Part shown: positions 1 to 64,000 of the stretch, one piece after another
How the letters are laid out: every line of letters starts with the position of its first letter
How positions within the stretch are numbered: the stretch's first letter is position 1
Origin: Terriglobia bacterium
GTDB taxonomy: Bacteria > Acidobacteriota > Terriglobia > Acidiferrales > UBA7541
Assembly: GCA_023512135.1 (NCBI GenBank)
Contig: JAIMAG010000001.1
Location: forward strand, 124,001 to 188,000
Direction of reading: 5' to 3'
DNA length: 64,000 bases
The notes under the pieces: model-generated
What the model was told of the DNA's origin: nothing
Databases searched by the model: none
What the model saw: the letters and a program-made list of their open reading frames with translations, nothing else
Program-made: the position numbers and the translations under genes

Positions 1-1254
1 GAGCAGCATCTCTTCCCACTGGGCGATCCAGCCCGACGTGCGCGGAATGGCGAACAGCACCGGGAACATGGTCGTGGGGAAGCCCATGGACTGGTAGATC
101 AGCCCGGTGTAGAAGTCGACGTTCGGATAGAGCCTGCGGGTGACGAAGTATTCGTCTTCGAGCGCGATGCGCTCGACTTCCAGCGCGATGTCGAGCAGCG
201 GATTGCGCCCCATCACGTCGAACACCTGATAGGCGATCTCTTTGATGATGCGCGCGCGGGGATCGTAGTTTTTGTAGATGCGGTGTCCGAACCCCATCAG
301 TCGCTTCTCACCGCTTTTGACCCGCTTGATGTAGGCGGGCACGTTGTTCACCGAGCCGATGTCTTCCAGCATGCGCAGGACCGCTTCGTTCGCGCCGCCG
401 TGCAACGGGCCGTAGAGCGCCGCGGTCGCAGCGGCGGTGGCGGAGTAGGGGTCCACGTGCGAGCTGCCGACGCTGCGCATGGCGTTGGCCGAACAGTTCT
501 GCTCGTGATCGGCGTGCAGAATGAACAGCACATCGAGCGCGCGCTCCAGCACCGGGTTCGGCTTGTACTTCAGCTCGGTGGTCTTAAACAGCATGTTCAG
601 GAAGTTGCCCGTGTAGCTGAGGTCGTTGTCCGGATAGACGTAAGGCATGCCGATGCTGTGCCGGTAGGAAAAGGCAGCCAGCGTGGGCATCTTGCCGATC
701 AACCGGTAGGTCTGCTTCCGCCGGGATTCGGGATTGAAAATATCCTTGGCGTCCTCGTAGAAAGTCGAAAGGGCCGCCACGGTGGAGACGAGCATGCCCA
801 TCGGATGCGCGTCGTAGTGGAACCCGTCGAGAAACTTTTTGATGGATTCGTGGATGAAGGTGTGGTGGGTGATGTGATAGGTCCAATCGTCCAGCTGGGC
901 CTTGGTGGGCAGCTCGCCGTGGATGAGCAGATAGGCTGTCTCCAGATAAGTGCTGCGCTCGGCCAGCTCTTCGATCGGATAGCCCCGGTAGCGCAAAATG
1001 CCCTTTTCGCCGTCGATGTAGGTGATCCGGGATTTGCACGACGCGGTGTTCGTGAACGCCGGGTCGTAGCTCATCAGCCCGAAATCGGCTTCATCCACTT
1101 TGATCTGGCGCAGATCCATGGCGCGGATGGTGCCGTGCTGGATCGGAATCTCGTACCGTTTGCCGGTGCGGTTGTCCACGATGGTCAGCGAATCGCGCCG
1201 AGTCTGCGCGGCGTCCTCGGCTGCAACGGTGGGTGCAGGTTTGGTTGGATTCAT
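1..1254 (-). CDS. gltA: Citrate synthase, C-terminus cut by the window edge
   Basis: Condenses oxaloacetate and acetyl-CoA to citrate, the entry step of the TCA cycle, in the cytoplasm. The 418 codons present cover nearly the whole family length; only the last few residues lie outside the window. The catalytic triad is visible: His285 in GPLHGGANEA, His324 in FGHRIYKNYDPR and Asp380 in NVDFYTG, with the spacing expected for the bacterial enzyme. The ATG start is preceded by an AAGAAGGGA ribosome site. The 239-bp gap to the divergent permease holds an AT-rich TATATAAAG element that may be its -10 region. The identification is firm. Confidence 0.97.
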   Translation of the reverse strand, partial: MNPTKPAPTVAAEDAAQTRRDSLTIVDNRTGKRYEIPIQHGTIRAMDLRQIKVDEADFGLMSYDPAFTNTASCKSRITYIDGEKGILRYRGYPIEELAERSTYLETAYLLIHGELPTKAQLDDWTYHITHHTFIHESIKKFLDGFHYDAHPMGMLVSTVAALSTFYEDAKDIFNPESRRKQTYRLIGKMPTLAAFSYRHSIGMPYVYPDNDLSYTGNFLNMLFKTTELKYKPNPVLERALDVLFILHADHEQNCSANAMRSVGSSHVDPYSATAAATAALYGPLHGGANEAVLRMLEDIGSVNNVPAYIKRVKSGEKRLMGFGHRIYKNYDPRARIIKEIAYQVFDVMGRNPLLDIALEVERIALEDEYFVTRRLYPNVDFYTGLIYQSMGFPTTMFPVLFAIPRTSGWIAQWEEMLL

Positions 1255-1445
1255 GGGAGTGGCATCCCTTCTTTCAGACTTCCCCCCAACATATCTTTAT
1301 ATACCAACCTGCAGTCAGCGGGAAACCGAATTCGCGGTGTCGTGGACTTTCTCGGCACTTCCGCGCTCCAGATTTCTCCGCCTGTCCGCCCCCTTCCCTC
1401 CGGGGCGAGTCGTGTCTTTGCCTTTGTCGCCCGGGCCAGCCGGGG

Positions 1446-1451
1446 TAGAAT
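1446..1451 (+). promoter_or_regulatory. -10-like TAGAAT box before the NCS2 permease
   Basis: TAGAAT lies 43 nt before the permease ATG, with TTGTCG 16 nt further upstream as a weak -35. The same hexamer recurs before several other genes here (2820, 21461, 57788), which supports its use as a -10 element. Confidence 0.45.
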
Positions 1452-1493
1452 CGCGCTCCGCGCGGCCCGGAGGGGAGCCGCCCCGAGCGCTCC

Positions 1494-2807
1494 ATGCGCC
1501 ACTTTCTCCGCCGATACTTCGAGTTCGACCGGCACGGCACCACCTTCCGGCGGGAGGTGCTGGGTGGACTGACCACCTTCGCCACGATGAGCTACATCGT
1601 TGTGGTCAACCCGGCGATCTTGGCCTCGGCCGGGATACCCGCCGGGCCCGCGATGGTCGCCACGGTGCTGACCGCGCTGTTCGGCACGCTGCTGATGGCG
1701 TTGTACGCGAAGCGGCCGTTCGCGATTGCGCCGTTGATGGGCGAAAACGCCTTCCTGGCCGTAACCGTGGTGCAGATTCTGGGCATCCCCTGGCAGCAGG
1801 CCCTGGCCGCGGTGTTCACCGCCGGCGTGTTGTTCACGGTGCTGACGGTGGCGCGCGTCCGGCAGTGGCTGGTGGACGCGGTGCCGCCGGGACTGCGCTA
1901 CAGCTTTGCCACCGGCATCGGCTTGTTCCTCACCTTCATCGGACTGCACCAGAGCGGAATTGTGACAGCGGGCACGGCCGGTGCTCCGGTGCAGATGGGA
2001 CGGCTGGATTCGCCGCCGGTGCTCGTGGCCCTGTTCGGGTTTCTGCTCACGGTGGCCCTGATGATCCTGGGCGTGCGCGGGGCAATCCTGCTCGGGATTC
2101 TGGCCACGACGGCGGTGGCGTACCTGGCCGGCGTGGGCGCGATGCCGCCGTCGCTACTGAGCCCGCCGCCCAGCCTGGCGCCGATTCTCTGGGAGCTGGA
2201 TTTTTCCGACTTCTGGAGCGTGGGATTTCTGTCGGTGGCGTTGATCACGTTTGTGATGGCGTTTGTCGACACGCTCGGGACCCTGATCGGTGTCTCTTCG
2301 CGGGCCGGATTCCTCGATGCACAGGGCAATCTGCCGCAGATCGAACGCCCCATGCTGGCCGATGCGCTGGCCACCACCTTCGCCGCGGCGGTGGGCACGA
2401 CCACTGCAGGCGCCTACATCGAATCCGCGGCCGGGGTCGAAGCTGGCGGGCGCACGGGTTTTGCCGCCCTGGTGACGGCGCTGTGCTTTGTGCTGGCACT
2501 GTTTTTTGCGCCGCTGGTGGTCGCGATTCCGCCGCAGGCCTGCGGCCCGGCGCTGATGGTGGTCGGCGTATTGATGGTGGAAGCGGTGATGCGCATCCGG
2601 TTTTCCGACCTGACCGAGCTGGTGCCCGCCTTCGCCACCATCACGCTGATGAGTTTCACGTTCAACATCGGTGTGGGGATGACCGCGGGGTTCCTGCTCT
2701 ACCCGTTCTGCAAAGTGCTCGCTGGACGCGCGCGCGAGCTGCACTCCGGCCTGTGGGTGCTGGCGGCGCTCTCGCTGCTGTTCTATCTGTTCTACCCGTA
2801 CCACTGA
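1494..2807 (+). CDS. NCS2/AzgA-type purine (adenine/guanine/hypoxanthine) permease
   Basis: A 437-residue polytopic inner-membrane transporter of the NCS2 family, AzgA/GhxP branch, expected to import purine bases with protons. It begins with the family signature GGLTTFATMSYIVVVNP (residues about 24-40) and carries TTTAGAYIESAAGVEAGGRTG around residues 303-323, the substrate-site loop of this branch. Length matches the family. A GGAGGGGAG stretch lies about 15-20 nt upstream of the ATG, rather far for a ribosome site. It is divergent from citrate synthase and 67 nt before the hydrolase gene. The exact base transported cannot be read from sequence. Confidence 0.9.
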   Translation: MRHFLRRYFEFDRHGTTFRREVLGGLTTFATMSYIVVVNPAILASAGIPAGPAMVATVLTALFGTLLMALYAKRPFAIAPLMGENAFLAVTVVQILGIPWQQALAAVFTAGVLFTVLTVARVRQWLVDAVPPGLRYSFATGIGLFLTFIGLHQSGIVTAGTAGAPVQMGRLDSPPVLVALFGFLLTVALMILGVRGAILLGILATTAVAYLAGVGAMPPSLLSPPPSLAPILWELDFSDFWSVGFLSVALITFVMAFVDTLGTLIGVSSRAGFLDAQGNLPQIERPMLADALATTFAAAVGTTTAGAYIESAAGVEAGGRTGFAALVTALCFVLALFFAPLVVAIPPQACGPALMVVGVLMVEAVMRIRFSDLTELVPAFATITLMSFTFNIGVGMTAGFLLYPFCKVLAGRARELHSGLWVLAALSLLFYLFYPYH

Positions 2808-2874
2808 AAAAGCTGGCGGTAGAATCGAGCTCGGGCAGCGGTTTGCTGCCGAGTTGGCAAAGGGGAGCAAGCCG

Positions 2875-3912
2875 ATGAAAACGGTGCTGTGGGCCTTGGC
2901 CGGGATGGGAGCGGGGCTTGCTCTGCTGCTGCTGGCCGCGCTGACCTATCAGTCACTCGGTCGGTTCCGCGACCGCCGCCGGTTTCCTCCCCCGGGGCGG
3001 ATGGTGCGCGTCGGCCGCCATCGCGTGCACCTGCTGGAAGCGGGCACAGGCGAACCGACCGTGGTTTTCGACGCGGGTCTGCCCGGCACCTGTCTGGGCT
3101 GGTGCTACGTGCAGCCCGCGGTGGCCGAGTTCACGCGTACGGTCAGCTACGACCGCGCCGGGCTGGGCTGGAGCGAGCGCGGCCCACGCCCGCGCACCAC
3201 GCAGCAGATTGTCGCTGAGCTCCGCGCAGCACTGGCCCGAGCCGGCATCGCACCGCCTTACGTGCTGGTGGGACATTCCTTCGGCGGATTCACCGCGCAG
3301 TTGTTCGCGCTTACCTATCCCGAAGAGGTGGCCGGTGTGGTGCTGGTGGATTCGATTCATCCGGGTGAATGGCTTGCGCCGGATGAGGAAACGCTGCGCC
3401 GAATGGCTGCCGGCATTCGCCTGGCGCGGCGCACCGCCTGGCTGGCACGGCTGGGCGCGATGCGCTTCTACTTCTGGCTGATCGCCCGTCGCGCCGTGAC
3501 GCCGGCGGCGCCCAGCGACTGGGTGGCTTCGCTGCAGAAGATGCCGCGGGAACTGCTGCCGGCGCTGCGCGCAATCTGGTCCGAGGCAAAGCCCTATCAG
3601 ACCCTGGCAGATCAGATCGAAGCGCTGCGCACGAGCGCCGCGCAGGTTGCCGAAGCGGATGCGCCGTGCGCGGTGCCTCTGGTCGTGCTTTCGGCCGGCA
3701 ACGCCGATGCGCGCCGGCTCCGGGAGGCCGCGGCCACAGCGAAGCGGTCTTCCCGCGGGGTGCACATCGTAGCGCACGGCAGCGGCCACTGGATCCAGCT
3801 CGAACAGCCGGCACTGATCATCGCGGCGATTCGCCAGATCGTCGAGCAGTACCGCCAGACGGGCGGATGGGGCACCGCTTCGGTCCAGCCCGGCAGCGAA
3901 ATGATTCACTGA
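2875..3912 (+). CDS. Alpha/beta hydrolase with N-terminal membrane anchor
   Basis: A 345-residue alpha/beta-fold hydrolase. Residues about 3-25 form one hydrophobic segment (signal anchor or signal peptide), so the enzyme probably faces the periplasm. The nucleophile elbow is GHSFGG near residue 135, with the YDRAGLGWS strand upstream and a late HGSGHW that supplies the catalytic histidine. The ATG at 2875 is preferred over a TTG seven codons upstream because AAGGGGAG sits just before it. A TAGAAT -10-like box lies at 2820. Substrate unknown; related proteins are annotated as esterases or haloalkane-dehalogenase-like. Confidence 0.8.
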   Translation: MKTVLWALAGMGAGLALLLLAALTYQSLGRFRDRRRFPPPGRMVRVGRHRVHLLEAGTGEPTVVFDAGLPGTCLGWCYVQPAVAEFTRTVSYDRAGLGWSERGPRPRTTQQIVAELRAALARAGIAPPYVLVGHSFGGFTAQLFALTYPEEVAGVVLVDSIHPGEWLAPDEETLRRMAAGIRLARRTAWLARLGAMRFYFWLIARRAVTPAAPSDWVASLQKMPRELLPALRAIWSEAKPYQTLADQIEALRTSAAQVAEADAPCAVPLVVLSAGNADARRLREAAATAKRSSRGVHIVAHGSGHWIQLEQPALIIAAIRQIVEQYRQTGGWGTASVQPGSEMIH

Positions 3913-4036
3913 AATCTCGCCGCTACGGTTCCGGCGAGACGTCGCAGAGCGAAACCGGAAAAACTCTGGACTCGGCAGACAGGCAGGCCCATACTAGCCG
4001 CTCGGATGGCGTTCCATCCGCACCGCGGAGGCACTG

Positions 4037-4573
4037 ATGGCGTCATTTACCGAACGCATGCTGGGGGCAGCCAGGCTCCACCTGCCCACCTACGAGGAGG
4101 TGGAAGCCGACCGGACCGCCACCGGGCAGGCCGTGGGGGTCGTGGTGCTGTCCAGTCTGGCCACCGGCATCGGCAGCGCACAGACGGAAGGGTTGGGTGG
4201 GATGGTGGGCGGAGCTATCGGCGCACTGATTGGCTGGGCCTTCTGGGCCTGGCTGACCTATTTCATCGGCACGAAGGTTTTGCCCACACCCCAGACGCAC
4301 GCCGACTGGGGCCAGTTGGCACGCGTCCTGGGGTTCGCACAGTCGCCGGGATTGTTGCGGATTCTGGGCGTGCTCCCCTTTCTGGGCTCGCGGGTGTTCC
4401 TGATTACCGGCATCTGGACGCTCGTGGCTGTGGTCATTGCGGTGCGGCAGGCGCTCGACTACACAAGCACGCTGCGAGCCGTCGGCGTTTGCATTCTCGG
4501 GTGGATTGTGCAGGGCATATTGATTTACTTCCTGGGATTTTTCCTGCCCGGCAGCCACAGCACCAGCTTCTGA
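4037..4573 (+). CDS. Yip1-family integral membrane protein
   Basis: A 178-residue protein with several hydrophobic helices and the Yip1-domain pattern: a short amphipathic N-terminus (ERMLGAARLHLPTYEEVEAD), a Gly-rich first membrane helix, and later WTLVAVVIAVRQAL and CILGWIVQGILIYFLGF segments. Function of bacterial members is unknown; many sit near envelope genes. GCGGAGGCACTG precedes the ATG and gives a good ribosome site. The 124-nt gap upstream shows no other gene. Confidence 0.7.
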   Translation: MASFTERMLGAARLHLPTYEEVEADRTATGQAVGVVVLSSLATGIGSAQTEGLGGMVGGAIGALIGWAFWAWLTYFIGTKVLPTPQTHADWGQLARVLGFAQSPGLLRILGVLPFLGSRVFLITGIWTLVAVVIAVRQALDYTSTLRAVGVCILGWIVQGILIYFLGFFLPGSHSTSF

Positions 4574-4696
4574 CGACGGCTCGTCCGTTGCCGGAGGCGG
4601 TCGCGATGCCCGGGAAACTTTTTCTTCTGCGTTGCGTCTGAATAAAGTAATCTAGCTCCGCGCCCCATCGGACCCCCGCAGTGCCAGGAGGCAAGT

Positions 4697-6118
4697 ATGT
4701 GGAGTCATTTGCGTGCAAGGCGTTCGCTGCTGGCCGGACTGCTTGCAGTGGCTGCGCTGGCGGTGTCCCTGCTGGCGCAATCCGCGCCACAGGCCGCCCG
4801 GCAGCCGCGCGCGACGACCATCTCGTTCACCGAGCACCGGCTGAAGAACGGCCTGCGCGTGATTCTTTCCGAAGACCATTCGGCGCCGACCTACTCCATC
4901 TGCGTTACCTACAACGTCGGCTCGCGCGATGAACGGCCCGGGCGCACCGGATTTGCGCACCTGTTCGAGCACATGATGTTCCAGGGCTCTGAAAATGTCG
5001 GCAAAGGCGAACACTTCATCCTGGTGCTGAACAACGGCGGGGGAATGAACGGCACCACCAATCCCGATCGCACCAATTATTTCCAGACGCTGCCGGCCAA
5101 TCAGCTCGACCTGGGGCTGTTCCTGGAGGCCGACCGCATGCGCTCGCTGGTCATCAATCAGGCCAATCTGGACAACCAGCGCCACGCCGTGCAGGAAGAA
5201 CGCCGGCTCGGCGTGGACAATCAGCCCTACGGGCGCACCTTCGAAGTCCTGCTGGAAACTGCCTACGACAATTTCGCCTACAAACACTCCACCATCGGCT
5301 CGATGGAAGACCTGAATGCGGCCACCGTCGAAGATGTGGCCGAATTTTTCCGCATCTACTACGCTCCGAACAACGCGGTGCTGACGCTGGTGGGCGATTT
5401 CGACAGCCGGGTTGCGCTCCAGAAAATCGAAAAATATTTCGGGAACATCCCGGCGCAGCCACCGCCGCCCGAGCCCGATATGACCGAGCCGGAGCAGAAG
5501 GCGGAGCGGCGCGCCACGGTCGAGGATGCCTTTGCCCGCCTGCCGCGTCTGGACGTGGTGTTCAAGATTCCGCCGGGGAACACGCCGGACTGGTACGCGC
5601 TGGACATGCTGGGCGACATTCTGGGCAGCGGGCAGTCCTCGCGACTCTACGAACGCCTGGTGCGCCGGGAACAGCTGGCCATTGCCGCCTTTGCCGGTGC
5701 CGAGATGCGGCGCGGCCCGTCTCTGTTCAACGTGGTCGCGCTGGCCCGACCGGGTGTCAGTCCGGACGCCCTGGAAAAAGCCATCCACGAGGAGCTGGAA
5801 CGGCTGCGCACGGCACCGGTCGAAGACTGGGAAATTGAAAAGGTGCGCATGCAACTGCGACGTCAGCGGGCGCAGTCGCTGGTCAGTACCCTGGCGCGGG
5901 CGATTCAGCTCGGGCAGCTTGCGGTGTACTTCAACGATCCCGGTTTGATCAATACGATCGAAGAGAAATACGCCCGGATCACCAAAGAAGATCTGCTGCG
6001 CGTGGCGCAGACCTATCTGCAGCCGACGCGCCGCACCGTGGTGCTCACCCTGCCCAAGCCGCAGCCGGCACAGGGCCCGCCGGCGCAGCCCTCGGGCCAG
6101 AGTGAGCCGGGGAGGTAG
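4697..6118 (+). CDS. M16 zinc metallopeptidase, catalytic subunit
   Basis: A 473-residue insulinase/processing-peptidase-like protease with a signal peptide (hydrophobic run to about residue 27, LLAQSA), so exported. The inverted zinc motif HLFEH is at residues 88-92 and the third ligand lies in QEERR at about 167-168, so this subunit should bind zinc and cleave peptides. Ribosome site CAGGAGGCAAGT. The stop codon lies inside the Shine-Dalgarno of the next gene, and the two proteins very likely work as a pair. Confidence 0.9.
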   Translation: MWSHLRARRSLLAGLLAVAALAVSLLAQSAPQAARQPRATTISFTEHRLKNGLRVILSEDHSAPTYSICVTYNVGSRDERPGRTGFAHLFEHMMFQGSENVGKGEHFILVLNNGGGMNGTTNPDRTNYFQTLPANQLDLGLFLEADRMRSLVINQANLDNQRHAVQEERRLGVDNQPYGRTFEVLLETAYDNFAYKHSTIGSMEDLNAATVEDVAEFFRIYYAPNNAVLTLVGDFDSRVALQKIEKYFGNIPAQPPPPEPDMTEPEQKAERRATVEDAFARLPRLDVVFKIPPGNTPDWYALDMLGDILGSGQSSRLYERLVRREQLAIAAFAGAEMRRGPSLFNVVALARPGVSPDALEKAIHEELERLRTAPVEDWEIEKVRMQLRRQRAQSLVSTLARAIQLGQLAVYFNDPGLINTIEEKYARITKEDLLRVAQTYLQPTRRTVVLTLPKPQPAQGPPAQPSGQSEPGR

Positions 6119-6124
6119 GTCGCC

Positions 6125-7663
6125 ATGTCTCCAGCCAAGCATCCGCTCCGCACGCTGCGCGGGCTCGCAGCAACGACAGGGATTCTGCTGGCCGCCGCGA
6201 CGCTGGCCGCGCAGACCCAGGCACCGCAACAACCGGACTCGAAAAGCGTCTCCGCCAGTAAAGTCGAACGCAAGAACCGCGCGCCGGTTTCCAAGGAAGT
6301 CCTGCGTGTGAAGTTGCCCCGTCCGGTCGAATTCACCCTGCCGAACGGCCTGACCGTGCTGGTGCTCGAAGACCATCGCTTCCCGCTGGTCTACGCGCGG
6401 CTGGAAATTGTCGGCGCGGGCGGGCTCTACGAGCCGGCCGAGCTCCGCGGGGTCGCACAGATCACCGCCAGCATGCTCCAGCAGGGCACCGTCAAGCGGA
6501 CCGCCCAGCAGATTGCGCAGGCCATCGAAGGCCTGGGCGCTTCGGTGAACGCTTCGGCCGGCTTTGGGGAGGAAACGGCCACGCTGACCGCCTCCGGGCT
6601 GAGCGACAACTTCGACGAGTGGTTTGCGCTGGCCACCGAACTGCTTCTGCAGCCGAGCTTCCCGCAGGACGAGCTGCAGAAACTGGTCGCCCGGCAGAAG
6701 GCCGCTCTGCGCCAGTCGCGCACGCAGCCGGGATTTTTGGTGAACGAACGGTTCAGCAAGGCGGTCTTCGGCAATCATCCTGCTGCGGTGGTCTCTGCTA
6801 CCGAAGAGTCCCTGGACAAGCTGACGCGCGAAGCGCTGGCGAACTGGCACCAGCAGCGCTACGTGCCACAGAACGCCATCCTGGGCATCGCCGGGGACGT
6901 CCGTGCCAGCCAACTGCGCACCAGGCTGCAGCAATGGTTCGCGGAGTGGAAGCGTACCGATTGGAAACCCGAACTGCCGCCCAATCCCAGGCCGGCCACC
7001 GAAAAGAAGATTTATTTGGTGGACCGGCCCAACTCCCAGCAGACCACCCTGTGGCTGGGCAACCTGGCGATTCACCGCCTCGACCCGGATTATCCGGCCA
7101 TGGTGGTGATGAACCGCGTGCTCGGCGGCGGCGCAGCGGCACGCCTGTTCCTGAACCTGCGGGAGGAAAAGTCCTACACCTACGGCGCGTACAGCACCCT
7201 GCAGGCGCTGAAATTCCCCGGCCCGTGGCGCGCGTGGGCCGACGTGCGCACGGAAGTCACCGAAGGAGCGCTCACCGAATTCCTGAACGAAATCCGGCGC
7301 ATCCGCGAAGAAAAAGTACCCGAGGCAGAGCTGACGGAAGCGAAGAACGCCATGGTGGCGAATTTTGCGCTTTCGCTCGAGCAGCCTCCGCAACTGCTCA
7401 GCTACGCGATCACGCGGAAGCTCTACGGCTTGCCTGCGGATTACTGGGATACCTATCCGGCCCAGCTCCAGGCCGTCACCGCCGAAGACGTGCAGCGGGT
7501 CGCGCAGAAATATCTGAAGCCGGAGGCGCTGCAGATCGTCGCCGTGGGCGAAGGCAGCAAGATCCGCTCGGTGCTGGAAAAGTACGGCCCGGTCGTCGTC
7601 TACGACACCGAAGGAAGACCGGTGGAACAGAAAGCTGCCAGCGCCGCCGCCCCGGGCCGGTAG
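6125..7663 (+). CDS. M16 peptidase-like partner subunit lacking the zinc motif
   Basis: A 512-residue exported M16-family protein (signal peptide ending near LAAQTQA). Where the catalytic subunit has HLFEH, this one reads VAQITASML, so zinc cannot be bound. The C-terminal half keeps the R/Y substrate-binding signature in NLREEKSYTYGAYS. This is the known bacterial arrangement in which one M16 chain carries the metal and the other the R/Y pair, forming a heterodimer clamp. Its GGAGGT ribosome site overlaps the stop of the upstream gene, so the two are translationally coupled. Confidence 0.9.
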   Translation: MSPAKHPLRTLRGLAATTGILLAAATLAAQTQAPQQPDSKSVSASKVERKNRAPVSKEVLRVKLPRPVEFTLPNGLTVLVLEDHRFPLVYARLEIVGAGGLYEPAELRGVAQITASMLQQGTVKRTAQQIAQAIEGLGASVNASAGFGEETATLTASGLSDNFDEWFALATELLLQPSFPQDELQKLVARQKAALRQSRTQPGFLVNERFSKAVFGNHPAAVVSATEESLDKLTREALANWHQQRYVPQNAILGIAGDVRASQLRTRLQQWFAEWKRTDWKPELPPNPRPATEKKIYLVDRPNSQQTTLWLGNLAIHRLDPDYPAMVVMNRVLGGGAAARLFLNLREEKSYTYGAYSTLQALKFPGPWRAWADVRTEVTEGALTEFLNEIRRIREEKVPEAELTEAKNAMVANFALSLEQPPQLLSYAITRKLYGLPADYWDTYPAQLQAVTAEDVQRVAQKYLKPEALQIVAVGEGSKIRSVLEKYGPVVVYDTEGRPVEQKAASAAAPGR

Positions 7664-7668
7664 TGCGG

Positions 7669-8310
7669 CTACTTCTTGAAGCTGATGGCGAAGCCGGCCG
7701 AGCTGCGCGTATCGACGCGCGTATCCAGTTGCGGGTGACGGCGCACAATCTCCAGGTAGCGCACAATTCCTTCCTCGCCGGCATGCGAGCGGGTGTTGTG
7801 GGCCACGATGGCACCACCCGAGCGCACCTTGTCGAACACCATCTCGAAATACCGCGGGTAATCGGGTTTCCAGGCGTCGATGAAGACCAGGTCCAGCGGA
7901 CCTTCCACCAGGGGCACCAGCTTCAGAGCATCGCCGCGGCGCAGCTCGATGATGCTGTCGAAGCCCAGGCGACGAAAATTCTCCGCGGCCAGATTCGCGC
8001 GGGTTTCGTCGATCTCGATGGTGATCAGCCGCCCGCCAGTTTTGCGCAAGGCGAGGCCCATCCACAGCGCGGAGTAACCGTTCGAGGTGCCAATCTCCAG
8101 TGCGTGCCGATAGCCGCGCTCGACGATCAGGTCGTGGAGGAATTCGCCGTCTTCGCGCGGCACGTTCATCATTCCGGGCTGGCGCACTTTGTCGAACTCG
8201 GCTTTCAGTGCTTCTTCGTCCATGCGGGCCGGGCCCTGTTGAGGCAGCCCGAACCATACCCCAACCACCGGAAACAGCAGCACGGCCAGAACCAGTTTTC
8301 CGCTGTGCAT
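7669..8310 (-). CDS. SAM-dependent O-methyltransferase-like protein with N-terminal hydrophobic segment
   Basis: A class I methyltransferase with SAM motif ALEIGTSNGYSALWM, an acidic strand end (LITIEIDE) and VFIDAWKPDY, the pattern of catechol/caffeoyl-CoA O-methyltransferase-like enzymes. Unusually, it starts with a signal-peptide-like stretch (KLVLAVLLFPVVGVWFGL), suggesting membrane anchoring or export; substrate unknown. The ATG at 8310 is chosen because AGGAAGGAGG lies just ahead; a GTG directly before it is possible. It ends 5 nt from the convergent M16 gene and follows the permease gene by about 20 nt on the same strand, so they probably share a transcript. Confidence 0.8.
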   Translation of the reverse strand: MHSGKLVLAVLLFPVVGVWFGLPQQGPARMDEEALKAEFDKVRQPGMMNVPREDGEFLHDLIVERGYRHALEIGTSNGYSALWMGLALRKTGGRLITIEIDETRANLAAENFRRLGFDSIIELRRGDALKLVPLVEGPLDLVFIDAWKPDYPRYFEMVFDKVRSGGAIVAHNTRSHAGEEGIVRYLEIVRRHPQLDTRVDTRSSAGFAISFKK

Positions 8311-8332
8311 CACTCCTCCTTCCTGGTCTTGC

Positions 8333-9742
8333 TTAGGATGCGCTGGTGCGTTCGCCTCGGTGCTTCGCCGTCAACCAGTATACCGGGATGCCGGCCAGCA
8401 CCGTAGCGATCGCGGCCAGCGACGGCCCGGGCCTGCCTGCGAACGCCACAACCAGAATCCAGGCCATCGCGCCCAGATAGAACAGGGGCAGCAGCGGTCC
8501 TGCCGGCGCACGGAAAGGCCGGGGACGCGCAGGGTGCGCGGCGCGGAGCCAGAGCACACCGGCTACGGCCATCCACGGGAAAATTCCCAGCGCGAAGCCG
8601 ATGTAGGTGAGCAGGTCCTCGAACGTGCCGCTGAGCACCATCACGGCGGTGACCGCGCCCTGCGCCAGAATCGAAGCGCTCGGAGTCTGAAACTTCGGGT
8701 GCAACCGGGCGGCGAAACGGAAAAACAGCCCGTCGCGGGCCATGGCGAAATAGACGCGCGGGCCCAGCAGCGTGTAGGCGCTCAGCGAGCTGAGCAGTGC
8801 CAGTGCCACCAGCAGTGCAAAGCCGCGCCCGGCCTCCACTCCGAACAGATGCCGCGCGGCCACTTCGCCCACCGCTGGGACACCGGCAAAACTGGCGCCC
8901 GGCGCGGCGTAGAAAAACAGCAGGTTCACCAGCAGGTAGATCCCCATGACCGCCAGCGTGCCCAGCGTCAGCGCCCGCGGCAGCGTGCGCGCTGGCTCGC
9001 GCACTTCTTCGGCGAGATAGGCCGCCGCATTCCACCCGCTGTAGGCGAACATGACCAGCAGCATCGTCACGCCGAAGCCGCTCCAGTTTCCCTCGGCCCA
9101 GAAACCGGAGCCGGCGGCAAAGTGTTCCCAGTTGCCGCGGCCCGAGGCGAATCCAGCAAGCACGAGCCCGGCCAGCAACAGCAGCTTGAGTCCGGTCAGC
9201 GCGTTCTGCACCCGCGCTCCCAGCCGCAACCCGAAGTAGTGCACGCCGGTGAACACCAGCACGATGGCCACGGCCACCGCTTTTTCCACCCACCAGCGCG
9301 CCGGCAGCACGCCCGCTGCGGCGAGATAGAACGAGATGGCCACCGCGGTCGCCGCGATGGGGGCGGAAAAGCCCACAAAAAAGCTGGTCCAGCCGGTCAG
9401 AAAGCCGGCCAGCGGGCTGTAGATTTCGCGCAGGTAAACGTATTCGGCGCCCGCCTGCGGCATCATCGTGGCCAGCTCGGCGTAGCAGAGCGCCCCGGCC
9501 AGGGCAATCAACCCTCCCAGGACCCAGGCCAGCAGCACCATCCAGCCGGCTTCCACATGCGGGAGCAACAGACCGGTCGTGGTGAAAATACCCGTGCCGA
9601 TCATGTTCGCCACCACGACGCTGGTCGCGGTGCCTAGGCCGATTTGGCGGGGCAGCACGGCGGCCGCAGACGGCGCGGCCACGCTCGTCGCCGAGCGTTC
9701 CGTGGCCTCGGTTGGAGAATCTGCGCGCATCGCGGCTGCCAT
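8333..9742 (-). CDS. APC-superfamily amino acid permease
   Basis: A 469-residue transporter with many membrane helices. The first helix carries the family hallmark GTATSVVVANMIGTGIFTTTG, the unwound substrate-binding helix of the APC/LeuT fold, followed by PHVEAGWMVLLAWVLGGLIA. It probably moves an amino acid or amine with protons; substrate is not readable. The ATG at 9742 is preferred; the frame stays open upstream but that stretch is Arg/Ser-rich and unlike the family. A second ATG at 9730 is also possible. Confidence 0.88.
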   Translation of the reverse strand: MAAAMRADSPTEATERSATSVAAPSAAAVLPRQIGLGTATSVVVANMIGTGIFTTTGLLLPHVEAGWMVLLAWVLGGLIALAGALCYAELATMMPQAGAEYVYLREIYSPLAGFLTGWTSFFVGFSAPIAATAVAISFYLAAAGVLPARWWVEKAVAVAIVLVFTGVHYFGLRLGARVQNALTGLKLLLLAGLVLAGFASGRGNWEHFAAGSGFWAEGNWSGFGVTMLLVMFAYSGWNAAAYLAEEVREPARTLPRALTLGTLAVMGIYLLVNLLFFYAAPGASFAGVPAVGEVAARHLFGVEAGRGFALLVALALLSSLSAYTLLGPRVYFAMARDGLFFRFAARLHPKFQTPSASILAQGAVTAVMVLSGTFEDLLTYIGFALGIFPWMAVAGVLWLRAAHPARPRPFRAPAGPLLPLFYLGAMAWILVVAFAGRPGPSLAAIATVLAGIPVYWLTAKHRGERTSAS

Positions 9743-9920
9743 TGTATCCCGCCCGGCAGCCAGACCGGTGATTTTTCGGGGCACCGGGCAGCGGCCGGCT
9801 TGAGCTTGCCGGGCGGTGGTGATACTTTGTTGCCGCTGAAAAACCGACTTTGCCCGCGCGAGGGGTTCCCCGGGGCCCGCCCCGACTTTTCGGAGCCCGC
9901 TGCGGAACTCATCCCGACCG

Positions 9921-12305
9921 ATGGCAGCCGCACACTCAGACGTTTCGCCTGCAGTCCACGCTGCACCGGAAGAGCCGGACAGGCTGATTTTCTGGCGTGT
10001 GGAAGGCAGTCTGATCCACCTCCGCGCGGTGCGGGCGGTGGGCTTTTTCACCTGGAACGCACAAAGTTTTTTGGAACGATGGCTGCGGCGGGGCGGATTG
10101 CTGCTGCTGGCGCTGCTGCGTCCGCTGTTCTATGTGCTGCACCGGCGCGCGGCCACCCGTGTGCTGCACATGCTGCTGCGCGGAGTCAGTCGGGACCGAC
10201 TCGACCTGCTCGGCGAGGAATATTTTCAGTACAAGATGCGGCCGCGGCTGAATCCCCGCGCCGTAGCGCTGCTCCGCGAACGCCTGGCGGCCGGCGACCG
10301 GATCGTGCTGGTCAGTCAGGGGCTCGAACACATCATGCGGCCACTGGCCCAGCACCTGGGGGTGCGGCATCTGATTTGCAATCGGCTGGAATTCCGCGAC
10401 GGCATTGCCACCGGCCGGCTGCTCGACCCGGTAATCCGACCGCGGGGCGGACTCGCGTGGCTGCTGAACCGCAACCCGGACGGACGCGTCACCCCGGAAC
10501 GACTGCTGCGCGCGCTCGGTTTTGCCGATCGGCCCGAGCTGCTGTCTGACTCCATCCGCCGCGCGGAGCGGTTCCGACCCCGCCTGCGCCGGCGTCTGAT
10601 TGAATTCGGGCGCCGCCAGGAAACCCATCCGCTCTCGGTGCGGGCCGCGCTGCGCGGCAAACAGGTCCTGCTGATAGGCGTCACCGGCTTCATCGGCAAG
10701 GTGTGGCTGGTGAAGCTGCTCAACGACGTGCCGGAGATCGGCCGCATCTTTGTGCTGATCCGCCCGCGGCGCAACGCCTCTGCGCTCGAGCGGTTCGAGC
10801 GCATCGTCGCTGAATCGCCGGTCTTTGCCGGACTCAGCGAAGTCTATGGCGAGCGGTTGCCCGACTTCCTCGCTGCCCGGGTGGAAGTGCTGGAAGGCGA
10901 CGTAAGCCGTCCCGGTCTGGGCCTGGACGCGGCCACCCGCGCGCGTCTGCAGGCACAGCTTGACCTGGTGGTGAATTCGGCCGGCCTGACCGATTTCAAT
11001 CCCGACCTGCGCGACGCCCTGGAAACGAACGTGGCCGGCGTGGCCCATCTGCTCGAGTTCGTTCGCGGGTGCGACCACGCCGCGCTGCTGCATCTTTCCA
11101 CCTGTTACGTGGTCGGCCACCGCGACGGACGCATCCCGGAAGTTCTCACGCCGGACTATACGCCCTCCCCCCGGCCCGGCTTCGACGCCCGCGCCGAATG
11201 GCAGGTGCTCGAGCAGATGGTCCGCGAAACGGTGGCCCGTTCGGAAAGCGAGGCGGTCACCGCGGAACTGAAGCAGCAGGCGCTGGCGCGGATGCGCGGC
11301 CGACGCACCGAGCCGGCCACGCTCGAAGAACACGTGCGCCGCTACCGTGCCCGCTGGCTGCGCGCCGAGCTTGTCGAAGCGGGTATGCGCCGGGCGCAGC
11401 TCTACGGCTGGCCCAACACCTACACGTTCACCAAATCGCTGGGAGAGTCCCTGATTGCGCGTGCGCTGGCGGAGGCCGCTGCGGCCGGCCGGCCGCTGTC
11501 GGTGGCGGTGGTGCGTCCCTCGATTGTGGAATCCTCGCTCGCCGAGCCGTTCCGCGGCTGGAATGAGGGCGTGGGCACGTCGGCGCCGCTGGCCTACCTG
11601 CTGGGGACCTATTTCCGGCAACTGCCCTCCAACGAACGCAAGTGTCTGGATGTGATACCGGTGGACCTGGTTGCGCGCGGAATGACGCTGATTGCTGCGG
11701 CCCTGCTGGAGCGGCGGCATCACACCGTCTACCAGCTCGCCACCTCGGTGCGCAACCCGTGCACGATGGGCCGGGCCATCGAGCTGACCGGTCTGGCGCA
11801 CCGCAAGCACTACCGCGCGCAGGAAGGGCTGGAAGCGTGGTTGCGCTCTCGCTTCGACACCATCGCCGTTTCCAAGGCCCGCTACCGCAACCTCTCCGCG
11901 CCCCGCCAGAAGCGCATCCTGAGCACGGTGAACCGCCTGCTGCAGCCGCTGCCCTGGAAGCCCCAGGGACTGCTCCGGCGCGAGCGCAATCTGGAGCGCG
12001 TCGAGAAAATCATCGAACTCTACGAGCCGTTCATCCTGCACAACGACCACGTCTTCGAAGCCGACCACATCGAGCAACTGGCGGGGGCGCTGGTGGCCGA
12101 CGAACAGGAGCGGTTCGGCTACGACCCCACCGGTCTGGACTGGTGGGAATACTGGATTGACATCCACGTGCCGGCGCTGCGCCGCTGGTGCTATCCGTTG
12201 ATCGAGGGCCGTCCGCTCGAGCTGCCCGCTCGACGCAGCTTCCGCTGGCCCGTCACGGCGGCGAAATCTTCTTCGGGCGATGTCGCTGCTTCGGCCAGTC
12301 CCTAG
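9921..12305 (+). CDS. Fatty acyl-CoA reductase fused to a degenerate HAD-IB domain
   Basis: A 794-residue two-domain protein. Residues about 20-230 resemble a HAD-IB phosphatase, but the nucleophile motif (normally FDVDGTL) reads FWRVEGSL, with Arg26 and Glu28 in place of the two aspartates, and the late motif is SDSIRRA instead of SDSxxD, so phosphatase activity is unlikely. Residues about 245-700 are a male-sterility/NAD_binding_4 fatty acyl reductase with GVTGFIGK at 253 and catalytic Tyr501/Lys505 in YTFTK, followed by a C-terminal helical domain. It would reduce acyl-CoA (or acyl-ACP) to aldehyde or alcohol with NADPH. First gene of a five-gene co-directional run. Confidence 0.85.
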   Translation: MAAAHSDVSPAVHAAPEEPDRLIFWRVEGSLIHLRAVRAVGFFTWNAQSFLERWLRRGGLLLLALLRPLFYVLHRRAATRVLHMLLRGVSRDRLDLLGEEYFQYKMRPRLNPRAVALLRERLAAGDRIVLVSQGLEHIMRPLAQHLGVRHLICNRLEFRDGIATGRLLDPVIRPRGGLAWLLNRNPDGRVTPERLLRALGFADRPELLSDSIRRAERFRPRLRRRLIEFGRRQETHPLSVRAALRGKQVLLIGVTGFIGKVWLVKLLNDVPEIGRIFVLIRPRRNASALERFERIVAESPVFAGLSEVYGERLPDFLAARVEVLEGDVSRPGLGLDAATRARLQAQLDLVVNSAGLTDFNPDLRDALETNVAGVAHLLEFVRGCDHAALLHLSTCYVVGHRDGRIPEVLTPDYTPSPRPGFDARAEWQVLEQMVRETVARSESEAVTAELKQQALARMRGRRTEPATLEEHVRRYRARWLRAELVEAGMRRAQLYGWPNTYTFTKSLGESLIARALAEAAAAGRPLSVAVVRPSIVESSLAEPFRGWNEGVGTSAPLAYLLGTYFRQLPSNERKCLDVIPVDLVARGMTLIAAALLERRHHTVYQLATSVRNPCTMGRAIELTGLAHRKHYRAQEGLEAWLRSRFDTIAVSKARYRNLSAPRQKRILSTVNRLLQPLPWKPQGLLRRERNLERVEKIIELYEPFILHNDHVFEADHIEQLAGALVADEQERFGYDPTGLDWWEYWIDIHVPALRRWCYPLIEGRPLELPARRSFRWPVTAAKSSSGDVAASASP

Positions 12306-12405
12306 CCTGCCTGGCGCAGGCTCCGCGTTCCGTTCTCCCCGAGCGGGGCCACCAGATGGCCCGAGTCCCCGCTCGATTCCCACCTATGGTACTTTCTAGC
12401 GCGGT

Positions 12406-13569
12406 ATGGCGACGTTTCTCACCGGGGCGACCGGATACATCGGCGCGCACATCGCGGCGAATCTGCTCAGCCAGCATGGCGAGCCGCTGAATTTGCTGGT
12501 GCGCGCCCGGGACGACCGCGAAGCCGCTGAGCGGCTCTGGCGGGCGCTGCAACTGCACATGGATTTTGGCTTGTTCTATGACCACCTGCGCACGCGTATC
12601 GCGGTGTTTCGCGGCGATCTGACGGAGAAAAACTTCGGGCTGGCCGGCGACGACTACCGCCGCCTCGTCGCGAGCACCGATTCCATTGTCCACTGCGCCG
12701 CTTCGCTGAATCGCAAGTCGGAGAAAAGCTGTCTGAACGTGAACCTGCGCGGCACGCTCGAAGTCATCCAGCTGGCGCAGCGCGCCCGCGACCACCACGG
12801 GTTGCGGCGCTTCAGCCACGTCTCCACGGTGGCGGTGGCCGGCGTGCGCAGCCACGAAGTCGTCACCGAAGAAGCGGCGGTAGACTGGAATCGCTCCGAC
12901 TACGATCCTTATGCGCGCACGAAAAAATTCGCCGAGCACATGATTCGCACCCTGCTGGCCGACGTTCCCCTGACGATCTTTCGCCCGAGCATCGTGCTGG
13001 GCGACAGTCGCTGGGGCGCAACCACGCAGTTCGACATGGTGCGCGCTTTTGTGTTCCTGGCCGGACTGCCCGTGCTACCGTTCCGCGCCACGGACCGCGT
13101 GGACATCGTCAACGTGGATTTTGTGGCCGAGGCGATTACCGCCCTGCACACCAAAGACCGGCCCCGGCACGACACCTACCACCTTTCCTCCGGCCGGGAC
13201 TCGCAGACCTACCGCGAACTGACCGAGGCGCTGGCCCGCGCCGGCGTCGTCCGACGGCCTCTGTTTGCGCCTGCGCTGGAGGCTCCGTTCCGCATCGCCA
13301 CGGACTGGCTGGCCCGCCGCGGCGGCGCCATTGGCTACGGGGCGTCGCTGATGAAAGTGTTTCTACCCTACCTGGTCTGGGATACGGTCTTTGACAACGC
13401 GCGCGTCACCGCAGAGCTGGGCCGGCGGCCGGCTCCGTTTTCCGCTTACTGTGTGCCGCTGCTGCGCTTCGCCCGCGAGCATCGCTTCCAGTACCCCTAT
13501 CGTCCTTGGCCGGAGACGGTCGCCGTGAGCGCGGCGGCACACGGCGAAGGACAGAGGGTAGCTCCATGA
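12406..13569 (+). CDS. NAD(P)-dependent SDR of the fatty acyl/thioester reductase type
   Basis: A 387-residue extended SDR. The Rossmann motif GATGYIG is at residues 6-12 and the catalytic pair Tyr169/Lys173 is in YARTK. The region [16 protein letters not shown] and the overall spacing resemble thioester-reductase and male-sterility domains. Likely a second carbonyl or thioester reduction step of the lipid cluster. No clear Shine-Dalgarno precedes the ATG. Its TGA overlaps the ATG of the next gene (ATGA), indicating coupling. Confidence 0.8.
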
Positions 13570-15032
13570 TGGACTTGCTGCTGCAAGCCTGGGTCGCCGC
13601 GCTGATCGAGTGGCGCAAGCTGCGCTGGATGCTGGGTGCGGGCCGGCCCTGGCGACCGGGCGAGCCGCTGCGGCTGCTGTTTGCCGGTTACAACGGCACG
13701 CGGAACACCGGCGCCGACGTCCGCGTGGAAGAGATGCTGCGGCAGGTGCGCCATCTGCTGGGCGCGGAACGCTGCCGGCTCACCGTCATGACGCAGAACT
13801 TCGCGCTGACCCGCGGCTACTTCGCCGGCAGCGAACAGGTTCACCTGCCGGACGTATTTCCGCCGTTTCTGAATCGCGAGGTGCCGCGGCACCATGGCGT
13901 GGTGGCCTGTGAAGGCTCCATGTTCAAATCGAAATTCGCCAATGCGCTGACCACGATGATGGTCGGCGCGCTGGGTATCGCCGCGGCAGAAAACAAGCTC
14001 TCCGTAGGCTACGGTGCCGAAGCCGGCGAGATGGACCCGCTGCTGCGGCGCCTGGTGGCACGCTACTGTGCCGACTCGCTGATCATCACGCGCAACGAAG
14101 AATCGCGCGCCGTGCTCCGCGAACTGAATATCCCGACAGAAAGCGGCACCGATACGGCCTGGACCTTCGAGCCTCACCCGCGCGCTTATGCTGAACCGGT
14201 GCTGCGCGCCGCCGGCTGGGACGGCCGCCAGCCGCTGCTGGCTCTGTGCCCGATTCATCCGTTCTGGTGGCCGGTGAAAGCTTCCGCACTGAAGTATGCG
14301 GCGCGGCTGCTGTTCGGCGCCTACCGGGAAAGCCACTATCGCACCATCTATTTCCATCGCTCGGGCCGCGAGGTGGACGGCGCCTTCCGGCGCTATCTGG
14401 ATGCGCTGGCCGGAGCGGTGCGCGCATTCCGCGCGCGCCATTCCTGTTTTTTGTTCTATGTGGCCATGGAGCAACTGGACCGCCGCGCCTGCCGCGCGCT
14501 GGCGGAGCGGCTGCCGGCGCCCGTTTTTGCTTCGAGCGACTACACGATGTACGAGCTGGTCAGCCTGCTGCGCGCTGCCGATTTTCTGGTCAGCTCGCGC
14601 TATCACGGCATCGTGACGGCCATGCCCGCCGGAGTTGTCTCCGCGGGCGTAACCATGGACGAGCGCATTCGCAACCTGATGGCCGACCGCGGCCACCTGC
14701 ACCTGCTGCTCGACGTGGACGACCCCGAACTGGAGCCGAAACTGCTCGAGGTGCTGGAAACGCTCCGGCGCGACCGGGAAGAAATTGCCGCGGGCATCGC
14801 GCGCTCGGTGGTCCGCAACTTGAAACGCATGGCCCGCATGGGCAGCTACTTCGAAGATGCCGTCGAGCGCGCCTATCCTGAATTTCCCGTTCGCGCGGGC
14901 CGATTCTGCTGGACAGACTACCTGCCGCCGCTCAGCCCCACGCTGCGAGCGCTGGTCGAGCAGTACGAATCCTCGGCCGAAGAAACCGCACCGCCCGCAG
15001 CCATCGCTGCGCGGCCGGCATCGAGCGGGTAG
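13566..15032 (+). CDS. Polysaccharide pyruvyl transferase family protein
   Basis: A 488-residue protein with the PF04230 pattern: an N-terminal [15 protein letters not shown] glycine motif, [21 protein letters not shown] and the C-terminal [11 protein letters not shown] signature. Known members transfer pyruvyl groups from PEP to sugars or polysaccharides. Here it sits between lipid-type enzymes, so the acceptor may be a glycolipid or another polar head group (inference). The ATG overlaps the previous stop by ATGA, with GAGGGTAG as ribosome site; a TTG 20 codons upstream would add only Arg-rich sequence and is rejected. Confidence 0.8.
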
Positions 15033-15046
15033 CCCGGCGTAGTCCC

Positions 15047-16708
15047 ATGGATTTTCGTATCCGCATCCAGGAAAACCTCGAGCGGCTGGCCAACCAGCCG
15101 GTGCTCGGCGAAGTGCGCGGGGACCGCGTGCATACGATTTCCGGTGCCGAGCTGCTGGGGATGGTGGCGCAGGCGCGGAGCCGGCTGCGCGCGGCGGGCC
15201 TGGGGCCCGACGACCGCTGTGCGCTGCTCGGCCACAACTCGCTGCGCTGGGTCGCGGCCGACCTGGCGCTGATGGCCGAAGGGATTGTGGTCGTTCCGCT
15301 CTATGCCCGACAGGCCGCTCGCGAGCTGGCGGCCATGCTGCGCGATTGCACGCCGAAGCTGGTGCTCTGCGGCGACGCGGCGCTGGCCGCCGCAATCGCT
15401 CAAGCCCTGCCCGATGGCCCGCCCCGGATGCTGTTCGAGGAACTTTTCGATGGGCGGGCAGCGCAGGGCGCGCAGGCTCCGCCCGTGCCACGCAGCCCGG
15501 CTGACCCGGTCACCATCATCTACACCTCGGGAACTTCGGGTGAGCCGAAGGGGGCGGTTCTGAATCTGGCCAATTTGAACTATATGCTGCCGTGCACGAT
15601 GGCGCGGCTCGACCAGTTGATGGGGCCCCGCAGCCAGCCCGACCGCGTCTTCCACTACCTGCCCTGCAATTTTGCCGGCTCGTGGATTCTGCTGCTCACT
15701 TCGCTTTCCCGCAACAGCACGCTGCTGTTTTCGACTGATCTCCAGCGGCTGGCCGAGGAGATTCGCCGCGCGCAACCGCACTATTTCCTGAACGTGCCGG
15801 CGCTGCTCGAACGCGTGCGACGTGGCATCGAAGCGCGCCTGGCCGAGCGCGGCTGGCTGGTGCAGGGGTTGTTCCAGCGCGCCCGAGCTGCCTGGTTTGG
15901 CCGCGACGCCAGCACGGGCGGGCTCGGTGGCCGTCTGTGGCTGGGGTTGGCCTCGGCGCTGATTTTCCCCGCCATCCGCCGTGCCTTCGGCCCGAATCTG
16001 CGTGCGCTGATCTGTGGCTCGGCGCCACTGGCCGTGGAAACGCAGCGATTCTTTCAAATGCTGGGTATTCCGGTGCTGCAGGTTTACGGGCTGACCGAAA
16101 CCACCGCCATCTGCACGATGGACGACCCGCAGGACGTCGAGCCCGGCTACGTCGGCCCGGCCATTCCGGGCGTGGAGATGCAGCTCGGCGAACGCGATGA
16201 AATTCTGGTGCGCGGCCCGAACATCTTTTCCGGCTACTGGAATCGTCCTGAAGAAACCGCCCGGGTGCTGCGCGATGGCTGGTTCCACACCGGCGATCAG
16301 GGAGAGGTAAATGCGCGCGGAAACTGGCGCATCCTCGGTCGCGTCAAGAACATTCTGGTGCTGGCTTCCGGACACAACGTGGCGCCGGAACCGCTGGAGG
16401 ATGAGCTGTTGCAACGGCTGGAAGGCGCACAGCAGGTCGTGCTGGTCGGCCACGGACGCAGCTATCTGGTGGCGCTGGTCACGGGCTCGGTGCGGCCCGA
16501 GCAGGTCGAGCAGGCCCTGGCAGCGATGAACGCGGCGCTGCCCCACTACAAGCAGATCCGCTCCTATCTACTGTTGCCGGAACCGTTCACCATCGAAAAC
16601 GGGCTGCTGACGGCCAACGGAAAGCTGCGGCGCGATGCTGTTCTGACCCGTTACGCCGCAGAGATCGAAGCCGCCTACCAGCGAAGTTCCGCTGTTGGGC
16701 GCGGCTAG
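15047..16708 (+). CDS. AMP-dependent acyl-CoA synthetase/ligase
   Basis: A 553-residue ANL-superfamily enzyme that activates a carboxylic acid, most likely a fatty acid, as acyl-AMP and then acyl-CoA. Motifs in order: P-loop YTSGTSGEPKGA, VYGLTETTAICT, GWFHTGDQGEV, LGRVKNILVLASG and a C-terminal catalytic lysine in NGKLRRDA. It begins 14 nt after the pyruvyl-transferase-like gene. As the only acid-activating enzyme in the run it could supply the substrate of the fused acyl reductase (inference). Confidence 0.88.
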   Translation: MDFRIRIQENLERLANQPVLGEVRGDRVHTISGAELLGMVAQARSRLRAAGLGPDDRCALLGHNSLRWVAADLALMAEGIVVVPLYARQAARELAAMLRDCTPKLVLCGDAALAAAIAQALPDGPPRMLFEELFDGRAAQGAQAPPVPRSPADPVTIIYTSGTSGEPKGAVLNLANLNYMLPCTMARLDQLMGPRSQPDRVFHYLPCNFAGSWILLLTSLSRNSTLLFSTDLQRLAEEIRRAQPHYFLNVPALLERVRRGIEARLAERGWLVQGLFQRARAAWFGRDASTGGLGGRLWLGLASALIFPAIRRAFGPNLRALICGSAPLAVETQRFFQMLGIPVLQVYGLTETTAICTMDDPQDVEPGYVGPAIPGVEMQLGERDEILVRGPNIFSGYWNRPEETARVLRDGWFHTGDQGEVNARGNWRILGRVKNILVLASGHNVAPEPLEDELLQRLEGAQQVVLVGHGRSYLVALVTGSVRPEQVEQALAAMNAALPHYKQIRSYLLLPEPFTIENGLLTANGKLRRDAVLTRYAAEIEAAYQRSSAVGRG

Positions 16709-16825
16709 AGACAGCGCTGAGCTCCTCTCTCCTACGGCTTGCGCCTGCCCACGAGGTTGTAGATAATTGCGCCGCGCCGTCCCCGGGGCGCTGTGCAGGC
16801 GACTGTTCTACAGGCAGAAACGGGT

Positions 16826-18502
16826 ATGGGGAACGCGGGTAGAAAGATTGTCCTCGCGGCCAGCACCTCGGAATCTTCCGAATATCTCCGCAGCACCTGG
16901 CGACAGATGTTGCTGGCCACCCTGCCAGCGCAGTACGCACGCTGGTTCCGTACCGACTGGTCTACCGAAGTAGAAGTCGAACCCGACGGCCAGGCCCGTT
17001 ATGTTCCTCAGGGTCTGCGGGTGATCGAGGCCAAGCTGCTCGAGCGCTTCCGTCCGGAGGAGATCGCCGTCTGCTATCCGGATCAGTTGCCGCTGTTCGT
17101 CGGGCCGGAGACGCGCGCAGTCGGCATCCACGCGCACAACCCGCTCGGCATCACCTTCGCCACCGACGTGTATGCGTACTTCTACGGGCGTCACGTCGAA
17201 CCGATCAACGCCGCCGAGTTCCGCCGGCTGATTCTTCATCCGGTGCTTCGCCAGCACAAACCGCACCTGAAACTGATTGTGGGCGGCCCGGGGGCGTGGC
17301 AGATCGAAAAGAAAGGGCTGCAGGACGAGTGGCTGGTGGACACGATTGTGGATGGAGAAGCCGAGGACGTCGTGCTCGAGCTGTTTGAAAAAGCGGTCCG
17401 CGGCGAGCCCCTTCCGCGCAAGGTGGAATGCAAAAGCCCGCCGCTCGAAAGCATTCCGCCCCTGCGCGGCCGCTCGACCTATGGCGCCGTCGAGATTACC
17501 CGCGGCTGCGGTCGTGGCTGTCAGTTCTGCTCGGTGGCGCTGCGCGGGGGCAAGAGCATCCCGCTGGAGCGGATTCTGGAAAACGTGCGTGTGCAGGTCG
17601 AGCACGGTGCCGATGCCATCCTGCTGGTCACCGAAGACCTGTTCCTGTACGAGATGGGGCCGAAGTTCCGCGTCAATGTCCCGGCGTTGAAGCGGCTGTT
17701 CGAGTCGGTGGCCGCCGTGCCCGGGGTGAAGTATCTGGGCTTGACGCACGGCACGATGGCGCCGATCGTCGTGGACCCCACGGTGATTGCTGAACTGCAG
17801 ATTGCCGTGGATCGCAGCGTGCACACGCACGCCGCCTCCACGCATCCGGAAAAGCGCTATCAGAACTTGTTTATCGGCATCGAAACCGGTTCGGTGCGAC
17901 TGTTCCGTCAGTACATGAAAGGCAAGGGCTATCCCTTCCGGCCGGAGCAGTGGCCCGACGTGGTGCTGAAAGGCATGGAGATCCTGAACCGGCACAACTG
18001 GTTCCCGTTCTGCACCTGGATCATCGGCCTGCCCGGGGAAACGCCCGACGACACCAAGCAGTCGCTCGATCTGCTGTTCGCGCTGCGCAACGCCAAATGG
18101 TGCGTCGTGCCCACGCTGTTCGTGCCGCTCGAAGACACGCGACTGGAGCGCAAGCCCGGCGCGCGGCTCTACGACCTGACCGATTTGCAGTGGGAATTTT
18201 TCTTTACCTGCTGGCGCTACAACCTGGACTTCTTCCGCCGCTCACCCAAAATGCAGTGGCTGTTCAGCATGGGCGTGCCGTTCTACTACTACTTTCTGGG
18301 TCGCCGCCTGTTCGGGCCGGCCATGAAATATCCTCTGATGCGCTTCGGACATTTCCCCGAATGGCTGCTGCGAGGCAAGCTGTATCTGGATTTCTCCAAC
18401 GGCCACAACGCGCGCTACCGCGTGCCGGACCAGGTGCCCATCCCCGAAGCTCCCTTCCGCCCGGAAATCCCGGATACCGAAAAACTGGTCTCTCTGGAAT
18501 AG
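16826..18502 (+). CDS. Radical SAM protein with N-terminal B12-binding-like domain
   Basis: A 558-residue radical SAM enzyme. Cys228, Cys232 and Cys235 (CGRGCQFC, CxxxCxxC) bind the [4Fe-4S] cluster that cleaves SAM. The region before it (GIHAHNPLGITFATDVYAYF ... KLIVGGPGAW ... IVDGEAEDVVLELF) has the layout of a cobalamin-binding Rossmann domain, but the DxHxxG cobalamin ligand motif is not seen. The C-terminus is rich in aromatic and basic residues (FYYYFLGRRLFGP), suggesting membrane association. The ATG at 16826 is preferred; a GTG 11 codons upstream (16793) is possible. Reaction unknown; B12-radical SAM enzymes often methylate or rearrange unactivated carbons. Confidence 0.85.
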   Translation: MGNAGRKIVLAASTSESSEYLRSTWRQMLLATLPAQYARWFRTDWSTEVEVEPDGQARYVPQGLRVIEAKLLERFRPEEIAVCYPDQLPLFVGPETRAVGIHAHNPLGITFATDVYAYFYGRHVEPINAAEFRRLILHPVLRQHKPHLKLIVGGPGAWQIEKKGLQDEWLVDTIVDGEAEDVVLELFEKAVRGEPLPRKVECKSPPLESIPPLRGRSTYGAVEITRGCGRGCQFCSVALRGGKSIPLERILENVRVQVEHGADAILLVTEDLFLYEMGPKFRVNVPALKRLFESVAAVPGVKYLGLTHGTMAPIVVDPTVIAELQIAVDRSVHTHAASTHPEKRYQNLFIGIETGSVRLFRQYMKGKGYPFRPEQWPDVVLKGMEILNRHNWFPFCTWIIGLPGETPDDTKQSLDLLFALRNAKWCVVPTLFVPLEDTRLERKPGARLYDLTDLQWEFFFTCWRYNLDFFRRSPKMQWLFSMGVPFYYYFLGRRLFGPAMKYPLMRFGHFPEWLLRGKLYLDFSNGHNARYRVPDQVPIPEAPFRPEIPDTEKLVSLE

Positions 18503-18929
18503 TGCCTCTGCTTGCCGGGAAATATCCGGCCGGTCACGGTCCTCGGTAGTGCTTCCACTTAAATCTGAAAATAGACGAGAACAGACAAAGCACGCCCTGT
18601 GGGACTCAAGAGCAATCTCAACGCTTTTCCACAGGGGCCGGCGTCATTGGCTGAGGTGGAGTGCGAGATGGGTCAAGCAGCAGAGGTAGTGGATTGGGCA
18701 AATTTTTCACGGGGCATGACCTTTTTGCCTGCTGTGGAAAAACTAAATGCTTTTATTTCAATGAATTCACACTGGCAGCCGATGTGCCTTAAAAAGGGCG
18801 AGAGGAAGGGCAAGTCGTGGAATCCCTTCGGGGGATTGCAGGGCTGGGCCGGCTTGCCCTTCCGACCCGCTTCCGCCGGCCGATTCTCCCCAACGCACCC
18901 GACTTCACACGGCGGAAGTGCGTACGGCT
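18503..18929. other. Intergenic stretch, lower GC, no gene recognised
   Basis: About 430 bp between the radical SAM gene and the convergent zinc-ribbon gene. Roughly 18541-18815 is visibly AT-richer than the coding DNA around it. An open frame from 18599 runs into the antisense of the next gene and shows no family features. No tRNA-like or clear terminator structure was found. Confidence 0.5.
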
Positions 18930-19652
18930 TTACGGGCGCACCGGCGGGCTCGAGACGGTTGCCGGTCGTCCGGACTCGGCCCGAAGCACGCCGCTGGTAT
19001 CCACGAAAAAGTAGCGGTTGCCTGACCTGCCGGGCTCAAGTGGCAAGGCTTGGAGTGTGAAGGTGTCGAATTTTCCGTCGCCATCCATATCGGAGGGCTG
19101 GTAGAGGAACCGGTAGCCGGAGTGGAACCCTTCCGCCAGTCTCGAATCGACCAGGCCGGCAGCTTCTGCGTTCGGGGAGGCCTGCTGGGGTGGGCCGAGC
19201 GCTTGCAGAGCGGGCGGTGCCTGCCCGTAGCTGTCTGCGTAGGCATAGATGGCCTGGGTGAGCTGTCGCATAGCGGCAATTGCTGCGGCTTCGTTTCGCT
19301 CCGCAGCCGGACGGAGCCATTCGGGCAGCGGAATCACATCCAGATAGACAAGCAGAGTCAAAAGCAGCAATCCTCCGTAACCCAGAATCAGTCCTGCTAA
19401 GGCCAGTCCTTCGCCGCCCAGACCAGCGGTTTCGGCGCGCCGTCGCGCTCGATGGCCGAAGACAATCGCTGCAATCGCTGCCGGAGGAAACCAGGCCAGC
19501 AGCCCGCAGATCAGGCTCGCCAGCGCTTGCCAGGCCAGCCTGGGTCGGGCCGGCTGGTCGAAGGTAGTCCCGGCGGCAAACGGACGGCGGCACTCGGAGC
19601 AGACGCGTGCCTCCGCCGCATTTTCCGCACCGCAGTAGAAGCAGAGCTTCAC
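18930..19652 (-). CDS. Zinc-ribbon, DUF4190-type membrane protein with pseudopilin-like C-terminal domain
   Basis: A 240-residue protein with three parts. Residues 1-30 are a zinc ribbon (CFYCGAENAAEARVCSEC). Residues about 38-105 hold two or three membrane helices with a DUF4190-like LASLICGLLAWFPPAAIAAIVFGHRARRRA. The rest looks like the soluble part of a type II secretion pseudopilin: NEAAAIAAMRQLTQAIYAYAD, then GYRFLYQPSDMDGDGKFDTF and GNRYFFVDTSGVLR. The pseudopilin-like part alone is common in Acidobacteriota; joined here to a zinc ribbon it may be a cytoplasmic sensor on a membrane anchor. Function unknown. Confidence 0.7.
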   Translation of the reverse strand: MKLCFYCGAENAAEARVCSECRRPFAAGTTFDQPARPRLAWQALASLICGLLAWFPPAAIAAIVFGHRARRRAETAGLGGEGLALAGLILGYGGLLLLTLLVYLDVIPLPEWLRPAAERNEAAAIAAMRQLTQAIYAYADSYGQAPPALQALGPPQQASPNAEAAGLVDSRLAEGFHSGYRFLYQPSDMDGDGKFDTFTLQALPLEPGRSGNRYFFVDTSGVLRAESGRPATVSSPPVRP

Positions 19653-19769
19653 GCTCGCATTATCCCACAGCCCACAGCCGGCGGGCGCACCCGATCCGGT
19701 GTTCGGCTTTGGTGGCAGTGCGTGCAGGTTCGGTTGTCAAATCCAGCAGCCGGCTTCACAATAGCCACG

Positions 19770-21320
19770 ATGCCCTCTGAACGATTTGCCATCGTCATTC
19801 TGGCGGCAGGCCAGGGGACACGGCTGAAATCCAACCGTGCCAAAGTGCTGCACCGGGCCGGCGGGCGTCCGCTGGTCGAACATGTGCTGCGTGCCTGTCT
19901 GCCGCTTGGGGCTGCAGAGACGTTTGTGATCGTCGGCCACCAGGCAGACGAAGTTCGCGCCGTCGTCGAACCGTTCGGCGCCAAAACCATCCTGCAGCAG
20001 CCGCAGCGGGGTACGGGCCATGCCCTGCTGGTGGCCCGGCCGGTTCTGGAAAATGCGGGTGTGGACGAAGTACTTGTGCTGCCCGGGGATTCACCCCTGA
20101 TTCGAACGGAATCGCTGGCGATGCTGTTGCGCGCACATCGGGCCAGCAGTGCCGCGGCGACGTTGCTTACAGCCACGCTCGAGACACCGCAGGGCTACGG
20201 CCGCATCCTGCGCAACCCGGATGGCACGGTGGCGGCGATTGTCGAGGAAAAAGCGCTCTCGGCCGAACAGCGCACGCTGCGCGAGGTCAATTCCAGCATC
20301 TATGTGTTCTCCCTGCCGCAGCTCTGGCCCGCGCTCGAGCAGGTGCGGCCGGAAAATGTCCACCGCGAAATCTACTTGACCGATGCCATCGAACTGCTCC
20401 ATCGCAGCGGCTGCACCGTGCGGGCCGAGCGCGTCGGCGACGCGCGGGAAATCCTGGGCTGCAACACCCGCGCCGAGCTGGCCGAAGTGGACCGCATCTT
20501 CCGCCAGAGAAAATGCGCGGAGGTGATGGCGGCCGGCGTAACCATTTACCTGCCCGAAACCGTGCTGCTTGACCCCGATGTGCAGGTCGGCGCCGATACG
20601 GTGATCGAACCCGGTGTGCAACTGCTCGGGACCACGCGCGTCGGAACGAATTGCTGGATTGGCACCGGCACGGTGCTGGTGGACACGGTGGTCGAGGACG
20701 ACGTGCTCATCCACCAGAACTGCCGGATTGCCGGCTCGCGCATCGGTCGCGGCTGCCGGGTGGGGCCCTTCGCCCACCTGCGCGACGGCGCCGAGCTCCG
20801 CCCGGAGGCTCGCGTGGGCAACTACGTGGAAGTGAAAAAATCCCTTCTGGCGGAAGGGGTCAAAGCCATGCACCTGAGCTACCTGGGCGATGCCACCATC
20901 GGACCGCACACGAACATCGGTGCCGGCACCATCACCTGCAACTACGACGGCGAGCGCAAACACCCCACCACGATTGGCGAACGGGTCTTCGTGGGCAGCG
21001 GCACCGAGCTGGTCGCGCCGGTCACGGTGGGCAACGGCGCCTATATTGCCGCCGGCTCCACGGTCACCGAAGATGTTCCCGCCGACGCGTTGGCCATCGC
21101 CCGCGCCCGCCAGGTGAACAAGCCCGGCTGGGCCGCGGCGCGCCGCGCTCGCCTGTCCAACCCCGCCGCGATGGCAAGCCGGAAGATGAACACCGGAAAG
21201 CGGAAGGCTCCGGCGCAAAATGCAAAACGCAAAGCCGGGGCACGAGGGCGAGCCTCGCACACGCGGAAGGCAGATGCTCGTCGCAAGAAGTCTCCACGCA
21301 GCTCGCAACAGCCAAGGTAA
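19770..21320 (+). CDS. glmU: Bifunctional GlmU (GlcN-1-P acetyltransferase / UDP-GlcNAc pyrophosphorylase) with basic tail
   Basis: Makes UDP-GlcNAc for peptidoglycan and lipid A. N-terminal uridyltransferase: ILAAGQGTRLKS and QPQRGTGHALL. C-terminal left-handed beta-helix acetyltransferase: hexapeptide repeats, YVEVKKS, LSYLGDATIG, NIGAGTITCNYDG and GSGTELVAPVTVG. At 516 residues it is about 60 longer than the Escherichia coli enzyme (456). After the usual end (RQVNKPGW) comes a Lys/Arg-rich low-complexity tail (KRKAPAQNAKRKAGARGR and onward). The ATG at 19770 is set by homology; the upstream open frame is antisense to the zinc-ribbon gene. Confidence 0.95.
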   Translation: MPSERFAIVILAAGQGTRLKSNRAKVLHRAGGRPLVEHVLRACLPLGAAETFVIVGHQADEVRAVVEPFGAKTILQQPQRGTGHALLVARPVLENAGVDEVLVLPGDSPLIRTESLAMLLRAHRASSAAATLLTATLETPQGYGRILRNPDGTVAAIVEEKALSAEQRTLREVNSSIYVFSLPQLWPALEQVRPENVHREIYLTDAIELLHRSGCTVRAERVGDAREILGCNTRAELAEVDRIFRQRKCAEVMAAGVTIYLPETVLLDPDVQVGADTVIEPGVQLLGTTRVGTNCWIGTGTVLVDTVVEDDVLIHQNCRIAGSRIGRGCRVGPFAHLRDGAELRPEARVGNYVEVKKSLLAEGVKAMHLSYLGDATIGPHTNIGAGTITCNYDGERKHPTTIGERVFVGSGTELVAPVTVGNGAYIAAGSTVTEDVPADALAIARARQVNKPGWAAARRARLSNPAAMASRKMNTGKRKAPAQNAKRKAGARGRASHTRKADARRKKSPRSSQQPR

Positions 21321-21460
21321 GCGCAGCCTCGGTTCCACGGGCTTTCATGACACGAGCAGCATCGCTGGAAAAGACGGCAACGAACCACACGGCACGAAGT
21401 CAGCACCACCCGGAGACGCTTTGCCTCCGGGCGTGCCCTGCCCGGCCGGCGATTCGTGAT

Positions 21461-21466
21461 AGAATG
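21461..21466 (+). promoter_or_regulatory. -10-like TAGAAT box before purQ
   Basis: TAGAAT in GTGATAGAATGCGAC lies 15 nt before the purQ ATG. No convincing -35 is seen at the proper distance, so this is a weak promoter call supported by recurrence of the same hexamer before other genes. Confidence 0.35.
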
Positions 21467-21480
21467 CGACTGGAGCAGAA

Positions 21481-22185
21481 ATGAAATTTGGCGTTGTTGT
21501 TTTTCCCGGTTCGAACTGCGATCACGACGCCTACCATGCCATCGGGGAAGTTCTGGGCCAGCCGGTCACCTGGCTCTGGCACGCCTCGGAAGATCTGCAG
21601 GGAGTGGATGCAGTCATTTTGCCGGGCGGTTTTTCCTACGGTGATTACCTGCGCACCGGTGCCATTGCCCGTTTTTCCCCTGTGATGCGCGCGGTCGAGC
21701 GTTTCGCGCGCGCCGGCGGACTGGTGCTGGGCATCTGCAACGGGTTCCAGATTCTGCTCGAGGCGGGGTTGTTGCCCGGCGCGATGTTGCGCAACGCGGG
21801 CCTGCGGTTCGTCTGCCGGCCGGTCTATCTCCGCGTGGAAACGACGAACACACCGTTCACCCTGGCGGCGCATCCCGGCCAGGTGCTGCGCGTGCCCATC
21901 GCACACAGCGAAGGCAACTACTACTGCGACGCGGAAACACTGCGCCGGCTGGAGCGCGAAGATCGCATCGTCTTCCGCTACGCCACCGCCGATGGCCGGG
22001 TTACGCCGGAAGCGAATCCGAACGGCTCGCTCGCCAACATCGCCGGCATCTGCAGCGAAGGCCGCAATGTGCTGGGCATGATGCCGCATCCGGAGCGCGC
22101 CGTCGAACCGGCCCTGGGCAGCAGCGACGGGCTGGTGGTGCTGCGCTCGATGGTAGCGGCACTGGCCCGCGCTGGCGCCGCCTGA
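21481..22185 (+). CDS. purQ: Phosphoribosylformylglycinamidine synthase subunit PurQ (glutaminase)
   Basis: Glutamine amidotransferase that feeds ammonia to PurL in step 4 of purine synthesis. At 234 residues it matches the small, separate PurQ. The triad is present: nucleophile Cys in GICNGFQ (about residue 86) and His/Glu in MPHPERA near the end. Ribosome site CTGGAGCAG. First gene of the purine cluster, 40 nt before purL. No purS gene lies next to it. Confidence 0.96.
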
Positions 22186-22225
22186 ACGGCCGCGCGCCAC
22201 CGCCACACTGTCCTCGGCCCACGCG

Positions 22226-24547
22226 ATGCTGAACACGGAAATCAAAATCACCGCCGATGTTGCCGCACAGCACGGCCTGAGCCCGGAAGAGTTCGCTCGC
22301 ATCCGCCAAATCCTCGGTCGCGATCCGAACCTGACCGAGCTGGGCATTTTCTCGGTGATGTGGAGCGAGCACTGCTCCTACAAGTCCAGCAAAATCCATC
22401 TGCGGCGCCTGCCCACCCATGGCCCCCATGTGCTGCAGGGTCCGGGAGAAAACGCCGGCGTGGTGGACATCGGAGACGGCCTGGCGGCCGTGTTCAAGAT
22501 CGAATCGCACAATCATCCGAGCTTCGTCGAACCGTTTCAGGGTGCGGCTACCGGCGTGGGCGGCATCCTGCGCGACATTTTCACGATGGGCGCGCGACCG
22601 ATCGCGGTGCTCGACTCACTGCGCTTCGGCCCGCTCCAGCCGACTTCGCCGACCGAGCGATCCCCGGAGGAGCTGGCGCGGAACCGGCGCATCCTGGACG
22701 GCGTCGTCAGCGGGATCGCTTTCTACGGCAACTGCTTCGGTGTGCCAACGGTGGGCGGCGAAGTGCAGTTTGAGCCGTGCTATTCCTCGAACCCGCTCGT
22801 CAATGTGCTCGCGCTGGGCATCGCGCGGCACGAGAAGCTGTTTTTCGCCCGCGCCCGCGGCACCGGCAATCCGGTCATCTACGTGGGCGCAAAAACCGGC
22901 CGCGACGGCATCCACGGCGCCTCGCTGCTCGCTTCGGCCGAATTCAGCGAAGAGTCGCAGGCGAAGCGGCCCAACGTGCAGGTGGGCGACCCGTTTCTGG
23001 AAAAGCTGCTGCTGGAAGCCTGCCTGGAAGCGATGCGCACCGGCGCCATCGTCGCCATTCAGGACATGGGCGCCGCCGGCCTGACCTGCTCCACCTGCGA
23101 GATGGCCTCCCGCGGCGGCACCGGCATCGAAATCGAGCTGGCGCGAGTGCCGCAGCGCGAGGCCGGCATGACCCCTTACGAAATCATGCTTTCGGAATCG
23201 CAGGAGCGCATGCTGCTCGTGGCCGAAGCCGGCCGCGAACAGCAGGTGCTGGACATTTTCGCCAAGTGGGGCCTGGATGCGGTGGTCATCGGACGGGTGA
23301 CCGACGACGGCCTGCTGCGAGTGCTCGACCGCGGCCGCGTGGTCGCCGAAGTGCCTGCGAAAGCCCTGGCCGAGCAGTGCCCCGTCTATGACCGCCCGCG
23401 GCAGCCGCCACCGCCTCGCACCGGCGAGTCGCTGTTTGCTTTCTCCGCAGACGCGAACGCAGAGCCGGCGCGGTGGACGGAACAGTTCCGACGGCTGCTC
23501 GCCGAGCCAGCGGTAGCCTCGAAGCGCTGGATTTTCGAGCAGTACGACTACATGGTGCGCACGAACACGCTGGTCGGGCCGGGGGCGGGGGATGCCGCGG
23601 TGGTGCGCGTCAAGGGCACGCCGCGCGCGCTGGCCCTGGCCACCGATGGCAACGGGCGCTGGTGCTGGCTCGACCCCTTCGTCGGTGCGCAGCACGCGGT
23701 GGCCGAGGCCGCCCGCAACGTAGCGTGCACCGGCGCACGGCCCATCGCCGCGACGAACTGTTTGAATTTCGGCAATCCGGAAAAACCGGAAATCATGTGG
23801 CAGTTCGCCCGGGCTGTGGACGGCATCGCCGTGGCCTGCGAAGCGCTCGGCGTGCCGATCACCGGCGGAAACGTCAGCTTCTACAACGAAACGCTGGGAC
23901 GACCGATCTATCCCACCCCGATCCTGGGCGTGCTCGGCCTGCTCGACAACGCCGCCCACGCTCTGCAAAGCGGATTCCGTCAGGCCGGCGACGCGATTCT
24001 GCTGCTCGATGGGGGCAGCCAGCCGGCTCCGCAGAGTGTTTCCGCAGAAACGCTGCGGCGCGAGTTTTCCTCTTCGCTCTATGCGAAGACCCTGGCCGGC
24101 GTCGTTGCCGGCACTCCGCCGCCGGCGGACCTGGAGGCGGAGAAACGGCTCATCGCGCTGCTGGTGGCACTGGCCCGCGAAGAACTGCTGCATTCAGCGC
24201 ACGACCTCAGCGATGGCGGTCTGGCAGTGGCCGTGGCGGAATCCTGTTTTGCCGGCGAGCCGCCCCTGGGCGCGGAAATTCAATTGCCGGGCCCGCACAG
24301 TCTCCCGCTCGAATTCGCGCTGTTCAACGAGCGCGGGGCGCGCGCGGTGGTCTCCTGTGCCGAACCTGCACTTGCTCGTGTGTTCGCGCTTGCGCGACAA
24401 TATCAGGTTACGGCGCACGAACTGGGGCGGACGGGCGGTGCCACCTTCCGCGTGCAGCGGAACGGCACCACCGTCGTGGAAGCGCCGGTGGAGTCGCTGC
24501 GCGAAGTCTGGGCGACCGCGCTCGAATGCGCTCTGCGCAGCCGGTAG
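22226..24547 (+). CDS. purL: Phosphoribosylformylglycinamidine synthase subunit PurL (small type)
   Basis: ATP-dependent conversion of FGAR to FGAM with ammonia from PurQ. The 773-residue size is the small PurL form that works with PurQ and PurS, not the fused enzyme of about 1300 residues. Signatures: [11 protein letters not shown] near the N-terminus, [20 protein letters not shown] (substrate and Mg/ATP site), and the second repeat with [11 protein letters not shown]. It lies 40 nt after purQ and 107 nt before purF. Confidence 0.96.
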
Positions 24548-24654
24548 GGCTGCTGTCTCCAGCTCGGCGCTCCGCGCTCGGAAAGACGTTGCCGGGCGGC
24601 CCGAGGTCGCCCTTTTCGCCTCCCGCAAACGGACGACCGGCGCGGGAAGAACGC

Positions 24655-26070
24655 ATGACCACGCATTCACACATCGCGGACGATCGGTTCCACGACCACT
24701 GCGGCGTGTTCGGCATCTACGGCCATCCGGAGGCGGCCAAACTGACCTATCTGGGCCTGTACGCGCTGCAGCATCGCGGGCAGGAATCGGCCGGCATCGT
24801 CAGCAGTGACGGCAGCGAGCTGCGCGCGCGGAAAGGCATGGGGTTGGTCGAAGAGGTGTTCACCCCGGAAGTGCTCGCCGCCCTGCCGGGTGCGGCGGCC
24901 ATCGGCCACACGCGGTATTCCACTGCCGGCGACACCTCACTCGCCAACGCGCAGCCGATCCTGATTGACTGCAACAAAGGTCAACTCGCACTGGCGCACA
25001 ACGGCAACCTGACCAATGCCAGCGAGTGGCGCCGCCGGCTGGAACACCGCGGCTCGATCTTCCAGACGACTTCCGACACCGAAGTGATCGTCCACCTGAT
25101 TGCGCGGGCCAGCGGTCGGAACCTGACCGCTGCAGTGGCCGAAGCGCTGAATCAGGTCGAGGGGGCCTACTCGCTGCTGCTGCTCACCCGGGACGAGCTG
25201 TTTGCGATTCGCGATCCGCGCGGCTTCCGGCCGCTGAATCTGGGCCGGTTGGCCGATGCCTGGCTGGTGGCCAGCGAAACCTGCGCGTTCGATCTTCTGG
25301 ACGCCGAATACGTGCGCGAGGTGGAGCCCGGGGAAATGCTGCGCATCTCGCGTGCGGGTGTGGAATCGGTGCGCTTTGCGCCGGAGCGGCCGCACCAGTA
25401 CTGCATCTTCGAACACGTCTACTTCGCGCGGCCGGACAGCGTGATCTTCGGGCGGCCGGTGAACAGCAGCCGGGAGATGCTCGGGCGGCTGCTGGCCCGC
25501 GAGCATCCGGCCGACGCCGATCTGGTCACGCCGGTGCCGGATTCGGGCGTGCCGGCGGCGATCGGCTACGCGCACGAATCCGGCATCCCGTTCGTCATGG
25601 GCCTGATCCGCAACCACTACATCGGCCGCACGTTCATCCAGCCGGAGCAGGCCATCCGCGATTTCGGCGTCAAGCTGAAGCTGAATCCGGTGCGGGGGTT
25701 GTTGGAAGGCAAGCGCGTCGTGCTGGTGGACGATTCGATTGTGCGCGGCACGACCAGCCGCAAGATTGTCCGGATGGTGCGCGAAGCCGGCGCCGTCGAA
25801 GTCCACGTGCGCATCTCCTGCCCGCCGACGATCGCGCCCTGCTACTACGGCGTGGATACGCCGACGCGCGCGGAACTGATCGCTGCGCAAAAGTCGGTCG
25901 AACAGATTCGGGATTTTCTCGGCGCGGATTCGCTGGGCTATCTTTCCCTGGAAAGCCTGCGTCGCGCCGTGGAAGACAGCCGCGGCCGCTACTGCACGGC
26001 CTGCTACACCGGCACGTATCCTACCGAAACGCCGGTGCAGCTCGAAGTCGCCGTGCAGAAAGGAACCTGA
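24655..26070 (+). CDS. purF: Amidophosphoribosyltransferase (Fe-S type)
   Basis: Commits PRPP to purine synthesis by forming phosphoribosylamine. The 471-residue chain has a 15-residue propeptide before the catalytic Cys16 (DHCGVFGIYG), which must be removed to free it, as in the Bacillus-type enzyme. The PRTase loop is VVLVDDSIVRGTTSRKI. The four Fe-S cysteines are in place (QYCIFEHVYFARPDS, PTIAPCYYGVD, and CTAC near the end), so an oxygen-sensitive [4Fe-4S] cluster is expected. The ATG at 24655 is set by homology, with GGGAAGAA ahead; the frame is open far upstream in purL antiphase but that part is spurious. Confidence 0.95.
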   Translation: MTTHSHIADDRFHDHCGVFGIYGHPEAAKLTYLGLYALQHRGQESAGIVSSDGSELRARKGMGLVEEVFTPEVLAALPGAAAIGHTRYSTAGDTSLANAQPILIDCNKGQLALAHNGNLTNASEWRRRLEHRGSIFQTTSDTEVIVHLIARASGRNLTAAVAEALNQVEGAYSLLLLTRDELFAIRDPRGFRPLNLGRLADAWLVASETCAFDLLDAEYVREVEPGEMLRISRAGVESVRFAPERPHQYCIFEHVYFARPDSVIFGRPVNSSREMLGRLLAREHPADADLVTPVPDSGVPAAIGYAHESGIPFVMGLIRNHYIGRTFIQPEQAIRDFGVKLKLNPVRGLLEGKRVVLVDDSIVRGTTSRKIVRMVREAGAVEVHVRISCPPTIAPCYYGVDTPTRAELIAAQKSVEQIRDFLGADSLGYLSLESLRRAVEDSRGRYCTACYTGTYPTETPVQLEVAVQKGT

Positions 26071-26182
26071 CCGGGGTCGAGTCGCCGCGTTCAGCAGCGG
26101 GGCAGGCTTGCGCCTGCCGGAAGTTCGGAGGTGCCGCAGGGAAAACCTGCGCGCTGGAACAATTGCTCGACAACGAACGCCT

Positions 26183-26869
26183 ATGACCGACGAGAACAAG
26201 AGCAAAGACGAGAAGGAAGTGCTCTCCGCCGGCGAGCGCCTGCGCCGCGAAATCATTTCGTGGTTCTGGGTGATTCTGATTTTCCTGTTCATCCATGGCT
26301 CGATTGTGCAGGCGCGGGTCATTCCCTCGGGCTCGATGGAGCAGACGCTGCTGGTGGGCGACCATCTGCTGGTGGACCGTTTCGGCTACAGCGCCGAGAT
26401 TCCCTTCACGGGCATCCGCTGGACACTCTGGCGCGAACCGAAACGTCAGCAGATCGTCGTCTTCCGCCGCCCGGGCCAGGCCGATTTTGTCAAGCGCATC
26501 ATCGGTATGCCCGGCGATACCGTCGAGGTGCGCAACGGCGCGGTCTACATCAACGGCGCACCGCTCGAAGAGCCCTATGTCTATAACACGCGACCGTTCG
26601 AAGAAGGCGGTCCCTGGCACGTCCCCCCGGGCCACTACTTCATGATGGGCGACAACCGGGGCAACTCCAACGACAGCCGCATGTGGGAGGACCCCTACGT
26701 GCCGCGCGAAGACATCATCGGCACGCCGCTCGTCATCTACATGTCCATCGAAGCGCCCGAGGAAGATGCCTGGCAGCCGGGCCATCTTCTGGAACGCTTC
26801 CGTGCGTATCTGGCCGCACTGGTCCGTCCGCAGCGCATCCGCTGGGGACGCTTGCTGCACACGTTCTGA
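26183..26869 (+). CDS. lepB: Signal peptidase I
   Basis: Type I leader peptidase that removes signal peptides at the outer face of the inner membrane. 228 residues with one N-terminal transmembrane helix (SWFWVILIFLFIHGSIV), then the catalytic serine box RVIPSGSMEQTLLVGD, the general-base lysine in DFVKRIIGMPGD, and box E GDNRGNSNDSR. The start is set at ATG 26183, although no good Shine-Dalgarno is visible; a TTG 25 codons upstream would add only basic sequence. It lies between purF and purM on the same strand. Confidence 0.93.
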   Translation: MTDENKSKDEKEVLSAGERLRREIISWFWVILIFLFIHGSIVQARVIPSGSMEQTLLVGDHLLVDRFGYSAEIPFTGIRWTLWREPKRQQIVVFRRPGQADFVKRIIGMPGDTVEVRNGAVYINGAPLEEPYVYNTRPFEEGGPWHVPPGHYFMMGDNRGNSNDSRMWEDPYVPREDIIGTPLVIYMSIEAPEEDAWQPGHLLERFRAYLAALVRPQRIRWGRLLHTF

Positions 26870-26948
26870 GCCGGCGCCACCACCGCGCCGCGCGCCATTC
26901 CACCCGGAGCGGACGCCGCGGCCCCTTCTGCACTACAATGGTAGACCC

Positions 26949-27995
26949 ATGAAATACGCCGACGCAGGTGTGGATATCTCCGCTGCAGAACAGATCAAGC
27001 TCCGCATCCGCACGCTGGCCGGCCGCACGGCCACCCGGGACGTGCTGGGCGGCATCGGCGCCTTCGGTGCACTCTATGCGCTGGACCGGAAACGGTGGAA
27101 GGAGCCGGTGCTCGTGGCCAGCGCGGACGGCGTGGGCACGAAGCTGGCGGTCGCGCAGATGTGCGGCGTGCACTCGACGGTGGGCGCGGACCTGGTCCAC
27201 CACTGCGTCAACGACATCCTGGTGCAGGGCGCCGAGCCGTTGTTCTTTCTCGACTACCTGGCCATGGGCCGGCTGGAACCGCGCACCGTCGAGCAGATCG
27301 TCGAAGGGCTCAGCCGCGCCTGCAAGCAGGTCGGCTGCGCGCTGGTGGGCGGCGAAACCGCCGAAATGCCCGGATTCTACGCGCCCGGCGAGTACGACCT
27401 AGCCGGATTCATCGTCGGCGCGGTGGAGCGCTCGCGGCTGCTGACCGGCGAACGCATCCGGCCCGGCGACGTGCTGATCGGCCTGCCCTCGTCGGGGCTG
27501 CACACGAACGGCTACTCGCTGGCGCGCAAGCTGATCTTCGAGGTGCAGCGGCTCACACCGGAAAGCTACGTGGCTGAAGTCGGCAACAAGATCGGTGCCG
27601 AACTGCTCAAGCCGCACCGTTGCTACCTGGCTGCCGTCAAGCCCCTGCTCGCCAAAGACCTGCTCGCCGGCATGGCGCACATCACCGGCGGCGGCATCAC
27701 CGGCAACCTGCCGCGCGTGCTGCCGCGCAACACCCGCGCCGTGGTGGAGCTGGGCACCTGGCCGGTGCCGCGGATCTTCGCCTGGCTGCAGCGAATCGGC
27801 CGCATCGAGCCCGAAGAGATGCTGCGCACTTTCAACTGCGGCATCGGCATGATTCTGGTGGTGCCCGCAAAGCATCTGTCCGCCGTCGAAGCGGAACTGA
27901 AACGACGCCGCGAGAAGTTTTTCCGCATCGGCCGCATCGAGCCGGCCCGCAGCGGCGCCAAGCCCGACGTCAGCTACACCGGCACGCTGGCCTGA
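26949..27995 (+). CDS. purM: Phosphoribosylformylglycinamidine cyclo-ligase
   Basis: Closes FGAM to AIR, step 5 of purine synthesis. 348 residues, normal for PurM. Signatures: SADGVGTKLAVAQM, HHCVNDILVQGAEPLFFLDY, GGETAEMPGFY and ITGGGITGNLPRVLP. TACAAT sits only 9 nt before the ATG and could act as a -10 for a very short leader, though no -35 is visible. Same strand as purQLF with lepB in between. Confidence 0.96.
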   Translation: MKYADAGVDISAAEQIKLRIRTLAGRTATRDVLGGIGAFGALYALDRKRWKEPVLVASADGVGTKLAVAQMCGVHSTVGADLVHHCVNDILVQGAEPLFFLDYLAMGRLEPRTVEQIVEGLSRACKQVGCALVGGETAEMPGFYAPGEYDLAGFIVGAVERSRLLTGERIRPGDVLIGLPSSGLHTNGYSLARKLIFEVQRLTPESYVAEVGNKIGAELLKPHRCYLAAVKPLLAKDLLAGMAHITGGGITGNLPRVLPRNTRAVVELGTWPVPRIFAWLQRIGRIEPEEMLRTFNCGIGMILVVPAKHLSAVEAELKRRREKFFRIGRIEPARSGAKPDVSYTGTLA

Positions 27996-28132
27996 GCCGC
28001 GCAGGCAGCAAGCGAAACCGGCACCGCCCGGCGCGTCCGGATATCGCGGGAGCGCGCAGGGGTTGTCGCCCGCACGCTGCAGTGCATCCCGACATCGCGG
28101 GAAGGCGTCGAATCAAGTAGACTGGAACAGGA

Positions 28133-29287
28133 ATGCTCTGCACACGCCAACCGGGCTGGCGACTGCTTGCAGCGACCGCGTGTTTCGTTGCGCTGGCAGC
28201 AGCCGTTTCTGCGCAGGCACCGCCGGGGCCGATCCAGACCGATCCCTCCGCGCGGCAGCAGCCCGTCAGAGCCCCGGAGCCGCCGCAGGAGCCCATTCGC
28301 GTGCGGGTCGAGCTGGTTTCGACACCCGTCACGGTGCGCAACGCCGCCGGCGAGCTGGTGCTCGACCTGACGCGGGATCAATTCCGCGTGTTCGACAACG
28401 GCGTGGAGCAGCAGATCGAAGACTTCGAACTCGGCGGCGATCCGATCTCCGCAGTGTTCGTATTCGAAACCAGCTCGCGCGTCGAGCCGCTGCTGCCGGC
28501 CGTGCGCAAGGCGGCGGTATTGTTCTCGCAGGTGGTGCTCGGCCAGTTCGGCGAAGCTGCCATCCTGGCATTCGATGACCGCGTAGAGCTGCTGCTCGAT
28601 TTTCACTCGGATCACGAACGCATCGAGCAGGTGATCAGCCGACTGCCGGTGGGCACCTCCGGCGCGCGCATGCAGGACGCGCTGTCGCGCGCGGTCGGCA
28701 TGCTGCGGAACCGTCCGCCGGACCGCCGCCGGGTGATTCTGCTGGTCTCCGAAGCAGTGGACCGCGGCAGCGAAACCCCGCTTGGAGTGATCCTCCGGGA
28801 AGCGCAGCTCAACCAGATCACTATCTACGCGGTAGGACTTTCCACTGCGGCTGCGCTGCTGCGCGCCGAACCGCAGTCGGCGGCAAATTCACCCTACCCG
28901 CCGGGAACATTCCCGCGGCCGCCGCTGCCCGGTACCGTGCAGACCCCCACCACCGAACAGCAGCGCGCCGGACAGATCGACCTGCTCAGCGCCATCGCCC
29001 TGCTGGTCCAGATGGGGTCGAACGCCATCGGCAAAAACTCCCACGAATTGCTGGCTGCCGGTACCGGCGGGCTGTATGTCTCCACCTTTCGTGAACGCGC
29101 CATCGAACAGGCCATCAGCGAAATCGGCGGCGAACTCCACGCACAGTACACGCTCACCTACCGGCCGAAGGACGTCAGCCCAACGGGGTATCACGAAATC
29201 CGGGTCGAGGTCACCCGTCCGAATCTGACCGTGCGCGCACGGCCGGGTTACTATTTACCTCCGCCGGAGCGGCCACCGGAAAACTAG
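28133..29287 (+). CDS. Acidobacterial VWFA-related domain secreted protein (TIGR03436 type)
   Basis: A 384-residue exported protein (signal peptide to about AVSAQA, residue 26) with a Pro-rich spacer and then a von Willebrand A-like domain. The start VRVELVSTPVTVRNAAGELV and the LTRDQFRVFDNGVEQ element are typical of the VWFA-related family expanded in Acidobacteriota. The metal site is degenerate: the usual DxSxS is FETSSR, and a later aspartate position is Glu (VSEAVDRGSE). It ends with the usual beta domain (HAQYTLTYRPKD ... ARPGYYLP). Role unknown, possibly adhesion or surface assembly. A TAGACT box lies at 28117. Confidence 0.85.
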   Translation: MLCTRQPGWRLLAATACFVALAAAVSAQAPPGPIQTDPSARQQPVRAPEPPQEPIRVRVELVSTPVTVRNAAGELVLDLTRDQFRVFDNGVEQQIEDFELGGDPISAVFVFETSSRVEPLLPAVRKAAVLFSQVVLGQFGEAAILAFDDRVELLLDFHSDHERIEQVISRLPVGTSGARMQDALSRAVGMLRNRPPDRRRVILLVSEAVDRGSETPLGVILREAQLNQITIYAVGLSTAAALLRAEPQSAANSPYPPGTFPRPPLPGTVQTPTTEQQRAGQIDLLSAIALLVQMGSNAIGKNSHELLAAGTGGLYVSTFRERAIEQAISEIGGELHAQYTLTYRPKDVSPTGYHEIRVEVTRPNLTVRARPGYYLPPPERPPEN

Positions 29288-29305
29288 GCCGCCCGGGGGA
29301 GGAAC

Positions 29306-29881
29306 ATGGTTGGCTGGCGCCGAACTCCGAAGTGTTTGCTCGGGCAGTCCCTGTTGCTGGGCTTGCTTTTGCTGATAGCGCTGGACGGTTGTCGCAGCGT
29401 CTCGCCGGAAGAAGCCCTGCTGCAGCGCGCATTTGCTGCGATTCGAGAGAACAACTGGCAGGCATTCGAGCCGTTGACGATCACGGCGGCAGATTTTTCT
29501 CTGCGCGGGCCGCAGAGTGGAGCGCTGCGGGAGCAGCAGTCGTTCCTCAGCGGTGTGCTCCGGCCGCAGGAAAAACAGCGGCAGCGGGAGCAGTTCGCCC
29601 GGGCTGTTGCGGGAGGACCGGGGCAGATGGATTTCCGCCGCGCAGTGTTTGTGGGGATGGGTCGTGCGGTGCGCAGCGGCCATGTGGAACTGCTGGAGGG
29701 CACCCGGGTGCCCTACACGGTTTACTCGGTCCGCGTCCGGATGTCTGAACACGAAAAGGAAACAGACGCGCTCGCACCCGGCTTCGTCGTTGTGTACTGG
29801 GCGGGCCGACCGCGCCTGCTCGGACTCGAATTTTCCCTGCCGGCGGCCGGGGGCTCCGCGGAGCTGCCCGCGGTCTTTTAG
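29306..29881 (+). CDS. Predicted lipoprotein of unknown function
   Basis: A 191-residue protein with a lipoprotein signal: hydrophobic run LLLGLLLLIAL followed by lipobox LDGC (Cys about residue 29). The mature part begins SVSPEEALLQRAFAAIRENNW, resembling a short helical repeat, and has no recognised catalytic motif. Strong ribosome site GGGGAGGAAC. It starts 18 nt after the VWFA gene, so the two are probably cotranscribed, and its stop overlaps the convergent metallo-hydrolase gene by 4 nt. Confidence 0.75.
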   Translation: MVGWRRTPKCLLGQSLLLGLLLLIALDGCRSVSPEEALLQRAFAAIRENNWQAFEPLTITAADFSLRGPQSGALREQQSFLSGVLRPQEKQRQREQFARAVAGGPGQMDFRRAVFVGMGRAVRSGHVELLEGTRVPYTVYSVRVRMSEHEKETDALAPGFVVVYWAGRPRLLGLEFSLPAAGGSAELPAVF

Positions 29882-30816
29882 TGCGGATGTGGGTGGCCGT
29901 GCCCGTCGCGCCCGCGGGGCACGGGGAAGTCCAGACGCTGGCCGGTCAGGCTGCGGTGGATGATGCGGATCCAGCGTTCTTCGTTGATGAAGTTCCACGC
30001 CCAGGACTTCCACCGCTCCGGCACGCCGGCTTGAAGGATGGCCTCGAGCGATTTGCCCTCTTCCATCTGTTTCCGGACGTGCTCGGTGGTTTCGACGAGC
30101 ATGGTGTAGTACTCGCGCAGGTTCTCTTTGGTCGAGACGGGGCCGTGGCCCGGAATGATGGCCACGTCGTCGGGCAACTGTTCGAGCAGGTGCGCGATGC
30201 CGTGGATCAGTCCGCGGACGCTTCCGCCGCTGTCGATGTCCACGAACGGGAACCGGCCGGCAAAGAAATCATCGCCCAGATGGGCCACATTCGATTTTGT
30301 GAACAGCAGCACGATATCGCCATCGGTATGGCCGTGGGGGATGTGGAAGGCCTTGATCTCTTCGCCGTTGAAGTGCACGGAGAGCGATTCGTCAAAGGTG
30401 ATTACCGGCAGGGCTTCCTTCGGCGCGGGCCGCACGTTGCGCGCCGCAGAACCTTCCGCCAGCCGCTTGCGCACGTTCGTGTGCGCAATGATCGGCGCTT
30501 CCTTGCCGAAAATCGCGTTGGCCCCGGTGTGGTCGCCGTGCCAGTGGGTGTTCAACACGAACTTCAGTTTGCCCTGGCCGATCTGCGCCAGCGCAGCCCG
30601 GATCTTCTCGGCTAGGGGTGCGAATTTGTCGTCGATGATCAAAATGCCGTCTTCACCCACGGACACGCCGATGTTGCCGCCCGTTCCGTTCAACATCCAG
30701 ACGTTGCCGCGAACCTTTTCCGCTTTGATTTCGACATTCTCAAACTGTTGCTGCGCCAGCACTGCAGTGGCAAGTGCGAGCGCCAGGACGAGCAGACCCA
30801 CCCCGATTCGCTGCAT
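29878..30816 (-). CDS. Secreted metallo-beta-lactamase-fold hydrolase
   Basis: A 312-residue exported MBL-fold enzyme; the signal peptide ends near VLAQQQF. The zinc motif is NTHWHGDHTG (HxHxDH), with further ligands in HIPHGHTDGD, HLGDDFF and the GHGPVST loop. The family (quinoprotein-relay/glyoxalase II-like MBL) covers many hydrolases, so substrate is open. It ends in a His-rich tail (GHGHPHPH) that may bind extra metal. The ATG at 30816 has CCGGAGGAGAAC directly before it; the longer open frame upstream is rejected. Confidence 0.88.
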   Translation of the reverse strand: MQRIGVGLLVLALALATAVLAQQQFENVEIKAEKVRGNVWMLNGTGGNIGVSVGEDGILIIDDKFAPLAEKIRAALAQIGQGKLKFVLNTHWHGDHTGANAIFGKEAPIIAHTNVRKRLAEGSAARNVRPAPKEALPVITFDESLSVHFNGEEIKAFHIPHGHTDGDIVLLFTKSNVAHLGDDFFAGRFPFVDIDSGGSVRGLIHGIAHLLEQLPDDVAIIPGHGPVSTKENLREYYTMLVETTEHVRKQMEEGKSLEAILQAGVPERWKSWAWNFINEERWIRIIHRSLTGQRLDFPVPRGRDGHGHPHPH

Positions 30817-30946
30817 GTTCTCCTCCGGTTCACCTGAACGCGCAGAGAGCCTATTGCGTTCTTTCGGAAACGTCAACCCCTGAGCTTTGTCGGAGCCAGC
30901 GCGAACGGGGCACTCGGCCGGGTTATAATGACTGCTGGTCGCACGT

Positions 30947-33211
30947 ATGCCTGCCCGCCGCGCCAGGGCTGAGGTGGCGAGCTGGGTGCCCTTCGGCATC
31001 GGCCACACCAAACCGCATCACTACTGGGAAATTCTCCGCACGGTCTGGGAGAACCGCGATCGTCTGCTCTACGGCTGGCGCATTCTGCGCCACGGGGTTT
31101 GCGATGGCTGCTCGCTGGGCCCGCGCGGCCTGTACGACGACGCAATGGAGGGCATCCATCTGTGCCTGCTGCGCCTGCGCATGCTCCGGTTGAACACGAT
31201 GCCCGCTCTCGATCCCCGTCGGCTGGCAGACGCTGCGGCCCTGGAAAGACTCAGCGGGGCTGAGCTGCGGGAGCTGGGCCGGCTTCCCGTTCCGCTGCTG
31301 CGGCGAGCGGGCGAGCCGGGATTCCGCCGCATTCGCTGGGAGGAAGCCATCCGGCTGACCGGCGAAGCGCTCGGAGCAGCCGCTGCGCGCGATCCCGACC
31401 GCATCGCTTTCTACACCACGTCGCGCGGTCTGACGAACGAGACCTACTACGTGGCCCAGAAGGTGGCACGGCTGCTGGGCACGAACAACATCGACAACGC
31501 CGCACGCCTCTGCCACGCTGCTTCCACCACGGCGCTGAAGCAGACGATTGGCGTGGCCGCGGCCACCTGTTCGTACACCGACTGGATCGGCACCGAGCTG
31601 GTGGTTTTGCTCGGCTCCGATGTGGCCAACAATCAGCCGGTGGCGATGAAGTACCTCTACCATGCCCGCCGGCGCGGCACGCGCATCCTGGTGGTGAACC
31701 CCTACCGCGAGCCCGGCCTGGAGCGCTACTGGGTGCCTTCCATCCCCAGGAGCGCCCTGTTCGGCACCCGCATGACCGACGCCTTTTTCCAGGTGCGCGT
31801 GGGCGGCGATATCGCCTTTTTGAACGGCGTACTGAAGCACCTGCTCGAGATGGACGCGGTCGACCGCGCCTTCATTGCCGCGCACACCACCGGATTCGAA
31901 GAGCTTTGCGCCGCGCTCGCCGCCCAGTCGTGGGAGCAGCTGGAACGCAGCGCCGGGCTCGACCGCCGGGCGATGCGCCGCTTCGCCGAGCTCTACGCCG
32001 GTGTCCGCACGGCCGTTTTCATCTGGAGCATGGGGCTGACGCAGCATCGCTTCGGCGTGGAAAACGTGCAGGCCGTGGTCAACCTGGCCCTGGCCCGCGG
32101 CATGGTGGGCCGGCCGAATACCGGCCTGGTGCCGGTGCGCGGACACAGCGGCGTACAGGGTGCGGCCGAGTGCGGCTCGGTACCGAACGGCTTTCCGGGG
32201 GGCTTGCCCGTTAACGAAGAGAACGCGCGCCACTTTGCAGAGTTGTGGGGTGCGCCGGTGCCGGCACGCCCGGGACTCTCGGCGCCGGAAATGCTCGAAG
32301 CAGCTGCGCGAGGTGCGCTGGAGGTGTTCTATATCGCCGGCGGGAATTTCCTGGAAACCATGCCCGAGCCGGACGGCATGCGCGCCGCGCTGGCTCGCGT
32401 GCCCGGTCGCATCCACCAGGACCTGGTGGTGAATTCGGCCATGCTCGTTCCGCCCGCGCCGGGCGGATTCGTTCTGCTGCTGCCGGCGCAGACTCGCTAT
32501 GAACAGAAGGGCGGAGGCACGCTCACTTCCACCGAGCGCCGCATCCGGTTTTCGCCGGAAATTCCCGGGCCGCGCATCGGCGAAGCGATGGCCGAATGGG
32601 AAATTTTCTCGCGCATCGGGGAGGCTGCGCTCGGCCCGGAACGAGCCCATCTGGTGCGCTTCGACTCTGCACAGGCGGTCCGCGAGGAAATGGAACGGGT
32701 GATGCCGCTCTATCGCGGCATTGCCGGCCTGCGCGCCGAAGGCGATGCCGTGCAGTACGGCGGCCCGCTGCTCTGCGCTGGTGGCGTGTTTGCCGGCATG
32801 CCCGGCGGCCGGGCACGGTTTGTCGCGCTCACCCCGCCGGAGCTGGAACCGGCCGACCTGCCGCCGGCCGCGAATCGATTCTATCTCACCACGCGCCGCG
32901 GCAAGCAGTTCAACTCCATGATCTGGGGCAAGCGCGACCCGCTGACCGGTGCCCGCCGCGAAGATGTTCTGATGGCCGCTGAAGATGCCGTCCGGCTCGG
33001 CCTGCGCGACGGTGACCGAGTTGTGCTCCGCCAGCAGGCCGCTGCGGCTTCGGCAAACAGCCGGTTCTATGGGGTCTGCCGGATTGCACCGGTTCGCCCG
33101 GGCACGCTGGTGGCCCACTGGCCCGAAGCCAACGTGCTGATTCCCCTGCACCTGGACCCGCAGAGCAAAGAGCCAGACTACAACGCCTGGGTGGTGATGG
33201 AAAAAGCATAG
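30947..33211 (+). CDS. FdhF/YdeP-family molybdopterin oxidoreductase
   Basis: A 754-residue member of the DMSO-reductase superfamily, closest in pattern to the formate-dehydrogenase-alpha-like YdeP group. N-terminal PFGIGHTKPHHYWEI and GVCDGCSLGPRGL are typical, as are FYTTSRGLTNETYYVAQK, LCHAAST (likely metal-ligand cysteine region), SMGLTQHRFGVENVQ and the C-terminal KQFNSMIWG. It lacks the usual four-cysteine ferredoxin-like N-terminus of true formate dehydrogenases. YdeP has been linked to acid resistance in E. coli; the reaction here is unknown. No partner Fe-S or cytochrome subunit lies nearby. No Shine-Dalgarno is evident before the ATG. Confidence 0.85.
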   Translation: MPARRARAEVASWVPFGIGHTKPHHYWEILRTVWENRDRLLYGWRILRHGVCDGCSLGPRGLYDDAMEGIHLCLLRLRMLRLNTMPALDPRRLADAAALERLSGAELRELGRLPVPLLRRAGEPGFRRIRWEEAIRLTGEALGAAAARDPDRIAFYTTSRGLTNETYYVAQKVARLLGTNNIDNAARLCHAASTTALKQTIGVAAATCSYTDWIGTELVVLLGSDVANNQPVAMKYLYHARRRGTRILVVNPYREPGLERYWVPSIPRSALFGTRMTDAFFQVRVGGDIAFLNGVLKHLLEMDAVDRAFIAAHTTGFEELCAALAAQSWEQLERSAGLDRRAMRRFAELYAGVRTAVFIWSMGLTQHRFGVENVQAVVNLALARGMVGRPNTGLVPVRGHSGVQGAAECGSVPNGFPGGLPVNEENARHFAELWGAPVPARPGLSAPEMLEAAARGALEVFYIAGGNFLETMPEPDGMRAALARVPGRIHQDLVVNSAMLVPPAPGGFVLLLPAQTRYEQKGGGTLTSTERRIRFSPEIPGPRIGEAMAEWEIFSRIGEAALGPERAHLVRFDSAQAVREEMERVMPLYRGIAGLRAEGDAVQYGGPLLCAGGVFAGMPGGRARFVALTPPELEPADLPPAANRFYLTTRRGKQFNSMIWGKRDPLTGARREDVLMAAEDAVRLGLRDGDRVVLRQQAAAASANSRFYGVCRIAPVRPGTLVAHWPEANVLIPLHLDPQSKEPDYNAWVVMEKA

Positions 33212-33350
33212 CCACTGGCGAAAGGTCGAACAGGCGGTACCGAAACGGTGGCCGTGCCTTCGCGACCGCCCGGCTTGCATTCGGGGCGAGGCACGAGGTG
33301 CCCCCGTCCTCCGCTTTGCACAGGCCTTCGTGGAGCGCGTGCAAAAACTG

Positions 33351-33379
33351 TTGACAGCCACGCTGGGCTGTGTTATCTG
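33351..33379 (+). promoter_or_regulatory. Sigma70 promoter with extended -10, driving a candidate small RNA
   Basis: TTGACA at 33351-33356 is a perfect -35. After a 17-nt spacer comes TATCTG at 33374-33379, with TG at 33371-33372 forming an extended -10. Transcription is expected to start near 33386. No protein gene follows on this strand. Confidence 0.7.
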
Positions 33380-33385
33380 GCGCCA

Positions 33386-33560
33386 CCAGAGCAGGGTGGT
33401 GGGAGAGTAGCTTAGGGTAGCGGCTCATTTGCCGAAGCGGCTGCAACTCCAACAGCGAAAGAAAAATTGACGGGCACCCTCTGCAAACGGTTTTCTTCCA
33501 GCAACACCCCACCCCACCCCGGGAGGTGAAGGCCGCAAGGTTTTCACCTCCCGTCTTTTT
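33386..33560 (+). ncRNA. Candidate free-standing small RNA, about 175 nt
   Basis: The segment lies between a strong promoter (33351-33379) and a strong intrinsic terminator (33520-33560) and has no plausible reading frame. Short helices are visible: CCACCA/TGGTGG (33383-33388 with 33397-33402), CGGC/GCCG (33421-33424 with 33431-33434), GCTG/CAGC (33440-33443 with 33453-33456). A GGGTGGTGGG run near the 5' end can pair imperfectly with the CCCCACCCCACCCC run near 33507-33520, closing the molecule. The size and long-range pairing could fit 6S RNA, but its hallmark bubble was not confirmed. It does not show the SRP RNA core motif. Family unknown. Confidence 0.6.
33520..33560 (+). terminator. Rho-independent terminator of the small RNA
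   Basis: An 11-bp perfect stem (CGGGAGGTGAA at 33520-33530 with TTCACCTCCCG at 33543-33553) is followed by TCTTTTT. There is no matching T-run on the other strand, so it works for plus-strand transcription. Confidence 0.85.
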
Positions 33561-33772
33561 GTCGAGAGGCGTCTTCCTCATTCGGTTTTCAGGGTCGCAG
33601 AAACTGGGTCTGAGGAGAGCAAGGTCTCGGGTGCTCGCCTGCGCCCGGCTGAGCGGTCTGTTCGCATAGTCCCCCGCAATTCCGTGCGGCGTCCCGGCAA
33701 TCTTCTTTCTTTGCTTGCGTCAAAGGACGATGCGAAGCGTTCGGCCTGTCTGCAGTCTTCGGGTCGAGCGTC

Positions 33773-34573
33773 TCAAGGGGTGAAGAGAGGGACGGGTGCA
33801 GGGGCGGCCTTCGAGGCTTGCTTGTTTTCATAGAGCGCACGGTCGGCACGATCGAGCATCTGCTGCGGGGATTCCCCGGACTGGTAGCCTGCCCAGCCCA
33901 CGGAGTAGGTGATCGGCAGGCGCGTGCCGTTCCATTGCACTTCCATCTTGCCCAGCCGCGCGAGCAGGTGGTGGAGCTGCTCGGGCGGGCAATCCGGAAG
34001 CAGGGCGAGGAATTCGTCGCCACCGATGCGTGCGGCAACATCGGAGACGCGCAGCACGCCCCGCAGCCGATCGGCGAACTCTTTCAGCACCAGGTCGCCC
34101 GCAGCGTGGCCGTAGCGATCGTTGATCTGCTTGAAGTCGTTCAGGTCAAACAGCAGAACCGAGAGCGAGTGCCCGTGCCGCTGGGAACGATTCGTTTCCG
34201 CTTGCAGCCGCTGCTCGGCAAAGCGGCGATTGTAGAGCCCGGTGAGGGGATCGTGCATTGCCAGATGATGAAGTTCCTTGGCACGCATCTCCAGCCGGAT
34301 CATCGCTTCCATGCTTTCCGCGAGTTGCCGGCGCAGCCGCTTGATCAAGATTTGCTGGTAGATGGAATACAGGTTGAACAGCAGCACCAGACCCACCAGA
34401 CCGCGCACGGCCAGGTCGAGCTGCTGCTGGAGCACACTGTCTTCTTCGACCAGGGTTGGATAGGAGAGCGAGACAACGCCGGCGGTCAGCAGCAACATCA
34501 CCGCGATGGCGGTCCACCACAACCACCAGTCGCGCCGCTCCAGCCGACGCAGCTTGGCCTGGATTTCCGACAT
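33773..34573 (-). CDS. Membrane diguanylate cyclase (GGDEF domain)
   Basis: A 266-residue protein with two N-terminal membrane helices (WLWWTAIAVMLLLTAGVVSL and LDLAVRGLVGLVLLFNLY), a short coiled linker and a GGDEF domain from HDPLTGLYNRR. The active-site motif is intact (RIGGDEF) and an inhibitory I-site RVSD lies five residues upstream, so it should make c-di-GMP with product inhibition. DLNDFKQINDRYGH holds the metal site. No dedicated sensor domain is seen beyond the membrane helices. The 212 nt between the small-RNA terminator and the gene end hold nothing recognised. Confidence 0.9.
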   Translation of the reverse strand: MSEIQAKLRRLERRDWWLWWTAIAVMLLLTAGVVSLSYPTLVEEDSVLQQQLDLAVRGLVGLVLLFNLYSIYQQILIKRLRRQLAESMEAMIRLEMRAKELHHLAMHDPLTGLYNRRFAEQRLQAETNRSQRHGHSLSVLLFDLNDFKQINDRYGHAAGDLVLKEFADRLRGVLRVSDVAARIGGDEFLALLPDCPPEQLHHLLARLGKMEVQWNGTRLPITYSVGWAGYQSGESPQQMLDRADRALYENKQASKAAPAPVPLFTP

Positions 34574-34782
34574 ACGCCCGCTCGCTGCGATTCCTCACGG
34601 CACGCGAAGTGCCAATTCCTTTCCGGGCCGGTGCCTGCCCGCGCTTGCACCGTCTTTTGTTACCGAGTGTTCCGATTCGGCGTGGCTCTCTTCCACTGTT
34701 TCAGAATGGCCATGCGTGCTTTCTTGGAACAGGTGCCCGTGCGTATGCGTTCAAAAAGGGCGAAACGAACCATTTGGCCAAG

Positions 34783-35469
34783 TCAGGAGCTGCGCTTGAT
34801 GGCTTCGACGTAGTGGTCGGCTTCGCGCGTGGGGCGAGGGATGCGGTAGCCGTCACAGACGGCCAAGGTCAACTGGATTGCACTCGGCAGTCCGATGCGA
34901 TAGCCCGTGGAGACATACACCGGACGTGCTCCGGCACGCGTGCGCAGAACTGCGCCAATCGGCTCGCCGGCGTCAAGCAGCGGTGTCCACGCACCCGGTT
35001 CCGGGCCGGGCTCGGCGTGCGTGCCAATCAGACGCGATTTCGCCACGCCTACCGTGGGCCGGCCCAGCAGCACGCCCAGGTGGCAGGCCAAGCCGAAGCG
35101 GCGCGGATGCGCGTAGCCGTGCGCGTCGCAAAAGAGCAGATCGAACGGCACTCGCAACCGCTCCACCGCGGCCAGCAGCGCCGGCGCTTCGCGAAAGCTG
35201 AGCAGGCCCGGAACATAGGGAAACTGCAGCGGCAGTGCAGCCCAGGCACGCTCCAGCTCCTCCAGTGCAGGGAAACTGTAAACAATGACGCCGGCAATGG
35301 CGCGTCCGCGGCTCGTGTCCAGCGCGACGTCGGCGCCGGCGACGCGGCGGATGTGTTCGGGTGAGATCGTGCGCGGCTGCTCGGCGGTCACGCGACGGCG
35401 CAGCTCTTCCTGGATATGGCGCGCTTCGGCCGGAGTGACGTCCCAGCGATGCAGTGGCAGCGGCTTCAT
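34783..35469 (-). CDS. nfi: Endonuclease V (deoxyinosine 3'-endonuclease)
   Basis: Cuts DNA next to deaminated bases, mainly inosine. 228 residues, normal length. The metal-binding acidic residues are in VAGADVAL (Asp), SFREAPALL (Glu) and FCDAHGYAHPRRFGLA (Asp), and the lysine is in VGVAKSRL. The ATG at 35469 is chosen (AGGT 8 nt upstream); an in-frame GTG 11 codons earlier is possible. About 210 nt separate it from the GGDEF gene, without other features. Confidence 0.93.
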   Translation of the reverse strand: MKPLPLHRWDVTPAEARHIQEELRRRVTAEQPRTISPEHIRRVAGADVALDTSRGRAIAGVIVYSFPALEELERAWAALPLQFPYVPGLLSFREAPALLAAVERLRVPFDLLFCDAHGYAHPRRFGLACHLGVLLGRPTVGVAKSRLIGTHAEPGPEPGAWTPLLDAGEPIGAVLRTRAGARPVYVSTGYRIGLPSAIQLTLAVCDGYRIPRPTREADHYVEAIKRSS

Positions 35470-35777
35470 CGACACCGACCTGTCGTGCGGCCGACAGCTC
35501 ACCCCGCCGGCTCTTCAGTGTGCAGGCTAGCACAGTTCTGCAGGTCGCGTGCCTGCCAGTGCAGGCCGCATTGTTTTCAGCGGGAGAGCTGAACCGGCTT
35601 TTCGTTCGGGGCCGGCTGAGCCTGCACCACGTCAAGACGGCGACGCCAGGCGTCGCAGCATGGCTGGAGGGGAGCAACCGTGAATGTGTTCCGTCGTGGG
35701 CAGGCTTCCGTCACACTTCCGCCTGCGAGCCAAACCATGCCGGCCTGCACGATTGGAGAGCTTTTCTTTTTGTTGCA
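35470..35777. other. Intergenic stretch between nfi and mglA
   Basis: About 308 bp between two minus-strand genes. Short open frames are present but none has a good ribosome site joined to a believable protein. No tRNA, terminator or clear promoter was recognised. Confidence 0.5.
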
Positions 35778-36365
35778 TCAGGCGCCTTTGCGGAGTTCGG
35801 TAAGCACCTGGCGGGCGACTTCCTTCAGCGTTTCGAACACGCCCCGGCCCTGGATGGCGACGGCTTCGGTGACCGGTTCGCCCTTCAGACGCAGCAGACG
35901 GGTCAGTTCTTCGACCGGCAAGATGTTGGGCAGGTCGCGCTTGTTCAGTTGCAGCACGTAGGGGATGGTTTCGAAGTTCAGGCCGTGTTCGCGAAGGTGT
36001 TCGCGCAGGTTGTCGAGAGTTTCCAGGTTGGCATCGAGCCGTTCTTCCTGCGAATCAGCGACAAAAACGACTCCATCGGCGCCTTTGAGAATCAACTTCC
36101 GGCTGGCTTCGTAGAAGACCTGGCCGGGCACCGTGTAGAGGTGGAACCGGGTGCGAAAACCGCGCACGGTGCCCAGGTCGAGCGGGAGAAAGTCGAAAAA
36201 CAGGGTGCGGTCGGTTTCGGTGGCCAGCGAGACCATTTTGCCTTTCAGGTCCTGGCCGGTGTGGTCGTAGATCCACTGCAGATTGGCCGTCTTACCGCCC
36301 AGACCCGGGCCGTAATAGACGATCTTGCAGTTGATCTCGCGCGCAGGAAAATTGATGAATGGCAC
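35778..36365 (-). CDS. mglA: MglA-type Ras-like GTPase
   Basis: A 195-residue small GTPase of the MglA/gliding-motility group, which sets cell polarity in myxobacteria and is widespread in Acidobacteriota. P-loop GPGLGGKT, switch-II region TVPGQVFY (the bacterial version of DxxGQ), and base motif NKRD. It begins with GTG; GAGGG is 7-8 nt upstream and the N-terminus ([18 protein letters not shown]) is typical of the family. The GAP/GEF partner MglB (roadblock domain) is not adjacent. Confidence 0.92.
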
Positions 36366-36672
36366 GAAGCCCTCAGTCCGTTGCCGCGCACCTTAGTTGC
36401 CCGAGGCGTGCTCCCGTGGACCACGGGACGCTCCGGGCGCACCCGCAGCGGGTGGCTACTTATAACATACCCCACCGCAGCGGCCAATCGGCCCGAAGGA
36501 CAGGCGTAGCGGAACAATACCGGGCCGCACGCGGCTGTTCGCACAAGAGTTTCGAGGCGTCGTTCCACGGTGTCGCGAAGTGTGCACCGGTCGGTTTCCT
36601 TCATCAATTATCTTATAGCTATGTTTTTTGGACTCCGTTGACGGCAACGGTGCGCTTTGCTAGCATGCCCGC
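36366..36672. other. Divergent intergenic region between mglA and the TPR gene
   Basis: About 307 bp. It holds the strong plus-strand promoter at 36638-36666. The middle (about 36600-36630) is AT-rich. No other gene or RNA structure was recognised. Confidence 0.5.
36638..36666 (+). promoter_or_regulatory. Sigma70 promoter giving an apparently leaderless mRNA
   Basis: TTGACG (36638-36643), a 17-nt spacer and TAGCAT (36661-36666). The expected start, 6-8 nt past the -10, falls on the A of the ATG at 36673, and no Shine-Dalgarno is present, so the transcript would have essentially no leader. Confidence 0.6.
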
Positions 36673-37305
36673 ATGGCACGCACGAGCAAGGTTCGGAGGC
36701 GCACGGGGCGGGCACAGGCAAAGCCCTCCGCTACGAATTCTAAAGGCAAGAAAAAAAAGGCGCTAGAAGATGCCAGTCGACCCTCCCACCTGCTGGACAT
36801 CGCTGCGGAGCCGGCAGCCCAGCAGCAATTGAAGCATTACGAAGAAGGGATGCGGCTTTTCCAGCAGCAAAAGTTCCATAAGGCGAAGGCGGAGTTCGAA
36901 CGGGTTCTCACCGGGCCCAGCCGCGAGCTGGCCGATCGCGCCCGGGTGCATCTGCGCATCTGTGTGCAGCGCATCGAACGCCCGCCGGTGGCGACGCCGC
37001 GCACCGCCGAAGACCACTACCACCATGGCGTGGCGATGATGAACCTGGGCCGCTGGGATGAAGCGCGCGATCACCTGGAACGCGCCTTGAAGCTCGCTCC
37101 GAAGGCCGACCACGTCATCTATGCTCTGGCAGCGCTGGATTGCCTGACCGGCGAAGCCGACGCCGCGCTGGAAAAATTGAAGCGGGCCATCGAGCTGCGT
37201 CCGGAAAACCGCTACCACGCGCGGAACGACGAGGACTTTGCCTACTTGCAGGAGGATCCGCGTTTCACCGAGTTGCTGTATCCGGAACGCGAGGCTTCGG
37301 CCTGA
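36673..37305 (+). CDS. Small TPR-repeat protein
   Basis: A 210-residue protein with a very basic, Lys-rich N-terminus (KGKKKKALED) and at least three tetratricopeptide-like helix pairs: LKHYEEGMRLFQQQKFHKAKAEFERVL, DHYHHGVAMMNLGRWDEARDHL and a third around ALAALDCLTGEADAALEKL. Such proteins act as protein-binding adaptors; the partner is unknown. It is 73 nt upstream of yvcK on the same strand. Confidence 0.75.
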   Translation: MARTSKVRRRTGRAQAKPSATNSKGKKKKALEDASRPSHLLDIAAEPAAQQQLKHYEEGMRLFQQQKFHKAKAEFERVLTGPSRELADRARVHLRICVQRIERPPVATPRTAEDHYHHGVAMMNLGRWDEARDHLERALKLAPKADHVIYALAALDCLTGEADAALEKLKRAIELRPENRYHARNDEDFAYLQEDPRFTELLYPEREASA

Positions 37306-37378
37306 GGTGCGTGGAGAGGTTTTGCCGTTTGCCCTGTGACGGTACTCCCTGCGGCCGACACAACGCAGCCGCACTGCC

Positions 37379-38431
37379 GTGAGTCCTGCGACGAACATCC
37401 CGGCGCGGCCCCAGCGGGTTGGGACGCGGCCTGTGCGCATCGTCGCCGTGGGCGGTGGCACTGGGCTTTCCACGTTGCTGCGCGGGCTGAAAGAGCACGT
37501 GGCGCGTCGGCCCCTGGACCGCGTGCGACTGCCCATCGCAGATCTGGCCGCGGTCGTCACCGTGACCGATGACGGGGGCAGCTCGGGACGGCTGCGCCGC
37601 GCCTATGACATTCTTCCGCCGGGGGACATCCGCAACTGCCTGGTGGCGCTCTCGAAAGACGAAGCGCTGCTGAGCCGCCTGTTTCAGTATCGCTTTCCCG
37701 CCGGCAGCGGCCTGCGCGGACACAGTTTCGGCAATCTGTTCCTGGCTGCCATGGCCAGCGTCACCGGAGATTTCGCCGAAGCGGTGCGGTTCTCCGGACA
37801 GGTGCTGGCGATTCGCGGCAGGATTTTTCCTTCCACCACGGCCAACGTGGATCTCGAGGCGGAGATGGCCGACGGTTCGGTGATCCGCGGGGAGACGCGC
37901 ATTGCGCGTTCGGGCCGGCGGATCCGGCGGGTTCGTCTGGTGCCGCGGCGGCCGAAACCCCTGCCGGAAGTGCTCGAAGCCATCGGCGCGGCCGACCTGA
38001 TTCTTGTCGGGCCCGGATCGCTCTACACCAGCATCATTCCCAACTTGCTGGTGGCCGGTGTGGCCGAAGCCATTGCGCGGTCGCGGGCCACCCGCGTCTA
38101 CATTGCCAACCTGATGACTCAGCCGGGGGAAACCGAGGGATATACGGTGGCCGACCATGTCCGCGCGATTTATGATCATGCGCGGCGACGGCTGTTCGAC
38201 TGGGTGGTGGTGAATCGTCAGTCAATCTCTCCGCGCCTGCTTCGCCGCTACCGCGCTCAGGGCGCCGAGCCGGTTCGCGCCGACCTCGAGCCTCTGCAGC
38301 GCCTGGGCGTGGGCGTAATTGCCGACGAGCTGGTCGAGGAAGACGGCGTCGTCCGCCACAACATCGCCCGGCTCACCCGTTTGCTGCTCGAAGAGTTCAT
38401 CCTCCACCGCCGCACGCGCCCTTCTCGATAG
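37379..38431 (+). CDS. yvcK: YvcK/GlmR-family gluconeogenesis factor
   Basis: A 350-residue CofD-like protein of the YvcK branch, which binds UDP-GlcNAc and balances carbon flow between gluconeogenesis and cell-wall precursors in Bacillus. Signatures: VGGGTGLSTLLRGLK, VTVTDDGGSSGRLR, DIRNCLVALS, GHSFGNLF and LVGPGSLYTSIIPNLLV. Start is GTG with no strong ribosome site; the N-terminal 20 residues are likely variable. The usual neighbours rapZ and whiA are absent. GlmU, maker of its ligand, and PEPCK are elsewhere in this window. Confidence 0.9.
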   Translation: MSPATNIPARPQRVGTRPVRIVAVGGGTGLSTLLRGLKEHVARRPLDRVRLPIADLAAVVTVTDDGGSSGRLRRAYDILPPGDIRNCLVALSKDEALLSRLFQYRFPAGSGLRGHSFGNLFLAAMASVTGDFAEAVRFSGQVLAIRGRIFPSTTANVDLEAEMADGSVIRGETRIARSGRRIRRVRLVPRRPKPLPEVLEAIGAADLILVGPGSLYTSIIPNLLVAGVAEAIARSRATRVYIANLMTQPGETEGYTVADHVRAIYDHARRRLFDWVVVNRQSISPRLLRRYRAQGAEPVRADLEPLQRLGVGVIADELVEEDGVVRHNIARLTRLLLEEFILHRRTRPSR

Positions 38432-38573
38432 CGGCTTCCCGACCTTCTCCACACGTCGGCGCGCATCCACGGTTTCGGGGCCAGATCTTGTCGCAAGGCG
38501 TGGCAAGGTGGAAGAGCGTCGAACGGTACTGCGGGGTGTGACCTGCGTTACATACCTGTGCACAGAACGCACC

Positions 38574-38602
38574 TTGCAGCGGGCACGGGCCCTCTTTATA
38601 CT
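38574..38602 (+). promoter_or_regulatory. Sigma70 promoter of the glutamate dehydrogenase / microcompartment run
   Basis: TTGCAG (38574-38579), 17-nt spacer, TATACT (38597-38602), about 80 nt before the dehydrogenase ATG. It is the only good promoter found before the co-directional genes that end with the shell proteins. Confidence 0.65.
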
Positions 38603-38684
38603 GGCCGACGCGATTTCGGGTTGCTTCTTCGCGAGGTCGAGGGGGTCGCGTCGGCGGAAATGAAGGCCGGAAGGAGACGCCGCG

Positions 38685-39956
38685 ATGGCTCGGGTCACTG
38701 TCAAGAATGAATTGAACGTTTACGAGTCGGCCGAAGCGCGCTTCGAGGCGGCGGCGCAGAAGCTGGGCCTGGAGAACGGTCTGTACCGCTATCTGAAATA
38801 TCCGGACAAGGAAATCACGGTGTACATCCCGGTGGGGATGGACGATGGGCGGCTGGAAGTGTTCATCGGCTACCGGGTGCAGCATTCGCTGGTGCGCGGT
38901 CCGGGCAAGGGCGGCATCCGCTACGCCCCCGATGTCACGCTGGACGAAATCCGTGCGCTGGCCGCCTGGATGACCTGGAAGTGCGCCGTGGTGAACATTC
39001 CGTTCGGCGGGGCCAAAGGCGGCATCATCTGTGACCCTGCCAAACTCTCCCAGGGCGAACTGGAGCGCATCACGCGTCGCTACACGGCCGAGCTGATGGA
39101 CTGGCTGGGGCCGGAACGCGACGTTCCCGCACCCGACCTGGGCACCAACGAGCAGGTGATGGCCTGGGTGATGGACACCTACTCGATGCACATGCGGCAT
39201 ACAACCACCGCGGTGGTCACCGGGAAGCCGCTCGATCTGGGAGGTTCACGCGGTCGCCGCGAAGCCACCGGGCGCGGGTGCATGATTGTCTGCGACCGGG
39301 CGCTGGCGCGGCTGGGCCTGAAGCGCGAGGGCTGCCGGGTGATCATCCAGGGATTCGGCAACGTGGGTTCGATGGCCGCGCTGTTGATGCATCAGGCGGG
39401 CTACCGGATTGTGGGCGTCGCCGATGTGCACGGCGGGCTGTACAACGAGAAGGGATTTGAGATTCCGGCGTTGATGGACTGGGTGCACATCAAGCGCAAG
39501 CCGCTGCCGGAGTTTCCCGGTGGGGGCGAGAAGATGTCGCCGCAAGAGATTCTGTTTCAGCCCTGCGACATTCTGCTGCCGGCGGCAGTGGAAAATCAGC
39601 TCACCAGCCAGAACGCCCATCGCGTGCAGGCCCGCATCCTTTGCGAAGGGGCCAACGGCCCCACCACCGCTCCCGCCGACGAAATCCTCGAGCAGAAAGG
39701 CGTCTTCGTCATCCCGGACATTTTGGCGAATGCCGGCGGCGTGACGGTCAGCTACTTCGAGTGGGTGCAGGATCGCCAGGGATTCTTCTGGCGGGAGAGC
39801 GAAGTGAACGAGCGGCTGCAGGATGTGATGGAGCATGCCTTCGACGAGGTCGTGCGCTACTCGGAAGCGCACAAGGTGAACAACCGCATCGCCGCCTATA
39901 TGCTGGGGATCGATCGCGTGGCCTATGCGCTCAAGCTGCGCGGCATCTATGCCTAG
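38685..39956 (+). CDS. Glu/Leu/Phe/Val dehydrogenase family, probable glutamate dehydrogenase
   Basis: A 423-residue NAD(P)-dependent dehydrogenase, normal for bacterial GDH, converting glutamate to 2-oxoglutarate and ammonia or the reverse. Motifs: [17 protein letters not shown], the catalytic lysine region [28 protein letters not shown] and the Rossmann motif [10 protein letters not shown]. Ribosome site GGAAGGAGA. It starts the run that leads into the aldolase and shell genes, only 39 nt before the aldolase, yet has no extra terminal peptide that would suggest encapsulation. Whether it belongs to the microcompartment pathway is inference from position. Confidence 0.92.
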
Positions 39957-39995
39957 GAGAAGGCCCCGGAAGCGCCACGGGCGGCGGAGCCTTGC

Positions 39996-40796
39996 ATGCC
40001 ACATGAGATTCTCCAACCCGGCGCCCTGAAGACCGAAGACGAGCACCGGCGCGACCTCTGTCTGGTCGGAAGATGGATTCATGAGCGCGGCTTCGTGGCG
40101 GCCACCGACGGCAACCTCAGCGTGCGGCTCGACCCGCAGCGAGTGCTGACCTCGCCGACCGGCATCAGCAAGGGCATGATGCAGCCCGAAGACCTGGTCG
40201 TGACCGACATGAGCGGCCGCAAACTCTCCGGCCGGCGCAATCCTTCCTCCGAGCTGGCCATGCACCTGCTGATTTACCGGCGTCGGCCCGACGTGAACGC
40301 CGTCGTGCATGCGCACCCGCCCACGGCCACCGGATATGCCGCCGCTGGCATTCCGCTGAACAAGGCACTGATCAGCGAGGTGGTGCTGGCGCTCGGCTGC
40401 ATTCCGGTGGCGCGCTATGGCACGCCCGGCACACCGGAGCTGACCGAGGCGCTCGAGCCGTACGTGGCCAGCTACGATGCCATTCTGATGGCCAATCACG
40501 GCGTGGTGACCTGTGGCCCGGACCTGCTCAGCGCCTTCTTTCGCATGGAGACCACCGAGCATTTTGCCCGCGTCGCGCTGGTCACCGAACTGCTCGGCAA
40601 ACAGGTCTTGCTTTCCAGCGCGGATGTGGAAAAATTGCTCGCGGCTCGAGCGCGGTACGGGTTGCAGACGGCGGCGCCGGTGGGCGCGGAATGCCCGGTC
40701 ACGGCGGAGTCGCTCTCTGCGGACCGCGTCGTCCTGACCCGTGAGGAACTTGCGGCCCTGATTGAAGAAGCCGTGAAGAGTCGTGGCGGCCGGTGA
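39996..40796 (+). CDS. Class II aldolase with C-terminal encapsulation-peptide-like helix
   Basis: A 266-residue class II aldolase/adducin protein of the fuculose/rhamnulose-1-phosphate aldolase type. Zinc site: Glu in [12 protein letters not shown] in [11 protein letters not shown] and His in [10 protein letters not shown]. It would cleave a sugar phosphate to DHAP and an aldehyde such as lactaldehyde (substrate inferred). The catalytic domain is followed by a linker and an amphipathic helix, [19 protein letters not shown], at residues about 245-263, the form of peptide that targets cargo to microcompartment shells. It is 41 nt ahead of the BMC-H gene. Confidence 0.88.
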
Positions 40797-40837
40797 GGCG
40801 GGCGCCCGGCGCAGCCGGATTTTCGGAGGGAGACTGC

Positions 40838-41137
40838 ATGGGTGAAGCACTCGGCATGATCGAAACCCGCGGACTGGTGGCCATGATCGAGGCCTCCGAC
40901 GCAATGGTGAAAGCCGCCAAAGTCACGCTGGTCGGCTGGGAGAAAATCGGCTCGGGTTACGTGACCGCGCTGGTGCGCGGCGATGTGGCCGCCGTCAAAG
41001 CGGCCACGGATGCCGGTGCCGCGGCGGCGCGGCGCGTCGGCGAGCTGGTTGCGGTGCACGTGATTCCGCGTCCGCACCCGTCGCTCGAAGACGTGCTGCC
41101 GATTGGCAAATCGGCGCTGGCGGCGGCGTCGCACTAG
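40838..41137 (+). CDS. BMC-H hexameric microcompartment shell protein
   Basis: A 99-residue single-BMC-domain protein of the PduA/EutM/CcmK type that tiles the shell facets. Canonical start [20 protein letters not shown], conserved [12 protein letters not shown] with the central-pore loop at KIGSG, then [14 protein letters not shown] and [12 protein letters not shown]. The start at ATG 40838 has TCGGAGGGAG ahead. It is the only BMC-H in the window, lying between the aldolase and the two pentamer proteins. Identification is firm. Confidence 0.97.
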
Positions 41138-41227
41138 TCGGCGCCCACAGAGCTGGCGCGGGAAGCCGCCCTGCGGGTGGCGCGGCAGTTCCTTCGCTTT
41201 TGCGGTCTTCCGTTTCGGAGTGCACGA

Positions 41228-41533
41228 TTGATTCTGGCGCGCATTGTCGGCACGGTGGTGGCGACGCGGAAAGACCCGCGGCTGGAAGGAAAGAAACTTC
41301 TGATCGTCAAGCCGGTTTCGCCGCAGGGCGCCGATGAGCCGGGGTATCTGGTCGCCGTGGATACCGTGGACGCCGGCTTCCGCGAGACCGTGCTGGTCGT
41401 ACAGGGCAGCTCGGCGCGCATGGCCGCGGAGTGCAAGGATCGCCCCGTGGATGCCGCTATCGTCGGCGTCGTGGACAGCGTCCGGCTGGACGCGGCCCAC
41501 GAAGCAGAGCTGGCCGCGGCAAAACGGAAATAG
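41228..41533 (+). CDS. BMC-P (EutN/CcmL) pentameric shell vertex protein, first copy
   Basis: A 101-residue EutN/CcmL-family protein that caps shell vertices. Start is TTG at 41228 (MILARIVGTVVATRKDPRLEG, the canonical N-terminus), with CGGAGT 7 nt upstream; an ATG 17 codons earlier would add a non-family leader. Also conserved: GKKLLIVKPV, VDTVDAGFRETVLVVQGSSAR and DAAIVGVVDSV. It lies 90 nt after the BMC-H gene. Confidence 0.93.
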   Translation: MILARIVGTVVATRKDPRLEGKKLLIVKPVSPQGADEPGYLVAVDTVDAGFRETVLVVQGSSARMAAECKDRPVDAAIVGVVDSVRLDAAHEAELAAAKRK

Positions 41534-41596
41534 CACCTGCGGCCCGCGCAATCTCTGCAGGCGAATCGTAGTCGGCAGCTTCCGGAGTAGGCACTC

Positions 41597-41872
41597 ATGC
41601 AGTTGGGTCGTGTCGTGGGCCGTGTGGTCGCCACCGTCAAAGATCCTTCGCTCGAAGGAAAAAAGCTGCTGCTTGTGCAGCCGGTGAGCAGCAGCGGCCA
41701 GGCCCTGGGCCGCCCGTTTGTGGCTGTGGATGCTGTCGGCGCCGGTGCCGGTGAGCTGATCTACTGGTGCCGCGGCCGTGAAGCCAGCTTTCCTTTCCTG
41801 CCGGAAGCCGTGCCGACCGAAGCCACCATTGTTGGCATCGTGGACACGATCCACCGGGCCGGTGGCTCCTGA
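41597..41872 (+). CDS. BMC-P (EutN/CcmL) pentameric shell vertex protein, second copy
   Basis: A 91-residue paralogue of the preceding gene, with MQLGRVVGRVVATVKDPSLEG, GKKLLLVQPVSSSG, VAVDAVGAGAGELIYWCRG and ATIVGIVDTIHR. Its middle loop is clearly different (REASFPFLPEAVP), so it is not a simple recent duplicate. TCCGGAGTAGG precedes the ATG. It is the last gene of the run; the next gene converges on it 31 nt away. Confidence 0.93.
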   Translation: MQLGRVVGRVVATVKDPSLEGKKLLLVQPVSSSGQALGRPFVAVDAVGAGAGELIYWCRGREASFPFLPEAVPTEATIVGIVDTIHRAGGS

Positions 41873-41903
41873 CCTCGCCCGGCGGTTCTGCGCGCAGACA
41901 GCT

Positions 41904-42713
41904 TTACGGCCGACGCCGGGATACAACGAACAGCGAGGTCTGCGTAAACATCAGCTCTTCGCCGCCGGTGCCGACAACCATGCGCGGACGGAAACCAGAG
42001 AGGTTTTCTTCCCGGTCCATTTCCATCAACCGGCGCGTTTTCTGGTAGACGGCGTCGTCGGGTTGCCAGCCGGCCACACGCATCCATTCGTCAAAGCGGC
42101 GCGGGCGTTCGCCGGGTTCGACGGCCAGAACTTCGAGTTCGGCCCAGGCGAACAGGCCCAACAGCTCTGTGGTGGTCAGCGTGCGAACATGGGAGGTGTC
42201 GCGCGTCCTTTCGATGCGGTTGTTCAGTTCCGGGTCGGCGCCAGAAGGGACGATGATGTCCACGATCGCCACCACGCCGCCCGGGCCGACGACCCGCGCC
42301 ATCTGCTGCAGGGCCCTGCGTGGATCCGGCATGTGGTGCAGGCTGTAGCCGCAGACGGCCAGCGGGAAGCTGGCCGGGGCAAAGGGCAACGCTGCGGCAT
42401 CGCCGCAGACCAGCTCGACATTGCCGAGGCCCTGTTGCCGGAGGGCTGCACGGGCCTGTTCGAGCAGCGCCGGCGTCAAGTCTAGGCCAAAGACACGCGC
42501 TGCGTGCTGCGCCAGCGCACGAGTGAAAGTGCCCGGCCCGCAGGCTACGTCCAGCGCAGCGGTCGGCTGCAGCGTCGGCAGGTGCGGCAGAGCCAGCTCC
42601 AGCAGACGAGCGGCTTCTTCGCTGCGGGTGCTGAGCGAGAAGGACGCGAAGGCCTCGGCCGTGCGCGTGAAGCGTTCGCGCACGCGATCCTGGTGCGCTT
42701 GGCGCGGGGTCAT
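41904..42713 (-). CDS. Class I SAM-dependent methyltransferase
   Basis: A 269-residue UbiE/Methyltransf_11-type enzyme. SAM motif I LDVACGPGTFT, motif II in VCGDAAALPFAPASF, and YSLHHMPDPRRALQQMARV typical of the group, plus VVAIVDIIVPSG. Substrate unknown. The ATG at 42713 is preferred over an in-frame start 30 codons upstream, which would overlap the divergent transporter leader. It converges with the shell genes, so a role in the microcompartment is not implied. Confidence 0.85.
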   Translation of the reverse strand: MTPRQAHQDRVRERFTRTAEAFASFSLSTRSEEAARLLELALPHLPTLQPTAALDVACGPGTFTRALAQHAARVFGLDLTPALLEQARAALRQQGLGNVELVCGDAAALPFAPASFPLAVCGYSLHHMPDPRRALQQMARVVGPGGVVAIVDIIVPSGADPELNNRIERTRDTSHVRTLTTTELLGLFAWAELEVLAVEPGERPRRFDEWMRVAGWQPDDAVYQKTRRLMEMDREENLSGFRPRMVVGTGGEELMFTQTSLFVVSRRRP

Positions 42714-42820
42714 AGCCCCACAGCATACACCGAGTTGGTCGGGGATGCTGCCGCAGCACCGGCTGCGCTTTGCGGTTGCAAAACGGCGCCAGCTCTGTTT
42801 CATTCGGTGGCGGCAGAGCC

Positions 42821-44155
42821 ATGACGTTCCACGAGCAGCGCACGCAGTGGGCTCGGCTGTTTCGCCGTCCCAGCTTCCGTTTTCTTTTTGCGGGGATGTT
42901 TATTTCGCTGTTCGGCACGGGGCTGAACTATGCGGGCGTGACCTGGTGGGTGCTGGAACAGACGCATTCGACGGTCGAGGTCAGTTTTATTGTCATCCTG
43001 GTGACCCTGCCCGGGCTGTTTGTGCCGTTGTTCGGCGGGGTGCTGATCGACCGCGTCGATCGCCGCTACCTGGGCATTGCTCTGGATCTCATCCGGGGCG
43101 TGGTGGTGCTGGGAGTGGCCCTGCTGGCCTGGTTCGGCGCCGTCGAGCTGTGGCACGTGCGTGCGCTGATGTTTGTGCTCGGCATCGGGTTTGCGATCTA
43201 CTGGAGTACGACGAACTCGCTGGTGCAGGAAGTTGTCGAGCCGGAGCAGTTGATGGGGGCGAACGCAGCCGTGCTGATTGCTGTGCAGGGCGGGATGATG
43301 GCCGCCGGCGCGCTGGTAGGTTTCGTCTACACGTGGCTGGGACTAGGTGGCATCCTGGCGGTGGATGGACTGACCTATCTGGCCGCGGCGCTCTGTCTGC
43401 TGGGTCTGCGCCGCGGACACCATCCGCCGACCCGCCGCGAAGCCGAGATTTCCCCCACCATCGAAGCGCCGCTGCCGACCGAGCTCACCGAAGAAGCCGT
43501 GGTGCCGCCCATCGTCGAGCCGGGCCTGATTCTTGGTTTCCTCTCCGACCTGCGCGAAGGCTGGCGGTACCTGCGCAGCGAGCCGCGGGTGCTTGCCATC
43601 GGGTTGACCTACGCCTGCATGATGGCGGGTGTGTTGAGTGCCAATGTGCTGCTGGTGGCACTGGCCCACGACCTGTTGCAGGCCGGCCCGCACGGCTACG
43701 GCTACCTGGAAGCCGGGTGGGCCTTCGGAGCCATCAGCGGAGGCCTGCTGAGCGGCGTGCTGGTGCGCAGGTTTTCGCCGATGGCGGTGCTTTCGACCGC
43801 ACTGGCCACGCTGGCCATCGGCCACGCGCTGTTCCCGTACGTTTCGGTGCTCGCGGCGGCGGTGATGCTGAACGCGGTCTTCGGCGGCTGCCGCGCCCTG
43901 GGCGGCGTGCTCACTCAATCTTCGATCATGGCCATCGTGCCTCGTCGGCTGATGGGACGAACGCAGTCGGCCTTCAGCGTGATCTCCACGCTCCTGCAGA
44001 TGGCCATGAGCTTTTCGCTGGGCTGGCTGGCCAAGTATGTCGGCTTGCCCATCGCCTTCGGTGCGCTGGGCGCACTCTACGGCGTGGCATTTCTCGCGTC
44101 CCTGCGGGCGCGCGCGCTGATGCGCATGCCGGTGGCCGGTCTGCGGCTCGGCTGA
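42821..44155 (+). CDS. MFS transporter (MFS_3/EntS-like)
   Basis: A 444-residue major facilitator with the two six-helix halves split by a charged cytoplasmic loop (residues about 200-250, RRGHHPPTRREAEIS). N-terminal FRFLFAGMFISLFGTGLNYAGVTWWVLEQT and VDRRYLGIALDLIRG in loop 2-3 are typical of the drug/siderophore exporter group. Substrate unknown. The ATG at 42821 is chosen; an upstream in-frame start would add 17 non-family residues. Confidence 0.85.
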   Translation: MTFHEQRTQWARLFRRPSFRFLFAGMFISLFGTGLNYAGVTWWVLEQTHSTVEVSFIVILVTLPGLFVPLFGGVLIDRVDRRYLGIALDLIRGVVVLGVALLAWFGAVELWHVRALMFVLGIGFAIYWSTTNSLVQEVVEPEQLMGANAAVLIAVQGGMMAAGALVGFVYTWLGLGGILAVDGLTYLAAALCLLGLRRGHHPPTRREAEISPTIEAPLPTELTEEAVVPPIVEPGLILGFLSDLREGWRYLRSEPRVLAIGLTYACMMAGVLSANVLLVALAHDLLQAGPHGYGYLEAGWAFGAISGGLLSGVLVRRFSPMAVLSTALATLAIGHALFPYVSVLAAAVMLNAVFGGCRALGGVLTQSSIMAIVPRRLMGRTQSAFSVISTLLQMAMSFSLGWLAKYVGLPIAFGALGALYGVAFLASLRARALMRMPVAGLRLG

Positions 44156-44254
44156 GGGCGGTCTGGACGTCGCCGCGCGTTGTCAGGTACGCTGCGGCAG
44201 CAATCCGCGATAATGTGCGGCAGCGCACGAGCCACCAGGCAAAGGAGGACCTCT

Positions 44255-45562
44255 GTGAGCGATGCAGCGAAGCACCACGGAGCGCTGACCACCCGGATCT
44301 TCATCGGGCTGGTGGCCGGGGCCGCCGCAGGCGTCTTGGCGAATCTGTTCTGGGGCGGCGCGGCATGGTTGGAGTGGGTGGTTCGGTATCTAACCGATCC
44401 GGCCGGGCAGATGTGGTTGCGCTCGTTGATCATGATCGTGTTGCCGCTGGTGTTTGCCTCGCTGGCTCTGGGTGTGGCCGGGCTGGGGGATTTGAAGAAG
44501 CTGGGGCGGATCGGGGTGAAGACCCTGCTGTATTTTTTCGTGGTCACGGCCATCTCTGTTCTGATCGGGCTGACCCTGGTCAATCTGATCGAGCCGGGCA
44601 AAGGCCTGCCACAGGAAACACGCGAGCGCATGCTGGAAACGTACGGCGCCCAGGCAGCCGCCGGCGAGACGATGGCCCGCGGTCTTCAGCTCGATATTTC
44701 TCTGCTGGTGAACATCGTGCCCCGGAATCCACTGAAGGCGATGGCGGACTTCGAGATGCTTGCGGTGATTTTTTTCTCGCTGGCTTTCGGGGTCGGCCTG
44801 GCCCTGACTCCGCCGCACCGTGCCGAGCCGATGATCAGGGTTCTGGAAGCGCTCGGGGACGTGGTGACGGCCATCATTGATCTCGTGATGAAGCTCGCGC
44901 CGTACGGTGTGTTTGCGCTCATCTTCAGCGTGACGGCGCGCTTCGGCTACGACCTGCTGTTGAAACTGGGGCTGTACGTGATCACGGTCCTGCTGGGACT
45001 GGTGTTGCATTTCTTTGGCGTCTACGCGCTGCTGGTGCGTGTGCTGGCGGGGCTGAACCCGCTCGATTTTTTCCGCCGCATCCGCACCGTGATCCTCACT
45101 GCGTTTTCCACTTCTTCTTCGAATGCCACCCTGCCCACCACGCTGCGCGTCACCGAGACCGAGCTGGGCTGCCCGAAGCAGGTGTGCGGGTTTGTGCTCC
45201 CGCTGGGCGCGACGATGAACATGAATGGCACGGCGCTGTTCGAAGGGGTCACCGTGCTGTTCATCGCGCAGGTCTTCGGCATTGAACTCGGCCTGGGCGC
45301 ACAGGCCGTTGTCGTGCTGATGAGCGTGCTGACCGCCATCGGTGCTGCCGGGGTCCCGAGCGGAGCCATCCCGCTGCTCATCCTGGTGTTGCAGGCCGTG
45401 GGAGTGCCCGGCGAGGGCATCGCTATCGTGCTCGGGGTGGACCGCCTGCTGGATATGTGCCGCACCACCGTGAATGTGGTGGGCGATATCACGGCCGCGG
45501 CCTTCATCACTCGTTCGGAAGGGTTTTCGTTTGCGCCGGCCGCTGCCGATGACCCCAAGTAG
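44255..45562 (+). CDS. Dicarboxylate/amino acid:cation symporter (DAACS family)
   Basis: A 435-residue Na+ or H+ symporter of the GltP/DctA type. The hallmark re-entrant and substrate motifs are present: SSSNATLPTTLRV, MNMNGTALFEGVTVLFIAQ, GVPSGAIPL and VDRLLDMCRTTVNVVGD. The last keeps the Asp and Arg/Thr positions that bind acidic amino acids or dicarboxylates. Start is GTG with AAAGGAGG at ideal spacing; the in-frame ATG upstream is rejected. Glutamate or aspartate uptake is likely but not proven. Confidence 0.92.
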   Translation: MSDAAKHHGALTTRIFIGLVAGAAAGVLANLFWGGAAWLEWVVRYLTDPAGQMWLRSLIMIVLPLVFASLALGVAGLGDLKKLGRIGVKTLLYFFVVTAISVLIGLTLVNLIEPGKGLPQETRERMLETYGAQAAAGETMARGLQLDISLLVNIVPRNPLKAMADFEMLAVIFFSLAFGVGLALTPPHRAEPMIRVLEALGDVVTAIIDLVMKLAPYGVFALIFSVTARFGYDLLLKLGLYVITVLLGLVLHFFGVYALLVRVLAGLNPLDFFRRIRTVILTAFSTSSSNATLPTTLRVTETELGCPKQVCGFVLPLGATMNMNGTALFEGVTVLFIAQVFGIELGLGAQAVVVLMSVLTAIGAAGVPSGAIPLLILVLQAVGVPGEGIAIVLGVDRLLDMCRTTVNVVGDITAAAFITRSEGFSFAPAAADDPK

Positions 45563-45602
45563 TCGGACCGGCGGCGCACGACAAACCAGCCCGGAGGAAA
45601 CC

Positions 45603-46073
45603 ATGGAGACGTTGCTTCCTGGCCTGCACGGGATGCTGAACTACCATCCGCTGTTTGTGCACTTTCCGATTGCGTTCTGGCTCGGTGCGCTGCTGTTTGA
45701 GCTGCTCGGCCAGTGGCGCAACTGCGAACCCTGGCGGACGACGGCCGAGCGACTGCTCTACCTGGGCACATTCGCTGCGCTGCCCGCGCTGGTGACCGGA
45801 TTGTTCGCCGAGGCTGCGGTGCCGCCCGGTCCGGCCTGGCAGGCGCTGCAATTCCATCGTCTGGCCATGCTGCTGAGCACAGGCCTGGCGGTGGCGCTTT
45901 CCATGCTGGTGGGGCTGCGGCGCGGGGAGCTGAGTACGGCCCGGCGCCGGCTGTTTCTGGCGGGACTGGTTGTGCTTGCAGTGCTGGTCGGGCTCGGTGC
46001 TGATCGTGGAGCGCTGCTCGTCTATCGCTACGGTACCGGCGTCAACTGGGCCGAGGCCCAGCAGCAGGAATAG
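45603..46073 (+). CDS. DUF2231-type membrane protein
   Basis: A 156-residue protein with about four membrane helices and the DUF2231 pattern: HGMLNYHPLFVHFPIAFWLGALLFELLG at the start, then LYLGTFAALPALVTGLFAE and FHRLAMLLSTGLAVALSML. The paired histidines (HP, HF) in the first helix and a later His could bind heme, but the role is unproven. Ribosome site GGAGGAAACC. It starts 40 nt after the symporter gene. Confidence 0.85.
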   Translation: METLLPGLHGMLNYHPLFVHFPIAFWLGALLFELLGQWRNCEPWRTTAERLLYLGTFAALPALVTGLFAEAAVPPGPAWQALQFHRLAMLLSTGLAVALSMLVGLRRGELSTARRRLFLAGLVVLAVLVGLGADRGALLVYRYGTGVNWAEAQQQE

Positions 46074-46093
46074 GCTCGCAGCAAGGAGCCACG

Positions 46094-46180
46094 ATGGCAG
46101 CCGGTGCGGCAGAGTTCCGCGACGCGGCCCACCGCAAGCCCGCTCTGGCGCTGGCCAACTGGCTGCGTCAGCTACCCTGA
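46094..46180 (+). CDS. Possible 28-residue small protein
   Basis: An ATG with AAGGAG at good spacing opens a 28-codon frame (MAAGAAEFRDAAHRKPAL ...) ending in TGA, 20 nt after the DUF2231 gene. It is Ala-rich and could form one helix. The only support is the ribosome site and position in the operon, so this is a tentative call. Confidence 0.3.
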   Translation: MAAGAAEFRDAAHRKPALALANWLRQLP

Positions 46181-46256
46181 GCTATCAACAACGCAGCCTC
46201 TCGCAATCGGAGGAATGCAGAGTGCCGGGGCAGGGCCGGGGTTGGCGCAGTGCAAA

Positions 46257-47969
46257 TCAGAGGTAATCCCGGCTGGGGCCTTCCAGGAAGGCGCGCAGCT
46301 TGCGCGAACGGGACGGGTGGCGCAGCTTGCGCAGTGCCTTGGCTTCGATCTGGCGGATGCGCTCGCGGGTGACCGCGAACGACTGGCCCACTTCTTCGAG
46401 CGTGTGTTCGCTGCCGTCCTCGAGCCCGAAGCGCATCTTGATGACCTTTTCTTCGCGCGGCGTCAGCGTCTTCAGCACCGCCGCGGTCTGTTCCTTCAGC
46501 GAGAGGTTGATCACCGCTTCCGAAGGCGAAACCACCGCCTTGTCTTCGATGAAGTCGCCCAGGTGGGAATCCTCTTCCTCGCCGATGGGAGTTTCCAGCG
46601 AGATGGGCTCCTGAGCGATCTTCAGAATCTTCCGCACCTTCGAGACCGGAATATCCATCCGCTTGGCGATTTCTTCCGAAGTGGGTTCGCGGCCGAGTTC
46701 CTGCACCAGTTGGCGGCTGGTGCGGATGAGCTTGTTGATAGTTTCGATCATGTGCACCGGGATGCGAATCGTGCGCGCCTGGTCGGCGATGGCGCGAGTG
46801 ATCGCCTGGCGAATCCACCAGGTCGCGTAGGTGGAAAACTTGTAGCCGCGGCGCCATTCGAACTTGTCCACCGCCTTCATCAGGCCGATGTTGCCTTCCT
46901 GAATCAGGTCGAGGAACTGCAGCCCGCGGTTCGTGTATTTCTTGGCGATGGAAACGACCAGGCGCAGGTTCGCTTCGATCAGCTCCTTTTTGGCCTGCTC
47001 CGATTCGGCTTCGCCGCGCTGAATCAGTTGCAGGGTGCGGCGGAGTTCGAGCGGACTGACTTCCGCATCGGTTTCGATAGCGCGGAGCTCGGCCCGCCGT
47101 TCGCGCAGTTCGCGACGGGCGTCGGCGGCGGCATCGCCTTTCAAGGTTTCCGCGCGGCGTTCCAGCCGGCCGGTTTCTCGTTCGAGCACCTGCAGGCGCT
47201 CGGCCGCCTGTCGGATTTTGTCGATCAGACGCTTCTTCTCGATCGGGTTGAAGTCGATCGAGCGGACAACCCGGGAAAGCTCCACCCGGGTCCGCGCCAG
47301 ACGATACTTGGCCCGCAGCCAGGCTTTCTTCTTCGATTTGGGCGTGCGTTCGAGCGCGGCGGCCTGTTTGAGCGCCAGCTCGTACAGTTTCTTGATCTTG
47401 TCGAGCAGCTTCAGGGTTTGCCGTGTTTTGGCTTCGATTTTCTCGTCGGTCAGTTCTTCATCGTCGAACTGGACAATTTCTTTGATCGAGCGGGTGCCGT
47501 TGCGCAGTTCTTCAGCAATGGTCAGCAGTTCCTTGATCACGATGGGCGAGCGGGAGATCGTCTTGAGCACCAGCATTTCACCGCGCTCGATTCGCTTGGC
47601 GATCGCGACTTCGCCTTCGCGGGTCAGCAGCGGCACGGTGCCCATCTCGCGCAGGTACATGCGCACCGGGTCGTTGGTCTTTTCCAGTTGTCCGGGTGCC
47701 AGTTCGAGCGGGACTTCTTCTTCGGCTTCGAAGTCTTCTTTGCCCTCGGTGTCCGCAGCCTGCGCGGCCCGTGCGGCCTTGGCCGCTTCGAGGTCTTCGT
47801 AGACGTCGATGCCGTGCCGCTCGAAGGTGGAGAGCAGGTCGTCAATCTCTTCCGAGGAATGCACTTCGGCCGGCAGCAGGTCGTTCACTTCGTCATAGAG
47901 CAGGTAGCCCCGCTCTTTGCCCATGTCCACGAGCTGCCGAACCTGGTCGTATTTCTGCTCAAGCGACAA
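46257..47969 (-). CDS. rpoD: RNA polymerase housekeeping sigma factor (sigma70, RpoD)
   Basis: Primary sigma factor, about 570 residues. Region 1.1 near the start ([22 protein letters not shown]), region 1.2 ([12 protein letters not shown]), a charged non-conserved region, region 2 ([38 protein letters not shown]), region 3 ([16 protein letters not shown]) and region 4 ([20 protein letters not shown]). The start is taken as TTG at 47969 because GGGAGGA lies 6 nt before it; a TTG five codons upstream would consume that site. No dnaG beside it. A long leader of about 265 nt runs from the promoter at 48241-48270. Confidence 0.95.
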
Positions 47970-48377
47970 AGCTGGTCCTCCCAAGCAAACCGGGGGCAGC
48001 GGACGCAGCAGACACCTCAGCCCGCGGCTGCGCAGGAGCGCATCGGCTGCCTGTGCAGCGTGGCGTGGAAGAAGGCGTATGGAACCCTGGCAGTGAGGTC
48101 ATCCTCGCCCTGTAGACCGTGCGCCTCCGCAAACCGCAACATTCCACAGGGCTTAGTTATCAAAACCTGGCCTGCGTCCGCCAACCCCTCAAAAAAATTG
48201 GATGCACGAGCCCCCGCGCTCGTTTCCTTTCAAATGGTACAGAATACACGGTCAATCGCTCAATCGTCAATTCATATTTGTTGTCGAAATTGCCATTTGG
48301 CTGAGGCCAGGGTCTGCAATCGAGCAAAAACACACTTGCACTGGCCGGGGCTCGAACGGCGCCGGGCCACGCGCCGA
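47970..48377. other. rpoD leader and promoter region
   Basis: About 408 bp between rpoD and the upstream Pal-like gene, both on the minus strand. It holds the rpoD promoter at 48241-48270 and, on the transcript, a small hairpin (ACGAGC/GCTCGT around 48203-48220) followed at a distance by a T-run. No other gene seen. Confidence 0.5.
48241..48270 (-). promoter_or_regulatory. Sigma70-type promoter of rpoD
   Basis: On the minus strand TTGACG (48270-48265), an 18-nt spacer and TATTCT (48246-48241). Transcription would start near 48234, giving a leader of roughly 265 nt. Confidence 0.6.
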
Positions 48378-49091
48378 CTACTCGGGGCTGGGCGGACGGC
48401 TCGATGTCGCGCTGCTTGTAGCCGCGTCGGCACTGTAGACGTGGATTTCTACGCGGCGGTTCAGCGCCCGGGCTTCGGCTGTGCGTCCGGAATCAGCCGG
48501 CTTTTCTTCTCCCAAGCCGAGGATGTGCACCCGGTAGAGTGGGAGGCCGTGTACGGCCACCAGGTAGCGCCGGACGGCTTCCGCGCGACGCTGGCTGAGC
48601 TGCAGGTTGTATTCGGCGGAGCCGATCTGATCGGCATGGCCCTGCAGTGCGAGGAAGAAACGCTTCGAGCCGCGCTGCGCCGCCACCAGGCGGTCCAGCT
48701 CGGCGCGGGCGGCATCGCTCAGTTCGGCCGAGTTAAATTCGAAGTAGACCACCGCCGTGCTGACCAGCCGGTAGTCCTCGAGATTGGCGATAGTCTGTTC
48801 GAGTTCGGCGCGAAGCTGGCCGCGCACCTGGTCGGCTTTTTCGGAGGCAGCGTCAGCGCGGGCCAGCGCTTCGCCGGCGCGACGATCTGCCGTATTGGCT
48901 GTGGCCGTCGTGGTATCCAGCTGGCGCTTTGTCTCCCGCAACTCGCCGCGGGTCTCATCGAGCCCGCCCTCCAGTCGCTCGACGCGGTCTTCGATTGGCT
49001 CCACCGTCTGCGCCACGTATTTTTTCGTTGCGCAACCGGTCAGCCCCGCGGTGGCGGCCACCAGCGCCACAATCAGAGTGGGCCGAATCAT
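48378..49091 (-). CDS. Pal/OmpA-domain outer-membrane lipoprotein
   Basis: A 237-residue lipoprotein. The signal peptide ends in lipobox LTGC (Cys near residue 19). Next comes an Lpp-like coiled coil (VEPIEDRVERLEGGLDETRG ... to about 110), then an OmpA C-terminal domain that binds peptidoglycan: VVYFEFNSAELSDAA, LQGHADQIGSAEYNLQLSQRRA and LNRRVEIHVY. It would tether the outer membrane to the wall. The ATG at 49091 has TTGGAGGTG ahead, an excellent site. No tol genes nearby. Confidence 0.9.
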   Translation of the reverse strand: MIRPTLIVALVAATAGLTGCATKKYVAQTVEPIEDRVERLEGGLDETRGELRETKRQLDTTTATANTADRRAGEALARADAASEKADQVRGQLRAELEQTIANLEDYRLVSTAVVYFEFNSAELSDAARAELDRLVAAQRGSKRFFLALQGHADQIGSAEYNLQLSQRRAEAVRRYLVAVHGLPLYRVHILGLGEEKPADSGRTAEARALNRRVEIHVYSADAATSSATSSRPPSPE

Positions 49092-49480
49092 GCGTGCACC
49101 TCCAAGAGTTTGATACGGAGCCGATGCTGCCGGCCCCCTGGCCCGGCAAAGACCACCGGACCTCGTCGCAGGGCTGAGGCTTACAGATGGCGGGCATCTC
49201 CATTGTAGTCCCGCCGGGGTCGTCTGGCAATGGAGAAACTCGGGGAGTGAAAATACACGCGCGCCAGACTGCCTTTCGCACCTGAGGCGTTGGCGTATTT
49301 GTCGGGATTGTTTTCTTCGTACGTCCATTGAGCCGCATAATTGCAAGGAGATGCTGTCGGCCGGCTGCTGACAGCTCCCCTATGCTTCCAGCCCTGTGCT
49401 GTCCATATCGCTCTCTGAATACCAACGACCACCGGCAGGGTTCACTGGCGCTGTGGGGTTTTACGGAACAACGGTGGCTG
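49092..49480. other. Lower-GC intergenic stretch
   Basis: About 389 bp between the Pal-like gene and the FkbM gene. The composition drops in GC from about 49240 on, like the adjoining methyltransferase gene. Open frames here lack family features. It could hold a decayed gene or an insertion junction, but no repeat or transposase was recognised. Confidence 0.45.
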
Positions 49481-50236
49481 TCAGCCGAGCCGGCCCTTGT
49501 TGTACGCAGCCAGGATTTCCCTTGAAGACTCCAGGTTCACTCCATCTATGGGCTGGAGGCTATAACCCAGCGAGTCAAGCAAGCGACAGCATTCTTGATG
49601 GATTTGGTCTCCGTGAGTAGCCAAGAAGATAGTTGCATGGGATTGCGCGAGAACTGCCCTCATGCCGGCCAGCGCCTTCGCCTCTGCCCCTTCGATGTCC
49701 ATCTTGATGTAATCGGGTAAGGGCAGTTTTCCTTTTTCAACGAGCTCATCAATCGTAACCGTTTCCACTTTGTGGTTCCCTGTTGGAGAGAGGCGCCCGG
49801 TGGAGCGATCCGGACCTGTGTCAAAGAGTGCGATGTCGCATCTGTCTGAAACAGCGACTTCAAAAATGGTTACATTCTCAATCTTGTTTAGCCGCAGATG
49901 TTCTTTCAGATAAACCAAATTCAGTGGAGAAGGTTCGAAGGCGAAGACCCGTCCACGAGGCCCGACTAGCACGGATGCTAAGAGTGTGTAGAAACCGACG
50001 TGCGCGCCGATATCAAAAACAATGCTGGCTTCAGTCACAGTTCTTTCAAACAGGCGGCGTTTCTCGTATTCATAACTTCCCAACCAGCATCCGTGAATGC
50101 TTGATCCAACAATCCATTTCTTTCCTTTCAACCTGCCCTGCATGATTGGCAGCACGGTTTGAGGAGGGATGAACCGCAGGGGAAGGCGAAGGATTTTGCC
50201 TAATAAAGTTTGGTTCGAGATGCCAGTTAGGTTCAT
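49481..50236 (-). CDS. FkbM-family methyltransferase, atypical composition
   Basis: A 251-residue SAM methyltransferase of the FkbM type: IVFDIGAHVGFYTLLAS (SAM motif), GRVFAFEPSPLNLVYLKEHL, ENVTIFEVAVSD and the ending PDYIKMDIEGAEAKALAGM. Known members O-methylate sugars or polyketides, often in glycan clusters. The codon use is much less GC-rich than the neighbours, suggesting recent transfer. The ribosome site is weak (GAAAGAAAA). It stands where an ABC permease gene would be expected after the ATPase gene. Confidence 0.85.
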   Translation of the reverse strand: MNLTGISNQTLLGKILRLPLRFIPPQTVLPIMQGRLKGKKWIVGSSIHGCWLGSYEYEKRRLFERTVTEASIVFDIGAHVGFYTLLASVLVGPRGRVFAFEPSPLNLVYLKEHLRLNKIENVTIFEVAVSDRCDIALFDTGPDRSTGRLSPTGNHKVETVTIDELVEKGKLPLPDYIKMDIEGAEAKALAGMRAVLAQSHATIFLATHGDQIHQECCRLLDSLGYSLQPIDGVNLESSREILAAYNKGRLG

Positions 50237-50254
50237 AGCAGCGTTTTCTTTCAG

Positions 50255-51016
50255 CTAGAGAAGAGTATACATTTGCAGAAAACAGAATCCGGGATGGAGC
50301 TGCGCGCGGGCGACGCAGTCCACTCCGGATGCTTCTTCCACGATGTGTCCATCGAACAGGTGCACGGTGCGTTCGGCGTAGCGGGCGTAGCGCGGATCGT
50401 GAGTGACCATGCAGATGGTGGTTCCGTCGTGGTGCAGCTCACGCAGCAGTTCCATCACTGCTTCGCCGTTGCGGGAGTCCAGGTTTCCGGTGGGCTCATC
50501 CGCCAGAAAAATGGAAGGGTTTCCCACCAGCGCCCGCGCGACCGCCACGCGCTGTTGCTGTCCGCCCGACAATTGCGAAGGGTAGTGTTTTATTCGATGC
50601 GCCATACCCACGCGCTCAAGCGCTTCTTGCACGCGCTTTTTGCGCTCGGCCGAGCTCATCCCGCGATAGGTCAGCGGCAGCTCCACGTTTTCAAAGACCG
50701 TCAGGTCGGCAATCAGGTGGAACGCCTGGAAGATGAAACCAATCTCGCGGTTGCGAATGCGCGAACGCTCGCCCAGGGGCAGCCGGTTCACCGGCCTTCC
50801 GTTCAGCCAGTACTCCCCTTCGGTGGGCGAATCGAGCAGACCGAGAATGGAAAGCAGGGTGGATTTGCCACACCCCGAGGGCCCGGCAATGGAGACGAAC
50901 TCGCCCCGCTGGATTTCCAGATCGATGTCGGAGAGCGCGTGGGTTTCCACTTCGTCGGTGAAAAATACTTTGCGCACTCCGTCCAGCCGAATCAGGGGTT
51001 CGCCCTGCGGGGTCAC
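50255..51016 (-). CDS. ABC transporter ATP-binding protein (MacB/LolD type), odd C-terminal tail
   Basis: A 253-residue ATPase with Walker A GPSGCGKST, Q-loop FIFQAFHL, signature LSGGQQQRVAVARAL, Walker B IFLADEPTGNLDS and H-loop MVTHD, the pattern of MacB/LolD/FtsE-like exporters. Start is GTG with GGGGAGGTAAG ahead. After the usual end (DGHIVEE) about 25 extra residues (ASGVDCVARAQLHPGFCFLQ ...) do not match the family and may be read-through past a rearrangement point. It follows the adaptor gene but no permease gene comes after it. Confidence 0.88.
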   Translation of the reverse strand: MTPQGEPLIRLDGVRKVFFTDEVETHALSDIDLEIQRGEFVSIAGPSGCGKSTLLSILGLLDSPTEGEYWLNGRPVNRLPLGERSRIRNREIGFIFQAFHLIADLTVFENVELPLTYRGMSSAERKKRVQEALERVGMAHRIKHYPSQLSGGQQQRVAVARALVGNPSIFLADEPTGNLDSRNGEAVMELLRELHHDGTTICMVTHDPRYARYAERTVHLFDGHIVEEASGVDCVARAQLHPGFCFLQMYTLL

Positions 51017-51037
51017 CTTACCTCCCCGGCGACCGCG

Positions 51038-52290
51038 TTACTTCAGGCGAATCCGGTCGCGCACATCCTGTGCGGACAGGTCAGATAGGATCACGCGGTC
51101 GCCCTCCTGCAAGCCTTCGAGGATTTCCACCGTGTTCACCGAGCTGCGTCCCAGTCGCACCGACACACGCACGGCTTCATTGCTGTTCGGCAGCAACTTG
51201 AAGAGACGGATCGTGCTGTGGGGCTGGCCGTGCACCGGACGGCCCACGTACAGCACATTGGCAAGTCGCTCGGTTTCGATGGTGCCGTCCACGCTCAGTT
51301 CCGGTCGGGCGCCCGGAAAGAGTGGCCCTTCCAGAGTCACATCCACCAGTACCGTGCCTTCACGGACTGCCGGGTCAATGCGCGAGACGCGACCGGGGAC
51401 AACCCGTTCCGCGTGTCGATCATCGCCTTCTGGCCGAGAGCTACATCCTTGGCCTGAGTTTCCGGGATGCGGATTTCCGCTTTCAGCCGAAAGGGGTCGG
51501 CCACCCGCGCAAGATTTGTGCCCGGGCTCACCTGCTGCCCGACTTCGACCGCCACCTGCTGGAGCACACCGCGCATCCCGGGACGCACCCGCAGTTGGTC
51601 GAGTTCGCGCTTCCGCTGCAGATACAAGGCGCGCTGCTGCTCGACCGCCGCACGCTGGGCTTCCAGTTGGGATTCCACCGCCCGGGTGGCAATCACCAGC
51701 CGCTTCTGTTCAAGCTCGTGCCGCACGGCCAGCTCGTCGGCACGCACACGCGACTGTTTCCAGGTCAATTCGGAGATCAACCCCTCTTTCGCCAGTTGCT
51801 CATCCACTTCCGCCCGCATTTTGGCCTGGTGGTATTCGGCCTGGATGCTGGCCGCCGCCGAGCGCTGCGTGAGCAACTGGCTTTCCAGCTGTACCTTCAA
51901 ATTTTCCAGTTGCGCTTCGGCAGCCTTCAGTTGCAGCTCAGCGTCAAGAACCTGACGCTCCAGTTCGGGATTGCTCAGGATCAGAATCACACTGTCCGGC
52001 CTGACCTCCGCGCCGGGCTGGAGCACGATTCGTTCGACAACGCCTTGCGCGGCAGCAGGGATCCAGCGGATCTCTTCCGGCACCAGGGTGCCCATCCCGC
52101 GTACCTGGAGAAGCATTTCTCCGCGCCGGACCGTGTCCATGAAAATTGTGTTCGCCGCCACGCTCGGCACCGCGGGTTCCAGTTGAGAAAGCGCAAAAGT
52201 GATGACAACGACGAGGAGAACGAAGCCGGCAGTGAAGAGGATGCGTTTGATCCGACGCGCTCTGGCCACATCTGGACGCGCGATGTCCAT
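51038..52290 (-). pseudogene. HlyD-type efflux adaptor (membrane fusion protein) broken by a one-base frameshift
   Basis: A periplasmic adaptor of the MacA/HlyD type in two frames. The first part (52290 down to 51337, 317 residues) has the membrane anchor (FTAGFVLLVVVITFALSQL), the lipoyl half and a long coiled-coil hairpin, and ends abnormally after MIDTRNG. The rest (from about 51405 down to 51038) continues in another frame as VVPGRVSRIDPAVREGTVLV and DVTLEGPLFPGARPE, ending ILSDLSAQDVRDRIRLK. One missing G in the GGG run (plus-strand CCC, 51403-51405) explains the shift. It may be a real mutation or a sequencing error in a short homopolymer. Confidence 0.8.
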
Positions 52291-52584
52291 GGTGCCCTGC
52301 CAATCTAACTTATTTGTATTATTTTACATCTAGACAACCCCCGGAGAGTAAACCCTTTTTCCCCGCCGCACGGGAGTGAGCACGCTCGCGGGTACGAACA
52401 AAGCGCAGAAATTGCACACCTGTTTGTTCATGATTGGCTCAGAACACGCTGCATAATCCGGCATTCCCGAAAGTCAAGGGAAGTCCAGGCCGACGGCCCA
52501 CGTTAAACGGGTGCTTCTCTTTGGAATGCTGCGGTTCGCAAAACCAGAAGTTGAGCCGATTTTCAGGGTGAGGTGTCCTCGTTC

Positions 52585-52631
52585 AACGGACACACAAAAC
52601 ACAGGTTTGCGGCCACTGGTTTGTGTCCGGT
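52585..52631. repeat. Imperfect inverted repeat
   Basis: AACGGACACACAAAAC (52585-52600) is mirrored by GGTTTGTGTCCGGT (52618-52631) across an 18-nt spacer, with a two-base bulge and a mismatch. Possibly a relic insertion-sequence end, a hairpin in RNA, or a binding site. Confidence 0.4.
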
Positions 52632-52841
52632 CAATGCAGTCGTGCGAGTCGGGAATCTTCTACTCGTCCCTGAGCCACGGCGGGGGAAAAGTTTTCCGGC
52701 ATGACTTTGAGCAAACAGGGTGAGACTATGTAACGAAATAACCCGAAAACGGTTTTCAAGAAGAATGCCACTATTAAACCGATAGGGAACCCACCGAGCT
52801 ATCGTACTGTTTTATAAGCATTTAGATGTTTCCACTCGTAG

Positions 52842-52904
52842 CTGTTCCATCGGTATGCGGCTTGCACCGGTCTGGGACAGCCTGCCGGGGGGCAGGTTTG
52901 TTTT
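52842..52904 (+). promoter_or_regulatory. Structured 5' leader with terminator hairpin before the GGDEF-PilZ gene
   Basis: A stem CTGTTCC/GGGACAG (52842-52848 with 52874-52880) encloses CGGT/ACCG (52851-52854 with 52866-52869) and directly abuts a terminator-like hairpin CCTGCC-GGGG-GGCAGG (52881-52896) followed by TTTGTTTT. The ATG is only 6 nt further on. A possible -10 (TATAAG) is at 52813-52818, without a good -35. This layout suggests transcription attenuation. The sequence does not match the c-di-GMP riboswitch core as far as can be seen. Confidence 0.5.
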
Positions 52905-52910
52905 CTGGGC

Positions 52911-54716
52911 ATGGTGGAGATGGCAAGGACGACTCCCGTCTCTCTGCGCGAGGCGCGGCAGGGCTTGGTGTTTTTTCTGGCTGCCGCAGTACTCGTCGGG
53001 CTGGTGTGGTGGCTGCGAGGTTTCCGCCCGGCGACCCATCCTGAGCTGTACATCTCCCTGGATTTGGTGCAGGACTTGATGGCGCTGACGATTCTCGCCA
53101 ACGTCCTGCTCCGCTACAAGGCCACGCGGGATTCGCTCTCGGTCGCGCTGGCGGCAGGCCTGTTGTTGGCGGCGCTGGCGGAGACGGCGAGCTGCGTGGC
53201 GTTTTTCAGCGGGTTGAGCCCGGAAGGAAACGCGCAGGTCAAGCTGCCTGCGGGTTGGGTGGCAGGACACGTCATGCCGGCACTGTTGCTTTTCGCTGCC
53301 TGGAGTGTGCAGAGCCGCTTGGCGATGGCGAAGCGTCCGAACCGAGAGTTGGTGGCGGCGATGCTGGTGGCGGTGGCGGCTGCGTTTCTGCTGGGAGCTG
53401 GTTACGCAGTGTTGCCCGAGGAACTGGCCGTGCGTCCGGGCGGGCTCGTCGAGCGTCCGTGGCAACTCGGGGCAGCTTCGATGTTCCTGCTGGCGGCCCT
53501 GCAGTGGGCCCGGCGGCCGGTGCAGGCGCGTTCGGCGCTGGAAGAGGCGTTTCGTCGCGCGGCGTGGCTGAATTTTGCCGGACATCTGTTTGCGAGCCAG
53601 TCCGCCAGCCTGCTCGACGCCGGCTTCGCCCTGGCGCAGTTGCTGAGTCTCGGTGGCTATGCGGTGGTACTGGGTGGGGCACTGCTGGACAATGCGCGGC
53701 TCTACGAACGTGTGGAACACCTGGCCGTCAGCGATCCGCTGACGGGATTGGCGAACTATCGCCGTTTCATCCGCACGTTGCACGCCGAGCTGGAACGCGC
53801 CTCCCGCACAGGCAGGTCGTTTTCCATTGTGCTGCTGGACCTGGATGGATTGAAGAAAATCAACGACCGCTACGGCCATCTCGTCGGCAGCCAGGCGCTG
53901 CGGCGGCTGGCTGACGTGCTGCGCATGCACTGCCGGGCGATGGACACGGCAGCGCGGTTTGGCGGCGACGAGTTCGCATTGATCCTGCCGGAGACGAATG
54001 CCGCCGCTGCGGTGCAGGTCGCTACGCGCGTTCGCGACCGATTGGCCCGCGACGGCCAGCACCCACCGCTTTCGGTGAGTGCGGGCGTGGCTGTCTATCC
54101 CGAACACGGCCACACCCCGGGCGAGCTGGTCGAAGCGGCGGATCGAGCTCTGTATGAAATGAAGCGCACCGGACAGCTCCAGCTGCCGTTGAGCGACCGC
54201 AGGCAGCACTGGACGGCTCCGCAGACGGAACGGTTTTCGGCCCCGCTCGCATCGCGCAGCGGGCTGACGACTCCGCGGCTGCATCGCATGCAGGTGGTGT
54301 TTGGCGACGGGGCGATGAGCCTGGCGTTTGGTGAGGAATCCGGAGTGGCGGTGGCAAATCAGGAACCTGAGGGAGAGGGCATGGCGAAGACCTATGCAGT
54401 GGTTCGTTCAGAAGAGCGGATTCCGATGAGTGTCGCGGTGCGCATTGCCGGCGACCCGAATCTGCCCGACGTGGAAACGACGTTTACGGAAAACGTCAGC
54501 GCCAGTGGCGCTCGCGTGGTCAGCGTGCGATGCTGGCGGCCGAATGAGATCATCTGGATCTCTTCCTTGCCCGGGAATTTTCAGGCCCGCGCACGCGTGG
54601 CCTACTGTCAGCCACTGCGCGGGATCGGCTACGCCATCGGTCTGGAGTTCCTGCAACCAGCCGGTCGCTGGGTTGTGGATCCGAGCTGGCAAGCAGGACA
54701 ACCGCAAGGGGCATAG
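52911..54716 (+). CDS. Membrane diguanylate cyclase fused to a PilZ domain
   Basis: A 601-residue protein. Residues about 15-265 form six to eight membrane helices, a possible sensor. The GGDEF domain follows (SDPLTGLANYRRF, DLDGLKKINDRYGH, RFGGDEFAL), with I-site RAMD five residues before GGDEF. After a low-complexity linker comes a PilZ-type c-di-GMP-binding domain (about 500-590, RSEERIPMSVAVRIAG ... NVSASGARVV). It could both make and sense c-di-GMP. The linker contains GGGAGAGGGC-ATG, so the PilZ part might also be translated alone. A strong terminator follows the gene. Confidence 0.85.
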   Translation: MVEMARTTPVSLREARQGLVFFLAAAVLVGLVWWLRGFRPATHPELYISLDLVQDLMALTILANVLLRYKATRDSLSVALAAGLLLAALAETASCVAFFSGLSPEGNAQVKLPAGWVAGHVMPALLLFAAWSVQSRLAMAKRPNRELVAAMLVAVAAAFLLGAGYAVLPEELAVRPGGLVERPWQLGAASMFLLAALQWARRPVQARSALEEAFRRAAWLNFAGHLFASQSASLLDAGFALAQLLSLGGYAVVLGGALLDNARLYERVEHLAVSDPLTGLANYRRFIRTLHAELERASRTGRSFSIVLLDLDGLKKINDRYGHLVGSQALRRLADVLRMHCRAMDTAARFGGDEFALILPETNAAAAVQVATRVRDRLARDGQHPPLSVSAGVAVYPEHGHTPGELVEAADRALYEMKRTGQLQLPLSDRRQHWTAPQTERFSAPLASRSGLTTPRLHRMQVVFGDGAMSLAFGEESGVAVANQEPEGEGMAKTYAVVRSEERIPMSVAVRIAGDPNLPDVETTFTENVSASGARVVSVRCWRPNEIIWISSLPGNFQARARVAYCQPLRGIGYAIGLEFLQPAGRWVVDPSWQAGQPQGA

Positions 54717-54758
54717 GAGGAAAAGGGAGAAGGCAAAAACTGCGCATCCCCCAAGCAG

Positions 54759-54796
54759 CGAACGCCGGCCTTGCGGGGCCGGCGTTCGTATTTTTT
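54759..54796 (+). terminator. Rho-independent terminator after the GGDEF-PilZ gene
   Basis: A perfect 12-bp stem CGAACGCCGGCC/GGCCGGCGTTCG with a 6-nt loop, followed by TATTTTTT. It ends the transcript about 45 nt after the stop codon. Confidence 0.92.
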
Positions 54797-54840
54797 CAGC
54801 TCGTTTCCGGACAATGCTAGGATGAAGCGGGGAGGCAGCC

Positions 54841-55089
54841 ATGCAGACGAAACGACGCCCGGTTCGAGCCTTCATTCTGATTCATGTGAAAGCCGGGCGT
54901 GCCAAGCAGGTCGCGCAGAGTGTGGGCGCAATGCCCGGAGTGCTGATCTCGCGCGCGTGCTGGGGCGTGCCCGATGTGATTGCCTACGCCGAAGTCTCCA
55001 GCCAGCGCGAGCTGGACGATCTGGTCACGGTCAAAATCCAGGAACTGGAGGGCGTCGAGCGGACCGACACGCACATCGCTCTGGATTGA
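54841..55089 (+). CDS. Stand-alone Lrp/AsnC ligand-binding (RAM) domain protein
   Basis: An 82-residue protein with only the effector-binding domain of Lrp/AsnC regulators (RAFILIHVKAGRAKQVAQSV, GVPDVIAYAEVSSQRELDDL). There is no helix-turn-helix, so it cannot bind DNA by itself; such proteins may bind amino acids or modulate full-length Lrp proteins. Ribosome site GGGGAGGCAGCC. It lies just after the terminator, so it has its own promoter. Confidence 0.85.
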   Translation: MQTKRRPVRAFILIHVKAGRAKQVAQSVGAMPGVLISRACWGVPDVIAYAEVSSQRELDDLVTVKIQELEGVERTDTHIALD

Positions 55090-55114
55090 GTCTGTGAGCA
55101 GCTCCGCGCGGCAC

Positions 55115-56029
55115 TCAGGGTTGCGCCGGCTTCGGGCGGCGTTTCAGCTTCGGACGGCCTGGGTCGTTTCTCCCCGATTCCGTTTCTCGGGCCGTAGCGT
55201 CGGCAGCAGGCTGCGGGTCGACAGCACCTTCGGGCAGGGCACGGACCGACCGCGCGCGCAGCGCGGCGTGCTGGGCGGCAAATACTTTCTCGGCAGGCAA
55301 CTCGACGGGCCGTTCGAGAACGATGCGGAACGGCGTGCCCGGCTCCAGGTACATTTCCGGGCCACGGCGCGAGCTGAGCAGAATCAGTGCTGCGGTTGCG
55401 CCCGCGCCTGCGCCGATCGCCGCACCTTTCCCTCCGGCGACCTCGCGGCCGAATACAGTGCCCAGCAAGACCCACTGCGCCAGATCGAGGATGTTGGCGG
55501 CCGGGTTGCGGTCCGATCCGCCCGGAGAGTAGGCGACCGGATCGCTGGCGTGCAGCCGGGCAACAACGGGTGCGACCGCACCGTTGCGGAGATCCAGTTC
55601 GCTGACGTCCACACGCAGCACGCCCGAACGACCGAATCCGCCGGGCCTGCGCAAATGAACCACGCTTCCCCGAAAGAGGGTTTCTTCCGGAAGCAGAAAC
55701 CCGTCGCCCAGCGGAACGTCGGTGGTTGTGCGAAACTCAACCGGCTGGCCCGGCTGCGCGATGCGCGTGCTCAACGGCGTGGCCAGGACGACATCGAAGG
55801 CGGTGCCGGCTGGAATCGACACGGTGCCGACCAGGCGCGGCAACAGTTCCGGGACGAGCGGAATGGGCAGACGGGTCGCCAGCGGCAGTTCGAGCGGAGG
55901 CAGTTCGGGCGGCGGGGGTGGCGGCACCGTCAGGTTCACACCGGTCGGTTGCTGCGACGTGCCCGGGTCGGCCGCGACGAGCAACAGCGCCGCAACCCAG
56001 ATCGCCCTGCCGAGACGGTGGTGATGCAT
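55115..56029 (-). CDS. Exported Pro-rich protein of unknown function
   Basis: A 304-residue protein with a signal peptide (AIWVAALLLVAADPGTSQ), a proline-rich stretch (PPPPPPELPPLELP), and a beta-rich core with GTVSIPAGTAFDVVLATPLST and LFRGSVVHLRRPG, resembling the outer domain of VirB10/TrbI-like proteins. It then has a Gly-rich membrane-like segment (GGKGAAIGAGAGATAALILL) and a basic C-terminus. No other secretion genes are near, so a transport role is not claimed. Ribosome site GTGGAGAGGCC. Confidence 0.7.
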   Translation of the reverse strand: MHHHRLGRAIWVAALLLVAADPGTSQQPTGVNLTVPPPPPPELPPLELPLATRLPIPLVPELLPRLVGTVSIPAGTAFDVVLATPLSTRIAQPGQPVEFRTTTDVPLGDGFLLPEETLFRGSVVHLRRPGGFGRSGVLRVDVSELDLRNGAVAPVVARLHASDPVAYSPGGSDRNPAANILDLAQWVLLGTVFGREVAGGKGAAIGAGAGATAALILLSSRRGPEMYLEPGTPFRIVLERPVELPAEKVFAAQHAALRARSVRALPEGAVDPQPAADATARETESGRNDPGRPKLKRRPKPAQP

Positions 56030-56101
56030 GGCCTCTCCACCCTACTTAGGGATGTCAATGCAGAAAAGGGTTGCCCCCAAGCGATACGCTGCTGCCCGCC
56101 A

Positions 56102-56404
56102 CTACTGCACAAAACCGACGGAGGGCTCCGGCGGCATCTCCGGGGATTCCCGGATGGTGCCGAATTGCGCTTCGTAGCGGCTGATATTTTCTCCCAGCGC
56201 GCGGAGCAGGCGTTTGGCGTGGCCCGGGCTGACGATGATGCTGGCGACCAGCTTGCCCTGCAGTGCGTTCGGGAAAATGTAGATGAAGTTCAGAGTAAAC
56301 TCTTCGGCGTTGTGATGGATCATCGCCAGATTGGAATACTGGCCGAGCAGCTCTTTTTCCTCGGCTTTGATCTGCACCTGTTGCGGTTTCGGCTCTTCGA
56401 CCAT
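56102..56404 (-). CDS. DUF3467 protein
   Basis: A 100-residue protein with the DUF3467 pattern: EEKELLGQYSNLAMIHHNAEEFTLNFIYIFP and KLVASIIVSPGHAKRLLRALGENISRYEAQFG. Role unknown; the domain occurs widely as a small conserved soluble protein. Good ribosome site CCGGAGGTCGTC. It is 72 nt upstream of the Pro-rich gene on the same strand. Confidence 0.88.
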   Translation of the reverse strand: MVEEPKPQQVQIKAEEKELLGQYSNLAMIHHNAEEFTLNFIYIFPNALQGKLVASIIVSPGHAKRLLRALGENISRYEAQFGTIRESPEMPPEPSVGFVQ

Positions 56405-56529
56405 GACGACCTCCGGAGATCCGTTTCGACTATAGCAAAGCCCGGGGCAACGACACAGGCCGGGGCAGCAGGTGCCGGGACAACGATTCGGCGCGTGGTT
56501 CGTGCCGAGTGCGGCTGGAGCGTGTTGGC

Positions 56530-56976
56530 ATGAAGCGGCGGGGACACATCGCGCTGTTTGCGGCGGTTGTGCTGCTGGCAGGATATCTGCTTTTTTCCGC
56601 GCTTCGTCAACCTGCCGCTGGCCCGTGGGTGGTGCCGCCGGAGGCTGCGCTGCGCGTCAACCCGGAACCGGACACGGAGTCCGTGCGTGCGGCAGGGGGC
56701 GCACTCTACCGCGAGCACTGCCTGCGCTGCCATGGCGAATTCGGCCGCGGCGATGGGCCGGAAGCCGCACAGTACTCGGTTCGGCCGCCGGACCTCACCC
56801 GCGATGAGCGAATGGCTGCGCAGAGTGACGGCGAGCTGTTCTACAAGATCAGTGAGGGCCGGCGGCCGATGCCCGGCTACCGCCGGCGACTCACGGAGTC
56901 GCAGCGATGGCAACTGGTGCGGTTTCTGCGCACGCTGGCCCGGGCGCCAGTGCCGCCGGTCGAGCCGCTCCCGTGA
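56530..56976 (+). CDS. Membrane-anchored mono-heme cytochrome c
   Basis: A 148-residue protein with one N-terminal hydrophobic helix (HIALFAAVVLLAGYLLFSAL), kept as anchor or cleaved, then a class I cytochrome c domain. Heme motif CLRCH in LYREHCLRCHGEFGRGDG (about residue 62-66) and a distal-ligand Met in RRPMPGYRRRL. It would shuttle electrons in the periplasm. The ATG at 56530 is preferred over a GTG seven codons earlier. No oxidase genes adjoin. Confidence 0.88.
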   Translation: MKRRGHIALFAAVVLLAGYLLFSALRQPAAGPWVVPPEAALRVNPEPDTESVRAAGGALYREHCLRCHGEFGRGDGPEAAQYSVRPPDLTRDERMAAQSDGELFYKISEGRRPMPGYRRRLTESQRWQLVRFLRTLARAPVPPVEPLP

Positions 56977-56994
56977 GCGCGGCCGCGGCGCCGG

Positions 56995-57456
56995 TCAGTG
57001 TACGCGGGCCAGCGCCTGCGCTACTTCCTTGAGGTCCGGCAGTTGCGGGATATCGTACTGTTTCACCCAGGCGACGTTGCCGTCTTTGCCGATGATGACC
57101 ACGGCGCGGCCGGTGATCCCCTTGTCTTCCAGATAGAGCCCATAGCGGCTGGCCACGGCGCCGCGCGGGTGGAAATCGGCCAGCAGGGGATAGCGGATGT
57201 TCATCTTTTCGGCGAAGGCCTTGTGGGACCAGACACTGTCCACGCTGATGCCCAGCACCTGCGCGTCGAGCTGTTCGAATTCTTTTAGGTCGTTGACGAA
57301 GCAGGCGTGCTCGTTCGTGCACACGGGGCTCCAGTCGAGCGGATAGAAGACAAGGACAACTTTCTTTTTGCCCCGGAAGTCGCTCAGCTTGACTTCGTTC
57401 TGATGCTGGTCTTTCAGGGTGAAGTCCGGGGCTGGCTGTCCGACTGCGATGGGCAT
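56995..57456 (-). CDS. Peroxiredoxin (AhpC/TSA family)
   Basis: A 153-residue thiol peroxidase that reduces H2O2 and organic peroxides. The peroxidatic cysteine is in VFYPLDWSPVCTNE (about residue 46), with another Cys seven residues on (HACF). GKDGNVAWVKQYD and the overall size fit the AhpE/BCP-like group. Its ATG follows CTGGAGGAACGC. It has a clear upstream promoter (57543-57571) with a palindrome at the start site, suggesting repression control. Confidence 0.92.
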   Translation of the reverse strand: MPIAVGQPAPDFTLKDQHQNEVKLSDFRGKKKVVLVFYPLDWSPVCTNEHACFVNDLKEFEQLDAQVLGISVDSVWSHKAFAEKMNIRYPLLADFHPRGAVASRYGLYLEDKGITGRAVVIIGKDGNVAWVKQYDIPQLPDLKEVAQALARVH

Positions 57457-57522
57457 GCGTTCCTCCAGGGAAAATGTTGTTATCAGTGCGGCGGCATGGA
57501 AACCATCCTGCCGCATTCCATC

Positions 57523-57534
57523 CCGAGATCTCGG
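57523..57534. promoter_or_regulatory. 12-bp perfect palindrome, candidate operator
   Basis: CCGAGATCTCGG, a perfect palindrome, lies at about +2 to +13 relative to the predicted start of the peroxiredoxin transcript. This is a normal place for a dimeric repressor to bind. The regulator is unknown. Confidence 0.5.
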
Positions 57535-57542
57535 AGATGGCT

Positions 57543-57571
57543 ATCATAGCGGAAGCCGGCGAGGCAGACAA
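57543..57571 (-). promoter_or_regulatory. Sigma70 promoter of the peroxiredoxin gene
   Basis: On the minus strand TTGTCT (57571-57566), a 17-nt spacer and TATGAT (57548-57543). The start is predicted near 57536, about 80 nt before the ATG. Confidence 0.65.
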
Positions 57572-57810
57572 ATCACAGCGCCCTGCGGGAGAGCTACCAG
57601 CCGGCCCTGGCCCGGGCAGGACGCTGGAGCGCGGGCGCCGGTGAAGGCCGGCGGGAAAGTGTCCCGCCAGGCAATCGCACTCCGCAGTTTGTGCAGGGGA
57701 AGTTCGTGGCACAGCGGGAAATGCAAAAATCAGAATCCAAGCCAGCATCGGCAGCATTTGTCTGCACAAATTTGTCCGGGCCTCGCGTAGAATGAGCAGC
57801 GGAGCGTTGC

Positions 57811-58431
57811 GTGGATAAGCTTCCGCTGGAGATGGCCTATCCGGGGGTAGCGTTCCGGCCGCGGACGCGCGGCTGGTGGGCGCGTCTGCTGGGTGCGCCG
57901 GCCGAATGCATTCACCTCGAACAGGAAACCGACTGGATGGCGCTGTTCGTGCCGGACATCGTCTACCTGCGCGGGAAACCGCACTGGCCGCGGCCGACGC
58001 AACGGCCTGAAGTTTCGCTGTGCCGGAGCTGTTTTCTCACCGTGGTGCTTCCGGAGCTGGAGTCGTTTTCCGGGCGGGTGGTGGCGTTCGAGCCGGATGG
58101 CGAGGCCTGCTCGCAGTATTTTTTCCTGGAGCGCGACGATTTCGTCGCGGCGGGATTGCAGGACGAGGTCCGCGAGGCAATCGAGCAGCGGCTGGCAGAA
58201 CGGGCCGGTGCATGTGAGATTTGTTCGCGGGCGGGCCGCTGGCTGTGGCTCTCGCGTCACGAAGTCGCCAGTCTGGACGAAGCGGTACTGATTGCGTCGG
58301 CCCCCGGTCGCTGGCTGTGCACGGCGCACGGAGCGGCGGCGCTGTGCATGGCTCTGACGCAACTGCCCGAGGCCAACCTGCTCTATATCAACGTGCCCTA
58401 CGGGGCGGCCGGCGCATACGTCTGGATCTGA
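57811..58431 (+). CDS. Conserved protein with CxxC pairs, function unknown
   Basis: A 206-residue soluble protein with two CxxC pairs (CRSC near residue 71 and CEIC near 136) that could form a zinc or thiol site. No family could be named. Start is GTG with CGGAG ahead; a TAGAAT -10-like box is at 57788. The 354-bp gap upstream holds the divergent peroxiredoxin promoter and operator. Gene 58490-58732 follows at 58 nt. Confidence 0.65.
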   Translation: MDKLPLEMAYPGVAFRPRTRGWWARLLGAPAECIHLEQETDWMALFVPDIVYLRGKPHWPRPTQRPEVSLCRSCFLTVVLPELESFSGRVVAFEPDGEACSQYFFLERDDFVAAGLQDEVREAIEQRLAERAGACEICSRAGRWLWLSRHEVASLDEAVLIASAPGRWLCTAHGAAALCMALTQLPEANLLYINVPYGAAGAYVWI

Positions 58432-58489
58432 AGCTGCGGGTTGCGGGTGCTTTGTGCGGTGGGGTCGGCGACCAGCGGCGGAGGCAGTC

Positions 58490-58732
58490 ATGCAACTGCG
58501 CGAGGTAGTGGCGAAATACCGCGAACTGGCGGGAGGATACGGGCCGCCGGTAGCGCTGAGCCAGTTCGGGCTGGGGCGGGAAGAGACCGAGCGGCTGTTT
58601 TCCATCCTGGACGAGGACTATCAGATCAGCCGCTTCCTGCACCTGAGTCATCAGCAGGGCGAAGCGTATCAGATCAACGGGTTCGCATATACCCACGTTT
58701 CCCTGGACGCGGAAATCGAAAGCATTCTTTGA
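58490..58732 (+). CDS. Small conserved protein of unknown function
   Basis: An 80-residue protein (MQLREVVAKYRELAGGYGPP ... EDYQISRFLHLS), acidic and probably all soluble, with no known motif. The ATG at 58490 has GCGGAGGCAG before it, which favours it over a start 12 codons upstream. Likely cotranscribed with the CxxC protein gene. Confidence 0.65.
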   Translation: MQLREVVAKYRELAGGYGPPVALSQFGLGREETERLFSILDEDYQISRFLHLSHQQGEAYQINGFAYTHVSLDAEIESIL

Positions 58733-58768
58733 AGTTGTGCCGGCTCGCCCGTTGCCGTGCTGTACGTC

Positions 58769-59140
58769 ATGAACCTGGATCGCCTTCTGGCCGTTGCCGC
58801 GTTGCTGCTGCATCTGTTCTGGTTGTTGTGGGTGATCTTCGGCTGGCTGGTTACGCGCCGGCGGCCGCTGCTTCGCTGGCTGCACATCGGCTCGTTGCTC
58901 TACGGCATTGTCATTACGGTGGGGCCGTGGCCGTGCCCGCTCACGCTGGCCGAGCAATACTTTCAGACACGAGCAGGATTGGTCGGCTACGAGGAATCAT
59001 TCCTGGAGCATTATCTGGAGCGGCTGGTCTATCCGGAGCTGCCGCTCGCATGGCTCACCTGGGGCGGCGTGGCGGTTTGCAGCGGAATTTTGCTGCTGTA
59101 TGTGTGGCGCTTTCTGCACCGGGATATGCGTGGCTGGTAG
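58769..59140 (+). CDS. DUF2784 membrane protein
   Basis: A 123-residue protein with three or four membrane helices and the DUF2784 pattern (LLHLFWLLWVIFGWLVTRR, LHIGSLLYGIVITVGPWPCPLTLAEQYF, YLERLVYPELP). Function unknown. The ATG at 58769 or the GTG at 58757 could be the start; no good ribosome site decides it. It follows the previous gene by 36 nt. Confidence 0.8.
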   Translation: MNLDRLLAVAALLLHLFWLLWVIFGWLVTRRRPLLRWLHIGSLLYGIVITVGPWPCPLTLAEQYFQTRAGLVGYEESFLEHYLERLVYPELPLAWLTWGGVAVCSGILLLYVWRFLHRDMRGW

Positions 59141-59200
59141 CGGCAGAGGCCGGTGCTCGGTGCGTACGGCAGGCGCACGCGGTTTCGGAAACTTGCGGGG

Positions 59201-60961
59201 TTATTTGCGCGCCAGGCTGGCCTGGCTGACGCGGTCGGCCAGGTTTTGATGTTCCTGCCAGAGTTCCGCGGGCAATCGTTTGCCGAATTTCTTGAAAAAC
59301 TTCTGGATGTCGTCGAGTTCGCTGACCCAGTCGGCCGGGTCGACCCGGAGCAGTTCTTCCAGTGTGGTGCGAGGGAGCTGCAGGCCGTCCAGGGTGAGCG
59401 CATCGGGCGCGGGGACGTAGCCGATCGGCGTTTCGATGGCGCGGCCGCGGCCCTGCACGCGCTCGACGATCCATTTCAGCACGCGGGCGTTTTCCCCGTA
59501 ACCGGGCCAGAGAAATTTGCCGTCGGCGCCGCGCCGGAACCAGTTCACGTGGAAAATTTTCGGAGGATGCGGGATCCGCTGTCCCATGGCCAGCCAGTGA
59601 GCGAAGTAGTCGGCCATGTTGTAGCCGCAGAAGGGCAGCATGGCCATGGGGTCGCGCCGGGTGACGCCCACGGCGCCGGTGGCAGCGGCAGTCGTCTCGG
59701 AGGCCATCGTAGCGCCGATGAACACGCCGTGCTGCCAGTCGCGGGATTCATAGACGAGCGGTGCGAGCCGGGCGCGACGTCCACCGAAGATGAACGCAGA
59801 GATCGGCACACCCTGCGGGTCTTCCCAGCGCGGGGAGATGCTGGGCGTCTGGTGTGCGGGCACCGTGTAGCGGGAGTTCGGATGTGCCACCGGTCCTTTG
59901 CTGCGCGTCCAGCGTTCACCGCGCCAGTTCAGTGTGCCCGGGGGCGGTTCCCCGTCGATGCCTTCCCACCAGGGCTCGCGGTCGGGTGTCAGGCCCACGT
60001 TCGTGAACAGAGAATTTTTCCGCAACGCTTCCATCACATTCGGATTTGTCTGCCAACTGGTGCCCGGGGCGACGCCGAAGAAGCCCGCTTCGGGGTTGAT
60101 GGCGTGCAGGTAGCCATCGGGGCCGATCTGCATCCAGGCGATGTCGTCTCCAACGGTCCAGACGCGGTAGCCCATCGGCTCGAGCGCCGATACCATCATG
60201 GCCAGATTGGTTTTCCCGCAGGCGCTGGGGAAGGCGCCGGCGATGTAGGTGACGTTGCCCGAGGGGTCTTCCATGCCCAGAATGAGCATGTGCTCGGCCA
60301 TCCAACCCTGCTGGCGTGCCAGCCAGCTGGCAATGCGCAGCGAGAAGCATTTTTTGCCGAGCAGGGCGTTGCCGCCGTAGCCGGAGCCGATGCTCCAGAT
60401 CAGCTTTTCTTCGGGGAAATGCAGGATGTAGCGCCGTTCGGGATTCAGGTCACCGATCGAGTGCAGCCCGGGAACGAAATCTTCCGAGCGGCCCAGCCGT
60501 TCGAGCGCCTTTTTTCCGGCGCGGGTCATGATCATCATGCTGATGACCACGTACAGGCTGTCGGTGACCTCGACGCCGACGCGACTGTAGGGAGAATCCA
60601 CCGGCCCCATCAGGTACGGGATCACATACATGGTGCGGTTGCGCATGGCGCCATCGAACAGCGGTCGCACTCTGGCCTTGGCTTCTTCCGGGGCCATCCA
60701 GTTGTTCGTGGGACCGGCGTCGTTTTTCTCGCGGGTGCAGATGAAGGTAACCTGTTCGGTGCGGGCCACGTCGGTCGGATCGCTGCGATGCAGGTAGCAG
60801 TTCGGGAAGGAGTGCTCGTTGAGCGGAAGGAAGACATTTTCGGCCAGCGCCTGCTCCAGCAACCGGCGATACTCCGCCTCGGAGCCATCGCACCAGACGA
60901 TCTGTTTTGGTTTGGTCAGCGCGGCAGCTTCTTCGACCCATCTTTCCAGCGGTGTGGCCAC
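59201..60961 (-). CDS. pckG: Phosphoenolpyruvate carboxykinase (GTP)
   Basis: Converts oxaloacetate and GTP to PEP, GDP and CO2, the first committed step of gluconeogenesis. About 586 residues. Signatures: [28 protein letters not shown], the P-loop [14 protein letters not shown] with the reactive cysteine, kinase-2 [23 protein letters not shown] and the ligand loop [10 protein letters not shown]. The GTG at 60961 is chosen because CGGAGGCTCC precedes it; a TTG 21 codons upstream lacks a site. Together with citrate synthase and YvcK it marks growth on non-sugar carbon. Confidence 0.95.
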
Positions 60962-61150
60962 GGAGCCTCCGACGAATAGGACACGTTGTTCCGGCGCGGC
61001 GGACCGGAGAAGCCTTGCGGGCAAGCGGCTGCAGGGACGCGGCCTTTAAACAAAAAGTCTAGGCCACGGCCCCGACAAACGCAACAGGGGAATGCCCGTG
61101 TTGCAAAATCTGCTGTGCCCGGCAACCGTTTCGAGTACCATAGCCGGGCG

Positions 61151-61426
61151 ATGTTTGTCCGCAAGTTGCGCGTAGAAGTTATCATCGGCAACGAAAAGCG
61201 GTTGTGCCCGCTCGAGTGGCTGGATAGCTTTGCCATGCGCAATTTCACGAACGCGCCGGAATTCGACGACACGCTGCCGGTGGCTGAGGGTTTGCTCGAA
61301 GCCGGCTCGCGCGTGGAGCCGCAGCGGCTGGCGGCCGCGCTGGAACAGTGGCTCAACCAGCGCGGCAAGGGGGACGGCAAACCGGTGAAAGTCGCCATCG
61401 AAGAACTTCCCCGCACTGCCCAGTGA
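61151..61426 (+). CDS. Small conserved protein of unknown function
   Basis: A 91-residue soluble protein (MFVRKLRVEVIIGNEKRL ... EELPRTAQ) with no motif that could be named. No Shine-Dalgarno is visible directly before the ATG. It stands alone between two minus-strand genes. Confidence 0.6.
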   Translation: MFVRKLRVEVIIGNEKRLCPLEWLDSFAMRNFTNAPEFDDTLPVAEGLLEAGSRVEPQRLAAALEQWLNQRGKGDGKPVKVAIEELPRTAQ

Positions 61427-61492
61427 AACTTCTCTTCGTTGTGCCACCCCGGGAACGGAAAAGCTTTCCATGAGCAAGTTTCGATATTTCGG

Positions 61493-62389
61493 TCAGCGGG
61501 AAGCCCGGATCTCCGGGGTCGGAGCCAGGGGTGCAGGACGCACGAGCAGCGCGCGGATCTTCGGCACCGCGGCGCGGGCAGCGGCTTCACCGACTGCGAT
61601 CAGTTCCGATGCTCTTTTGAAATCGTCCCAGGCGAAGTCACTCACATCCGGTTCGATGATGACGTCAGCCCTGGTGCGCCAGCTCTGGTGGGCGTGTTGC
61701 TGCAGGATGGCGAAGGAGCGCCCGATGACATCGGCAATATGTTTCGGCTGCTCGTGCGGCGCCGTCGTCGCCAGATAGACCGCCACGGTTCGGTTCGCGC
61801 CGAGCGCTGCCAGTGCCTCGACCGGCACCGGAGCCGCGACGAATCCGTCCACAAGCAGTTTTCCTTCGTGCTCGACCGGCAGGAACAGGCCGGGATAAGC
61901 ACAGGAAGCACGCAACGCCGGCCCCAGCTCGCCGGAAGTGAAGTAGACGGGCTGTCCGCTCTGCAAATCGGTGGCAGCAATCGCGAGCGGAATTTTCAGC
62001 TCTTCGAAGCGACGCACGGCACAGAAGCGTGCCAGAAACGATTCCAGGCGGAAGTTGCTGGCCAGGCCGAGCCAGGAAAGTGTCCACTGGCCGAAATCTT
62101 TGAAGCGGGTGGCGGCAGCCAGCCGTTCGAGTTCCACCAGCGGGGTGCCGCAGGCATAGGCAGCACCAATCAGCGCCCCCACGCTGGTGCCGGCCAGGCA
62201 GTGGATGGGGATGCGCTCCCGTTCAAAAACTTTCAGTACGCCGATGTGGGCGATGCCGCGCGCGAAGCCTCCACCCAGCGCCAGGCCGATTTTCGGCTCT
62301 GACGCCGGAGAGAAGCTCTCCGGGGGCCGGTAGGCGAATTCCCGGACGCGCTCGAGAGCGCTGGACACCCATCGGACCAGCGAGCCCAT
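61493..62389 (-). CDS. Patatin-like phospholipase (NTE family)
   Basis: A 298-residue lipid acyl hydrolase. Oxyanion loop GLALGGGFARGIAHIGVL, nucleophile serine in LAGTSVGALIGAAYA, and the dyad aspartate in VDGFVAAPVP, where the common DGA/DGG reads DGF. It would release fatty acids from phospholipids at the membrane, which could feed the beta-oxidation gene that starts nearby on the other strand (inference). The ATG at 62389 is chosen with GGAGGGCAAAGAAAG ahead. Confidence 0.9.
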   Translation of the reverse strand: MGSLVRWVSSALERVREFAYRPPESFSPASEPKIGLALGGGFARGIAHIGVLKVFERERIPIHCLAGTSVGALIGAAYACGTPLVELERLAAATRFKDFGQWTLSWLGLASNFRLESFLARFCAVRRFEELKIPLAIAATDLQSGQPVYFTSGELGPALRASCAYPGLFLPVEHEGKLLVDGFVAAPVPVEALAALGANRTVAVYLATTAPHEQPKHIADVIGRSFAILQQHAHQSWRTRADVIIEPDVSDFAWDDFKRASELIAVGEAAARAAVPKIRALLVRPAPLAPTPEIRASR

Positions 62390-62586
62390 CTTTCTTTGCC
62401 CTCCGCCGAATCGCTGTCGGCTAACCAATTGGATGCAAGTCCTCTGCCATTGACCGCAACGGAGCCCTCTAGTACCCTCGTTTCCCCTGTTGCTTGAGTT
62501 GGCTGGACTTACAACAGTTTACCGAATCGCATGCTGGCGTGCACAGCTACATCATGCACAGCGCTGAGCAAGGATGGACGAAGGCG

Positions 62587-64000
62587 ATGAGCTACAGGGT
62601 CGAAAAGGTAACCGTTCTGGGAGCCGGAACCATGGGAGCGCGGATCGCCGCGCACCTGGTCAACGCGGGTCTGGCCTGTACCCTGCTCGACTTGCCCCCC
62701 AACACGCTGACGGCCGAGGAGCAGGCCCGCGGACTTTCCCTGCAGCATCCGGAAGTGCGCAACCGCATCGTGCGCCAGGGACTGGAAGCCGCAAAGAAGT
62801 CCCGCCCGGCTGCGTTCTTCACTCCGGATCACGCCCAGCGGATCCGCCTGGGGAATTTCGAGGACCATATGGCCTGGTGCGCCGAGTCGGACTGGATCAT
62901 CGAGGCGGTGGCGGAAAATCTGGACATCAAACGCGGGCTGCTCGAGCGGGTGGAGCAGCACCGGCGGCCGGGCACGATCGTCAGCACGAACACCTCCGGG
63001 CTGCCTATCCGACAGATTGCAGAAGGGCGATCCGAAGAGTTCCAGCGACATTTTGCCGGGACGCACTTTTTCAACCCTCCGCGGTACCTGAAACTGGTCG
63101 AGCTGATTCCGGGACCGAAAACGGAACCGGCGGTGCTGGCGGCCCTCGAGCAGGTCTGCGACCGGCGACTGGGCAAGGGCGTGGTGGTGGCCAAAGACAC
63201 GCCGAACTTCATCGCCAACCGGATCGGAACCTACTCGATGCTGAACGTGCTCCGGCTGATGCAGGAGCTGGAGATGAGCGTGGAAGAAGTGGACGCCTGC
63301 ACCGGGCCGGCGGTGGGCTGGCCGAAGTCGGCCACATTTCGTACCGCCGACATCGTCGGGCTCGACGTGCTGGTGCACGTGGTGCGGAATCTGTATGAGC
63401 ACGTGCCGGAAGATGAATCGCGCGAGATCTTCCGTGTGCCGACGCTGGTCGAAGCCATGGTTCAGCGTGGCTGGCTGGGCGAGAAAACCGGACGCGGCTT
63501 CTACCAGCGAGTGAAGAAAAACGGGGAAAGCGAAATCCTCGCGCTCGACTGGCGGACAATGGAATATCGTCCGCGGCAGAAGGTGCGGTTCGCTTCCCTC
63601 GAAACCGGCAAAACGATCGAGGACACCCGGGAACGGCTGCGGATGCTGCTGGCCGCCGGGGACAAGGCGGCACAGTTTCTGTGGGGCGCGGTCTCGCGCA
63701 TGTGTCTGTATGCGGCGCGGCGCATTCCGGAAATCGCCGACCGCATCGTGGATGTGGACCGCGCCATGCGCTGGGGGTTTGCCTGGGAGCTCGGCCCGTT
63801 CGAGCTGTGGGATGCCGTCGGCGTGGAAGCGATGGCGCGGCGCCTGGAGCAGGAAGGCGAAACCCTGCCGCCGCTGGTGACCCGGCTGCTCGCCTCCGGC
63901 AAAAAATCGTTCTACGAATCCCTGCACGGCACGACGAAATATTTCGATCTCAGCTCGGGCGAGCACCAGCCGGTGCCCGAGCCGGAAGGCATCCTCATCC
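62587..64000 (+). CDS. 3-hydroxyacyl-CoA dehydrogenase of the FadN type, C-terminus cut by the window edge
   Basis: 471 codons of a beta-oxidation enzyme that begins directly with the NAD-dependent dehydrogenase domain: VLGAGTMGARIAAHLVNAG, STNTSGLPI, GTHFFNPPRYLKLVELIP and VVVAKDTPNFIANRI. A second helical repeat follows (DVDRAMRWGFAWELGPFELW). In FadN/FadB-like proteins of this order an enoyl-CoA hydratase domain comes next, beyond the window. GAAGG lies just before the ATG at 62587. Confidence 0.92.
   Translation, partial: MSYRVEKVTVLGAGTMGARIAAHLVNAGLACTLLDLPPNTLTAEEQARGLSLQHPEVRNRIVRQGLEAAKKSRPAAFFTPDHAQRIRLGNFEDHMAWCAESDWIIEAVAENLDIKRGLLERVEQHRRPGTIVSTNTSGLPIRQIAEGRSEEFQRHFAGTHFFNPPRYLKLVELIPGPKTEPAVLAALEQVCDRRLGKGVVVAKDTPNFIANRIGTYSMLNVLRLMQELEMSVEEVDACTGPAVGWPKSATFRTADIVGLDVLVHVVRNLYEHVPEDESREIFRVPTLVEAMVQRGWLGEKTGRGFYQRVKKNGESEILALDWRTMEYRPRQKVRFASLETGKTIEDTRERLRMLLAAGDKAAQFLWGAVSRMCLYAARRIPEIADRIVDVDRAMRWGFAWELGPFELWDAVGVEAMARRLEQEGETLPPLVTRLLASGKKSFYESLHGTTKYFDLSSGEHQPVPEPEGILI

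Follow-up and report, generated by a model that had tools for sequence, protein, structure and literature searches.

RsaE/RoxS, RepG and similar small RNAs (sRNAs) direct a C-rich seed against G-rich sites, for example Shine-Dalgarno regions, and 6C RNA carries runs of C in two hairpin loops. Action of a C-rich seed on G-rich mRNA sites is well established; in Caulobacter, for example, the C-rich seed of the sRNA GsrN acts on a G-rich site of the katG mRNA (PMC5869019). For the Acidobacteria, the described RNA motifs include Acido-1, Acido-Lenti-1 and Solibacter-1, the first two of which are listed as not cis-regulatory (PMC2864571), and a 2022 review tabulates no more than four distinct annotated sRNAs from the whole phylum (PMC9029176).

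The locus considered here lies in a stretch of 64,000 nucleotides (the window) from the genome of a Terriglobia bacterium (contig JAIMAG010000001.1) and is predicted to encode an sRNA with a C-rich tract. Likened by description rather than by sequence comparison, this RNA resembles GsrN in being a short intergenic sRNA that sequence searches recover from one bacterial family and in having an apparently exposed C-rich element as its best conserved part (PMC5869019); in GsrN, however, that element is the loop of a 5' hairpin and the promoter is of the sigma-T type, whereas here it is a linear tract beside the terminator and the promoter is of the sigma-70 type. With 6C RNA and the mycobacterial B11 it has in common putative C-rich pairing sites within a conserved stand-alone sRNA (PMC12395582, PMC10470900), and it differs from 6C in its linear tract adjoining the terminator, in having no Rfam match and in belonging to a different phylum. 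The likeness to RsaE/RoxS and RepG is drawn from the type of seed; the core of the tract, without U or G, allows no wobble on its side. Neither Acido-1 (RF01686) nor Acido-Lenti-1 (RF01687) matches the element; for Solibacter-1, PMC2864571 shows no Rfam accession.

The locus and its distribution

The promoter of the predicted RNA consists of an exact consensus -35 box, TTGACA, at 33351-33356 and, after a 17-nt spacer, an extended -10 element, TGTTATCTG, at 33371-33379, just as a preliminary description of this DNA had read them; all parts of the RNA gene given here are on the forward strand. Both elements are kept in relatives, the second as TGnTA, with the TG extension as the conserved part of the -10 region. 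A generic promoter scan missed this promoter owing to the weakness of its -10 hexamer. Judging from the position of the -10 element, the RNA would start at 33386 and extend over about 175 nt to 33560; its longest start-to-stop frame is 20 codons, in agreement with the earlier view that no protein-coding gene lies between promoter and terminator. A 5' structured domain (33387-33483), delimited from the sequence and predicted folds, may be closed by a stem between CAGAG..GGUG (33387-33398) and CACC..CUCUG (33475-33483). The C-rich tract CAGCAACACCCCACCCCACCCC (33499-33520), which is the proposed base-pairing seed, is followed by an intrinsic terminator, GGGAGGTGA..TCACCTCCC plus a T run (33520-33560), recognized from sequence and covariation. 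The terminator stem (33520-33553) counts 15 pairs, rather than the 11 bp first claimed, with a 4-nt loop, and the T run that had been noted is present as the tail TCTTTTT (33554-33560).

The distribution of the element was analyzed in a family defined as the Acidiferrales-type Terriglobia ("gp2"; 89 genomes), with 310 other Terriglobia genomes as the outgroup. DNA searches of relatives recovered a single copy in the majority of family genomes; across genera the alignable part is confined to the 3' 60-70 nt, with little alignable sequence in the 5' domain. A covariance model of this 3' module alone (C-rich tract and hairpin, 75 positions, promoter left out) yielded a single strong match in 66 of the 89 family genomes (E-values from 2.6e-10 to 1.1e-24) and no convincing copy in the 310 outgroup genomes; within the family, genera g3, g10 and g12 gave no strong match to it. 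Two weak outside matches (G156, G092) are terminators behind coding genes, and weak extra matches within the family (second matches in G018, G054, G107, G044 and similar ones) are mostly ordinary terminators 3' of coding genes; such look-alikes elsewhere have neither the tract nor the promoter. An exact pattern covering the C-rich tract and the start of the hairpin, searched against GTDB release 220 with each species represented by one genome, matches 36 contigs, labelled mostly as Acidobacteria (many of them "gp2"), Terriglobia, Candidatus Acidiferrum, which is itself placed in Acidobacteriota, Terriglobia, or Acidoferrales. Pattern matches outside the Acidobacteria (L050, L061, L066) lack the promoter and so look like chance, and no viral contig matched the element. 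A contig labelled Bacillota (L035, JAIMBE010000003.1) bears a sequence identical to that in G001, a congener of the window's bacterium, and this metagenome genome is probably a mislabelled record.

Because the model excludes the promoter, promoter conservation provides an independent test. TTGAC[A/T] is present at all 59 loci examined (TTGACA at 58, TTGACT at one), and 58 of the 59 also have a correspondingly spaced TGnTA. Among the loci found by the 3' model, 17 had not been used to build it, and TTGACA stands where expected in all 17 (a script scored 16 of them, and L198 was judged by eye); the background is 3% of random 115-nt windows with TTGACW. The preliminary description had made its reading depend on promoter and terminator being conserved in close relatives, and both are, the terminator stem with covariation. 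Given a promoter conserved across 59 loci, positions 33351-33560 very probably represent a real stand-alone sRNA gene and not a chance arrangement. By the same conservation, its promoter appears to be a housekeeping-type (sigma-70 type) extended -10 promoter, and its intrinsic terminator its own.

Conserved and variable parts of the RNA

Members of the family are about 106-190 nt long and consist of a fast-evolving 5' domain that varies in sequence and length, a linear A/C-rich tract and a GC-rich terminator hairpin. The fold predicted for the window's RNA is more stable than those of shuffled sequences (z -2.9), in line with the earlier suggestion of a folded RNA, but the terminator accounts for much of this stability. 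In the largest genus the 5' domain adopts a closed multi-branch fold with moderate covariation: for the whole structure in the g6 clade/largest genus, terminator included, five pairs have compensatory changes versus 1.1 in shuffles, and three of the five fall in the 5' domain. As these sequences are closely related, the covariation of the 5' domain is supportive, not decisive. Compensatory changes affect 8 of 14 pairs of the terminator (39 such cells versus 12 in shuffles), so that the covariation to be sought among relatives, as had been proposed, is found there above the level of shuffles.

The most conserved part of the RNA is the tract together with the lower terminator stem. Written as CAGCAACACCCC(ACCCC)nACCCC, the tract is nearly all A and C and near-invariant in 41 members, its repeat CACCCC being present in two to three copies with changes of copy number tolerated. 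The lower stem, GGGAG/CTCC, barely varies in the family, an invariance that exceeds what a terminator requires. As a separate observation, the terminator arms GGGAGGTGA and TCACCTCCC are identical to a strong Shine-Dalgarno sequence and to the anti-Shine-Dalgarno end of 16S rRNA, respectively; within the family the lower stem hardly changes, though genus g2 deviates.

In predicted folds the tract averages 77% unpaired across the family and reaches 95-100% for most RNAs of the largest genus; that of the window's RNA is about two-thirds paired. For the window's clade, folding predicts that the G-rich 5' end (33394-33402) pairs with the tract (33499-33520), a state 6.4 kcal/mol better than that with an open tract; the largest genus gives no sign of this possible self-inhibition. 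The long-range pairing between G-rich and C-rich segments that had been described at first is predicted for the window's RNA and for some other clades, but as a family-wide feature it is unsupported, given the average openness of the tract.

A second element and the state of Hfq

Some weak model matches lie behind a gene for an HNH endonuclease, and these revealed a second element, which has this position in many genomes. It is sRNA-like and about 60-65 nt long (G000:C49:95944-95961 in the window's genome, L243 about 445-462; also L213-L262), and some genomes (G002, G008) have an extra copy. A single copy of the exact ACACCCCGGGARG module, common to it and to the window's RNA, is followed by a hairpin of its own and a T run, and upstream there is a conserved promoter of the GAAACC/GCAACC...GCATCTAA type. 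This resembles the promoters of ECF sigma factors, which have AAC at -35 and CGTC at -10. An 18-mer of the second element, AGGACACACCCCGGGAAG, occurs with at most one mismatch in 75 of the 89 family genomes and in 1 of the 310 outside, and the genera without the first RNA (g3, g12, g10) carry it; it has no Rfam match. The pattern ACCCCGGGARG-N20-45-CTTTT has exactly two matches in the whole of the window's genome, namely the window's RNA and the second element, and the reversed control pattern has none there; in the ten genomes tested, every match to the pattern is either a window-type RNA or the second element.

The Hfq protein was sampled in 41 genomes, 25 of them from the family. In these 25 the best Hfq match is partial and reaches 42 bits, as compared with 80-98 bits in most other families sampled, and no canonical Hfq was found. 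Most of the sampled family genomes encode a divergent Hfq-like protein of about 110-150 aa; that of the window's genome (near G000:C34:186704-186847) is about 110-125 aa long and has an IFKHSI motif. It is probable that the RNA works without canonical Hfq, perhaps with the divergent Hfq-like protein.

Alternative readings and proposed function

Being intergenic and terminator-ended, with a same-strand gene downstream in some family genomes, the RNA might be taken for the leader, 3' UTR or attenuator of a neighbor, or for nothing more than a conserved terminator. In the window it is located between the genes for a molybdopterin oxidoreductase (30947-33211, forward strand) and a GGDEF diguanylate cyclase (33773-34573, reverse strand), both named from Pfam, and the latter is followed by endonuclease V and a small GTPase (34783-36365, reverse strand). 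As far as a crude gene caller can tell, homologues of the GGDEF, endonuclease V, small GTPase, TPR and CofD-like genes occur near the RNA in several genera, its immediate neighbors vary by genus, and the downstream gene lies on either strand, often the opposite one; in the largest genus the RNA is in a different neighborhood. Such variation in the flanking genes and in the strand of the downstream gene, along with the RNA's own promoter in 59 of 59 members, makes a leader or UTR improbable, and terminator look-alikes without tract and promoter speak against the conservation of a terminator alone. This context points to a separate gene that has been inherited vertically, and the varied neighbors, together with the conservation, support the preliminary description of an orphan sRNA gene, about 175 nt long, that has both a promoter and a terminator of its own and is not a leader. 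Frames of up to about 40 codons in some members could suggest a very small protein, which is hard to credit when three members lack any start-to-stop frame, others have frames of no more than 1-9 codons, and lengths vary freely. The similar length (about 175 nt) and the orphan gene with its own promoter would also suit 6S RNA (RF00013), one of the identities first considered, or another RNA that binds RNA polymerase. However, RF00013 gives no match at the element even at E 10, and the genome has its 6S RNA gene at another locus (G000:C44:257450-257658, minus strand, 73 bits, above the cut-off); a separate 6S match is present in 14 of the 21 genomes searched. The hallmark of 6S RNA, a long hairpin with a large central bubble, is absent from the consensus folds of the family, which show a multi-branched 5' domain, an open tract and the terminator. 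The identification as 6S RNA is therefore rejected, and a polymerase-binding RNA of any kind is most improbable.

The other identity first considered, an undescribed family, fared better. Rfam 15 contains no gathering-level match to the window or to six loci with members from other clades, RF00013, RF01686 and RF01687 all being unmatched; low-threshold matches to human lncRNA models are attributable to chance. Searches of open-access literature, which leaves most subscription papers outside its scope, turned up no work on sRNAs of the Acidiferrales-type order. Judged by these comparisons, the window's RNA is most likely the founder of an undescribed sRNA family that is confined to one family of Terriglobia and belongs to a known functional class.

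A stronger contender, although we consider it unlikely, is that the RNA mainly binds protein, the CACCCC tract being where a protein that binds single-stranded RNA (of the cold-shock, KH, S1 or Hfq-like kind) docks and is titrated, as CsrA is by CsrB-type RNAs. The short repeat in two to three copies of variable number suits such a site, and a divergent Hfq-like protein is kept in most of the family genomes sampled. On the other hand, one short site makes a weak sponge, the GGA-in-loop motif of CsrA was not noticed, and the second element has the exact ACACCCCGGGARG module once, an arrangement more suggestive of a fixed site for pairing.

We favor, as the probable though by no means certain reading, a stand-alone trans-acting sRNA, about 175 nt long and equipped with a promoter and a terminator of its own, that uses the tract as a seed on G-rich sites of mRNAs. 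Several features of the trans-acting sRNA class are present: a stand-alone gene with promoter and terminator, no conserved frame, and a conserved tract predicted to be accessible, if partly so in the window's own clade. Transcription would be driven by the housekeeping-type extended -10 promoter and ended by the intrinsic terminator, as deduced from their conservation. By analogy with other C-rich sRNAs, the tract is most likely the seed; it would pair with GGGGUG-type G-rich sites in mRNAs, often near ribosome-binding sites, and thereby alter the translation or stability of the target mRNAs. Because the core of the tract contains neither G nor U, it would pair by A-U and G-C alone and demand strict target sites. 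Pairing with the G-rich 5' end may, in the window's clade, hold the seed shut until it is released by a target or a protein. Targets were sought among exact complements and at a few sites: the two closest genomes contain few perfect 10-mer complements of the tract, no more than a reversed control gives, and these share no gene, and among the 9-mer plus ATG sites, of which one per genome was read, no gene recurs. In G001 one candidate site lies upstream of an IF-3-like frame; G000 lacks its counterpart, and the candidate was discarded.

A wider proposal, which we regard as possible but doubtful, is that a family without canonical Hfq evolved its own sRNA system, in which two sibling RNAs, one under a housekeeping and the other under an ECF-type (stress) promoter, have the invariant ACACCCCGGGARG as a common seed or as a dock for a dedicated chaperone, for example the divergent Hfq-like protein. 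Acidobacteria are abundant in soils and few of their sRNAs have been catalogued; here a conserved, predicted sRNA gene comes with a defined promoter, likely seed and terminator, and with a sibling. The family is rich in genomes from soil metagenomes; both RNAs are ready probes for metatranscriptomes, and they offer a direct test of sRNA action where Hfq has diverged.
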